Assembly (NCBI GenBank): GCA_025357945.1
Contig: JANYLJ010000035.1
Span: 1-46,155 of the forward strand
Reading direction: 5' to 3'
DNA length: 46,155 nucleotides
DNA from: Gemmatimonadota bacterium
GTDB taxonomy: Bacteria; Gemmatimonadota; Gemmatimonadetes; Gemmatimonadales; GWC2-71-9
Below the pieces are notes generated by a model, which was given only the letters and a program-made list of their open reading frames with translations, ran no database searches and had not been told where the DNA came from. A program made the translations under genes and the position numbers. Within the stretch, counting starts at the first letter, position 1; each line of letters begins with the position of its first letter. Shown piece by piece: positions 1 to 46,155 of this stretch.

Positions 1-434
1 GATACGTAGAGCGGCGAGAGCCGGTAGGCGATGATCCGTTCGGTGTCCCACGGCTTCAGGTTGGTCAGCGTGGCGAAGTTGCCGTAGCGAAAGGAGAGCC
101 GGTAGTCGTCGTCGCGGATCGAGAGGACGTCGCGCAGCCCGTCGGGGTTTCCCTCGACGAAACAGAAGTCGCAACGGTTGGCGCAGCGCTTGATCCGAGG
201 TGGCTCGACGGCGACGCCGATCGGCTCCTCGACCGGCCGTTCGACCTCGACTTCGTACTCCGAACTTTCGCCCGGGAGTCGGTAGACGAGCGTGAACTCT
301 TCGTCGGCGGTGAGGAACTCCCAGTCCAGGAAATCCTCGAGGTCGCGCCCGCCGACCGAGATGAGTTCGGTTCCGGGTACGAGCCCGATCCCTTCACCGA
401 TCGAATCGTGGAGGACTCCGGTAACCTTGATCAT
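1..434 (-). CDS. DUF512-family radical SAM protein, N-terminal part (cut by window edge)
   Basis: The first 144 codons are visible; the gene continues beyond base 1. Residues 1-70 look like a small PDZ-like module (GEGIGLVPGTELISVGG). A radical SAM cluster motif follows: C84-x3-C88-x2-C91 within RCANRCDFCFVEG. The stretch after it (GLRDVLSIRDDDYRLSF, then YGNFATLTNL) is typical of the PDZ-radical SAM-DUF512 family. Members are predicted [4Fe-4S]/SAM enzymes of unknown reaction. The ATG at 434 has no strong Shine-Dalgarno; an in-frame TTG lies a few codons upstream, so the start is provisional. The gene lies downstream of tRNA-Gly and its hairpin. Family assignment is strong; function is unknown. 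Confidence 0.8.
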   Translation of the reverse strand, partial: MIKVTGVLHDSIGEGIGLVPGTELISVGGRDLEDFLDWEFLTADEEFTLVYRLPGESSEYEVEVERPVEEPIGVAVEPPRIKRCANRCDFCFVEGNPDGLRDVLSIRDDDYRLSFRYGNFATLTNLKPWDTERIIAYRLSPLYV

Positions 435-549
435 TGGCGACAGCCGAGGCAAAGCATCACCCAATATGCGGCTATGTTGGCCCCGAATCAAGGGTTAGCC
501 AGTCACAGTTAAAGCGAGTTCACAGTAGCAAGCGGGAGCTTGGGACGCC

Positions 550-583
550 AAACGCCCCGGGGCGGTCGGACCGCGCCGGGGCG
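550..583 (-). terminator. GC-rich hairpin downstream of tRNA-Gly
   Basis: Perfect 8 bp arms (553-560 and 576-583, CGCCCCGG/CCGGGGCG) enclose a smaller CGGTC/GACCG hairpin. Read on the minus strand, the stem is followed by only three T residues. It sits about 14 nt past the 3' end of the tRNA and before the radical SAM gene, so it probably ends or processes the tRNA transcript. The short T tract makes it a weak intrinsic terminator. Confidence 0.5.
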
Positions 584-596
584 ACAGGGTGGGACA

Positions 597-669
597 AGCG
601 GGAGACGGGGTTCGAACCCGCGACCCTCAGCTTGGGAAGCTGATGCTCTACCAACTGAGCTACACCCGC
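597..669 (-). tRNA. tRNA-Gly (anticodon CCC)
   Basis: The minus strand folds into a full cloverleaf of 72 nt plus a discriminator U. The acceptor arm begins GCGGGTG and ends CTCCCGC, the D arm is GCTC/GAGC, and the anticodon stem TCAGC/GCTGA has loop TTCCCAA, giving anticodon CCC (reads GGG). The T arm is GCGGG-TTCGAAC-CCCGT. CCA is not encoded. Position 6-67 is a U-U mismatch in the acceptor stem. U73 and the acceptor sequence suit glycine identity. Confidence 0.95.
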
Positions 670-755
670 GTGGTCGAGAAGGTAGCCCGCGGGGGGCCGG
701 CGATCAATCCTTCGCCGCGAAGAGGACAGGCGCCTCCCCCCGCCCCGCACGCCGG

Positions 756-2201
756 CTACTTCTTGCGGTACTTCCAGGATAGGATACCGGCGCCGGTCGC
801 GTCCACGACGATCGGCTGCTTGACGTTCGGCGCGAGCGCCGGGACGGTAACCTCCTGCGTGGCCACCACCTCGCCCGCGGCGTTATGGAACTCGAACACG
901 AGCGTCGTCGGTGCCGGTGGAATGAGCTTTTCCTTGGCGTCACGCCCCTCGCTTCCGGTCGCCGTCCCGACGAACCTGGCGCCGTCCTGCCGCAGCGTGA
1001 AACTGTCGACTCTCACGTCCATCGTCATCGCCTGGAGCTGGGTCACGATGCCGAGCCACTTGTTGGTGTCGGCGGCGAGGCGGTACCCGTTGGCGAGCAG
1101 CCGCAGGTTGTTATTACCCAGCGGATCCACGGCCAGGAGCTTCTGCGACGCGTCCAGCAAATTCTTCCCGTCATTCAACGCCAAATAAGTGTTCGCCAGG
1201 TTGTTCAGTGCGTCGTGATTGTACGGGTCGGTCACCAGGATCCTCTTGAACGCCTCCGCTGCGCGGTTGTAATCCTTGTCGTTGAACATCCGGACCGCAA
1301 CGCCAGCAATTTCGTTGTTGGTCAGCGTACCGGCCGCCAGCAGCTGGTTTTCGATCTGCACCGCCTCGGCGGTGTTCCCGGTAAGTCGCAGCGTGGCCGC
1401 GAGCGCACGCTTGACGTCATCGCTTGTGGCGTCGAGTGCCAGGTACTTCTTGAAGTAGATCACCGCGCTCGCGTTGTCACCTTGCTGCTGGTAGATGTAT
1501 GCCGTGTTCTTGATCGATCCCTTCAGCGTCCCCGCGAAGGCCGTGTCGCTCCCGGCCTTGTCCGCCGCCAGCTTGAAGTAGTAGATCGCGCTGTCCAGCT
1601 GCGACGGCGTCATGTTCGCGAACGTGGCGGCCAGGTTGTAGTAGCCCTGCGGGTAGTACCGCGCGACGGTATTTGCATCCCGCAGCACGGCCAGCGCCGA
1701 GTCGTACTGCTTGTTCTGCAGGAACTCGGTGCCCGGATTAATCAGCACCGTCCATGCCTTTTGTCGGAAACCCTTGATCTCAACCGCGCAGTCCGGGGAC
1801 ATTTTCTCGAGGTGGGTCAACGCCGAATCGGCGCCCATGATGTCGCCAAGCATCAGGTCGGACCGGCCGAGGTAATACCACGCGGCGGCGTTCTGCGGAT
1901 TGGCCGCGATCCCGTCGCTGGCGACCCGCTTCGCCTTGGTCAGGATGTCCACATACTTCTTGGCATCGACCTCAGTCCGGCCGTCAGAAGCGCTGGTGAA
2001 GCCGCCTTCAGCGGCGATCTTGATATAGACGCCGGCACTGCTCGTCTGGAAATTGCCACCCTTGAGTTCGCAGAGCGCCGGCACGTATTTGCCCTGGCTG
2101 CCCATCGCCAGCATGACGCGCCGGTTGGGCTGAGTTTGCGCAGCGAGCGGAGCTGTCGCCGCAACCATACCGGCCAGCGCCGCAATCGTTGTGATCCTCA
2201 T
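756..2201 (-). CDS. Exported tetratricopeptide-repeat protein
   Basis: 481 aa. It starts with a signal peptide (MRITTIAALAGMVAATAPLAAQ; cleavage likely after AQ), so it probably acts in the periplasm. The rest is mostly helical with several TPR-like units, for example AAWYYLGRSDLMLGD, PQGYYNLAATFANM, NTAYIYQQQGDNASAVIYFKK and HDALNNLANTYLALNDG. The last ~100 residues look like a beta-rich domain ending in SWKYRKK. TPRs mediate protein contacts; partners and function are not evident. An AGGAG lies 6 nt before the ATG. It follows thrC after a 76 nt gap and may be transcribed from its own promoter or as the last gene of that unit. Confidence 0.85.
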   Translation of the reverse strand: MRITTIAALAGMVAATAPLAAQTQPNRRVMLAMGSQGKYVPALCELKGGNFQTSSAGVYIKIAAEGGFTSASDGRTEVDAKKYVDILTKAKRVASDGIAANPQNAAAWYYLGRSDLMLGDIMGADSALTHLEKMSPDCAVEIKGFRQKAWTVLINPGTEFLQNKQYDSALAVLRDANTVARYYPQGYYNLAATFANMTPSQLDSAIYYFKLAADKAGSDTAFAGTLKGSIKNTAYIYQQQGDNASAVIYFKKYLALDATSDDVKRALAATLRLTGNTAEAVQIENQLLAAGTLTNNEIAGVAVRMFNDKDYNRAAEAFKRILVTDPYNHDALNNLANTYLALNDGKNLLDASQKLLAVDPLGNNNLRLLANGYRLAADTNKWLGIVTQLQAMTMDVRVDSFTLRQDGARFVGTATGSEGRDAKEKLIPPAPTTLVFEFHNAAGEVVATQEVTVPALAPNVKQPIVVDATGAGILSWKYRKK

Positions 2202-2277
2202 TCATTACTCCTGGAAGGTCCGTCGTGGGTGGCCGGCTGAGAGGCAGGCCTCCTGGCCAACTCGTAAATATCCCCAA

Positions 2278-3447
2278 TCAGGGGCCGCCGAGCAAATCCG
2301 CCCCGCCCCGATAGAGCCAGCCGGCGCCGGTATTGAATACGATCAATCGATCCTCGGGCCGGATCGCCCCCTGGCGCTGCAATTCGATGGCTGCAGCGAG
2401 CGAGGCGCCCCCCTCGGGCGAGAAATCGACACCCTCCTGCTGGGTGCCCAGGCGGGCCAGTTCGCCCATCGTATCATCTGTAACGGCGACGGCACCCCCA
2501 TTTGTTTCCCGGAGCACCCGCAGCATCAGTTTGTCGCCAAGCGGTCCGGGGACTCGCAGGCCGCTCGCAATCGTCCACGGATCAGGCCACGGCTCCGCCT
2601 GCAAGGCGCCCGCCGCAAACGCCTTGACGATGGGAGCACAGCCGGTGCTCTGGACGGTGTAGAGTCGGGGCAGTTCGCTGGTGACCCAACCGGCCTGCCG
2701 CAGCTCAACGAAGGCTTTCCACATGCCGATCAGCCCGGTGCCGCCGCCGGTCGGGTAGATGATTGCATCCGGCAACGTCCAATTGAACTGCATCGCGATC
2801 TCGAGACCGAGCGTCTTCTTCCCCTCGATCCGGTACGGTTCCCGAAGGGTACTGAGGTCCATCGCCCCGGTCTCGGCGGCATACGCCCGCGAAGCCTTGC
2901 CGCAGTCGCCGATATGGCCATCGAGGAGTACGAGATCGCCACCGAACGAAACGATTTGCGAGAGGATCGTTCGCGGCGTCGTACGGGGTGCGAACACGCG
3001 GACGCTCGCGCCGGCGCGGGCGGCGTAGGCCGCGCTCGCCACCCCAGCGTTGCCGGCCGTGGGAACGACAAAGCGAGTGGCGCCGGCGCGGACGGCACGG
3101 GTGATCGCCGCACTCAACCCGCGCGACTTGAACGAGCCCGTCGGGTTGCACCCCTCGTCCTTGATCCAGATGTCGCCGAGCCCGAGCGCCGATGCGAGCC
3201 GCGGTGCCCGGAGCAGCGGGGTATCCCCTTCGCCGAGCGTGATCGGTTCCTCGCCCCCCTCGAGCGGCAGGAACGAACGGAAGCGCCACATCCCGTGGCG
3301 GCGACGGGCCTCGGCCCGTTCCGTCATCGGGTGCTCGCGCCCCGGGTAGCGCACAAGTAATGGTCGTCCGCAGGCCAGGCAGACGGTCGGGAGCCCATCG
3401 GGGGCGGCGGTGATGCCACAATCAGAGCACTCGAGTATCCAGTCCAT
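2278..3447 (-). CDS. thrC: Threonine synthase
   Basis: 389 aa, PLP-dependent fold type II. It should convert O-phosphohomoserine to threonine in the cytoplasm. An N-terminal zinc ribbon (C7-x2-C10, C23-x2-C26) precedes the catalytic domain, as in archaeal-type and many bacterial threonine synthases. K107 in NPTGSFKSRG is the Schiff-base lysine; the usual FKDRG is FKSRG here. PTGGGTGLIG is the PLP-phosphate loop. The ATG directly follows the uvrC stop (TGAATG). A related PLP lyase of the same fold cannot be fully excluded, but the zinc ribbon and KDEGxNPTGSFK signature favour ThrC. Confidence 0.85.
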   Translation of the reverse strand: MDWILECSDCGITAAPDGLPTVCLACGRPLLVRYPGREHPMTERAEARRRHGMWRFRSFLPLEGGEEPITLGEGDTPLLRAPRLASALGLGDIWIKDEGCNPTGSFKSRGLSAAITRAVRAGATRFVVPTAGNAGVASAAYAARAGASVRVFAPRTTPRTILSQIVSFGGDLVLLDGHIGDCGKASRAYAAETGAMDLSTLREPYRIEGKKTLGLEIAMQFNWTLPDAIIYPTGGGTGLIGMWKAFVELRQAGWVTSELPRLYTVQSTGCAPIVKAFAAGALQAEPWPDPWTIASGLRVPGPLGDKLMLRVLRETNGGAVAVTDDTMGELARLGTQQEGVDFSPEGGASLAAAIELQRQGAIRPEDRLIVFNTGAGWLYRGGADLLGGP

Positions 3448-5250
3448 TCAGGGTGCCTTCAGGTCGTCGAGAATCCGGGTGGCGAGTGCGGCGGAGAAGC
3501 CCGGAATTGCGGCCACATCCGCTACGGTAGCCGTGCGCACGCCGGCGAGTGAGCCGAACACCTGCAGCAGCGTGCGGCGCCGGGCCGGGCCAATCCCGGG
3601 AATGTCGAGCAGTGCCGACGTGATGGTTCGTGCTGCTCGCCGGTTGCGATTGTACGCCACGCCAAATCGGTGCGCTTCGTCGCGGGCGCGCTGCAGCAGG
3701 CGCAGCGCCGGACTCCTGCGCGAGAGCCGCAGCGGCTCGGAACGGCCGGGAACGTAGATATCCTCGTCGCGTTTGGCGAGCGAGATGAGCGGGATCTCCG
3801 CGACGTCGAGTGCGGTCATCGCGTCGAGCGCGGCGCTCAGTTGCCCCTTGCCGCCGTCGATGACGACCAGGTCGGGAAGCGGCTTGGCCTCGTCGATGCG
3901 ACGCCGGAAGTAGCGGGTAACCACCTCGTGAATCGCGGCGAAGTCGTCCTGCTGCGCCATGCCCTTGATGCGGAACTTGCGATACTCCGCCTTGCGGGGT
4001 CGGCCGCCGTCGAACGTGACGAGCGATCCGACGGTGTCGCGACCCTGACTGGTGGAGATGTCGACGCAGATGAAGACGCGCGGCACGACCGTGAGCCCGA
4101 GCTCGCGGCCGAGGGCGTAGACGGGATCCTCTGCCCGCTCATCGCTTTCGAAACTCTCGAGCCGGAGGCTTTCGAGCAGGTGCCGGGCGTTCTGTTCCGC
4201 CAGCTCAAGCCAGCGCGCCGCGACGCCCCGTTGCGGAACGGCGATCCGCTGTCCGGCCAGCAGTTCCGCGAGCGACTCGAACCCGCTCGGCGGAAACGGC
4301 AGCACCAGCCGCTTGGCCTTGGCCGACGTGGCGAGATACCAGCGGATCAGCACGCCGCTGAGCACATCCTGGTCGGATTCCTCCTGCACGTTCTCGAAAA
4401 AGCGGTGCTCACGCCCGATGACGCGGCCGTCCCGGACGCGAAAGAGCACGGCCACCGCGTCGTCGCCATCGCGGGCGTAGCCGATCACATCGGCATCGCC
4501 GGTGCCGATCGCGTCTACGGCGAGGGGACCCTCCACCTGGTCGAGCCACTTGATGGCGTCGCGAAAATCGCGCGCCCGCTCGAAATCCTGGCGTTCGCTC
4601 GCCCCGTGCATCAGGGCGCGGATGCGCGCCTTGAGGTCGACGGTGCGTCCTTCGAGGAAGTCGAGTACGTCGGTGATCATGGCGCGGTAGTCGGGGGCAT
4701 CCTGCCAGCGTACGCACGGCGCCTTGCAGCGGCCGATGTGGTAGTCGAGACAGGGGCGCTCGCGCTGTGTCGCTGGCAGGTCGTCGTTGCACGATCGGAC
4801 GGTGAACATGCGGCGGATCAGGTTGAGCGTGCGCCGCATCTCGCCGACGTCGGTGTACGGGCCGAAATAGCGAGCGCCGGTGATGTCCCGGCGCCGGGTC
4901 ACCAACACCCGTGGAAACGCCTCGTCCACCGTCACGGCGATCGACGGGTAGCTCTTGTCGTCCTTGAGCCGCACGTTGAAGCGCGGCTGGTACTCCTTGA
5001 TGAGGTTGTTCTCGAGCAGCAACGACTGCGTCTCATTCGGCACAACGATGGTTTCTACATCGGCGATCCGTTCGAGGAGCAGCCGGTGCGTCGGTGCCTC
5101 GGTTCCGTCACTTGCGAAATACGACCGGACCCGGGTGCGCAGATTTGCTGCCTTCCCGACGTAGAGCACTGCGCCGGTGGCATCCTTCCAGAGGTAGACA
5201 CCGGGACCGTCCGGCAGCGTATCGACCTTGCGCTGCAACGCCTCGTTCAT
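3448..5250 (-). CDS. uvrC: Excinuclease ABC subunit C
   Basis: 600 aa, within the usual UvrC length. It makes the dual incisions in nucleotide excision repair with UvrA/UvrB. The N-terminus is a GIY-YIG nuclease (GPGVYLWKDATG, then VLYVGKAANLRTRVRSYF). A cysteine-containing segment (CLDYHIGRCKAPC) and a UVR motif (ERQDFERARDFRDAIKWL) follow, then the UvrC RNase H-like domain (LPDLVVIDGGKGQLSAAL) and a C-terminal helix-hairpin-helix (IPGIGPARRRTLLQVFGS). The ATG at 5250 overlaps the murJ stop as ATGA. The reading frame stays open 25 codons further upstream, but that stretch lies inside murJ and lacks UvrC character. Confidence 0.96.
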   Translation of the reverse strand: MNEALQRKVDTLPDGPGVYLWKDATGAVLYVGKAANLRTRVRSYFASDGTEAPTHRLLLERIADVETIVVPNETQSLLLENNLIKEYQPRFNVRLKDDKSYPSIAVTVDEAFPRVLVTRRRDITGARYFGPYTDVGEMRRTLNLIRRMFTVRSCNDDLPATQRERPCLDYHIGRCKAPCVRWQDAPDYRAMITDVLDFLEGRTVDLKARIRALMHGASERQDFERARDFRDAIKWLDQVEGPLAVDAIGTGDADVIGYARDGDDAVAVLFRVRDGRVIGREHRFFENVQEESDQDVLSGVLIRWYLATSAKAKRLVLPFPPSGFESLAELLAGQRIAVPQRGVAARWLELAEQNARHLLESLRLESFESDERAEDPVYALGRELGLTVVPRVFICVDISTSQGRDTVGSLVTFDGGRPRKAEYRKFRIKGMAQQDDFAAIHEVVTRYFRRRIDEAKPLPDLVVIDGGKGQLSAALDAMTALDVAEIPLISLAKRDEDIYVPGRSEPLRLSRRSPALRLLQRARDEAHRFGVAYNRNRRAARTITSALLDIPGIGPARRRTLLQVFGSLAGVRTATVADVAAIPGFSAALATRILDDLKAP

Positions 5251-6830
5251 AGCGCCCGCATCCCTCCCGTCAGCACGCGGCGAATCCGGCTCGTGAGAAC
5301 CGCCGCTTCGGGGATGTCCCACCACGACGTGATGGCGAGGTAGGTGGCGGCATTGGCGGGCACGGCGAGCAGGGCCAGTGGAATTGGTTGGAGGTGCGGC
5401 AAACCCAGGCGAAAGGCCGTCCCCACCACGGCCGCCGCCAGCCCCGCCGCCCAGAGCTTGAGCAGTTCACCGCCCTCCAGGTTGAAATGCCCGAGGCGGC
5501 GGCACAGGCTGCGGCGGAGTAACGCGAACTCAACCCAGCCAGCGATGCCGGCGGTCGCGGTCAGTCCCGCGGCACCCCACTTCGGGTCGAGACCGAGGGC
5601 CGGCGGCGCGATGATCGCCGCAAGCCAGCCGAGCACGCCGGTCAGCAACACGCGCACCAGGCCGCATCGCAATGGAGTTCTCGTGTCATTCAGGGCGTAG
5701 AACGTCGATGCGTACAGCCGCCCGAGCGTTGAGGCGAGCAATCCCGTCGCCGATCCCGCCAGCACGATCCAGACGAATTCGCTGTCGGCGTGCTTGAACC
5801 TGCCGGTCTGGAACACCGCGCCGGCAATCACGCCGCCGAGCGTCAGGAAGCCGAGCGCGGACGGCACGATGTAGAACGCGAGGCGCTGTGTCGCGCCCGT
5901 GAGACGAATCCGGAGCGCGGAGGCAACGGTTGCGGCGTCGCCGCGTTCACGCGCCATCTCGGGCAATTCGGCCGCCGAGACGGCCATGCCGAAGAGCGAT
6001 ACCGGCAGCGTGTAGAGCACCTGTGCGTTGGCAATCGCCGCGACCGCACCGACGAGCGGGATGCTGGAGGCGATGTAGAGGTCGATCAGGGCGGAGACCT
6101 GGCTGGCACCGCGCGAAATCACGTTCGGCACGAACGCTCGCACGACCCGGGGTAGCTCCTTCGCCTTGTTCCACGCGGTTGGCACGATTCGGCCGCCCAC
6201 GGCGATAACGGCCGGCCACTGCACCGCGACCTGAAGGGCGCTGCCCGCCACCGCACCCCACGCCGCGATGATCACGAAGTGCGCGGTGTCCTGGTGCCGG
6301 GCAAACAACAGAATCGCCGCGATGATCGCCACGTTCCATACCACTGGCGATGCGTAGGAGAGCAGGAAACGGCGGTGCGAGTTGAGGACGCCAAGGCACC
6401 AGGCGGACAGCACCATGATCCCGGCACCCGGGAACAGGATCCGGACGAGCGACTCCGTCAAGGCGCGCTTCTCGGGGGACCATTTGTGCGACACCAGCAG
6501 TGCCATCAGCCACGGCGTCGCGAGCTCGCCGCACAGGACGATGGCGGCTACGGTCACCACGAGGACCGACAACAGGGCCCCGGCCAGCCGCCGTGCCTCC
6601 GCTTCATCGCCGTCGCCCAACAGGCGCGAATAGCTCGGGATGAACGAGGCCGAGAGCGCGCCCTCACCGAGCAGGTTCTGCAGGAAGTTCGGGATGCGAA
6701 ACGCGGTGTTGAGCGCGTCGGCGGCGTCGGAGAGGCCGAGGTAGTGGGCCAGCAAGGTCTGGCGGACCAACCCGAATATGCGACTCAGCAGGATTCCCGC
6801 GGCGACGAAGAACGACCCGCGACGGCTCAC
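5247..6830 (-). CDS. murJ: Lipid II flippase MurJ
   Basis: 527 aa integral membrane protein of the MVF/MurJ family, which moves lipid II across the inner membrane for peptidoglycan synthesis. It begins SRRGSFFVAAGILLSRIFGLVRQTLLA in character, with the conserved GLVRQ and the following NTAFRIPNFLQNLLGEGALS segment. Many hydrophobic segments fit about 14 helices. I chose the GTG at 6830: it overlaps the bshC stop as GTGA, and the family N-terminus begins right there. The uvrC overlap at the 3' end is ATGA, so bshC-murJ-uvrC are probably translationally coupled. Confidence 0.95.
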   Translation of the reverse strand: MSRRGSFFVAAGILLSRIFGLVRQTLLAHYLGLSDAADALNTAFRIPNFLQNLLGEGALSASFIPSYSRLLGDGDEAEARRLAGALLSVLVVTVAAIVLCGELATPWLMALLVSHKWSPEKRALTESLVRILFPGAGIMVLSAWCLGVLNSHRRFLLSYASPVVWNVAIIAAILLFARHQDTAHFVIIAAWGAVAGSALQVAVQWPAVIAVGGRIVPTAWNKAKELPRVVRAFVPNVISRGASQVSALIDLYIASSIPLVGAVAAIANAQVLYTLPVSLFGMAVSAAELPEMARERGDAATVASALRIRLTGATQRLAFYIVPSALGFLTLGGVIAGAVFQTGRFKHADSEFVWIVLAGSATGLLASTLGRLYASTFYALNDTRTPLRCGLVRVLLTGVLGWLAAIIAPPALGLDPKWGAAGLTATAGIAGWVEFALLRRSLCRRLGHFNLEGGELLKLWAAGLAAAVVGTAFRLGLPHLQPIPLALLAVPANAATYLAITSWWDIPEAAVLTSRIRRVLTGGMRAL

Positions 6831-8326
6831 GGCGGGCCCTCGGGCAGGTTCTCGGCCCACATCGAGACGATTTCGAACAGGCTGTTGAGCCAGACGTCGC
6901 CGTATCGCCCGAGAAACGATGGCGTCGTGAGCACGCGTTCCTGCGGCTTGCCGTTGGGGCGAAGACTTTCCGTCAGGCGGACGAACTGTGCGTAGGCGAT
7001 ATCATCACGCCGACGGAGGTGGCGACGGATCACGTTTTCGATGTCGTCGGTCACTTGTCCGATCCGCTGCATCCGTCCTTTCACGGCGCGGTCGAGGACC
7101 GGGTCAATGCGTTTTCCTGCCGCGGTGATGACACCAGCGCTGCGGGTGATCTGCTGGCGCAGGGCATCGATGGCCTGGCGAGCGTCACCGGGGAAGTCGC
7201 GCTCGAGGAAGGTGCGCGCGAGGGTCCCGTCGTCGTCAAGAACCGCCCCCGCCGTGATCCGCAGCCGCCCGAGCAGTCGGTCCGCCCAGCGAACCACAAC
7301 GGTGCCGGACCAGCGCGGTACCGGCTGCTGCTGCGCGACACCGAGCAGTGGATAGAGCGCCGACGCCTGGCGGTCGAGATAGCGCAATTCACCCGGGCCG
7401 GCGACGTAGGCGACCGTGGGCAACAGCGCGCTCTCGACCACCGGGCGCAGCAGCACGTTCGGCGAGAAGCGTGCTGGCTCGCGCTCGAGCAGTGCCTCGA
7501 TCTCGGCCGGGGAAAAGCGTACGCCGGCGCGACGGGTACGAAAACCGTCGCCGTCGATCAGCAGCCGATCCCGTCCGACCGCTGTGGCGAGGAAGACCAA
7601 CGTGGCACCCTCACCGGCGGCAATCCCCGTCCCGGCATCGGGCAGCGCTGCAAGAGCGGCATCGAGTTCGGCGGCCCGGCGGAGTGCCGCGGCGACCACG
7701 GGTATCTGCGCCCGCTTCGCCGCAACGTGCGTCGGGTCGAAACAGAGGACGCCGAAGGGCGCGAGCAGTTCGGCCACCGCACCGGCGTACGCGGTGTGGA
7801 GTGAGGCACCCGGGACGTAGTGCTTGCGGAGCCACGCGAGTGTTTCGTCTCGCGGAGGTCCCGGTGGGAGCGCACTTTCGAGGCGCTGCAGCCCATCGAG
7901 AACCTCGGCTGGCAGGCGCTCCTCGGACAGCGACAGTTGGGGGGCCGCCGCGGCGCGCGGCGGCAGGCTCCACGCCACCAACTTCCCACCGGCATCCACC
8001 CAGCTCGCGGTGCTGGCTTCGGCGAAGTCGTGGTCGTCGCCCGCGACCCAGAACATCGGAATGACGGGGCGCTTCCAGCGGCGCTCCAGGACGCGGGCGA
8101 GCGCCGCAGCGGCGAGCGCCTTGTGTACCGCGTACAACGGACCGGTGAACAACCCCGGTTGCTGTCCGGTGGTCACGACGAATGCGCCGGGGAGATGCAG
8201 GCGCTGCAGCGCCGTCTCGGTGCCCGGTGCCGCGACGAGCGCCGCGTCGAGGTCGGTACGCCACTTGGCCGCCCGTGGTGCCAGCGGTGGCAGCGGCCCC
8301 AGCGGATGTGACACGACGCGCAGCAT
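6827..8326 (-). CDS. bshC: Bacillithiol biosynthesis cysteine-adding enzyme BshC
   Basis: 499 aa. BshC is the putative last enzyme of bacillithiol synthesis, adding cysteine to GlcN-malate. Diagnostic stretches are FVVTTGQQPGLFTGPLYAVH and VIPMFWVAGDDHDFAEAS, with a long coiled-coil-like C-terminal region. The ATG at 8326 lies one base after the rlmH stop (TGAGATG). No bshA or bshB is in the window. Bacillithiol is the main low-molecular-weight thiol in Firmicutes and some Bacteroidota/Deinococcota; this gene suggests this diderm uses it as well. Confidence 0.93.
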   Translation of the reverse strand: MLRVVSHPLGPLPPLAPRAAKWRTDLDAALVAAPGTETALQRLHLPGAFVVTTGQQPGLFTGPLYAVHKALAAAALARVLERRWKRPVIPMFWVAGDDHDFAEASTASWVDAGGKLVAWSLPPRAAAAPQLSLSEERLPAEVLDGLQRLESALPPGPPRDETLAWLRKHYVPGASLHTAYAGAVAELLAPFGVLCFDPTHVAAKRAQIPVVAAALRRAAELDAALAALPDAGTGIAAGEGATLVFLATAVGRDRLLIDGDGFRTRRAGVRFSPAEIEALLEREPARFSPNVLLRPVVESALLPTVAYVAGPGELRYLDRQASALYPLLGVAQQQPVPRWSGTVVVRWADRLLGRLRITAGAVLDDDGTLARTFLERDFPGDARQAIDALRQQITRSAGVITAAGKRIDPVLDRAVKGRMQRIGQVTDDIENVIRRHLRRRDDIAYAQFVRLTESLRPNGKPQERVLTTPSFLGRYGDVWLNSLFEIVSMWAENLPEGPP

Positions 8327-8327
8327 C

Positions 8328-8795
8328 TCAGCGAGCTCCCTTGTGGTACGGCTCTCCCCGCAGGATCGTGCTGGCGCGGTACAGCTGTTCGACCACCACG
8401 ATCCGGGCGAGCTCATGCGGCAGCGTCAGCGGCCCAAGGCTCCAGGTGGACGCCGAGCGCGCGTGCAGTGCTGCGGACACGCCAGTCGCCCCACCAATAA
8501 CGAAGGTTCGCTCGCGGCCGTCCAGCCGCCAGCCATCGAGTTGTGCCGCCAGCTGTTCGCTTGACCAGGCAGCGCCGCCAACGTCGAGCAGCACGACCGG
8601 GCTGCCGACCGGGACGGCCTCGAGCAGACGCTTTCCCTCCGTCTCGCGCTGCAGCTGTTCCGTATCCGCGCGCCCCGCCTCGCGTACTTCGCGCTCGTTG
8701 ACGTTGACGAAGCGACCGAGACGACGGAGATAGTCGTCGCAGACCTCGCGCAACGCGGGGCGGAGCTTACCGACAGCGACCAGCGAGATGTGCAT
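8328..8795 (-). CDS. rlmH: 23S rRNA (pseudouridine-1915-N3)-methyltransferase RlmH
   Basis: 155 aa, the normal size for this SPOUT methyltransferase, which methylates pseudouridine 1915 of 23S rRNA on assembled ribosomes. It has the start [11 protein letters not shown], the knot glycine motif FVIGGATGV, the LTLPHE segment and the C-terminal EPYHK. The ATG overlaps the gdhA stop by one base (TAATG). RlmH is basic, SAM-dependent and acts as a homodimer. Confidence 0.96.
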   Translation of the reverse strand: MHISLVAVGKLRPALREVCDDYLRRLGRFVNVNEREVREAGRADTEQLQRETEGKRLLEAVPVGSPVVLLDVGGAAWSSEQLAAQLDGWRLDGRERTFVIGGATGVSAALHARSASTWSLGPLTLPHELARIVVVEQLYRASTILRGEPYHKGAR

Positions 8796-10105
8796 TACGC
8801 ATAGAGTCCGCGCATGCGGTGCATCGCGGCCACGCGATCGATGGCCAGCATATAGGCGCCGATGCGCATGCTCACCTTGTGCTTGACCGACATGCCATGC
8901 ACTTCATCGAACGAGTGGGTCATGATCTTGTGGAGGCGATCGTTCACCGTCTCCTCGTCCCAGAAGTAGCCGCTGCGATCCTGTGCCCATTCGAAGTAGG
9001 AGACCGTGACGCCACCCGCGTTCGCGAGGATGTCGGGAATCACGTACACGCCCTTGTTGTCGAGGATGACATCTGCTTGCGCGGTGGTCGGACCGTTGGC
9101 GCCTTCGCAGATGATCTTCGCCTGAATGTCATCGGCGTTCTTGCTGGTGATGACATTCTCGAGCGCGGCCGGGACCAGCACGTCGCACTTCAGCGTCAGC
9201 AGTTCCGCGTTGCTGACCCGCTCGCCCTTGTGGTAGCCGTCGAGGAATTTCTTGTCAGCGACCCATTTGAGGCAGTCGGCGATGTCGAGTCCGCGGGCGT
9301 TGAAGACGCCGCCGCTCTTGTCGCTCACGGCGACGATCTTCATGCCGGCCTCCGACATGAGTCGTGCCGCGGTGGAGCCGACGTTGCCGAACCCCTGCAC
9401 CGCCACGGTGGCGCCGCGGGTCTTCATCTTGCGCTTTGCCAGCGCGCACTGCGTGACGACGAGACAGCCGCGGCCGGTGGCGTCCTTGCGTCCGAGCGAG
9501 CCGCCCATCGCAATCGGCTTGCCGGTGACGACACCCGTCACGGTATGGCGTTTGTGCATGGAGTAGGTATCCATGATCCAGGCCATCACGCGCTCATTGG
9601 TATTGACGTCCGGTGCCGGGACGTCGGACTCCGGTCCGAGGGTTTCGATGATCGCTGAGGTGTAACGGCGGGTCACCCGCTCGATTTCACGGTCGGACAT
9701 GGTGGACGGATCACAGATGACGCCACCCTTGGAGCCGCCGAAGGGAAGATTCACCACGGCACACTTCCACGTCATCCACGCGGCGAGCGCCTTCACCTCG
9801 TCGAGCGATACGTTCATGTCGAACCGGATGCCACCCTTGGCCGGCCCGCGAGACGTATTGTGGAGGACGCGAAAGCCGGTGAAGACCTCGATCTCGCCGT
9901 TATCGCGCGGGATCGGCACCGACACGATGATCTGCTTTTCGGGTGCGCGCAGGACGCGGTAGAGGCCCGGCTCCAGATTCAGGCGGGTGGCGGCGTCATC
10001 GAATCGCGACATCATCGCCTCGAAGGGGTTTCCCTCGAGGGCGAAGCGACGATCGCGATCCTGTTTCATCAGCGGCTGTGCCTTGCGCGACTTCGATGTG
10101 GCCAT
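8795..10105 (-). CDS. gdhA: Glutamate dehydrogenase
   Basis: 436 aa, hexameric-type Glu/Leu/Phe/Val dehydrogenase. It interconverts glutamate and 2-oxoglutarate plus ammonia. Active-site lysines are in GPAKGGIRF (K90), WKCAVVNL (K114) and PFGGSKGG (K126). The Rossmann motif is [17 protein letters not shown]. The [10 protein letters not shown] type resembles archaeal and Bacillus RocG-like enzymes; cofactor preference cannot be read with confidence. A good Shine-Dalgarno (GGAGAAGG) precedes the ATG by 6 nt. An 82 bp gap upstream contains a direct repeat described separately, so this is a likely start of a transcription unit. Confidence 0.93.
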
Positions 10106-10154
10106 GGTGACCTTCTCCGGTCGGCGACCGATCCCAGGGTTCTGATGGACCTGC

Positions 10155-10189
10155 GTGTGACTTGAACTGAGCGTGGTGCGACTTGAACT
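10155..10189. repeat. Two direct 14-mers 21 bp apart upstream of gdhA
   Basis: GTGTGACTTGAACT (10155-10168) and GTGCGACTTGAACT (10176-10189) are identical at 13 of 14 positions and start 21 bp apart, two helical turns. The second overlaps the lpxK stop codon. A further GTGTGAC occurs at 10192. They lie 50-85 bp upstream of the gdhA start, a position suited to a regulator site, but they could also be a small local duplication. Confidence 0.5.
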
Positions 10190-11225
10190 ACGTGTGACGC
10201 GCGACCACGCGATCGAGCGCTTCCCGCAACTCTGTTTCCCCCGCTTCGAAGCGTACCTGAAGTATCGCTACGAGCGGCTCCGGCACGCTGGCCGGCCAGC
10301 GATCCCGCAACTTCACGGCGTCCTTGGCGGTGACGACCACCGAATCGGTCCGTCGGGCGGCATGCGCCAACCAGGCGATGTCCTCGTCCCGAAAAACGTG
10401 GTGATCCTTCCACGTGGCGACCTGCACCTGCGCTCCGGTGCGCTTGATCTGCGCCACGAACGCGTCCGGGTCGGCGATCGCGCTGGCGGCGACCACCCGC
10501 TTCCCGGCGAGCGAGCTGACTGGGTGTTCCCGGCCGCTCACGAGCCCGCGCAATATTGCCAGTTCGAGATGGGCGATCGCAACCGGGCGCGAGGTTGTCC
10601 GACGCAGCTCGCTGGCCAGGTGCCGTGCCGTCGCGGCGTCGGCGCGCTTTCGGGTGACGACGAGTACGTCGGCGCGGTCGCATGCCGAAAAGCCCTCGCG
10701 CCACGGGCCCGCCGGCAACGGCCACCTCACCGCCTGCGATGATTCGGCGCTCACCAGGCAAATGTTCAGGTCCCGCTCTACATCGAGCCGCTGAAAGGCG
10801 TCGTCAAGCACCAGCACTTCGGCACCGTCGGCCACCGCCCTCACCGCCCCCGCGTAGCGATCGGGGTTGGCAACGACGATCGCGGCTGGCACTTGTTCGC
10901 GATGCACGAGCGCCTCGTCGTCGCCGACGCCGCGGAGCAACACCGCCGGGCGAATGCCGCGGCTCGCAAAGTGTGCCGCCACCCATGCCGCGAGCGGTGT
11001 CTTGCCCGATCCGCCGACACTGATGTTGCCGATCGCCACGCTCGGCAATGGTAGCGGTCGTGTCGCGAACCAACCGCGCCGGTAGCCCCATCGCCGCGTC
11101 GTCATTGCGGTGTACCAGATCAGGCTCGCCGGGAGCAGTACCAGTCGGGCGACGCGCGCCCCGGCGCCGCGACTCGTCCAGAGCCAGCGAACCATCCGGT
11201 GTCCGTCCCCGCGCCGGCGCGGCAT
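10188..11225 (-). CDS. lpxK: Tetraacyldisaccharide 4'-kinase LpxK
   Basis: 345 aa inner-membrane-associated P-loop kinase that phosphorylates the 4' position of the lipid A disaccharide. The Walker A region [12 protein letters not shown] (66-77) is typical of LpxK, followed by VLDDAFQ (the DDGFQ-equivalent). A hydrophobic N-terminal segment ([15 protein letters not shown]) is the usual membrane anchor. The ATG at 11225 overlaps the acyltransferase stop as TGATG; the frame is open 15 codons further up but inside that gene. It is the last gene of the lpx block. Confidence 0.93.
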
Positions 11226-11857
11226 CAACTCGCCAGCTCCCGCTCCACGCAGGCCAACGCCGACGCGCACTGTTGCAAGCCGGTCGCCAACCCCTCCGGA
11301 CCCGGCGAGACGGCGAACGGCTCGCCATAGCCGAGGTCGATTTCAGCGAAGGGCTTCGGCACCATCATCCGGTCCCAGGAGCCGAGGCGCCACGCCGAGC
11401 GGGTGACCGCGTGCAACGGGAGGATCAGGGCGCCGGCACGTTGTGCCGCGCGCACGACACCCGGCTTTACATCGCGCCGCGGGCCGCGCGGCCCGTCGGG
11501 CGTGATCGCGATCGTACAACCATCATCGAGTGCGCGAATGGCGCCGAGCAGTGCCCGGGCACCGCCCCGGGTCGACGACCCCGGTACGAGATGATAGCCG
11601 ATCCGCCGGGCGTAGTCCGCGAGATACTGCCCCTCGCGCGCTTCACTCACGACGATCGCGATCTGCTGCCTGCGATGCTGCCAGAGCAGCGGCAGCAGGG
11701 CCTCGTGCCACAACAGGAAAATGAATGGCTTCCGGCACTCGACCAGGCGCTGCCATCGTTCGTGGTTCCTGAGCCGGAAGCGCCACGACCGGGCCAGCGG
11801 ATCGATGATCGCTGGTGCGATCACCCGGACCACCTTCGGCGATACCCGGATTTTCAC
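11225..11857 (-). CDS. DUF374-family lysophospholipid/lipid A acyltransferase
   Basis: 210 aa. It belongs to the DUF374 group of the LPLAT acyltransferase superfamily: LWHEALLPLLW carries the catalytic-type histidine (H51) and TPDGPRGPRRDV (119-130) is the second conserved block. It lies between lpxB and lpxK, so a secondary acylation of lipid A (LpxL/LpxM-like) or a closely linked lipid step is a reasonable inference; the substrate is not shown by sequence. The GTG start at 11857 overlaps the lpxB stop (GTGA). The family normally starts a few residues before the KVVRVIAP-like segment, which fits. Confidence 0.85.
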   Translation of the reverse strand: MKIRVSPKVVRVIAPAIIDPLARSWRFRLRNHERWQRLVECRKPFIFLLWHEALLPLLWQHRRQQIAIVVSEAREGQYLADYARRIGYHLVPGSSTRGGARALLGAIRALDDGCTIAITPDGPRGPRRDVKPGVVRAAQRAGALILPLHAVTRSAWRLGSWDRMMVPKPFAEIDLGYGEPFAVSPGPEGLATGLQQCASALACVERELAS

Positions 11858-12966
11858 GTGGCAAGCAACTCCCCGGCGAGGCGGGCCACGCGCTCGCTGG
11901 CACCCGGTCCGCCAAGGCGTCGACGCACCTCGGCGAGTCCCTCGTGCTGCCGGCGCACCGCGTCCGACGCTGGGTCGAGCAGGGGGCGGACGGCGGCGAC
12001 GAGCGCGTCCCGGCTCAGCTCGCCCTGGAGCAGCTCGGGCACGATCTCGCGCTCGGCGATCAGGTTCGGCAGCGCCACCCAGGGTGTGGTCAGCAGCCGC
12101 CGCATCAGCCAGAACGACATCGGGTTGATCGAGTACGCCACGACCATCGGGACGTTCGCCAGGGCCGCCTGCAGCGTGGTCGTGCCGGACTTTGCGATCA
12201 CCGCGTCCGCAGCGGCGAGCAAGCGGGCGGAATCGTCGCGCACGATGCGCAATCCGTTCGCGTCGGGATATTCTCCCCACGTGGTCGCGGCGACCACGAC
12301 GTCCGTGCAGGCGCCATCCTGCAGCAGCTGGAGCGCGGCATTCCGCATCACCGGCCAGAGCGATGCGACTTCGCGTCCGCGCGAGCCCGGGAAGACGGCC
12401 AGCACCTTCGCGTCGTGGCGCAGTCCAAGACCGGTGCGGGCCGTGGCACGATCTGGCGGCGGTTCACTGTCGAGCAGCGGGTGGCCGACGAACGTCGCCG
12501 CCAAGCCCGCCTTCTGGAAGAACGCCACCTCGAACGGGAGGATGACGGCCAGGCGGTCCACCGCTCGACCGAACCGGATGGCGCGTTGCGGCCACCATCC
12601 CCACATCTGGGGCGCGATATACCAGAGGACCGGAATCCCGTTGCGCTTGGCTGCGCGCGCCAACCGGAGATGGAAGCCGGGGTAGTCGATCGGGATGATC
12701 AGGTCGTATCGATGCGCGTGAAAGTCGCGAATCAGCTCGCGCTCGAGACGCCAGTGGGCGGGAATCCTGGTGAGGATCTCGATCAGGCCGATCGCCGACA
12801 GTCCCTCGATGGATCGGCGTATCGATGCGCCGGCGGCCGCCATGCGCGCGCCACCGACGGCCTCGATCTCGGCGGCAGGAAGCAATCGCCGCAGCTCGGT
12901 GACGATGCGCGCGCCGTGCAGGTCGCCTGACGGCTCGCCGGCGGCTACCAGAATGCGCACCGTCAC
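11854..12966 (-). CDS. lpxB: Lipid A disaccharide synthase LpxB
   Basis: 370 aa GT19 glycosyltransferase that condenses UDP-2,3-diacylglucosamine with lipid X to the lipid A disaccharide at the inner membrane. Conserved features are the N-terminal GEPSGDLHGA, IPIDYPGFHLRLA, the YIAPQMWGWW block, FVGHPLLD and the later FPGSRGREV. It starts with GTG at 12966, overlapping the preceding oxidoreductase stop as GTGA. Length and motifs are normal. Confidence 0.95.
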   Translation of the reverse strand: MTVRILVAAGEPSGDLHGARIVTELRRLLPAAEIEAVGGARMAAAGASIRRSIEGLSAIGLIEILTRIPAHWRLERELIRDFHAHRYDLIIPIDYPGFHLRLARAAKRNGIPVLWYIAPQMWGWWPQRAIRFGRAVDRLAVILPFEVAFFQKAGLAATFVGHPLLDSEPPPDRATARTGLGLRHDAKVLAVFPGSRGREVASLWPVMRNAALQLLQDGACTDVVVAATTWGEYPDANGLRIVRDDSARLLAAADAVIAKSGTTTLQAALANVPMVVAYSINPMSFWLMRRLLTTPWVALPNLIAEREIVPELLQGELSRDALVAAVRPLLDPASDAVRRQHEGLAEVRRRLGGPGASERVARLAGELLAT

Positions 12967-13940
12967 CGCCCCAGAACTGGCACCGGTACCCGCTGCACGG
13001 CGCGGGTCACCTCGAGCGCGAGTGCGAGCGCCGCACGGCCTTCGACCGCGCTGACAATTTCGGCGGGATCACCCCGAACAGCGGTGACGAACTCCGCCAG
13101 TTCCAGCTCGAGAGCATCCGCCTCGGGTGCGGTCAGCGCCACGGTTTCGACAATTTCCTCCAGACTCGACGCGGTGCCGGGCCGCCATCCTTGGCGCAGG
13201 CGCATGAAGTTCGCCTCGCCCGTGGCCAGGTCGAGGGAGATGTACCCGGAGGGCTGGAAGATTCGCAGGCGGCGCACCCGTTCGCGTGCCACCCGCGAAC
13301 TGACCACCGAGGCGACAGCGCCACCGGCGAACTCCACGCGCGCGTTGGCGATGTCGAGGTGCGAGGATACGATCGAGACGCCGCTGGCGCGTACCTCGAC
13401 CGCCGGGACGCCGCCGACCAGATGCAGCGCCAGGTCGAGATCGTGGATCATCAGGTCAAGCACGACGGCGACGTCGGTGCCGCGGGGCTGAAACGGTGCG
13501 AGCCGAACGCCCTCGATGAACGCCGGCCGGTCGAGGACACTGCGTGCCGCACGCATCGCCCGATTGAAACGCTCGACGTGGCCAACGGCAAGCAAGACGT
13601 GGTTGCGCTCCGCTGCGGCGACCAGGTCATCGGCCTCGGCGAGCGTGACGGCGAACGGCTTCTCCATCAACACCGCCACGCCGCGGTTGAGGCACTCCAA
13701 GCCAACGACGTGATGCTGCGGCGTGGGCACGGCGACGGTGACGGCCGCGACCTGGCCGAGCAACTCCGCGCAGCTTTCGAACGCTCGGCAGCCGTAGATG
13801 GCAGCGGCCTCGACCGCCCGAGCGAGATCGGAGTCGTAGACGCCAATCAGCTTGACGCCAGGCATGGCGGCCAGGTGACGTACGTGATGCCGGCCGAGCG
13901 AGCCGACGCCCACGACACCCACGGGCATCGGCGGGGTCAC
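12963..13940 (-). CDS. Gfo/Idh/MocA oxidoreductase in lpx cluster, GnnA-like
   Basis: 325 aa. The N-terminal Rossmann motif is GVVGVGSLGRHHVRHL; K94 in MEKPFAV is the family catalytic-site lysine, and GHVERFNRA, FQPRGTDVAV and LDLMIHDLDLALHL follow. These are found in Gfo/Idh proteins encoded in lpx clusters. In Acidithiobacillus ferrooxidans, GnnA (UDP-GlcNAc 3-dehydrogenase) lies between lpxA and lpxB and works with the aminotransferase GnnB to make 3-amino lipid A precursors. Position and family match GnnA, but no GnnB is adjacent, so the reaction is uncertain. It starts with GTG at 13940, overlapping the lpxA stop; an ATG four codons later is possible. Confidence 0.8.
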   Translation of the reverse strand: MTPPMPVGVVGVGSLGRHHVRHLAAMPGVKLIGVYDSDLARAVEAAAIYGCRAFESCAELLGQVAAVTVAVPTPQHHVVGLECLNRGVAVLMEKPFAVTLAEADDLVAAAERNHVLLAVGHVERFNRAMRAARSVLDRPAFIEGVRLAPFQPRGTDVAVVLDLMIHDLDLALHLVGGVPAVEVRASGVSIVSSHLDIANARVEFAGGAVASVVSSRVARERVRRLRIFQPSGYISLDLATGEANFMRLRQGWRPGTASSLEEIVETVALTAPEADALELELAEFVTAVRGDPAEIVSAVEGRAALALALEVTRAVQRVPVPVLGR

Positions 13941-14713
13941 GCTGGGACGCCGCGCTGCGACGACGACACGAATTCGAGGAAGCGATCCACCTCGGGAGTG
14001 GCGGGCACGTCCTGGCGAGCGCGTTCGAGCGCCTGGCCGAGGTTGAGGTCGGAATTGAAGCAGTGTCGATACGCGCGCTTGAGCGCTGCGATGGTGGCCG
14101 GCGGGAACTGGTGTCGCTGCAGGCCAATGGTATTGAGGCCGTAGAGTTCTACCGGGTTGCCCACCGCCTTGACGAACGGCGGGATGTCCTGGTTCACGCG
14201 CGTCATGCCACCGATGAATGCGTAGGCACCGATGCGCCCGAACTGGTGGACCGCGACGAGACCGGAAATGACGGCACAGTCCTCGACCGTCACGTGGCCG
14301 GCGAGTTGCGTGCCGTTGGCCATGATCACACCGTCGCCGATGTGACAGTCGTGGGCGATATGGACGTAGGTCATGATGAAGGAGTTACGGCCGACAGATG
14401 TGACGCCTGCCGCACTGGTGCCGCGGTTAATCGTGGTAAACTCGCGAATGCGGGTCCCTTCGCCGATGTCGACCCACGTTTCCTCGCCGGCATACTTGAG
14501 ATCCTGCGGCGGACCGCCAAGGACCGAGCCGCTGCCGACCTGGACGTTCGCGCTGAGCCGGACGTTTCGCTCCAGCGTCGCCCGCGCGGCGATCACGCAG
14601 CCGTGGCCGATGCTGACCGCCGGCCCGATGACCGCAAATGGGCCGATCTCGACGTCGTCGCCGATCGTGGCCGACGGATCGATGAGGACCGTGGGGTGGA
14701 TGCGCTGGCTCAT
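13937..14713 (-). CDS. lpxA: UDP-N-acetylglucosamine acyltransferase LpxA
   Basis: 258 aa left-handed beta-helix trimeric acyltransferase, first step of lipid A synthesis. Hexapeptide repeats run through residues 5-180 (for example DPSATIGDDVEIGPFAVIG). The catalytic histidine is H121 in VHIAHDCHIG, equivalent to E. coli H125. GGPPQDLKY and the C-terminal helical domain (VELYGLNTIGLQRHQF) are family-typical. The acyl donor should be an acyl-ACP. If the downstream oxidoreductase is a true GnnA, this LpxA might prefer an amino-sugar substrate; I cannot tell from sequence. ATGA overlap with lpxC/fabZ. Confidence 0.96.
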   Translation of the reverse strand: MSQRIHPTVLIDPSATIGDDVEIGPFAVIGPAVSIGHGCVIAARATLERNVRLSANVQVGSGSVLGGPPQDLKYAGEETWVDIGEGTRIREFTTINRGTSAAGVTSVGRNSFIMTYVHIAHDCHIGDGVIMANGTQLAGHVTVEDCAVISGLVAVHQFGRIGAYAFIGGMTRVNQDIPPFVKAVGNPVELYGLNTIGLQRHQFPPATIAALKRAYRHCFNSDLNLGQALERARQDVPATPEVDRFLEFVSSSQRGVPA

Positions 14714-15981
14714 CGCGGCCGGAGCGTCGCCATCATTTCGCCCTCACACACGATCTGGCCGTCGACGAATGCCTTGCCACGCGTGCGAAATGTCCCGCCA
14801 CGAACCTGGAGCACCTCGACCTCGAACCGGAGCTGATCGCCGGGAAGCACCGGCTTGCGGAACCGGACGCCATCGAGGGCGGTGAAGTAGACGACCTTGG
14901 ATTCCGGAGAGTCAAAATTCCGCATCAGGAGCATGCCGCTGACTTGCGCCATCGCTTCGACAATCAGCACACCCGGCATGATCGGATGGCCCGGAAAGTG
15001 ACCCTGGAAAAAGGCCTCGTTGACCGTCACGTTCTTGATGCCGACGATGCGTACGCCCGGTTCGATCTCGATGATCCGATCGACCAGCAAGAACGGAAAG
15101 CGGTGGGGGAGCACCTTGAGGATGCTGCCGATGTCGAGCCGCGTCGGATCGGTGCGCAGCGCGCGACGGGCCAGGGCGCGCGCCAGCGCCACGTTGCCTT
15201 GATGACTCGGGCGTTCGGCGATGATGCGGGCGTCAATTCGCGCGCCGAGCAGTGACAGGTCGCCAACGATGTCGCCGAGTTTGTGGCGCACGAATTCGTC
15301 GGGCCAGCGCAGCGCGCCCGCTACCACGCCCGTGTCGGTGAGCACGACCGCCATCTCCGGCGACGCGCCTTTGAGGAGTCCCCGCTGCTGCAACCCTGCG
15401 ACTTCACGCACGAAGCCGAACGTGCGCGCACTCGCGATGTCGTTCCGGAACACGGTCGGCGTGATGGTGAAGTTGACCGACTGCCGTCCGATCATCGGGT
15501 GGTCCCACTCGATCGTCGCGGTCAGCTGAAGGCCGGTCCCGGGCGCCACGACGTAGTAGGCGTCGCCTTCCCGCACCGTGAATGGTTCGGCGACCCGCAA
15601 CGTCGCTGGATCGCCGGGATGTTCGGCGAACCCGGCGCGCTCAAACGCCTCGAACCATGGTTGGAAGGATCCGTCGAGGATCGGCGGTTCGGGACCATCG
15701 ATCGCGATGAGCAGGTCGTCGAGTTGCCACGCATGGGCCGCGGCGAGCAGGTGTTCGACGGTGTCGATCGTCGCCTTCCCGCTCGCCAGGCCGGTGCGGC
15801 GCTCGGTCGCCTGGACCTGGCCGATGCGAGCCGGAATCCGCGGCGAGCCGGGGAGGTCGTCACGCTGGAACACGATGCCGGTGCCGGGTTCCGCCGGACT
15901 GAGGCGAACCATTGTGTGGGCGCCGGTGTGCAGTCCGGTGCCGCTCAACTGCACCGTCCCGGCGAGCGTTCGCCTAGGCAT
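14710..15981 (-). CDS. lpxC/fabZ: Bifunctional LpxC deacetylase / FabZ dehydratase
   Basis: 423 aa fusion. Residues 1-275 are LpxC, the committed zinc deacetylase of lipid A synthesis: zinc ligands H77 (TVEHLLAA), H233 and D237 (FVRHKLGDIVGD), plus catalytic H260 (PSHQGN). Residues 283-423 are FabZ, 3-hydroxyacyl-ACP dehydratase: HRFPFLLVDRI, then GHFPGHPIMPGVLIVEAMAQ with catalytic H328 and E342. Fusing them couples competition for 3-hydroxyacyl-ACP between fatty acid and lipid A synthesis. Such fusions are known in Bacteroidota/Chlorobiota. The ATG overlaps the lpxD end by 8 bp. Confidence 0.96.
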   Translation of the reverse strand: MPRRTLAGTVQLSGTGLHTGAHTMVRLSPAEPGTGIVFQRDDLPGSPRIPARIGQVQATERRTGLASGKATIDTVEHLLAAAHAWQLDDLLIAIDGPEPPILDGSFQPWFEAFERAGFAEHPGDPATLRVAEPFTVREGDAYYVVAPGTGLQLTATIEWDHPMIGRQSVNFTITPTVFRNDIASARTFGFVREVAGLQQRGLLKGASPEMAVVLTDTGVVAGALRWPDEFVRHKLGDIVGDLSLLGARIDARIIAERPSHQGNVALARALARRALRTDPTRLDIGSILKVLPHRFPFLLVDRIIEIEPGVRIVGIKNVTVNEAFFQGHFPGHPIMPGVLIVEAMAQVSGMLLMRNFDSPESKVVYFTALDGVRFRKPVLPGDQLRFEVEVLQVRGGTFRTRGKAFVDGQIVCEGEMMATLRPR

Positions 15982-17002
15982 CCTCGCGCTCCTTCGCCAG
16001 CGATTCCAGTGTCTCTGCGTGCGGTCCGAGACGATACATCGCCGCCATGCCGCGGAGGAACTCGCGGTGCAGTCGCGCCGGGATCCCCGACACGGACGCG
16101 CCAGCGGGAATGTCGGCGATCACCAGCGACTTGGCACCGACCTTCACGTGGTCGCCGAGATCGACGTTGTCGATCACGCCGACCTGCCCGGCGAGGATCA
16201 CCCGGTCGCCAAGAGTGGTGCTGCCACCCACGCCGACCCCTGCCATCATCAGGCAGTGGGCCCCGACATGGACGTTGTGGGCGACATGGACGAGGTTGTC
16301 GATCTTGGTCCCCCGCCCGATCCGGGTATCGTCCAGCGACCCGCGGTCGACGCAGCTGTTCGATCCGATCTCAACGTCGTCTTCGAGGATGCAGCCACCG
16401 ACATGGGGAATCCGGGCGTGGCCTGCCGCATCGGATGCGTAGCCGAATCCCGGGCCGCCGATCACCGCCGACGCCTTGCACCACACCCGGTCGCCGAGCA
16501 CCGCATCGGCGTAGATGACGACGTGGGCATCCAGCCGGACGTCGTCGCCGATGGTGACGCCATCCTCAATCACCACGTGCGCACCGATGTGCCCGCGCGC
16601 TCCGAGACGAACACGCGCACCGAGCACCGCGTACGGGCCGATGGTGACGGCTTCGCCGAGCTGCGAGCCGGGACCGATCTGTGCCGTCGCGGCGATCCCC
16701 GGTGCGGGTGCCACGCCGGGATGAATGGCTCGCGTCGCGACAAACATCGCGCGGGCGGGGTCGGCCACGACAATCCGAGTCGCCGGGCCCGGATCGCCAG
16801 CCAGCGCCTCTGCCACCAGCACCGCCCCGGCACGGGTGTGCGCCATGGCAGCCGAATACTTCCGGCTGGCACACATCGCCAGGGCATCCGGCCCCGCCTG
16901 GTCGAGGGAGCGCACGCGCCGGAGCAGCCCGTCCCCCGGACCGGACAAGCGGCCGCCGACAAGGTCGGCGACCGCCTGAGCCGTCAACGGGTTGGCAATC
17001 AC
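15974..17002 (-). CDS. lpxD: UDP-3-O-(3-hydroxyacyl)glucosamine N-acyltransferase LpxD
   Basis: 342 aa, very close to E. coli LpxD. The N-terminal uridine-binding domain (ANPLTAQAVADLVGGRL, CASRKYSAAMAHTRAGAVLV) is followed by a hexapeptide-repeat beta-helix. The catalytic histidine lies in LVHVAHNVHVG (H242). The C-terminal helix is REFLRGMAAMYRL. I start it at GTG 17002, 5 nt after the skp stop; no in-frame upstream start gives a plausible N-terminus. Third step of lipid A synthesis. Confidence 0.93.
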   Translation of the reverse strand: MIANPLTAQAVADLVGGRLSGPGDGLLRRVRSLDQAGPDALAMCASRKYSAAMAHTRAGAVLVAEALAGDPGPATRIVVADPARAMFVATRAIHPGVAPAPGIAATAQIGPGSQLGEAVTIGPYAVLGARVRLGARGHIGAHVVIEDGVTIGDDVRLDAHVVIYADAVLGDRVWCKASAVIGGPGFGYASDAAGHARIPHVGGCILEDDVEIGSNSCVDRGSLDDTRIGRGTKIDNLVHVAHNVHVGAHCLMMAGVGVGGSTTLGDRVILAGQVGVIDNVDLGDHVKVGAKSLVIADIPAGASVSGIPARLHREFLRGMAAMYRLGPHAETLESLAKEREDA

Positions 17003-17007
17003 CCGGA

Positions 17008-17661
17008 TCAGGGCTGCGTCGGCGGCGTCGCGGGAAGCAACTCGCCACCCCCGCCGCCGCCGGGCGGCTTGATCCCGCCGCCGGTCGGCGGCTTGGCTGG
17101 CACCTTGGCGGCCGGGTCCGCCGCCTTGAGGCGGTCGATCACCCGATCCGTCAGGTCGAGCGACTTGTCGGCAGATGCGATACCGGTTCCGGCGCTCACA
17201 TCGAAGATGATGGCGCAATTGAGCTCGGCCCGCGTGCCATCGAGTACTTCTTGTACCCGCATCTGGATCGGCTGCAACAACTCGGCCTGGCGCTGGCTGA
17301 CTTTCGCGTCGAGGTCAGCCGCGCGCGTTTGCAGGTTGCCGTTCTGGTCCTGCAGCTTCTTGACCTCGGCCGCCTTCTGACTTGCCGTGAGCAACGCCGC
17401 CTTTTCGGAATACGCGACGCGGGCTGAGTCGAACGCGCCCTGCTGCTTCGCCAGTTCGGTCTTGTACGCCTCCAACTCCTTGGCGAGGAGTCCTTCCGCC
17501 TGGACATACGCCGGAATGCTCGCCAGGATTCTTTGCGCGTTGACGAGCGCGACCCTGCCGTTCAGGCACGGTGACCCGGTTTGGGCGAACGCACTCGCAG
17601 CGGGCATGAGTAACGATGCACACACCGCCGCAACCTTCAGGACATCTCGACGCATTGTCAT
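17008..17661 (-). CDS. skp: OmpH/Skp-family periplasmic chaperone
   Basis: 217 aa. Signal peptide MRRDVLKVAAVCASLLMPAASAFAQ, then GRVALVNAQRILASIPAY (typical Skp/OmpH start) and a long helical coiled-coil region (~60-150, EAYKTELAKQQGAFDSARVA) that forms the tentacles. Skp holds unfolded outer-membrane proteins and delivers them to BamA, its upstream neighbour here. The C-terminal ~40 residues are an unusual Pro/Gly-rich tail with a run of six Gly. Start chosen at ATG 17661, preceded by AAGGAT; an ATG two codons later is possible. Confidence 0.88.
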   Translation of the reverse strand: MTMRRDVLKVAAVCASLLMPAASAFAQTGSPCLNGRVALVNAQRILASIPAYVQAEGLLAKELEAYKTELAKQQGAFDSARVAYSEKAALLTASQKAAEVKKLQDQNGNLQTRAADLDAKVSQRQAELLQPIQMRVQEVLDGTRAELNCAIIFDVSAGTGIASADKSLDLTDRVIDRLKAADPAAKVPAKPPTGGGIKPPGGGGGGELLPATPPTQP

Positions 17662-17708
17662 CCGATCCTTGTGGGAACGTAACCAGTGAAAGCGGCCATG
17701 ACGGGCCG

Positions 17709-20117
17709 CTAGAAGAAGTTGCCCAGCCGGAAATGCACCTTCCATCCCGGCGCGGGCTGCCCGAGCGCGTCCGTGCGGTCGAGGCCGTACCCGAGATCGA
17801 TGCCGATCGGGCCCAACGGTGAAACTAACGCGGCGCCGATGCCGATGCCGCGATACAGCCGGGACGGGTCGTACTGGCGGGCCGTCCGGTACACGTTGCC
17901 CGCGTCAAAGAACACGTCGACGTAGATCGCCTGCGAAAGGCGTGCGCCGAACTCCGTGGTGAATGCCGCATACGACTTGCCGAACGATGCCTGGGACGCG
18001 CTCGACGACGACGCGTTGGCGTTGAACCCGCTGGGCGTGATCGAGAACTCATCGTAGCCGCGCAGCGGGATACCGTATTGCACGCCACCCATGCTGTAGA
18101 GCTCGGTGAAGAAGCTGCCGGTGTTGCCGAAGATGAAGCCTGACTTGGCCGTGAAGCCGAGCGTAAACTGGACGCCGCCGCCGATCGACCCACGCTTGGC
18201 GCCCACGGTGCCAAGCGGTGCGAACCACCGCGTGTCAAAAGTCAGCTTCTCGTAGTTTGCATCGCCGCCGATCGGCCCGCCGTTCTGTTCGACGCTCGCC
18301 GATACCATGCTGCCCGCGACCGGGAAGGGCAACCCGATCCGGGTATCGCGAAGGAAGGACACGCCCAGAGTCGACCGCGTGCACGGCGAACAGCGGAAGC
18401 TGGCCTGCAGATCGGCCGACCCCTGACTGTACGTGACGTGCTGCAGCCCATAGCTGACAAACAGGCGGGAATAACGCGATCCGAGAAACGGCAGGCCCAA
18501 TTGCATGGAGCCGCCCAGCGACTGTTGTTGGCCGAGGTCACCGACGATGTATTTGAGTCGCGAGTCGTACAGCGTGACGGTGCCCGACATCCGCGTGTCG
18601 AACAGCGTCGGGTCGGTGTAGCTCAACTGGAAGTCGGTGATGTTGCGGCCGAATTGCCATTGCAACCGGCCGTGCTTGCCGCGCCCGAAGAGGTTCGGCT
18701 CCTCGAGTCCAAGGAACCCGCCGAGGCCGGTGCCCTGCCCGACGCTGGCGCCAAAGTTGATGTTGCCGGTGTGTTTCTCTTCGACCCGGAAGGTGATGTC
18801 GACGCTTGAACCATCGTCGGATGGATGGACATCCGGTGTTGGCATCGGCTGCTGAAAGAAATTGAGGTTGGCGATGTTCTGGTAGGAGCGGATCAGCCGT
18901 TCGCGGTTGAACAGTTCACCGGGCAACAGGACGACCGCGGCGCGCAGGATCCCTTCGTGGGTGACCTCGTTGCCGGCGAACGAGATCTTGTTGATGATCG
19001 CGGGCAGCCCTTCCTGGATCCGCCAGCGCAGGTCGAGCACCTGGGTGCCGTCGGCGAGCGTTCGCCGAGCCTGTTCGGCGCCGACCTGCGGGTTGATGTA
19101 GCCATTGTTCTGATACAGCTCGCTCGCCTTGGCGGTCGCGGCCTCCCAGGCGGTCCGGTCGAACACGCCGCCGATGGTCTTGCCGCTGCCGATCTGGTCG
19201 GGCGTCGCGAACGGAATGAGGGCACCGAGCTCTTCGCCCGAGAACCGTCGGTTGCCGACAATGCTGACGGTCCCGACGCGGAAGATCTCGCCCTCCTCCA
19301 GGCTCAGCCGGAGGATCGCCTTGCCGGTGTTGGCGTCGGCGATCAGTGTGTCTTTCGTTACCTGCATGTCGATCAGGCCGTGCTGGCCGTACCACGTCGG
19401 CAGGTGCTCGCGGACGTCGCGATCCACCATGCGCTCATCGTATTCGCCTGAGCGGAACCAGAGAAACCCCTCCGGCTTGGTGTCCATCACCTTGACCAGC
19501 TGTTCGGAGTTGAAGCGATCGTTGCCCTGAATCTCGACCCGCGAGATGGTGACCCGGTTTCCTTCGGACACGTCGAACACGAGTTTGACGCCGGCTTTCT
19601 CCGCCGTCTCGGACACGGTGACGTGCACCGCGTAGTAACCGGCCTTCTTGTACGTGGAATCGATGGCGAAGCGCGCGTGCGCCGCAGCGGAGCGGTCGAC
19701 CGGCCGCCCCTTGGCGAGGCGGACCAACTCGTCAATGCCGTGCTTCGGCAACTTGGTGACGCCCGTAATGGCATAATCGACCAGCAACGGCCGTTCCTTG
19801 ACGATGATCGCCAGAATGAAGCGGCCACCGACGGTGCGCTGCTGCACGCGGACGTCGTCAAACTGACCCGTGCTGAACAGGTTGTCGATCGCCTTCTGCA
19901 CGTCGCGATAGTTCGGTGTCGAGTGGAGCACGAGCCCCGACACCAGCGCGATCTGGTCGGCGTGGTTCCGGGCGCTCCCCTCGACGACGATGCTGTCGAG
20001 CGGCGGGGCGGTGCCCTGCGCGACAGCGTGCGGCACGCGCGCGGTGCCCAGTGCCACCACGCCGGCAGTCACCGCGCCCATCACCCACCGTCCCGACGCC
20101 GAGCGGCGTCGCCACAC
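17709..20117 (-). CDS. bamA: Outer membrane protein assembly factor BamA
   Basis: 802 aa Omp85 protein that inserts beta-barrels into the outer membrane. A signal peptide (cleavage near HAVAQ) is followed by about five POTRA domains (for example DSIVVEGSARN, RVEIQGNDRFNSEQLVKVM, VGTVSIVGNRRFSGEELGAL and ISFAGNEVTHEGILRAAVVL). The barrel carries the L6 motif IPLRGYDEF (VRGF/Y-like) and ends in the outer-membrane signature LGNFF. C576 and C579 (RCSPC) in a predicted loop may form a disulfide. The GTG at 20117 is 5 nt after the clpC stop; an ATG twelve codons later is an alternative. Confidence 0.94.
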   Translation of the reverse strand: MWRRRSASGRWVMGAVTAGVVALGTARVPHAVAQGTAPPLDSIVVEGSARNHADQIALVSGLVLHSTPNYRDVQKAIDNLFSTGQFDDVRVQQRTVGGRFILAIIVKERPLLVDYAITGVTKLPKHGIDELVRLAKGRPVDRSAAAHARFAIDSTYKKAGYYAVHVTVSETAEKAGVKLVFDVSEGNRVTISRVEIQGNDRFNSEQLVKVMDTKPEGFLWFRSGEYDERMVDRDVREHLPTWYGQHGLIDMQVTKDTLIADANTGKAILRLSLEEGEIFRVGTVSIVGNRRFSGEELGALIPFATPDQIGSGKTIGGVFDRTAWEAATAKASELYQNNGYINPQVGAEQARRTLADGTQVLDLRWRIQEGLPAIINKISFAGNEVTHEGILRAAVVLLPGELFNRERLIRSYQNIANLNFFQQPMPTPDVHPSDDGSSVDITFRVEEKHTGNINFGASVGQGTGLGGFLGLEEPNLFGRGKHGRLQWQFGRNITDFQLSYTDPTLFDTRMSGTVTLYDSRLKYIVGDLGQQQSLGGSMQLGLPFLGSRYSRLFVSYGLQHVTYSQGSADLQASFRCSPCTRSTLGVSFLRDTRIGLPFPVAGSMVSASVEQNGGPIGGDANYEKLTFDTRWFAPLGTVGAKRGSIGGGVQFTLGFTAKSGFIFGNTGSFFTELYSMGGVQYGIPLRGYDEFSITPSGFNANASSSSASQASFGKSYAAFTTEFGARLSQAIYVDVFFDAGNVYRTARQYDPSRLYRGIGIGAALVSPLGPIGIDLGYGLDRTDALGQPAPGWKVHFRLGNFF

Positions 20118-20122
20118 CGCCG

Positions 20123-22603
20123 TCAGGCCCCGGTCCCGGTCAACGCCCGGAACACGAGCTTGTCCTTGTCGGGGCCGACATCGACCTCGATTTCGTCGCC
20201 AGCGGTAAAGTCGCCGCTGAGGATTCGCTCACTGAGTGGGTCTTCGACGTAGCGCTGGATGGCCCGACGCAACGGGCGCGCACCATAGCTCTCGTCGAAG
20301 CCGTGTTCAACGAGGAAGTCGAGTGCCGCCTCGGTCAGCCTGACGTCATCGCCCACGCGCCGGGTGACGTCCTTGAGCAGGACGCGAACGATCTGCGCGA
20401 TGTGCGCCCGCGTGAGCGGGTGGAACACAATGACGTCGTCGAGGCGATTGAGGAACTCGGGGTTGAAGACCTTGGCGATTTCTTCCTTGACGGTTTCCGC
20501 CATCTTCTCGAACGTCTGCTTGGAATCCCCGCCGTGGAATCCGAGGGACTTCCCCTTCATGATGTCGCGGGCACCCACGTTGGAGGTCATGATGACGACC
20601 GTGTTCTTGAAGTCGATCACGCGGCCGTAGTTGTCGGTCAGGTGGCCTTCATCGAGCACCTGCAACAGGATGTTGAACACGTCGGGATGCGCCTTCTCGA
20701 TTTCGTCGAGCAGCACGACCGAATAGGGTTTCCGGCGCACCGCCTTGGTGAGCGTGCCGGAGTCCTCGTAGCCGACGTAACCCGGCGGCGCTCCGATCAG
20801 GCGCGACACCGAAAACTTTTCCATGTATTCCGACATGTCCACGCGAATCAGCGCGGCCGGGTCGTTGAAAAGGAACCGGGCCAGTGCCCGGGCCAGCTCG
20901 GTCTTGCCAACGCCAGTCGGTCCCGAGAAGATGAACGAACCGATCGGCCGGTTCGGGTCCTTGAGTCCGGCGCGCGAACGACGGATGGCGCGCGACACGG
21001 CATGGATCGCTTCGTCCTGCCCGATGACCGAGACGTGAATCTCGTCTTCCATCCGCAGCAGACGCGCCGCTTCCGCCTCCTGGATCCGGGTGACCGGAAT
21101 ACCGGTCCACCGACCAACGATGAAGGCTATCGCTTCCTCGTCAATGACGGGCCGCTTGGTCTGGCGCTCGGCCTCCCACTCGACCTGGACCTGGCGGATC
21201 TGTCCCTGCAGATCGCGTTCACGATCGCGTAACGCGGCGGCCTTCTCGAAGTTCTGGTCCCGCACCGCGTCTTCCTTCTCGGTGGTGACCACCTCGAGCT
21301 GCTTTTTCAGTTCACCGATCTCGGCCGGCGGATGCTGCGAGGCGAGGCGGGCGCGGGCGCCGGCTTCGTCGATCACGTCGATCGCCTTGTCCGGCAGGAA
21401 CCGATCGGTGATGTAGCGATCGGCGAGGTCGGCGGCCACTTGCAGCGTGGCGTCGGGAATGATCACGCGGTGGTGGTCCTCGTACTTCTTGCGCAATCCC
21501 TTGAGGATCTCGACGGTCTCGGCCACGCTCGGCGGCTCGACCACCACGGTCTGGAAGCGGCGCTCGAGGGCACCGTCCTTTTCGATGTACTTGCGGTACT
21601 CGTTCAGCGTCGAGGCACCGACACACCGCAACTCGCCGCGCGCGAGCGCCGGCTTGAGCATGTTCGAGGCGTCGATGGCGCCCTCGGCCGCACCGGCACC
21701 CACCAGCGTGTGCAATTCATCGATGAAGAGGATCACGTTCTTGCTCTGCGCGATCTCGTTCATCACCGCCTTGAGTCGTTCCTCGAACTGCCCGCGATAC
21801 TTGGTCCCGGCGATGACCGCGGCCATGTCGAGCGAGAGGACGCGGTGGTCGCGCAGGACGTCGGGGCAGGATCCGTTGGCAATCAGCAACGCGAGCCCCT
21901 CGACGATCGCCGTTTTGCCAACACCCGGTTCGCCGATCAACACCGGATTGTTCTTCTTGCGCCGCGCCAGGATTTCCATGACGCGCTCGATCTCCTTCGC
22001 CCGGCCGATCGTCGGATCGAGCGCGCCCTCGGCCGCAAGCACGGTGAGGTCCCGGCAGAAGTGGTCGAGCGCCGGCGTCTTCGATTTCTTCTCGGCCTTG
22101 GGCGGTACCGCCTGTGGGCCGGGTTGCACCGGAGCCCCGCTCTGCTGGCTCTGGGGCACGTCGCTGCCAAGCAGGCGGAGCGTTTCGGCGCGCGACTGCT
22201 CAAGCGTGACACCCGCGTCGGTGAGGACCTGCGCGGCAATCCCCTTTTCCTCACGAAGGAGGCCGAGCAGGAGGTGCTCGGTGCCGACGTAGGAATGGTT
22301 CAGCTCGCGGGCTTCCATCATCGCGAGCTCAAGCACCTTCTTGGCGCGCGAGGTGTACGGCAGCTCCGGTCCGGCCGCGGCTGCCGCCTTCCCCTTCTTG
22401 ACGGTTTCCTCGATCTTCTGCTGGATTTCCTCAAGTTCGACGCCGAGGTTGGTCAGCACCGCCGCCGCCACGCCTTCGCCTTCGCGGATCAGCCCGAGGA
22501 GAATGTGCTCCGTGCCGACGTACTCGTGGTGCAGGCGCGCGGCTTCCTCGCGCGCCATCTGCAGCACTTTGCGTACGCGGTCGGTAAAGTTGTATCCGTT
22601 CAT
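20123..22603 (-). CDS. clpC: ATP-dependent Clp protease ATPase subunit ClpC
   Basis: 826 aa AAA+ unfoldase. The double Clp_N domain keeps both glutamates of the GTEH motifs (E32 and E109); the equivalents in Bacillus ClpC bind phospho-arginine. D1 Walker A is GEPGVGKT (K230). A UVR-containing middle domain ([16 protein letters not shown]) is where McsA/MecA-type adaptors bind. D2 has [14 protein letters not shown] and the ClpP-docking loop SLGFHGGD. A strong GGAGGT precedes the ATG by 9 nt, and the ATG overlaps the mcsB stop (ATGA). Its partners McsA and McsB are immediately upstream; ctsR is absent from the cluster. Confidence 0.97.
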
Positions 22604-23676
22604 TGGTGACCTACCTCCTCGAACATCCGTCGCACGAATGCGGCACGGTGTTCTGGAATCGCGTCGGCATCGAGGCTCAGGCCAGCAGCCTCGGCGACGT
22701 GGGCCGTCTGTGCCAACACCAGCACCCGGTTCAGCGAATAAAGCGGAACGTCCGGCAGGATTCGCAATCCGACGCCGAGCCGTACGCCGCTCAAGAGATC
22801 CACAGTTTCCTCAAACGACAGCGTGCGGGCATGCTTCAGGACCGCCCATGCGCGCCATGCCTTGTCCTCGAGCGCGGCCGATGCGTCACGCCGGAGCGCC
22901 GTGCGCGCCCGCTCCTCGTATGCCATCACCTGGTGCACCATCCGGCCCAGGTGGTCGAGCAACTCGGCTTCCGACTTGCCCAGCGTCGTCTGGTTGGACA
23001 ACTGAAACAGGTTGCCGAGGGCCTCGCTGCCCTCGCCGAACAGGCCGCGATACGTCAGGCCGACCTGCGCCAAGCCCTGGAGGACCTTGGTGATTTCCTT
23101 GGTCAGGACCAGCGCCGGAAGGTGGATCAAAACCGATGCGCGAAGGCCGGTTCCGACATTCGTCGGACACGCCGTAAGATAGCCGAACTCGGGGTGGAAG
23201 GCGAAGGAAACCCGTGCCCCGAGCTCACGATCCGTGCGGTCTGTAACGCCATACGCCGACTCGAGCGCGAAGCCGGATCGCAGCCCCTGAAGGCGGACGT
23301 GATCCTCCTCGTTGATCATCGCGCTTGCGGAGCGTCCCAGGAGCAACACGGCGCCGCTGCGGACCCGCCCGGCGGCGTCCAGGCCGGCCAGTTCGCGAGA
23401 CACGAGCTGCCGCTCGTTGAGCCACCGGCGGGTGGCGATCGACACGGCGTCCAGCCGATACATCGTCGCGTCAGCCAGGGCGGGCATGTCTTGCGCTGCT
23501 GCCCCGATGGTGGTGACGATCGCTTCCCGGTCTTCGGGAGAGTTTCGGCCCCAGAACGGACGTCCTGCAAGGTTCCGCGCCAGCCTGATCCGTGTGGATA
23601 ACACGAGGTCGCTGTTCGGCCCGCTGGCATCGAGCCACGGCATCCCGCCATCGGGCACCAACGCCAAGTCCGTCAT
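22600..23676 (-). CDS. mcsB: Protein-arginine kinase McsB
   Basis: 358 aa ATP:guanido phosphotransferase that phosphorylates arginines in proteins and so marks them for ClpC-ClpP. Conserved elements are LSTRIRLARN, INEEDHVRLQ (E123), LTACPTNVGTGLRAS (C170), RGLFGEGSEALGN (E215) and QLSNQTTLGKSE. The phospho-arginine allosteric motif RDxxRA of Bacillus McsB aligns with I340-PEH-R344-A345, so its first Arg-Asp pair is missing. ATGA overlaps on both sides (mcsA and clpC) support one coupled unit. Confidence 0.95.
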   Translation of the reverse strand: MTDLALVPDGGMPWLDASGPNSDLVLSTRIRLARNLAGRPFWGRNSPEDREAIVTTIGAAAQDMPALADATMYRLDAVSIATRRWLNERQLVSRELAGLDAAGRVRSGAVLLLGRSASAMINEEDHVRLQGLRSGFALESAYGVTDRTDRELGARVSFAFHPEFGYLTACPTNVGTGLRASVLIHLPALVLTKEITKVLQGLAQVGLTYRGLFGEGSEALGNLFQLSNQTTLGKSEAELLDHLGRMVHQVMAYEERARTALRRDASAALEDKAWRAWAVLKHARTLSFEETVDLLSGVRLGVGLRILPDVPLYSLNRVLVLAQTAHVAEAAGLSLDADAIPEHRAAFVRRMFEEVGHQ

Positions 23677-24188
23677 TCTCCCTCTAATACGCGCAGCGCG
23701 TCGCGAAGTTCTGCCGCACGCTCGAATTGCTCGGCCGCAACGGCCAGCCGGAGTTGTTCCCCAAGCTCGGTGCGCGTGCGCTCACGGTATTCCGGGACCG
23801 TCAATTGTTCCGCGCCGGGCCGGGCGTAGCCGGTGCCGGTGTGCCGGGTTGCGCCGTGCAATCGGCGCAGCATGTCCCGCAGCGGCCGTTCGAAGGTGAT
23901 CCAGCAGCGAGCACATCCTAGACGGCCGGATGCCCGGAAGTCCTGCAGCGTCGCGCCGCACTCGGGGCACGCTTCGCCGACGGCAGCAGCGGCGGCCATC
24001 GGGGCACCGCCCTTGTCCATCGCGGCGAGAAATGCCCCGAGGGGCGTTTGCGCCACTTCGGTCGCGGTCTCGATGCCTCGTTCGGCGGCGCACTTGCTGC
24101 AGAGGTGGACGGTGGTGACGTCGTCGCCGACGATCTGGGTCAACCGCACCACCGCGTCGCGTTCGTGGCAGGACTGGCAGGGATTCAC
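23673..24188 (-). CDS. mcsA: McsA zinc-finger activator of McsB
   Basis: 171 aa. Four CxxC pairs (C4/C7, C30/C33, C74/C77, C92/C95) should bind two zinc ions, and the C-terminus is a UVR motif (LAVAAEQFERAAELRDALRVL), the standard McsA layout. In Firmicutes McsA activates McsB and links it to ClpC. The GTG start at 24188 overlaps the lolD stop (GTGA). An Ala-rich stretch around residues 56-71 is a likely linker. Confidence 0.93.
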   Translation of the reverse strand: MNPCQSCHERDAVVRLTQIVGDDVTTVHLCSKCAAERGIETATEVAQTPLGAFLAAMDKGGAPMAAAAAVGEACPECGATLQDFRASGRLGCARCWITFERPLRDMLRRLHGATRHTGTGYARPGAEQLTVPEYRERTRTELGEQLRLAVAAEQFERAAELRDALRVLEGE

Positions 24189-24886
24189 GCCAACGTCTCG
24201 GCGAGATCCGCGGGCCGAAGCACGCCGTCTTCGAGTGCCAGAATGCGGTCGGCGCGTTGTGCCAGCGTGCGATTGTGGGTCACGGCGACCACCGCGGTGC
24301 CGCTGGCACGGGCCAGGCCGCAGAGCAGGTCGTGCATGCTCGCGGCGGTGTGGGGATCGAGGTTGCCGGTCGGCTCGTCGGCCAGTAATATGGCGGGTTC
24401 GGTGACCAGGGCGCGCGCCAGGGCGACGCGCTGTTGTTCGCCACCCGAAAGCAGCGTCACTCGCGACGTGGCTCGTGGCGCGAGGCCGACGCGCTCGAGC
24501 AGGCGATCGGCGCGTGCCCCGGCCGATCGCTCGGATTCACCGGCGATCAACCATGGCATCATCACGTTTTCGCGGGCGGTGAAGTCCCGCAACAAGTGAT
24601 GGAACTGGAAGACGAACCCGATGCGGCGATTCCGCACCGAGGCGAGTTCGCGCGTGTCGCGGCTGCGATATGCGCGACCTTCGAGCGTGACCTCCCCCGC
24701 ATCGGGAAGATCGAGCGCGCCGAGGAGGTGCAGCAACGTGCTCTTGCCGGAGCCACTCGCCCCGGTAATGGCGACGAATTCGCCCGCCGCCACCGACAGG
24801 TCCACGCCGTCAAGCACGGTGAACGCCGTCCCATCGCCACCAACAAACCGCCGCACCAGCCGTGTTGCCTCGAGGATCGCCATCAT
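24185..24886 (-). CDS. lolD: Lipoprotein-releasing ABC transporter ATPase LolD
   Basis: 233 aa ABC ATPase. Walker A is TGASGSGKST (K49), the Q-loop region is FVFQFHHLLRDFTARENVMMP (a LolD/MacB-type signature), the C-motif is LSGGEQQR, and Walker B is ILLADEPTGNLD. It powers extraction of lipoproteins from the inner membrane with LolC/E, its upstream neighbour. The frame is open far upstream but inside lolC/E; the ATG at 24886 overlaps that stop (ATGA). A MacB-type role is possible for this subfamily, but the paired permease is LolC/E-like. Confidence 0.92.
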   Translation of the reverse strand: MMAILEATRLVRRFVGGDGTAFTVLDGVDLSVAAGEFVAITGASGSGKSTLLHLLGALDLPDAGEVTLEGRAYRSRDTRELASVRNRRIGFVFQFHHLLRDFTARENVMMPWLIAGESERSAGARADRLLERVGLAPRATSRVTLLSGGEQQRVALARALVTEPAILLADEPTGNLDPHTAASMHDLLCGLARASGTAVVAVTHNRTLAQRADRILALEDGVLRPADLAETLA

Positions 24887-26151
24887 TCCGCCCGGATGGC
24901 TTCGACCGGCACCAGTCGCGCTGCGCGCCGGGTCGACGGGATCGTGGCGAGGACGGCCACCGCGAGGCTGGCGATCACTACCACGAGAACGTCCAGCGGC
25001 TCGACGTGCACCGGCAGGCGGTCGATGAAATAGATCTCGGAATTGATGTGGATCCGCTTGTCCACCACGAACGCAAGCGTGAGCCCGAGGACCAGGCCGA
25101 GGCCGGTGCCCAGCAGCCCGACGATGGCGCCCTGCGCCAGGAAGACGCGCGCGACGCCCCGGTTCGGCAGCCCCATCGCCTGCAGGATGCCGATCTCCCG
25201 GGTCTTGAACGCCACCACCATCGTCAACGTGCCGACGATATTGAACGCGGCGACGACCATGATGAAGAAGATCACCAGACCCATCGCCAGCTTTTCCAGC
25301 TGCAGCGCGGAGAAGAGCGAGTTGTTCTGGGCCTGCCATGTCTCGGCCAGGTACGGATATCCGAGCGTGTGCTCCAAGCGGGCTGCAACCAGTTCGGCGT
25401 TCCACGGATCCCGCACTCGCACCGCGATGTCGGAGACGGCCGAGTCGATCCCGGCAAACCGTTGCGCCGTCCGCCGGTCCATGAACACGTAGGAGTTGTC
25501 GTAGATGTACATGCCGGTCTTGAAGATGCCGGTCACCTGCATCGACCACGTTTTCGCCTGGTCGTAGAATCCGGTCGAGCGATTGCGTTTGATGGTGCTC
25601 GGCGCGATCATCGCGATGACATCTCCCGGCGAAACGGACAGGTGATCAGCGAGGCGCCACCCGATCACGACGGCGCCGTCGACATCCGCCGGTGGCAACG
25701 TCGCTTTGAAGCCCAGGTCACCTCGGGTGATCACGCTATCGAGATGAATCACGGTGCGGGTTCCCTCGCCCGGCTCCAGCCCCGACACGATCACCCCCTC
25801 GGGAAACCCGGCCGAGTTCTGTACCAGTGACTGTGCCGACACTTCTGGTGCGGCGGCAACCACATCGGGATCGGCGCGGATCAGCTTGAGCTGCGCTTGC
25901 CAGTCGTCGATGCGGAGGCCGGTGCCGTGGGTCTGGACGCGAAGGTGCGGCGACGCGACGAGGATCCGGTCGCGCAGGTCGTTGCGGAGGCCGTTCATCA
26001 CGCCGAGCACAATGATCAGCGCCGTCACGCCAAGGGTGATGCTGCCAATGGCGATCACGGTTTGCAGCGACGCGGTGCGGGTGCCGCGCTGGCCGCGCAG
26101 GTAGCGCAACGCAATGCGACGTTCGAGGGGCGTCGGCCACCACCGGGTCAT
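24883..26151 (-). CDS. lolC: LolC/LolE-family lipoprotein-releasing permease
   Basis: 422 aa. One N-terminal transmembrane helix (VIAIGSITLGVTALIIVLGVMNG), a large periplasmic MacB-PCD-like domain (~50-270), then three more helices including FFIMVVAAFNIVGTLTMVV and LLGTGLGLVLGLTLAFVV. The N-terminal ERRIALRYLRG and the ILQAMGL motif are typical of LolC/LolE. Only one permease gene accompanies lolD, so the complex may contain a homodimer instead of a LolC-LolE pair. ATGA overlaps with lysS and lolD. Confidence 0.9.
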   Translation of the reverse strand: MTRWWPTPLERRIALRYLRGQRGTRTASLQTVIAIGSITLGVTALIIVLGVMNGLRNDLRDRILVASPHLRVQTHGTGLRIDDWQAQLKLIRADPDVVAAAPEVSAQSLVQNSAGFPEGVIVSGLEPGEGTRTVIHLDSVITRGDLGFKATLPPADVDGAVVIGWRLADHLSVSPGDVIAMIAPSTIKRNRSTGFYDQAKTWSMQVTGIFKTGMYIYDNSYVFMDRRTAQRFAGIDSAVSDIAVRVRDPWNAELVAARLEHTLGYPYLAETWQAQNNSLFSALQLEKLAMGLVIFFIMVVAAFNIVGTLTMVVAFKTREIGILQAMGLPNRGVARVFLAQGAIVGLLGTGLGLVLGLTLAFVVDKRIHINSEIYFIDRLPVHVEPLDVLVVVIASLAVAVLATIPSTRRAARLVPVEAIRAE

Positions 26152-27698
26152 CCGGCGTCGTCCGCGTCCGGCGAGGCGCGACGATCGCCCTCCGGCCGCA
26201 TCGCCGGAAACAGGATCACGTCGCGAATGGACGAATGATCCGTCAACAGCATGACGAGGCGATCGATGCCGAGTCCCACGCCGCCGGTGGGCGGCATGCC
26301 GTACTCGAGTGCCCGAACGTAATCGGCGTCCATCTGCTGGGCTTCTTCGTCGCCGGCCTCGCGCTGGCGTCCCTGGTCCTCGAACCGGGCACGCTGGTCG
26401 TCGGGGTCGTTGAGTTCGCTGAACGCATTGGCCAGCTCGGTCCCGTTGACGAACAGCTCGAACCGCTCGGTCAGTCGCGCATCGTCACGATGCGTCTTGG
26501 CGAGGGGTGAAAGCGCCTTGGGATAGTCGAGCACGAAGGTGGGTTGCGCGAGTCGCGGTTCAAGCGAGTGCTTGAACACCTCGTCGAGCAGCCGGCCGCC
26601 CGACATCGTTCGTACCGCTTCGAGCGATTCGCCCTGCGTCGCCACGAACGCGCGCATTTCCTCTTCGCTCGCGGTGAGCACGTCGATGCCACACACCGCC
26701 TTGATGCCCTCACAGAACGACACGCGTCGGTACGGCGGCGCGAAATTCAAGGGGACGCCGTGCCGCACGTGTTCGAGCCCGCCGAGACACTCCTGGACGA
26801 TGCCGCTCACCATTTCCTGCACCATCTCCAGCATGTCGATGTAGTCGGCGTACGCCTGGTACCACTCGAGCATGGTGAATTCCGGATTGTGGGTGCGATC
26901 CATCCCCTCGTTCCGGAAGTCGTGCCCGATCTCATAGACGCGCTCGAAGCCGCCGACGATGAGCCGCTTGAGATAGAGCTCGTCGGCGATGCGCAGGTAG
27001 AGCGGCATGTCGAGCGCATTGTGGTGGGTGACAAATGGCCGTGCGGCGGCGCCACCGTACAACGGCTGCAGCACCGGTGTCTCGACCTCGAGATAGCCGC
27101 GGGCATCGAGAAAGCGCCGCACGAAGGCGATCGCCCGGGCCCGGGTCCGGAAGTCATCGCGCAGCTCCGGGTGAACGGCAAAGTCAGCGTAGCGCTGCCG
27201 ATACCGCACTTCGGGATCGGTCAGGCCGCCGTGTACGACCGTGCTGCCGTCCGCGAGCTTCTCGACCTTGCCGCGCGGCAAGGAGCGCAGCGACTTCGCC
27301 AGCAGTTCCACGGCGGCCACCCAGACCGAGACTTCCCCCGTCCGGGTCCGGAAGAGGCGGCCGGTCACACCGATGTGGTCGTCGAGGTCGAGCAACTCCA
27401 CCAGCGGCCACGCCGGCTCAAGCTGGTCGCGCTTGAGGTAGATCTGGATGCGTCCCGATCCATCCTCCAGATGGGCGAACATCGTCTTGCCCTGCCCGCG
27501 CAGCGCGGCGATGCGCCCGGCAATCCGGACCTGGGGGCCGGCATCGCCCATCGCGTCGTCCCAGAGGGCGACGACCGCGGCGGCGGAGTGGCTGCGCTCG
27601 AAGCGGTATGCGAAGGGGCGGATGCCCAGCGCCTCGAGGCGCGCCCGCTTCTCGCGGCGCGCCGTTTCGATGTAGCTGCGTTCCAGGGGATCGATCAC
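26148..27698 (-). CDS. lysS: Lysine--tRNA ligase, class II
   Basis: 516 aa. The OB-fold anticodon-binding domain (VRIAGRIAALRGQGKTMFAHLEDGSG) is followed by the class II catalytic core: motif 2 region FRNEGMDRTHNPEFTMLEWY and motif 3 GGVGLGIDRLVMLLTD. YLKRLIVGGFERVYEIG is LysRS-type. Length matches bacterial LysS. The GTG at 27698 overlaps the prfB stop (GTGA); prfB-lysS adjacency is common in bacteria. A short acidic tail follows the last conserved segment. Confidence 0.96.
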   Translation of the reverse strand: MIDPLERSYIETARREKRARLEALGIRPFAYRFERSHSAAAVVALWDDAMGDAGPQVRIAGRIAALRGQGKTMFAHLEDGSGRIQIYLKRDQLEPAWPLVELLDLDDHIGVTGRLFRTRTGEVSVWVAAVELLAKSLRSLPRGKVEKLADGSTVVHGGLTDPEVRYRQRYADFAVHPELRDDFRTRARAIAFVRRFLDARGYLEVETPVLQPLYGGAAARPFVTHHNALDMPLYLRIADELYLKRLIVGGFERVYEIGHDFRNEGMDRTHNPEFTMLEWYQAYADYIDMLEMVQEMVSGIVQECLGGLEHVRHGVPLNFAPPYRRVSFCEGIKAVCGIDVLTASEEEMRAFVATQGESLEAVRTMSGGRLLDEVFKHSLEPRLAQPTFVLDYPKALSPLAKTHRDDARLTERFELFVNGTELANAFSELNDPDDQRARFEDQGRQREAGDEEAQQMDADYVRALEYGMPPTGGVGLGIDRLVMLLTDHSSIRDVILFPAMRPEGDRRASPDADDAG

Positions 27699-28799
27699 GC
27701 GGCCTTCGCGCCGAACCGCTTCAGATACGCCTCGATGAAGGCGTCAAGGTCACCATCCATCACCTTCTGCACGTCACTCACTTTCAGTTCGGTGCGGTGA
27801 TCGTTGACCAGGGTGTACGGCTGAAACACATACGAACGAATCTGGTTCCCCCACGAATTGTCCGTCTTGGTCGCTTCGACCAGCGCACGCGCGGCTTCCT
27901 GTTCCTCGAGCTTGAGCTGATAGAGTGCGGCTCGCAGCATTTTCATGGCGACGTCGCGGTTCTTGAACTGGCTGCGCTCCTGCTGGCAGGAGACGACGGT
28001 GCCGGTGGGCACGTGCGTCAAGCGGACCGCCGACGACGTCTTGTTGACGTGTTGGCCGCCAGCGCCCGAGGCGCGGAAGACGTCCATCCTGATGTCTTCC
28101 TCGCGCAAGTCGATCTCGATGGTGTCATCGATGTCGGGGTACACGAATACCGAGGCGAACGACGTGTGGCGCCGCGCCTGGCTGTCGAACGGTGAGATGC
28201 GAACCAGCCGGTGGACGCCCTTCTCCGCCTTGAGAAAGCCGTAGGCGTACTGTCCCTTGATCTCGATCGTCACGGACTTGATGCCGGCTTCCTCGCCGGC
28301 CATCAGGTCGAGAATCGAGACGGCAAATCCCTTCCGTTCCGCCCAACGCACATACATGCGCATCAGCATTTCGGCCCAATCCTGCGACTCGGTCCCGCCG
28401 GCCCCCGGATGGATGGTGAGGAGGGCGTCGCGCCCATCGTCAGGTCCTTGCAACATCGTCTGCAGCTCGAACCGCTCCAGCTCCTGGTCGGCACGGGCGA
28501 TTTCCTGGTCGAGTTCGGCCGTCAGCGCGTCGTCCGGTTCGGCGGCGAGCAATTCCACCAGGCCAGCGGCGTCGTCCAGGCGGGTGACTAGCTGATGATA
28601 CGGGGAAATCCAGCCCTTGAGCATCCGGATCTCGGCGACCTGCTCGCGGGCGCGCACGGAGTCGGCCCAGAACGCCGGTTCTGCCTGCCGTGCCTCGAGA
28701 TCCTTGAGCCGCGCTACCTTGCGATCCAAGTCAAAGAAAGTCTCGGAGTTCGACGACACGCTGCTTCAGTTCGGTGACGCGTTCGCTGAGGTTCTGCAT
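27695..28799 (-). CDS. prfB: Peptide chain release factor 2, programmed +1 frameshift
   Basis: RF2 (367 aa after frameshifting) reads UAA and UGA and triggers peptide release. ATG 28799 opens a 22-codon zero frame (MQNLSERVTELKQRVVELRDFL) ending at UGA 28733-28731. Slippage at CTTTGAC joins it to DLDRKVARLKDLEARQ and on to the stop at 27695. The protein has the stop-recognition tripeptide SPF (ISPFDS) and the catalytic GGQ (GAGGQHVN). The junction reproduces the E. coli RF2 layout (LRGYLDYDAK). No strong AGGGGG-like stimulator precedes the slip site. An unshifted start at GTG 28759 is conceivable but would discard the conserved N-terminal helix. Confidence 0.95.
28730..28736 (-). other. prfB +1 programmed frameshift site
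   Basis: On the minus strand the site reads CTT TGA C: leucine codon 22, an in-frame UGA, and the C that weakens termination. This is the canonical RF2 autoregulatory signal, where low RF2 lets the P-site tRNA slip +1. The 12 bases upstream (TCCGAGACTTT region) contain only a weak GAG where other species carry a strong anti-Shine-Dalgarno-pairing stretch. Confidence 0.93.
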
Positions 28800-28822
28800 G
28801 GCAGAAAGATAGCGCGGTGTCG

Positions 28823-29446
28823 TCAGCCGAACAGCGCTCTCCCCTCCGCGAGGATCTCGTTCAAGGCCTCGGTGAAGTACGGGGTGGTGGTCGCGATTTC
28901 CTGGCCCACCTGTTCGGTGTACTCCTCCCAGCTTTTCCGGATTTCTTCGCCGAACAACTCCTTGAGGTTCCCTTCGGCGAGGCCGCGCTGGCGCTTCTCC
29001 GGGTAGTACACGACCAGGTCCGATACCAGGGCGCGGGCGAGTCGCCGGGCGCGCGTGGCCGGATCCTGCTGCAGGAACGGGTTATTGAAGCGGGACGGTG
29101 GCGCGGGTGCCACGACCACCGGGGGCAGTACCGGTGCCGGCTCGGGTGAGGGCGGATTTGCCGGTGCCACGATCGCGACGGGCTGGACGACCGGTGCCGG
29201 CGGCGGTGGTGAAGGGGCTGCCACCACGACCGGAATCGGCGCTTCGACGACGCGCGGCCGCGGTTCGGGCGCTGCGAGCGCGACGGGAGGCTCGGGCGCC
29301 GGGGCGAGCACCGGTGCGGCGACTGGCGGGCGGCGGACCGCGATCAGGCCGCTGCAGACCGAGCAGCGCGCGCGCACTCCCTGTTCGGGGACCTTGGCCG
29401 GATCGACCCGAAAGATGGTGGAACACTGCGGGCAGGTGACGTTCAT
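28823..29446 (-). CDS. MJ0042-type zinc-ribbon protein with Pro/Ala-rich linker
   Basis: 207 aa. An N-terminal zinc ribbon (C5-x2-C8, C28-x2-C31; MNVTCPQCSTIFRVDPAKVP) is followed by ~85 residues rich in Pro, Ala and Val, then an ordered helical C-terminal domain (~130-207, with ARALVSDLVVYYPEKRQRG and LKELFGEEIRKSWEEY). Zinc ribbons of this class often precede variable domains; the function is unknown. Start chosen at ATG 29446, with GAGGG a few bases upstream; another ATG lies one codon earlier. It follows the GGDDF protein closely and ends 23 nt before prfB. Confidence 0.75.
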   Translation of the reverse strand: MNVTCPQCSTIFRVDPAKVPEQGVRARCSVCSGLIAVRRPPVAAPVLAPAPEPPVALAAPEPRPRVVEAPIPVVVAAPSPPPPAPVVQPVAIVAPANPPSPEPAPVLPPVVVAPAPPSRFNNPFLQQDPATRARRLARALVSDLVVYYPEKRQRGLAEGNLKELFGEEIRKSWEEYTEQVGQEIATTTPYFTEALNEILAEGRALFG

Positions 29447-29453
29447 CATTCCC

Positions 29454-30443
29454 TCAGGTACTGCGGGCGTCGCGCCCGCCGGGACCGCTGCGAATTTCCA
29501 TGTCGCCCCGGCGACGGTCGACCACATAAACCGATCCGGGCAACGTCTTGGCATAGCTCTTCATCTCGGTCGCCAGTTCGCTCACTTGCGCCGGATGGGT
29601 GAAGCGGTGGTGCTGATTGGTGACCACGCCAATCGACAGCGTCATCAGCGGCACCCGGTGCAGCTGGCCGCGCCGGTCTTTCCCGAAAAAATAGCCTGCC
29701 TGGCGGTCCGGTTCGCTGTACTGCAGCGGGATCAGCTCATCGAACACGGCCAGGATCTCGGTGCACACGGGCGGGAAGTCTGCCAGTGATGTCACGAAGA
29801 TGAAGTCATCCCCGCCGATGTGCCCCACGAACCCATCGGATCCCAGCAGCCCTCGCACCACATCGTGCAGCACGCGCGAGAGGATGTAAATCACCCGGTC
29901 ACCGTCGTAATAACTATACCGGTCGTTGAACTCCTTGAAGTGGTCGAGGTCGGCGTAGCAGACTGCGAAGAGTGATCCCGCGTCCAGCCGCCGGCGAATC
30001 TCACGCTCGATCTCATTGGTCCCGGGCAGCCGGGTCGACGGGTGCACGGCGACGTCCCGTTCCGTCCTCACGATCAACGCATCCAGACGCGCCCGCTGCT
30101 CGGCCGGATCCACCAGCGGCGAAAGCACCTCATCCGCGCCCGCCTCGTACCACCCGACGATTGTGGCGACGTCGTGCCTGTCAGTGAGGATCGTCACCGG
30201 GACGATCGCCGTGGAGGGGTCCGCCTTGAGCCGCCCCACCAAGGCCACCCCGTCGCGATGCCGCGACGTCTCATCGACAAAGATCAGCGCGCCGCGACCG
30301 CGGAGGACCAGCGTGGCGACGTCCTCCGGGTCAGGATGCACCTCGATGCCGAGACTGCGGGCCGCCGCCCACCGGTGCACCAGCTCCGGGGGCGGTCGGT
30401 CAGCCGCGCCGCAATACAGGATCGTGCGACGCTGATGAGACAC
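29454..30443 (-). CDS. Receiver-like plus GGDEF-family protein with GGDDF site
   Basis: 329 aa. Residues 1-125 resemble a response-regulator fold (GALIFVDETSRH as a phosphosite-like strand, then AIVPVTILTD and EAGADEVLSPL). Residues ~135-312 are a GGDEF domain: YADLDHFKEFND is the metal and nucleotide region, but the signature is GGDDF (210-214) preceded by GHI. The inhibitory-site Arg of RxxD is replaced (LGSD). It may therefore bind GTP or c-di-GMP-like ligands without being a normal cyclase, although Asp could substitute for the Glu. GTG start with GGAG 7 nt upstream. No EAL or PilZ partner is in the window. Confidence 0.75.
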   Translation of the reverse strand: MSHQRRTILYCGAADRPPPELVHRWAAARSLGIEVHPDPEDVATLVLRGRGALIFVDETSRHRDGVALVGRLKADPSTAIVPVTILTDRHDVATIVGWYEAGADEVLSPLVDPAEQRARLDALIVRTERDVAVHPSTRLPGTNEIEREIRRRLDAGSLFAVCYADLDHFKEFNDRYSYYDGDRVIYILSRVLHDVVRGLLGSDGFVGHIGGDDFIFVTSLADFPPVCTEILAVFDELIPLQYSEPDRQAGYFFGKDRRGQLHRVPLMTLSIGVVTNQHHRFTHPAQVSELATEMKSYAKTLPGSVYVVDRRRGDMEIRSGPGGRDARST

Positions 30444-30500
30444 GCTGGAACTCCGCGCGAAGGAACGGGATGCGGAACGTAGGCACCCGGTCGGCAGCGG

Positions 30501-32171
30501 TCAAATGAACCACGCGGCCGCGGCAATCATGGCATACAACGCCAGCAGTTGCATCCCCTCGAACCAGTGGGACTCGCCATCCAGCGTCACGATCGCCGCG
30601 ACGATGGTGGCGACCGTCAGGGCGACGACCTGGAAGAGCGGAAAGACCAGGGTCACACCCTGTCCCATCAGCACGCCGGCGAGCACCAGCAGCGGTGCCA
30701 CCAGCAGAGCCACCTGGGTGCTCGATCCGACGGCGATCTGGACCGCGAGCTCCGTCCTGCCCTTGCGCGCCGCCACGATCGCGCTGGCGTGTTCCGCGGC
30801 GTTTCCCACAATCGGGATCACGATCAGGCCGAGAAACACTTGCGACAGGTGCAGCGACTGCGTCACCGACCCAATAGTGTCGACGAGATACTCGGATTCG
30901 ACAGCGACGATGACGGTCGCCAGGCCCAAGGCGCCGAGCGCCGCCGCCAGTGGCCACTGCGTGCCACCCAGCGTGGCATGGTCGCCACCCGCGAAGAGGC
31001 GTTTGTGGGTGTGCATCGTGAACAGCAGCGAGCCGACGTAGGTGACCGCCAGGATCCCGGCGACGATCTGCGAGAGCTGGGTAACGTTGTGCTCGCCCGG
31101 TCCGCCGCCGACGACCGACGGGAGGATCAGTCCGGCGACCGCGAGCGCCAGCATCGCCGCGCTCATCCCTGCCGCCGTCCTGCTGAACTTGAGCGTCGGC
31201 TGGCGCAACCCACCGGTAAAGAGTGCCAAGCCGAGGATCAACAGCAGGTTACTGAGAATCGAGCCGGTAAGCGACGCCTTGACGAGCTCGACGTACCCGG
31301 CCTGGAGTGCGGCGATAGCGACGATCACCTCGGTCGCGTTGCCGAATGTGGCGTTGAGCAGCCCGCCGATCATCGGGCCGGTGCGAGCCGCGACCTGTTC
31401 GGTGGCGTACGCGATCATGGCGGCGAGCGGGACGATGGCCAGGCAGGCGGCGGCGAACAGTGCCGTCATGTTGCCGCCAGTAAAGTGCAACCAGACCGAG
31501 ATCGGCACGGCGAGATAGAAGACCCAGAGCCACGACCAGCGCCGTGGCGCACGCGGCGGCGGGGCGGGCTTTGGCGGTAGTGTCAGCCGCGGGCGTTCGG
31601 GCGGGCGCGGCTCGGGGATGTCGTCGATTTCGGGGTCGCGTGTTGGGCGGGCCGGCGTGTCGCGTTCTCGCGGTGGCGGCTCCTTGCGCTCACGCGGTTC
31701 ACGGGGCGGCGGTGTCTTCGCCGCTCCCTCCCGTCGAGCTGCCGGACTCTGTTTTGTGGCGTGCGGTCGGGTCAGTGCCTTGAGTTGACTCGGCTTGACC
31801 TTCGCTTCCGAAAGTCCACGTGCCACGGCACCGCGGGGCTCGCGGATGAGTGCGAGGAGGACGTCATCGGCGTTGGCGGTGTCGCGACCATCAGCTGTTG
31901 CCATCACTCCGGCCGTGTCGATCACGCGTAGTGCGTGCGAGGAGAGCCCCCCCTCCTCGGCCGCGGCGCCAGCTCGTGGCGGACCACTGCGGGTGCCGAG
32001 CAGGGCGCGAAACGCGTCCGGGGTCAATCCCGCTGTCGCAGCGGCCTCGTGGGCCGGGCCGGTGCCGACAAGGAGCCAGGCGAGAAAGAGGTGCTCCGAG
32101 CCCACAAAGGTCGACCCAAGCGCCCCGGCCTGCTCGGCTGCGGTAGCGCGAAGACTATCGAGAGTGGTCAT
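30501..32171 (-). CDS. Clp_N domain fused to Ca2+/H+ antiporter (CAX type)
   Basis: 556 aa with an unusual architecture. Residues 1-133 resemble the double Clp N-terminal domain: VGSEHLFLAWLL matches the [11 protein letters not shown] repeat of ClpC (E26 kept), and a second repeat (SHALRVIDTAGVMATADGRDTANADDVLLALI) lacks the glutamate. Residues ~135-212 are a charged Pro-rich linker. Residues 213-556 are a full CaCA/CAX exchanger with about 10-11 helices and the two alpha repeats GNATEVIVAI (E281) and GNAAEHASAI (E460). It should exchange Ca2+ for protons at the inner membrane with the Clp_N domain probably cytosolic. The frame is continuous, so this is a true fusion. It follows the Trm112-like gene by 9 nt. 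Confidence 0.88.
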   Translation of the reverse strand: MTTLDSLRATAAEQAGALGSTFVGSEHLFLAWLLVGTGPAHEAAATAGLTPDAFRALLGTRSGPPRAGAAAEEGGLSSHALRVIDTAGVMATADGRDTANADDVLLALIREPRGAVARGLSEAKVKPSQLKALTRPHATKQSPAARREGAAKTPPPREPRERKEPPPRERDTPARPTRDPEIDDIPEPRPPERPRLTLPPKPAPPPRAPRRWSWLWVFYLAVPISVWLHFTGGNMTALFAAACLAIVPLAAMIAYATEQVAARTGPMIGGLLNATFGNATEVIVAIAALQAGYVELVKASLTGSILSNLLLILGLALFTGGLRQPTLKFSRTAAGMSAAMLALAVAGLILPSVVGGGPGEHNVTQLSQIVAGILAVTYVGSLLFTMHTHKRLFAGGDHATLGGTQWPLAAALGALGLATVIVAVESEYLVDTIGSVTQSLHLSQVFLGLIVIPIVGNAAEHASAIVAARKGRTELAVQIAVGSSTQVALLVAPLLVLAGVLMGQGVTLVFPLFQVVALTVATIVAAIVTLDGESHWFEGMQLLALYAMIAAAAWFI

Positions 32172-32180
32172 CGGGAATCA

Positions 32181-32354
32181 TCAGTCGAGCGGCTTGGCTT
32201 CGTCGATGAGCATGATCGGAATGTCATCTTCCACCAGGTACACGAGCCGGCAGGCGTGGCAGACCAGGGATTCGTCGGGCGCGGTGCGATATTCGAGGTC
32301 GCCCTTGCACTTGGGGCAGACCAGGATTTCGAGCAGTTGCGGTAGGACCGGCAT
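32181..32354 (-). CDS. Trm112-like small zinc-ribbon protein
   Basis: 57 aa. [20 protein letters not shown] and a second pair (C32-x2-C35, [19 protein letters not shown]) give one zinc site (C13, C16, C32, C35). This matches the Trm112/UPF0434 (YcaR) family, small proteins that in eukaryotes and archaea activate methyltransferases; the bacterial role is unclear. Its ATG overlaps the era stop (TGATG). Confidence 0.85.
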
Positions 32355-33226
32355 CAGTTCGCCTCCTCTGGGGTCGGCGGAAACCCGAAGCGCGCGAGTG
32401 CAGCCGCACTCCGTCGCCAGCGCGGCAGCACCTTGACCCACGTTTCCAGGTAGACCGGCTCACCCAACAATGCCTCGAGCCGAGCGCGGGCGTGACTGCC
32501 GATGCGGCGCAGTGTCGCACCACCGTGGCCGATGACGATTCCCTTCTGCGACTCGCGTTCCACGTACAGCGTGGCTCGAATGTATACCGGCTTCCGTTCC
32601 TCGCGGTACTCATCCACCTCGGCCGTGAAGGCGTAGGGCACTTCGTCCTCAAGGGCGTCGAAGGCCGCTTCGCGGAGGTATTCGGTGACGAAGAACTTCA
32701 TCGGCTGCGTCGCGAGGTCGTCGGCGGGAAACTGGAACTCACCCGGGCGCAGCTTGGCGCGAAGTTGCGCGACCAGATAGTCGATCGACCGCTGGCTGCT
32801 GACTGACGTCACCAGTGCCGTTGCTTTGAGTTCCTCGCGGCGGGCGGCGGTGACCATGTCACCCTTGGTGTACACGGTGATCAATTCGGCCTTGAACGGT
32901 GGTGCCTCGGGAACGAGTTCAGCGAATACCGGGGCCGGCGCTTCGGGTGCGGGGTGCAGGAAAAGGACGATATCCGCCGTCCGCAGCCCATCGAGCGCGA
33001 GGTGGAGCATGCTTTTCTGGAGCAAGTAGGCCGGCTCGAGGAGGCCGGGGAGATCGACGAAGACGATCTGGGAGTCGTCGTCGCTGAGAATGCCGCTGAC
33101 GGGAAGCCGGGTGGCCTGCGCCTTGGGGCTTACCAAGGAGAGGTGGGTGCCGAGGATGGCGTTGAGGAGTGAGGACTTGCCGGCATTCGGCCGGCCGGCG
33201 AGGGCGATACGGCCGAAGCGAGGCAT
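32354..33226 (-). CDS. era: GTPase Era
   Basis: 290 aa, normal for Era, which binds the 16S rRNA 3' end during small-subunit maturation. G1 is GRPNAGKSS (11-19), switch region SPKAQATR, G3 is DLPG (usually DTPG), and G4 is TKGD (120-123, usually NKxD). A C-terminal KH domain is clear ([23 protein letters not shown]). The G3 and G4 substitutions may alter nucleotide handling. ATG 33226; the open frame upstream has no Era character. A 138 bp gap from hemG suggests a separate promoter, but I see no convincing -35/-10 pair. Confidence 0.9.
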
Positions 33227-33364
33227 GGGCAGCAATCTAAGCACCGGCGCTGCTTGCTGGACGGTTTTCGCTAGTGCAAGAGCTGGCTGAGCTGGCCGTA
33301 TCCTGGCGGTGGATCGTTCAACTGATGTGGCACCCACCGGTGGGCGGGAAGGACGCCGGTGACG
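33227..33364. other. Gap between hemG and era
   Basis: 138 bp separating the end of hemG from the era start. A 12 bp perfect palindrome, CCCACCGGTGGG, lies at 33333-33344, about 21 nt past the hemG stop; as RNA it could form a 4 bp stem with a 4-base loop, without a T tract. I see no tRNA, small ORF or clear promoter. Confidence 0.5.
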
Positions 33365-34747
33365 CTACCAGTGCCAATCGGCTGGACGAGCGGACAGCCA
33401 TTCAACCACCCGCTCTCCCGTCTGCACCCCGTGCGCCGCAGCGGCAGGGAACGCCACGCCGTGCAACGCCGACCCGGTGATGAACATTCCGGGCAGCGCC
33501 GCGGTCATCTCGTCAATGCGCGTGACGCGTGCCGAATGGCCGAGTTCGTATTGCGGGATAGCTCGCGGCCATTGCACGACCTGCTCGAAACACGGCGCCG
33601 CCTCGATGCCGTACAGCCGTGCCACCTCGGCACGAGCCAGAGTAGCGAGTTCGCCAGGCGTGAGCGTACCAGCCTGGGGATCCACACCGCCACCGTACAT
33701 CGCGCGGATCAGCACGTGACCGTCTGGACAACGCCCGGGATAAAGATGGCTGTCCCACAGGTTGCCGAGCATGCGAAACCCTTCGCCGCGGGCGATCAAC
33801 ACTCCGAAGCCCGTGGGGATCCGCTTTCGACCCTCCGGGCCGTAGCCGAGGGCGACCACGCCGACCGGCGGGCAATGGATGGCTGCCAGATCGGCGGCGA
33901 GTGGTCCGCTGTGTTCGCGCAGCAATGACGCCGCTGCCGCGGAGTCTGCGGCCAGGATGATCGCGTCGGCGGTGATCGTCGTGCCGTCACCACCGACGCT
34001 GATCTCCCAGCCCAATCGCACCCGCGCGATACGGTTCACCTCAGCATGACAGCTGACGCGAAAGCCGCCTCGCGCCGCGAGCGCGCGCGGCAGTTCCTGG
34101 ATGCCACCAACAAACGTCGTCAATGTGCCCGACTGCATCCTGCCTCGGCGCGCAAGTAAGCCGCGAATGAGTGACCCGTGATCGCGTTCCAGCGTCGCCA
34201 TCGTCGGGAACGAGGCGACGAGCGACAGCCGGTGTGCGTCGCCGGCGAACACGCCAAGCGTCATCGGTGCAACGAGTCGGTCGGCAGCCTCCGCGCCGAG
34301 TCGCCGCGCTGCGAAGTCCCAGATGGATTCGTCGCTGCTATCCCGCCGCCGGGGTATGACAACCTCGGCGAGCAGTCGCAGCATTCCCTGGCTGCTCAGT
34401 AATCCCGAGCGAACCAATCCGAGGGGATTTGCGGCAACCCGCCGCATCCGCCCACCGTGGTATATGAAGCGCCGAGCGGCCGCAGCGTTGGCAGGTAGTA
34501 TTTCGGCGGCCAACCCGGAAGCGGCCACCAGCCGATCCATCTCGGCACCGCCGCTCAGGAAGCCGGTAGGTCCGGCCTCGACCAGCCAGCCATCGCGGGA
34601 GATCGTGCGCGCCTTGCCACCGACGTCCTCGCCCCGTTCCAGCACCAGGATGTCGAGGCCACCGGGCACGCGCCGCGCGGCCGCGCGAGCTGCCCAGGCC
34701 GCAGCGAGGCCAGCAATGCCACCGCCAACGACCACCAGGCGACCCAT
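33365..34747 (-). CDS. hemG: Protoporphyrinogen oxidase (HemY/HemG flavoprotein type)
   Basis: 460 aa FAD enzyme that oxidises protoporphyrinogen IX to protoporphyrin IX. The N-terminal dinucleotide motif is VVGGGIAGLAAAW, followed by LERGEDVGGKARTIS. The C-terminal FAD-binding part includes PGMFITGSALHGVAFPAAAAHG. The substrate-domain pattern APMTLGVFAGDAHRLSL is typical of PPOX (GVFAGD). The ATG at 34747 lies 2 nt after the hemN stop. Sequence type is the oxygen-dependent or coproporphyrinogen-oxidase HemY family; with HemN upstream, the protoporphyrin route is favoured. Confidence 0.9.
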   Translation of the reverse strand: MGRLVVVGGGIAGLAAAWAARAAARRVPGGLDILVLERGEDVGGKARTISRDGWLVEAGPTGFLSGGAEMDRLVAASGLAAEILPANAAAARRFIYHGGRMRRVAANPLGLVRSGLLSSQGMLRLLAEVVIPRRRDSSDESIWDFAARRLGAEAADRLVAPMTLGVFAGDAHRLSLVASFPTMATLERDHGSLIRGLLARRGRMQSGTLTTFVGGIQELPRALAARGGFRVSCHAEVNRIARVRLGWEISVGGDGTTITADAIILAADSAAAASLLREHSGPLAADLAAIHCPPVGVVALGYGPEGRKRIPTGFGVLIARGEGFRMLGNLWDSHLYPGRCPDGHVLIRAMYGGGVDPQAGTLTPGELATLARAEVARLYGIEAAPCFEQVVQWPRAIPQYELGHSARVTRIDEMTAALPGMFITGSALHGVAFPAAAAHGVQTGERVVEWLSARPADWHW

Positions 34748-34749
34748 GC

Positions 34750-36177
34750 CTACACCGTGCGGCTGAAGACCGGGCGCTCCTCTGCGGCGTGCGACTCTCG
34801 CTGGTAGCGGTCGAAACACATAGCGAGGTTGCGCACGAAGAGTTCCCCGGCCGGCGTTGCCTCGATCCGGGCCGGCGTGATCCGCACCAGACCCTCGCCT
34901 TCATATTCCGCGAGCAAGGCAAGGTCGGCGGCAAAGAAGCTGGCGAAGTCGATCGCGTACTGGCGGGCGACGGCGTCGCAGTCGATCCGGAAGTTGCACA
35001 TCAGCTCATGAATTACCGTGCGGCGCACTTCGTCGTCGGCGCTGCGGGCGACGCCACGGGCCACCGGAAGCTCACCGGCGCGAATCAGTTCCCCATAGAC
35101 AGACAGTTTCTTCTCGTTCTGCACGTAGGCACCGCGCACATCGCCGATGGCGGAGATCCCGAGGCCGATGACGTCGTCGCCCGGGATCACGGCGTAGCCC
35201 TGAAAGTTTCTCCGCAGCCGGCCCTCGCGCTTGGCGCGGGCAAGCTCATCATCCGGGCGGGCGAAGTGATCCATGCCGATCGACTCGTAGCCGGCCTGGA
35301 GAAACCGCTCGCGCGCGATGGCGAACAGCGCGACCTTGGTCTCGCGGTCGGGGAGCTGACTGGTCTCGATCCGCTTCTGGTGGCCGCGGACCCATGGCAC
35401 GAACGCAAACGAATACACTGCCGCGCGATCCACGCCCAACCCGACGATGGCGTCCACGGTTCGTTCGAAGCTCTCGGGCGTCTGCAGCGGCAACCCGTAG
35501 ATCAGGTCCACGTTGATGCCGCGAAAGCCGCGGGCCCGCGCGTGTTCGATGAGGCTCGCGGTCTGCTCGAGGGATTGGACGCGGTTGACGGCTTGCTGCA
35601 CGGCCGGCGTAAGGTCCTGGACTCCGAGCGAGATCCGATTGAAGCCAAGGTCCGCCAGTGCATCGATGTGCTTCGGCGTCGTGACCCGCGGATCAACTTC
35701 GACCGCGAGCTCGGCACCAGGAAGCGGGTGAAAGTATCCGAGCAGATGTTGCAGGAAGCCCGTGAGTTCTTCCGGCGTGTAGTAGGTCGGCGTTCCGCCA
35801 CCGAGGTGCAGTTGGGCAAAGCCGCGCCGATTGGGCAGCCGCTCGGCGACCAGCTCCACTTCGCGCTGCAGCAGCTCCAAGTACGGCAGGGCGGCGTCGC
35901 GATGGCGCGTCACGATCACATGGCAGCCGCAGAACAGGCAGCGTTCTTCGCAGAACGGCAAGTGCACGTATAGCGACAATGGTGCTTCGCCAAGGGTATC
36001 GGCCTCGGCGAGGCGGCTACCGTAATCGGCTGCGGTGATGCCTTCGTTGAATTCGACGGCTGTGGGGTAGCTGGTATAGCGCGGGCCCGGACGGTCGTAG
36101 CGAGCCAGCAGCTCCGCGGTGATGCCGCGGCCGACCGGCCGGGACGCGGGTATCGCCGGAATCAAGTCATTGGTCAT
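34750..36177 (-). CDS. hemN: Oxygen-independent coproporphyrinogen III dehydrogenase HemN
   Basis: 475 aa radical SAM enzyme that decarboxylates two propionates of coproporphyrinogen III to give protoporphyrinogen IX. The cluster motif C76-x3-C80-x2-C83 with the extra C85 (FCEERCLFCGC) is the true HemN signature. RYTSYPTAVEF, HLGGGTPTYYTPEEL and FNRISLGVQDL support the call over HemW-like paralogues. ATG 36177 overlaps the hemE stop (ATGA); the frame is open about 200 codons upstream but only within hemE. A SAM- and iron-sulfur-dependent step indicates capacity for haem synthesis at low oxygen. Confidence 0.96.
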   Translation of the reverse strand: MTNDLIPAIPASRPVGRGITAELLARYDRPGPRYTSYPTAVEFNEGITAADYGSRLAEADTLGEAPLSLYVHLPFCEERCLFCGCHVIVTRHRDAALPYLELLQREVELVAERLPNRRGFAQLHLGGGTPTYYTPEELTGFLQHLLGYFHPLPGAELAVEVDPRVTTPKHIDALADLGFNRISLGVQDLTPAVQQAVNRVQSLEQTASLIEHARARGFRGINVDLIYGLPLQTPESFERTVDAIVGLGVDRAAVYSFAFVPWVRGHQKRIETSQLPDRETKVALFAIARERFLQAGYESIGMDHFARPDDELARAKREGRLRRNFQGYAVIPGDDVIGLGISAIGDVRGAYVQNEKKLSVYGELIRAGELPVARGVARSADDEVRRTVIHELMCNFRIDCDAVARQYAIDFASFFAADLALLAEYEGEGLVRITPARIEATPAGELFVRNLAMCFDRYQRESHAAEERPVFSRTV

Positions 36178-37193
36178 TGCGGCGCCTCCTCGTGTACCAC
36201 GTCGATCAGCGCACGCACGCTGTCGAGCGGCGTTTCCGGCAGAATCCCATGGCCGAGATTGACGACGTGGCCACGAGCCGGCACGGTAGCGAGCAGGCCC
36301 TGAGTGGCGCGCCGCGTTGCGCCGGCGCCGGCCAGCAGGATCGCAGGATCGAGATTGCCCTGAATCGCGCGACGCGTTCCCAGCCGCGAACGCAGCGCAG
36401 CCAGGTCTTCCCGCCAGTCCACACCTATCGCCTCGGCGGGTAACGCGGCATAGGCATCGACCAGGTGCGGCGCGTCCTGAACGAAGAGGATGCGGGGAAC
36501 GCCAAGCGATTGCGTGGCGGCCAGCAGGTGCACGAGATGCGGCCGAACCGTCCGGGTCCAGTCGGCGAGCGACAGCACGCCGGCCCAGGTATCGAAGATC
36601 TGGATCGCATCGGCGCCGGCTTCGACCTGCGCCGCGACGTATCGTGCCACCAGGGTGGTCAGCTTGCCCAGCAATCCATTCACCAGCCCGGCGTCCTGTG
36701 CCAGCAGCGCCCGCAGTGCCGGAAAGCCCGGGGTTCCCCGCCCTTGCACGAGATACGCCGCCAGCGACCATGGTGAGCCTGCAAAACCGAGCAACGCCGC
36801 GCGCCCGTTCAACTCGCGCTTGACGCTCTGGAGCGCAGCGATCACTTCCGGCGCGATCTCGCCGTACGCCGGCTCACGCAAGGCATCGACATCACTGGCA
36901 CTCCTCACCGGTTGAGACAACACGGGACCGGGATCGAAGCGCACGCCGAGTCCCAGGGCCGGAATCGGACTCATCAGATCCGCAAAGATGATGGCGGCAT
37001 CGAGCGGGAAGCGCGCCAGCGGCAGCATGGTCACTTCAGCCGCGAGTTGGGCATCGCCGGCGAGCGCCTCGAAGCGGTGCCGCTCCCGTAGCGCACGGTA
37101 CTCAGGGAGGTAGCGTCCGGCCTGGCGCATGATCCAGACCGGGCGGCGTGGTGTCGCCTCGCCCCGGAGCGAACGCAACAGCAGGTCGTTCAT
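36174..37193 (-). CDS. hemE: Uroporphyrinogen decarboxylase
   Basis: 339 aa. It decarboxylates the four acetate groups of uroporphyrinogen III to coproporphyrinogen III. The N-terminal signature RPVWIMRQAGRYLPEYRALR and the catalytic Asp region AAIIFADLMSP are present, with FAGSPWSLAAYLVQGRG and NLGHGILPETP further along. ATGA overlaps with the response regulator upstream and hemN downstream place it in the same coupled series. Confidence 0.96.
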   Translation of the reverse strand: MNDLLLRSLRGEATPRRPVWIMRQAGRYLPEYRALRERHRFEALAGDAQLAAEVTMLPLARFPLDAAIIFADLMSPIPALGLGVRFDPGPVLSQPVRSASDVDALREPAYGEIAPEVIAALQSVKRELNGRAALLGFAGSPWSLAAYLVQGRGTPGFPALRALLAQDAGLVNGLLGKLTTLVARYVAAQVEAGADAIQIFDTWAGVLSLADWTRTVRPHLVHLLAATQSLGVPRILFVQDAPHLVDAYAALPAEAIGVDWREDLAALRSRLGTRRAIQGNLDPAILLAGAGATRRATQGLLATVPARGHVVNLGHGILPETPLDSVRALIDVVHEEAPQ

Positions 37194-37912
37194 GGGTCGA
37201 CCTCGGCGGCGGTGGTGAAGCGGTAGCCGATGCCGCGAATGGTGTGGAAGTGCACCGGTTGTTCCGGATCGGGCTCGAATCGCTTGCGCAGGCGCAGGAC
37301 GAAGTTGTCAATGGTCCGGGACGAGGGCAGCACATCGTCGCCCCACACCTTCTCCAGGATCTCGTCGCGCCAGACCACGTGGCCCTCGCGCGCCGCCAGC
37401 AGCTTCAGGATCATGGCTTCCTTCTGGGTGAGCAGCTGGTCGGCGCCGTCCCATGAGCGGCCGCGAAAGCTGCGGAAGTCAAATTCATTGTCACCGAATC
37501 GAACGACCGGCTCCAGCGCGGTCATCGCGTCATATCGAGTACGCCGACGGATGATCGCCGCGACGCGGAGCAGCAGCTCCCGTAACTGGAACGGCTTGGG
37601 CAGGTAGTCGTCGGCTCCCGCTTCGAGCCCGCGAATACGGTCCTGACCGCTGCCCTTCGCGGTAAGAAAAAGGATCGGCGTGTCGCGGCCTTCGCGCCGT
37701 GCTGTCTGGCAAACAGTGTACCCGTCCATGCGCGGGAGCATCACGTCGAGGATGGCGAGGCTGAACTCGGCCTGGAGAATGCGGTTGAGTCCCGTCTGTC
37801 CGTCGACGACGACCTCCACGACGTAACCTTCGGCCTCGAGATTCTCCCGGATGCCGCGGGCGAGATTCACCTCGTCCTCGACCAGCAGTATCCTCCCCGA
37901 GGCGGTGCTCAC
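37190..37912 (-). CDS. OmpR/PhoB-family response regulator inside haem operon
   Basis: 240 aa. The receiver domain has the acidic pair VEDE, phosphoacceptor D56 (LAILDVMLPRMDG), T in FLTAKG and K in LPKPF. A winged-helix DNA-binding domain follows (LTQKEAMILKLLAAREGHVVWRDEILEKVW, then TIDNFVLRLRKRFE and HFHTIRGIGYRF). GTG 37912 overlaps the histidine kinase stop (GTGA), and its own stop overlaps hemE (ATGA). The target genes are unknown; control of the surrounding hem genes is an inference from position. Confidence 0.93.
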   Translation of the reverse strand: MSTASGRILLVEDEVNLARGIRENLEAEGYVVEVVVDGQTGLNRILQAEFSLAILDVMLPRMDGYTVCQTARREGRDTPILFLTAKGSGQDRIRGLEAGADDYLPKPFQLRELLLRVAAIIRRRTRYDAMTALEPVVRFGDNEFDFRSFRGRSWDGADQLLTQKEAMILKLLAAREGHVVWRDEILEKVWGDDVLPSSRTIDNFVLRLRKRFEPDPEQPVHFHTIRGIGYRFTTAAEVDP

Positions 37913-38997
37913 GCGGTGGCGTTGGCCGCGATCGGCCATGTCACGGTGAATGTCGCTCCCTGGCCCGAGCCGGGACTCGCGGCGGCCACGCTTCCCCCGT
38001 CCAGCTCGACGCATCGCCGCACGAGATACAGCCCGAGACCGGTGCCACCCATTCGCCCCGGCTCATTGCCTTCGATCCGGTAGAACTTGGTGAATAGCCG
38101 TGACGCGGCCTCCGGCGGAAAGCCGATCCCGTCGTCGCGTACTTCCAGGCGCGCCCGGCCATCGGCGGCGAGCGCACGGACGGTGACCTGGCCGCCGCTT
38201 GACGCTGCGCGGACCGCATTGTGCAACACGTTGCGCAGAATGGTCCGCACCCGTTCCTCCTCCGCGTGGATCGTGAGCGACGCCGGCACATCAATCGTGA
38301 TGGTCACGGCGACGTCATTCGCGATCTCGTGCAACTCGTCCACGACCGTTGCGACCACCGTCGCAATCGCGACGGGCGCGGCGACATCGGTCGCGTCGCC
38401 CGACTCGAGGCGGGTGGCTTCGAGAACATTGTTGTCCATGCGCTCGAGCCGACGCAGGTCCGTGAGCATCCGGCGAATCAACTCAGCGCGTCGCTCGGGA
38501 GGCGGGTCGCGCATCGCAAGCGTCTCGGCTGAGAGCCGGAGACTCGCAAGCGGGCTCTTCAACTCGTGTGACACGGCGTCGAGAAACTGTTCCTGCCGGG
38601 CGCGCAGCGCCGCCTCGTCCCGCAGCGCACGGTACACCACTGCCATCGCCGCCAGGAGGACCGTCAGGAAAAACCCGCCCTCCCACGCATAACGATTCAG
38701 CCGGTGGAAGCGTTGGGCGTCAATTGCCGCCAGCGCAGAGGGTTTCACGGCGATGATCGAATCAGGGCCGATCGTCAGGTCCGGATAGGTAGCCGACAGC
38801 TTGCTCCACCGCGAGCCTTCTCTCAGCATCACCTGTGCCGCCTCGGCGTCGGCTCCGTACGCGGCGCGCAGTTGCGTGCGTACCGCGGCCGTGTACGCCA
38901 CCTCGTCGGCCAGCCAATATGTCAGTTGCGCCGTGCAAACTCCCAGCAGGACGAGAAAGCCGACCTGCAGCAATCGGGTGAACTTCAGGCGGCTCAC
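37909..38997 (-). CDS. Membrane sensor histidine kinase inside haem operon
   Basis: 362 aa. Two transmembrane helices (about 9-30 and 107-124) flank a small ~75-residue periplasmic domain with no recognisable fold. No HAMP domain is evident. HisKA carries H144 in FLDAVSHELKSPLASLRLS; the ATPase domain has an N-box (RNVLHNAVRAA), G1 DDGIGF, F-box-like RLFTKFYR and G2 GGTGLGLYLV. It is the cognate partner of the downstream regulator. GTG start overlapping the hemL stop (GTGA). The periplasmic loop has no cysteine pair or CXXCH that would suggest haem binding, so the signal is open. Confidence 0.92.
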   Translation of the reverse strand: MSRLKFTRLLQVGFLVLLGVCTAQLTYWLADEVAYTAAVRTQLRAAYGADAEAAQVMLREGSRWSKLSATYPDLTIGPDSIIAVKPSALAAIDAQRFHRLNRYAWEGGFFLTVLLAAMAVVYRALRDEAALRARQEQFLDAVSHELKSPLASLRLSAETLAMRDPPPERRAELIRRMLTDLRRLERMDNNVLEATRLESGDATDVAAPVAIATVVATVVDELHEIANDVAVTITIDVPASLTIHAEEERVRTILRNVLHNAVRAASSGGQVTVRALAADGRARLEVRDDGIGFPPEAASRLFTKFYRIEGNEPGRMGGTGLGLYLVRRCVELDGGSVAAASPGSGQGATFTVTWPIAANATA

Positions 38998-40304
38998 GGC
39001 GATCCCGCCCGGACTGCCGCCGGTTGCAACGCCAGTGCGAGCGCGTCACGCAACCGCTCGAGGTGGACGGCCTGATGCGCGAGCGACAGGAACCCGACCT
39101 CGTACGCCGACGGTGCCATCGCGACGCCATGATCGAGCAGTGCGTGGAAGATGGGACGGTATCGTGCGGCAGCTTCGGGGTCGATCGCTTCGGCCGACCG
39201 AGGCGGCGGACCCGGCTGCAGCGAAAACCAGAACAGCGAGCCCAGTCGCACCAGTGTCGCCGGGCAGGACGATGCGGCGAGTACTGGTTCGATCAGTGTG
39301 GCGAGCGAGCGACCGGTGGCCTCGAGTCGCTCCCAGGCACGATCGCGTTCCAGCACGGTCAACGTCGCCAGGCCCGCCGCCATTGCCAGCGCGTTGCCCG
39401 AGAGTGTGCCAGCCTGATAAACCGGCCCATCGGGTGCGAGGTGGCGCATGAGATCACGCCGGCCGCCGAACGCACCGACCGGGAGACCGCCACCGATCAC
39501 CTTGCCGAACGTCGCGAGGTCCGGTGTGATGCCGAGCAGCTCGGCCGCGCCGCCGCGCGCGACCCTGAAACCGGAGATCACTTCGTCGAAAATAAGCAGG
39601 GTGCCGGCGCGTTCGGTCTCCCGGCGGAGGGTCGCAAGAAACTCCTGCCGCTGGATGAGCAGGCCATTGTTCGCGGGCACGGGCTCGATGATTACCGCGG
39701 CGATGCGATCGCCCTCGCGGCGGAGCAGCTCGGTCAGGCGCGCCTCGTCGTCCAACGGCAGCACGATCGTTTCGCGGGCGAACGCTGCTGGCACGCCGGC
39801 CGATGAGGGCCGTCCGAAGGTCACCAAACCTGAGCCGGCCGCCACGAGCAGGTGGTCGGCGTGGCCGTGGTAACACCCGGAGAATTTGACGATGCGATCG
39901 CGACCGGTCGCACCGCGCGCGAGCCGGATCGCGCTCATCGTCGCTTCGGTGCCCGACGAGACGAAGCGCACTTGCTCCCCGCCGGGATAGGCCGACGCGA
40001 TTCGCTCGGCGAGCTCGATTTCCATCTCGCCGGGGGCACCGAACGTCGTGCCGCGGCCCGCCGCCTCGGTAATCGCATGCACCACTTCGGGATGTGCATG
40101 TCCGAGGATCAACGGCCCCCACGATCCAACGAAGTCCGTGAATCGGCGTCCGTCGACGTCCTCGATCTCGGCGCCGGACCCGCGACGAATGACGAGCGGG
40201 GTGCCGCCGACGGCGCGAAAGGCGCGCACGGGCGAACTCACGCCGCCGGGCAGCCACCGTTCGGCGCGCGCCATCCAGGCCGCGGAAACCGGCCCGGCGC
40301 TCAC
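38994..40304 (-). CDS. hemL: Glutamate-1-semialdehyde 2,1-aminomutase
   Basis: 436 aa PLP/PMP enzyme that makes 5-aminolevulinate from glutamate-1-semialdehyde, the product of HemA. PLP lysine is K268 in TFGKVIGGGLPVGAFGG; FVSSGTEATMSAIRLAR, KFSGCYHGHAD and IFDEVISGFR are standard. I start it at GTG 40304, which overlaps the hemB stop as GTGA; another in-frame GTG lies two codons upstream. Together with HemA this shows the C5 pathway. Confidence 0.95.
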   Translation of the reverse strand: MSAGPVSAAWMARAERWLPGGVSSPVRAFRAVGGTPLVIRRGSGAEIEDVDGRRFTDFVGSWGPLILGHAHPEVVHAITEAAGRGTTFGAPGEMEIELAERIASAYPGGEQVRFVSSGTEATMSAIRLARGATGRDRIVKFSGCYHGHADHLLVAAGSGLVTFGRPSSAGVPAAFARETIVLPLDDEARLTELLRREGDRIAAVIIEPVPANNGLLIQRQEFLATLRRETERAGTLLIFDEVISGFRVARGGAAELLGITPDLATFGKVIGGGLPVGAFGGRRDLMRHLAPDGPVYQAGTLSGNALAMAAGLATLTVLERDRAWERLEATGRSLATLIEPVLAASSCPATLVRLGSLFWFSLQPGPPPRSAEAIDPEAAARYRPIFHALLDHGVAMAPSAYEVGFLSLAHQAVHLERLRDALALALQPAAVRAGSP

Positions 40305-41287
40305 AGCCACCGCCCCCGCAGCGCTTCGCGAGCGTGATAGGTGATCACCACATCGGCGCCCGCGCGGACCATCGCCTGGAGGTTCTCGCGCACGATCGCC
40401 GCTTCATCAAGCCAACCCTGCGCCGCCGCGGCCTTCACGGCCGCGTATTCTCCCGAAACGTTGTACGCTGCGAGCGGTAGTGTCGTCGCCGCGCGGACAC
40501 GCTGGATGATGTCGAGATAGGCGAGCGCCGGCTTGACCATGAGCATGTCGGCGCCCTCGGCCTCGTCCAGCCGTGCCTCGCGGATCGCCTCGACGGCGTT
40601 GCGCGGGTCCATCTGGTAGCTCCGGCGATCACCGTGCTGTGGCGCCGAGTCGGCGGCGTCGCGAAACGGGCCGTAATACGCCGAGGCATACTTCACCGCA
40701 TACGACAGGATCCCGACACCGGAGTGCCCCGCCACGTCGAGGGCATCGCGAATGGCGGCGACGCGCCCGTCCATCATGTCCGACGGCGCGACGAAATCGA
40801 CACCCGCCGCCGCGTGCGCCACGGCCATCTCCGCGAGCGGCCGCAACGAACGATCGTTATCGACTTGGGCGTTGGCGATCACACCGCAGTGACCGTGATC
40901 AGTGTAGGCGCACAGGCAGACATCGGTAATGATGACGATGTCGGAGCCCATGGCATCCCTGAGTGCGCGGACCGCGCGTGGCACCGTTCCCGCCGGGTCG
41001 TGTGCGCACGCGCCCTCCGGATCCTTGGTGCCCGCCGCCGGTGAACCGAAGAGCAGCACCGTGCGGATACCGAGTTCGCGGTCCGCCGCAACCGCGCGCA
41101 CCAGGTCATCGATGCCGAGACGCGCGACTCCGGGCATCGAAGCGATCGGATCGACACCGCGCGCGGCGGGCAGCACGAAGTGGGGCATGATCAGCTGCTG
41201 CGGACGCACCCACGTCTCGGCCACGAGGTCGCGAAGTGCGCCGCCGCGCCGCAACCGGCGGGGCCGCACGCGGCCGGGCGTCACCAC
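40301..41287 (-). CDS. hemB: Porphobilinogen synthase (5-aminolevulinate dehydratase)
   Basis: 328 aa. It condenses two 5-aminolevulinates to porphobilinogen. Active-site lysines are K199 (SYAVKYASAYYGPFR) and K252 (DMLMVKPALAYLD). C124, C126 and C134 in DVCLCAYTDHGHCG are the zinc-site cysteines, so this is a zinc-dependent form and not the Mg-only aspartate-rich type. Two adjacent GTG codons (41287 and 41284) can start it, 11-14 nt after the hemD stop. The N-terminal PRRLRRGGALRDLV is family-typical. Confidence 0.95.
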   Translation of the reverse strand: MVTPGRVRPRRLRRGGALRDLVAETWVRPQQLIMPHFVLPAARGVDPIASMPGVARLGIDDLVRAVAADRELGIRTVLLFGSPAAGTKDPEGACAHDPAGTVPRAVRALRDAMGSDIVIITDVCLCAYTDHGHCGVIANAQVDNDRSLRPLAEMAVAHAAAGVDFVAPSDMMDGRVAAIRDALDVAGHSGVGILSYAVKYASAYYGPFRDAADSAPQHGDRRSYQMDPRNAVEAIREARLDEAEGADMLMVKPALAYLDIIQRVRAATTLPLAAYNVSGEYAAVKAAAAQGWLDEAAIVRENLQAMVRAGADVVITYHAREALRGRWL

Positions 41288-41298
41288 AATTGGGTCGC

Positions 41299-42048
41299 TC
41301 AGACGATCGCCTCCAGGATGCCATCGAAGGTGGGCCGTTTGGCCTCGCCGGCGACGACCAGACCCGCCGCGGTCGCCGCCGTCGATGTGGTCGGGCCAAT
41401 CGTAATGACCCGGGCCGATGCGGGCAGAACCGCAAGACGCAGGAGTCCGGTGACCGCTGACGGCGACGCAAGCAGTACAATCTCGACGCCATCCGCGGCA
41501 AGATCGCGCTTGGTCCTGGCCGCTGGTGCGGGGACGGTTCGGTAGACGGCGACCTGCGTCACGGCCAATCCGGCGGCGCTGAGCAGGGCGGCAGCATCAT
41601 CGCTGCCGGTCGCGGCGGCTGCAATCACGGCGCGAACCTGCCCCGTTGACGCAGGTTCCCGAAGCGCGGCCGCGAGTTGACCGGCGAGTCCAAGGGCGGT
41701 GTTCTCGCGGGCAACGAGGTCGACTCGACCGAGGTGCGTGGTCGCGGCGCGCGCGGACGCCGGGCCAACCGCCGCGATTCTCAAGCCAACCGGCAAGGGC
41801 GTCACGCCCCGGAGCAGCTGCGCCACCGCCTGGGCGCCGCGTGCCGACGTGAGCAGCAGCCAATCCGCCGCGGCGATCGCATCACGGAGCCGGTGCACCG
41901 TCGCCTCGTCGCCGATCGGCTCGCACACGAGACACGGCAGCGTGAGCGGCTGCGCACCAACTGCCGTCAACCGCGCCGCCCAACGTGCCGCATCGTCCGC
42001 CGCACGCGTCACGAGGATTCGGCGACCGGCGAGTTTGCGCCGGATCAT
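41299..42048 (-). CDS. hemD: Uroporphyrinogen-III synthase
   Basis: 249 aa. It closes and inverts ring D of hydroxymethylbilane to form uroporphyrinogen III. The family is poorly conserved; supporting features are the N-terminal RRILVTRAADDAARWAARL, the segment WLLLTSARGAQAV, the VAVYRTVPA block and DGVEIVLLASPSAVTGLL near the C-terminus. Position between hemC and hemB strengthens the call. ATGA overlap with hemC. The product is Ala-rich but of normal length. Confidence 0.9.
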   Translation of the reverse strand: MIRRKLAGRRILVTRAADDAARWAARLTAVGAQPLTLPCLVCEPIGDEATVHRLRDAIAAADWLLLTSARGAQAVAQLLRGVTPLPVGLRIAAVGPASARAATTHLGRVDLVARENTALGLAGQLAAALREPASTGQVRAVIAAAATGSDDAAALLSAAGLAVTQVAVYRTVPAPAARTKRDLAADGVEIVLLASPSAVTGLLRLAVLPASARVITIGPTTSTAATAAGLVVAGEAKRPTFDGILEAIV

Positions 42049-43043
42049 TCGGGCATCGCTCCCGCTGACCGAACCACGTCAGCCCCGCGCGGACACGTGG
42101 CGTTGTCGTTGTGTTCACATGGATCTGACGCTGTCATCAGCTCGTTCCACACTGCCGCGGCAAGTGTCTCCGGCTCGCCATTCGTGGACTGGGCGCGAAC
42201 AATAGTGCCATCATCGCGGCCAAGCGCCGCGAGCAACGTCAGCGTGCCGTCCGGATTCTTCCGGCACCACGCGCCGAAGGGCAGCGTGCAGCCGCCCTCG
42301 GCGAGTCGCAACGCGGCGCGTTCTGCCAGGAGCGCCCTGGAAGTCGTCGGGTCATCGACGCCTGCAACGGCGGCGTGCACGGCGATGGCGCCACGGCGAA
42401 CCTGCAGTGCGATCGCGCCCTGCGCTGGTGCGGGAACAAAAAGCGCTGGATCCAGCCGAACGCACACGATGCCATGCGGGAGAACCAGGCGATCGTTACC
42501 AGGTGCACGTTCGAGTCGCGCCAGTCCGGCGGCGGCCAGCACGATCGCGTCGAACCGGCCCTCGGCCAGTGCCCGGACTCGCGTCGGAACGTTGCCGCGG
42601 AGCAGTTCGACGGCAAGATCCGGTCGCAGCGCGCGCAACCACGCTTTGCGTCGTGCGGCAGACGTCCCGACGCGGGCACCACGGCGCAATGGGAGCGGGC
42701 CGCGTCCCGGGTCCGACACGTCGTCGCGGACCAGCAGCACGTCGGCTGCGTCGAGGCGCTCGGGGACGGCAGCGATCACGAGTTCCGCCGGACTTTGCGA
42801 CGGCAGGTCCTTGTACGAGTGCACGGCAACGTCCACCCGGCCCGTGATGAGCGCGGCTTCGATTTCTCGCACGAAGATGCCGAACGCGCCGACATCGGTG
42901 AACGCCCGGTCGGTTGCCTGGTCGCCCAGCGTCGTGATGATCACGATCTCGGTGGTGTGGCCCGCCGCCTCGAGGCGGCGCGCGACATCGTTCGCCTGCG
43001 CCCGAGCCAGCGCCGATCCCCGCGTCCCGATGCGCAGGTTCAT
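42045..43043 (-). CDS. hemC: Hydroxymethylbilane synthase (porphobilinogen deaminase)
   Basis: 332 aa. It polymerises four porphobilinogens to hydroxymethylbilane. C252 in EGGCTLPFGAWC carries the dipyrromethane cofactor, and D79 in HSYKDLP is the catalytic aspartate. The N-terminus (LRIGTRGSALARAQA) is family-typical. A cysteine-containing ~25-residue tail (after TASDPCEHND) extends past the usual end. ATGA overlaps hemA upstream and hemD downstream. Confidence 0.96.
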   Translation of the reverse strand: MNLRIGTRGSALARAQANDVARRLEAAGHTTEIVIITTLGDQATDRAFTDVGAFGIFVREIEAALITGRVDVAVHSYKDLPSQSPAELVIAAVPERLDAADVLLVRDDVSDPGRGPLPLRRGARVGTSAARRKAWLRALRPDLAVELLRGNVPTRVRALAEGRFDAIVLAAAGLARLERAPGNDRLVLPHGIVCVRLDPALFVPAPAQGAIALQVRRGAIAVHAAVAGVDDPTTSRALLAERAALRLAEGGCTLPFGAWCRKNPDGTLTLLAALGRDDGTIVRAQSTNGEPETLAAAVWNELMTASDPCEHNDNATCPRGADVVRSAGAMPE

Positions 43044-44377
43044 GCGTCCTCGAGCCCGCCGAAGAGTCCCGCGTCTGAGCGATCAGCGGCGGTGCGCAGG
43101 TCGAGCGCGAGTTCCGGTTCGGCGCTCGCAAAAAACGCTTCGACGGCAGTCGGACCAACCTGAAACGCGAGATCGCGGAGGCCGACCGAAGGCACGTGTG
43201 CGAATCGTCGTGCCAGTGTCTCGGCCCAGCGCCGGATCGCTTCGCGTTCCGACTCGCCCAGCCCCACCAGTTCGCGGTCGAACAACCGCTCGATCCCTTC
43301 CAGCGCCGTGTGCCGGTACCGAAGCCGCAACTGCGCGATCAATGGCCCGACCAGGCGCTCGGCCGCCTGGCGCCGCAAGTCGGTCAGCGCGGCGTCGACG
43401 ATCGCGCGCGCGTCGGCGACTTCGAGCAACAACCGCTCGCGGTCAAGGGCAGCTTCCTCGGTGATGTCGTGCATGCCAAGCCGCGGGACGTCGGCTGCGG
43501 CCGCGTCCTCCGGTGTCACATTCGGCGGCAGCGCGAGGTCGATTACGAGAGGCGAGTCGCCCGACGGCGAGCGCGCGGCAACGCGCTCGAGCTCGCCGCG
43601 TACCAGCACCGGCTCGCGCGATCCCGTCGAGACGATCAGCGCTTCGATACCCGGCGGCTGGCTCCGAAATGCGTCCAGGGACATGCTCTCGCCGCCACAG
43701 CTGGCGGCGAGCGCCTCGGCCCGTTCCACGGTGCGGTTGACGATTACCACGCCGACGCCATGCGCCGTCAACGCATGAGCGCATCGCTCGGTCATGGGCG
43801 AGACGCCGACCAGCGCCACGCGACCCGGTGTACGCGCGAGGCGCTCGAACACATGGCGCAAGGCGATGTCCGCCAGCGAGACGCGCCCGGTGCGTGCAGC
43901 GGTGACCGGCCGAACGCGCCTGGCGACCTTGAGGGCCGCACCGAAGACGCGTTCGAGGCGGCGCGAAAGCAATCCGAGTGTCCGGGATTGCTCGACCGCT
44001 TGGCGCACCTGTCCGGCGACTTCGGCCTCGCCAACCTGCGCAGAATCGAGCCCGGCTGCGACCAGAAACAGATGTTCCGCGGCGCCTTCACCCTGCCACA
44101 CGCGCAGCGTGTGTTCGGCCTCCCCGGCGCGCGGTTCGCGGCCGGCGAGCGCCGCAAAGACGCGGCGCCGGACCACCGTTATGGGAATGGATGCGTCGGT
44201 CGCGAAGGCGACCTCGACGCGATTGCAGGTCGCCAGGTACACCAGTTCGTTCACCCCGACGGTGCTGGCCAGTTGCGGCAGCCGTTCGGCCCGCTCTTCG
44301 CGCGGAATCGTGAACGCGGCGAGCGCGTCAGGCGGACCCTGTCGCCACGAAACCCCGACGACCCCGATACGGTGCAT
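43040..44377 (-). CDS. hemA: Glutamyl-tRNA reductase
   Basis: 445 aa NADPH-dependent enzyme that reduces glutamyl-tRNA to glutamate-1-semialdehyde and commits carbon to tetrapyrroles. Catalytic C51 lies in LATCNRVEV. GEAEVAGQVRQA, the Rossmann region VALVGVSPMTERCAHAL and the NRTVERAEALA segment are present, followed by the dimerisation helix. The ATG at 44377 is preceded by a possible promoter only about 6 nt away (TAAGAT at 44388-44383), so a leaderless transcript is possible. hemH lies 78 nt upstream. Confidence 0.96.
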   Translation of the reverse strand: MHRIGVVGVSWRQGPPDALAAFTIPREERAERLPQLASTVGVNELVYLATCNRVEVAFATDASIPITVVRRRVFAALAGREPRAGEAEHTLRVWQGEGAAEHLFLVAAGLDSAQVGEAEVAGQVRQAVEQSRTLGLLSRRLERVFGAALKVARRVRPVTAARTGRVSLADIALRHVFERLARTPGRVALVGVSPMTERCAHALTAHGVGVVIVNRTVERAEALAASCGGESMSLDAFRSQPPGIEALIVSTGSREPVLVRGELERVAARSPSGDSPLVIDLALPPNVTPEDAAAADVPRLGMHDITEEAALDRERLLLEVADARAIVDAALTDLRRQAAERLVGPLIAQLRLRYRHTALEGIERLFDRELVGLGESEREAIRRWAETLARRFAHVPSVGLRDLAFQVGPTAVEAFFASAEPELALDLRTAADRSDAGLFGGLEDA

Positions 44378-44382
44378 ACCTC

Positions 44383-44426
44383 ATCTTACTACGACGCTGC
44401 GCGCGCGTGTCATGGTTGTGTCATGG
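44383..44426 (-). promoter_or_regulatory. Candidate hemA promoter with tandem CCATGACAC repeat
   Basis: On the minus strand, CCATGACAC occurs twice (44426-44418 and 44415-44407), 11 bp apart, about one helical turn. The second copy contains ATGACA (a 5/6 match to TTGACA), followed after 19 bp by TAAGAT (44388-44383). The spacer is longer than the ideal 17 bp. The repeat could be a regulator site overlapping the -35. All of this lies within the hemH-hemA gap. Confidence 0.4.
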
Positions 44427-44455
44427 GCACCGACGCCGAGCGACGGTCCCTCGGC

Positions 44456-45424
44456 TCAGCCACTCGCCAGTGCCACCAGCGCCTGAAGAAACGCCGGATC
44501 GTGCTCCACGGCGCGGACATAGAGCAGCGACTCGCCGCCGGCCGCCACAAAGGTTTCCCGGCCGCGGATGGCGATTTCCTCGAGCGTCTCGAGTCCCTCG
44601 GTAACGAACCCGGGCGTGATCACCGCAACGTGACGCACGTCCGGACCGGGCAGGCGGGCCAGCACGTCAGCGGTCGCCGGCTTGAGCCAGGGCTCCGGAC
44701 CGAACTTCGACTGGAACGCGAGCGTCGTCCGCTCACGCGGCCAGTTGATGGCGCGCAGGAACGCCGCGGTCGTCAACGCACAGTCGCCGGTGTACATCCG
44801 CCCCTCGCGCTTGTCGTAGCGGATCGGCAGGCCATGGAACGACACGACGACATGATCGGGCTGGTGTGGCGCGGCGCTGAGGGCGTCGTGCCACTGGTGT
44901 GCCAGCGCTTGGATGTAGCCGGGATCGTCGGCCGGGATCACCCGTTCGACGAGGCGGCTTGCGGCGCCGGCCCGCGCGGCGGCCTCGCGGGCGCGCCGGA
45001 ACACTGTGCCGGTCGTCGCGTCGGTCCGCTGGGGAAAGAGCGGCACAACGACGATCGGCCCGCTCGACTCGCTGGCGATCCGGTGAATCGCCGCGTCGAT
45101 CGACGGCTCGCCGTAACGGTAGGCGCGACTCACGCGACAGCGGCCTGCCGCGAGCACATCCGCGTCGGCGGTGATCCGTTCGGTGGCGACGCGCAGCGGC
45201 GAACCGGACGTGGTCCAGATCGAGGCATACTGGTGGGCGACACGTTCGGGTCGGCGGCGCAGCACGATGCCATGGAGAATCGGCAGCCAGAGCAGGCGCG
45301 GCAGGTCGACCACCGCGGGATCCGCGAGGAACTCCTGGAGAAAGGCACGGACCGCCGCGGGTGTTGCCGCTTCGGGCGTACCAAGGTTCACCAGGAGCAG
45401 GTTCGGGACGCTGGCGGAGTTCAT
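44456..45424 (-). CDS. hemH: Ferrochelatase
   Basis: 322 aa. It inserts Fe2+ into protoporphyrin IX (or coproporphyrin III in the other route). H197 in VVSFHGLPIRYDKR and the glutamate in PGFVTEGLETLEEI are the metal and proton site residues. LLLVNLGTPEAATP at the N-terminus is typical. With HemN and a PPOX in the same block, the protoporphyrin-dependent route is favoured, since I see no HemQ (ChdC) here. First protein gene after the rRNA operon; no clear Shine-Dalgarno before the ATG. Confidence 0.95.
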   Translation of the reverse strand: MNSASVPNLLLVNLGTPEAATPAAVRAFLQEFLADPAVVDLPRLLWLPILHGIVLRRRPERVAHQYASIWTTSGSPLRVATERITADADVLAAGRCRVSRAYRYGEPSIDAAIHRIASESSGPIVVVPLFPQRTDATTGTVFRRAREAAARAGAASRLVERVIPADDPGYIQALAHQWHDALSAAPHQPDHVVVSFHGLPIRYDKREGRMYTGDCALTTAAFLRAINWPRERTTLAFQSKFGPEPWLKPATADVLARLPGPDVRHVAVITPGFVTEGLETLEEIAIRGRETFVAAGGESLLYVRAVEHDPAFLQALVALASG

Positions 45425-45482
45425 GCGCGGAACATAGCGACGGCGTGCGCTTCGCCGTCACGGACGCACTGGCGGAGACACA

Positions 45483-45520
45483 CGAAACCCGGCCACCACT
45501 CGCGTGATGGCCGGGTTTCG
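45483..45520 (-). terminator. Strong rRNA-operon terminator hairpin
   Basis: A 17 bp stem (45483-45499 with 45504-45520, containing one G-U pair) encloses a four-base loop. On the minus strand the loop is GCGA, a stable GNRA tetraloop, and the arms begin CGAAACCCGGCCA. It starts 8 nt past the 5S 3' end and separates the rRNA operon from hemH. No long T tract follows. Confidence 0.85.
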
Positions 45521-45527
45521 ATGGGGA

Positions 45528-45645
45528 GGCTGACGACGGCCTACTCTCCCACGACCTCGCAGTCGCAGTACCATCGGCGCTACAGGGCTTAACTACCGTG
45601 TTCGGAATGGGAACGGGTGTGGCCCCTGCGCGCTGGTCGCCAGCC
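45528..45645 (-). rRNA. rrf: 5S ribosomal RNA
   Basis: 118 nt. The minus strand contains the conserved core GGGGCCACACCCGTTCCC, TTCCGAACACGG and AAGCCC, then CGCCGATGGTACTGC and GGGAGAGTAGG. The ends GGCTGGCGAC and GTCGTCAGCC pair over 10 bp (one G-U) as helix I. It lies about 80 nt after the 23S 3' end. Confidence 0.97.
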
Positions 45646-45723
45646 ATATCTTGGCTATTGAACAACAGAAGGGAGGGATGTTGTGCCTGGGAAGGCACCG
45701 AAAACCACTAGAAAATGGGGAGA

Positions 45724-46155
<432 letters not shown>

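Follow-up and report, generated by a model that had tools for sequence, protein, structure and literature searches.

A Ca2+/H+ Exchanger Gene Joined to a ClpC-Type N-Terminal Domain in One Family of Gemmatimonadota

The Fusion Gene and Its Locus

The window, i.e., the whole stretch of 46,155 nucleotides that was analyzed, contains a gene in which a Clp_N domain precedes a Ca2+/H+ exchanger of the CAX type (Table 1). As the sequence-only reading of this DNA had claimed, the gene is one continuous frame, with an ATG start and no internal stop. In a Pfam scan of the whole 556-residue protein, Clp_N (PF02861) was matched in two stretches with an E-value of 2.7e-10 and a score of 40.7 bits, above the curated cut-off of 20.7 bits, and Na_Ca_ex was matched in two stretches with an E-value of 5.2e-38. 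The Clp_N profile, run on residues 1–140 alone, again gave two stretches and passed the cut-off (E = 6.3e-12). No AAA family was found in the Pfam scan of the fusion protein, which is therefore not classed as a ClpC/Hsp100 AAA+ ATPase.

Table 1. Positions of the fusion gene, its domains, selected residues and neighboring genes in the window.
Feature	Position	Strand	Basis
clpC, mcsB, mcsA genes	20123..24188	(-)	Pfam
GGDEF-domain protein	29454..30443	(-)	PF00990 E=3e-10; starts 57 nt after fusion gene
Clp_N-CAX fusion gene, 556 aa	30501..32171	(-)	ORF; Pfam Clp_N and Na_Ca_ex; fusion conserved (no fewer than 21 genomes)
CAX exchanger domain, 11 predicted TM segments, N-terminus inside (predicted)	30504..31535	(-)	TIGR00378; PDB matches; charge distribution
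Glu460 = YfkE E255 equivalent, then His461 (YfkE H256)	30792..30794	(-)	GNAAEH motif at 456; aligned to YfkE
Glu281 = YfkE E72 equivalent	31329..31331	(-)	GNATE motif at 277; aligned to YfkE
Pro/Arg-rich linker, residues 137–212, predicted disordered	31536..31763	(-)	Composition; low pLDDT
Clp_N repeat 2, residues 76–136	31764..31946	(-)	Second Pfam stretch; alone sub-threshold, 18.5 bits (own-genome search)
Asp102 = ClpC E106 equivalent (pArg1 site)	31866..31868	(-)	Alignment
Ser77 = ClpC T81 equivalent (pArg2 side, by pseudo-symmetry)	31941..31943	(-)	Ser/Thr in 19/20 fusions
Clp_N repeat 1, residues 11–58, Gly-x-Glu-His motif	31998..32141	(-)	PF02861 30 bits, passes alone (own-genome search)
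Glu26 = ClpC E32 equivalent (pArg2 site)	32094..32096	(-)	Invariant, 20/20 fusion N-domains
Trm112-like gene	32181..32372	(-)	PF03966 E=6e-11; ends 9 nt ahead of fusion gene; conserved neighbor

The gene order at the locus is Era-Trm112-CAX-GGDEF-MJ0042-PrfB-LysS-LolC-LolD-McsA-McsB-ClpC-BamA. This order is constant in the loci checked and runs on to mcsAB-clpC wherever the contig is long enough. McsA, McsB and ClpC are encoded on the same strand, 6–12 kb from the fusion gene, as had been read from the DNA. Their proximity had been noted beside the inferred link of the exchanger to the Clp system or to phospho-arginine (pArg). The same order, however, is present beside unfused exchangers in two genomes (G024 and G013, for which the sequence examined stops within mcsB). 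The neighborhood adds little for this reason and was set aside as evidence for a Clp link. In G024, Trm112 is separated from the unfused CAX by two ORFs that contain no Clp_N (L122:15483-17322). The GGDEF protein carries GGDDF as its motif, and its N-terminus weakly resembles a receiver domain; its gene directly follows CAX whether or not the exchanger is fused.

Fold of the N-Terminal Domain and State of the Exchanger

An AlphaFold2 model of residues 1–143 (pLDDT 87.4, pTM 0.84) consists of eight helices, four per repeat: residues 4–17, 25–35, 39–46 and 51–59 in repeat 1, and residues 78–93, 101–110, 114–122 and 127–134 in repeat 2. Together with the two Pfam stretches, these helices bear out the two Clp_N-like repeats recognized earlier. 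With VIA-align, the model was superimposed on the N-terminal domain (NTD) of Bacillus subtilis ClpC (PDB 2y1q) with a Z value of 16.4 and an rmsd of 3.1 over 131 residues, and on the pArg-bound ClpC NTD (PDB 5hbn) with a Z value of 15.2; the best alignments with solved ClpC NTDs gave Z values of 15–16 over 126–139 residues. The sequence profile ranked B. subtilis ClpC (E = 8.8e-25) ahead of ClpA (3e-9) and ClpB (5e-8) among solved relatives. From the model and the profile, the domain can be confidently predicted to have the two-repeat, all-helical NTD fold, of the ClpC type and not the ClpA/B type. The fusion protein combines, on a single polypeptide, a ClpC-type NTD and a CAX exchanger that is apparently intact.

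The fusion protein shares with the ClpC NTD the fold, the two repeats and the first Gly-x-Glu-His motif. However, no ATPase follows the domain, the second Glu is Asp, Arg83 is replaced by His, and the chain starts at the equivalent of T7. Since residue 1 of the fusion protein aligns with ClpC residue 7, the short stretch ahead of the first ClpC helix is absent.

The sequence-only reading had also described a complete CAX exchanger with GNATE and GNAAE α repeats. The exchanger part scored 321 bits against the NCBIfam cax equivalog TIGR00378 (cut-off 211), both motifs are present, and PDB searches matched it to VCX1 (PDB 4k1c, E = 1.9e-66) and YfkE (PDB 4kjr, E = 2.9e-64). According to the YfkE alignment and the motifs, Asn278, Glu281, Asn308, Asn457, Glu460, His461 and Gln486 are kept; in the same order, they correspond to N69, E72, N99, N252, E255, H256 and Q281 of YfkE, which are ion-site residues, with E72 being essential (PMC10227063). 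The fusion protein shares with the exchangers YfkE of B. subtilis and VCX1 of yeast the whole transport domain, including both α repeats and the essential Glu that each repeat carries (Glu281 and Glu460). The exchanger is apparently intact, and Ca2+/H+ exchange is predicted for it. Hydropathy analysis gave 11 transmembrane (TM) segments, and positive charge lies on those loops that an internal N-terminus would place inside the cell. Because of this distribution, the Clp_N domain is most likely cytosolic; the cytosolic placement given earlier is therefore probably correct, as judged from predicted topology and charge.

The linker between the two parts, previously put at about 80 Pro-rich residues, comprises about 76 residues, including 23 Pro and 15 Arg, and its length is variable among the fusions. 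A full-length AlphaFold2 model based on an alignment of 6 sequences was poor (pLDDT 53.6, and below 50 over residues 138–213) and was dropped as a guide to domain contacts.

YfkE has no residues before its first TM segment (PMC9310016), whereas the fusion protein has about 212, including a folded domain. Plant CAX1 likewise has an extension before TM1, and in tomato and Arabidopsis CAX all residues before TM1 are inhibitory (PMC9310016). The N-domain, which is also placed before TM1, could therefore be a plain autoinhibitory extension that sterically blocks the exchanger without any Clp ligand. The plant region is short (tomato truncations of 39 and 66 residues) and has no Clp_N domain. Against plain autoinhibition, a plug would not need as much as a folded ClpC-type domain whose motif surface is preserved, and a long flexible linker would make steric plugging less direct. 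We regard plain autoinhibition as rather unlikely.

Distribution, Origin and Selection of the Fusion

In a search of related genomes with translation of the loci, fusions of Clp_N to CAX were found in 11 genera of one Gemmatimonadota family, in no fewer than 21 genomes, so that the architecture is recurrent in one bacterial family. This count includes G005, whose contig starts inside the Clp_N domain, and G002, in which a frame break splits the gene. The frame change in G002 lies between the linker and CAX on a low-coverage contig (C374) and is probably a sequencing error. Both Pfam families were matched in all ten fusions scanned (10/10), and the named records with the fusion are all metagenome-assembled genomes (MAGs) of Gemmatimonadetes. 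Among 41 genomes sampled across the class, the Clp_N part of the query was not reached by any match from outside the family. A contig scan with a single protein as the query gave no match; with an N-domain profile, fusions occurred in Gemmatimonadota records only, among the matches listed. The profile scan relied on a single peptide pattern in which the Glu-His motif is contained, and it under-samples degenerate forms; because the motif is part of the pattern, the scan is no gauge of Glu-His conservation in other phyla.

In a tree of CAX sequences, the genes of the clade form one branch of 28, of which 22 were counted as fused (including G018, which shows the linker only), four are unfused and two are cut by contig ends. 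The fusion state requires three changes on this tree and would be explained most simply by one gain and two losses. In a tree of Clp_N domains, the fusions and the Gemmatimonadota ClpC NTDs fall on one side of a branch with a support of 79/84. This result is suggestive, not decisive, of the lineage's own ClpC NTDs being the nearest kin of the fusions. Capture of Clp_N from the neighboring clpC gene would fit and may have been the step involved.

The N-domain is under purifying selection, with dN/dS values of 0.08–0.29 in six pairs, as are repeat 2 taken separately (0.06–0.24) and the exchanger (0.05–0.18). The fusion gene is no assembly accident; it is genuine and of long standing, and selection acts on it. 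The domain might still be a passive or decaying passenger without present function: the motif of repeat 2 is gone in several lineages, and the N-domain appears dispensable, because two lineages seem to have lost Clp_N yet keep the exchanger. However, purifying selection that extends to repeat 2 and the presence of the domain in 11 genera argue against a passenger, which we consider very improbable.

Candidate Pockets and the Role of the N-Terminal Domain

In ClpC, E32 belongs to the pArg2 site, and E106 and T7 belong to the pArg1 site, which is the more relevant one for ClpC activation by pArg (PMC12583610, EMBO J 2025). T81 probably belongs to the pArg2 side as well, as the pseudo-symmetry of the repeats suggests. 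In the fusions, the first glutamate is kept, as had been stated: Glu26 is Glu in 20/20 fusions and ranks second in conservation among 154 columns, and position 77, Ser or Thr in all but one of 20, ranks 14th. The position of ClpC R83 is occupied by His79. For the second glutamate, previously reported as lost, the picture is not so simple: the E106 position is Asp102 here and Asp in 8/8 aligned sequences of the genus, but among the 12 fusions of other genera seven retain Glu. G071 and G068 represent lineages in which both glutamates are kept. The T7 position falls on Met1, so that Met1 and Asp102 stand where the pArg1 site has T7 and E106. As judged by alignment, a pArg2-type side is apparently kept and a pArg1-type side is degenerate in this genus.

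One explanation of this pattern is a pArg receptor, in which the pArg2-type pocket would bind McsB-phosphorylated proteins and so couple protein damage to Ca2+/H+ exchange. Glu26 and Ser/Thr77 are among the most conserved columns, and the genome encodes both an McsB that has the NEEDH motif and a ClpC whose NTD keeps both Gly-Thr-Glu-His motifs. The last two features are the reason why pArg signaling may exist in this organism; the NCBIfam models of McsB and McsA were matched below their cut-offs. McsB was also found in 25 of the 26 near-complete genomes searched, but with and without the fusion alike, and its co-occurrence was set aside as uninformative. The four fused genomes without an McsB match are G018, G023 and G071 (66–79% complete) and G005 (93% complete), where the fusion contig ends at LolD, so the absence of McsB from G005 stays unproven.

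Against a receptor of this kind, the site that matters more for ClpC activation is the degenerate one (PMC12583610), and Arg83 is exchanged for His. Moreover, Escherichia coli ClpA (the sequence compared is identical to that of the PDB entry) has the same first Glu and Thr but no second Glu. McsB is not known from E. coli, and the retained Glu is for this reason not diagnostic of pArg binding. Since Glu26-His27 is common to Clp_N domains generally, its conservation may be structural. Hence, of the earlier proposal of pArg sensing, the kept Glu26 and Ser77 stand on the pArg2 side, whereas the degenerate pArg1 side, His79 and the unspecific pattern count against it; the proposal is possible but weak. 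A pArg receptor is doubtful, and pArg is unlikely to be the ligand of the N-domain.

Docking to the Clp machinery is somewhat less doubtful, although still tentative. The N-domain would contact the ClpC M-domain or McsAB, and the exchanger would recruit the protease to the membrane or be a regulated substrate. The NTD is of the ClpC type, sites on the ClpC NTD contact the M-domain and adaptors (PMC12583610), and the probable kinship with the lineage's own ClpC NTDs points the same way. ClpS was rejected as a ligand of the N-domain, none having been found in the own-genome search, and this also favors docking. Two ClpC contact residues are nevertheless changed (R9 to Thr3 and K85 to Leu81), and the shared neighborhood of fused and unfused genes speaks against docking.

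The reading we prefer, with a probability of about 0.55, is broader: a Clp-type domain for protein binding has been added on the cytosolic side and either regulates the exchanger or brings partners to it. Regulation or docking is its most likely role. A Ca2+/H+ exchanger of the cell membrane would carry a ClpC-type NTD, which a flexible linker would hold inside the cell and which may derive from the ClpC of the same lineage. The ligand of the domain would be a protein belonging to the Clp system, be it a substrate, an adaptor, McsAB or ClpC; candidates also include pArg proteins and unfolded chains. Binding would alter exchange activity, in the manner of the plant CAX region before TM1, or else affect where the exchanger is located or how fast it is turned over. 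In a stronger form, which we think unlikely, the exchanger would be gated or recruited through its ClpC-type domain, and McsB-marked damage or the Clp machine would thereby have direct control of bacterial cytosolic Ca2+ or pH.

So far, Clp_N domains have been known chiefly as receptor modules of machines that unfold proteins. The long retention of such a domain by an ion exchanger suggests that protein quality control and Ca2+/proton balance are physically and directly connected; the small, soluble N-domain offers a handle for testing this connection. In the open-licence PubMed Central literature searched, no architecture of Clp_N with a transporter or exchanger is described, in line with the earlier remark that its function is not described; each of the two domains is known already, and it is their joining that this literature does not describe. 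A precedent for Clp_N acting without an ATPase is mycobacterial ClpC2, a partial ClpC1 homologue with ligand-binding Clp_N domains that bind cyclomarin A. It differs in being no transporter, in repressing its own transcription and in serving as a cyclomarin A sponge (PMC10030653).

Clp_N domains were also encountered in other settings. A cyanobacterial MAG encodes a 1174-residue protein with ten Clp_N stretches and no further Pfam family (L054:1299-4820), and an Acidimicrobiales MAG encodes two Clp_N stretches with a ClpX-type C4 zinc finger after them and no ATPase (L088:5391-6131). A Clp_N match on G000:C48 (18.4 bits, below the cut-off) was taken as chance, there being no Clp-like ORF. A 1738-residue protein of a Planctomycetia MAG combines four Clp_N stretches with a C-terminal AAA domain (L084:4132-9345). 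The genome under study itself has, on contig C38 (L127), a ClpV-like Clp_N-AAA gene (950 aa) that seems to belong to a type VI secretion locus, as judged from its neighbors by eye only.
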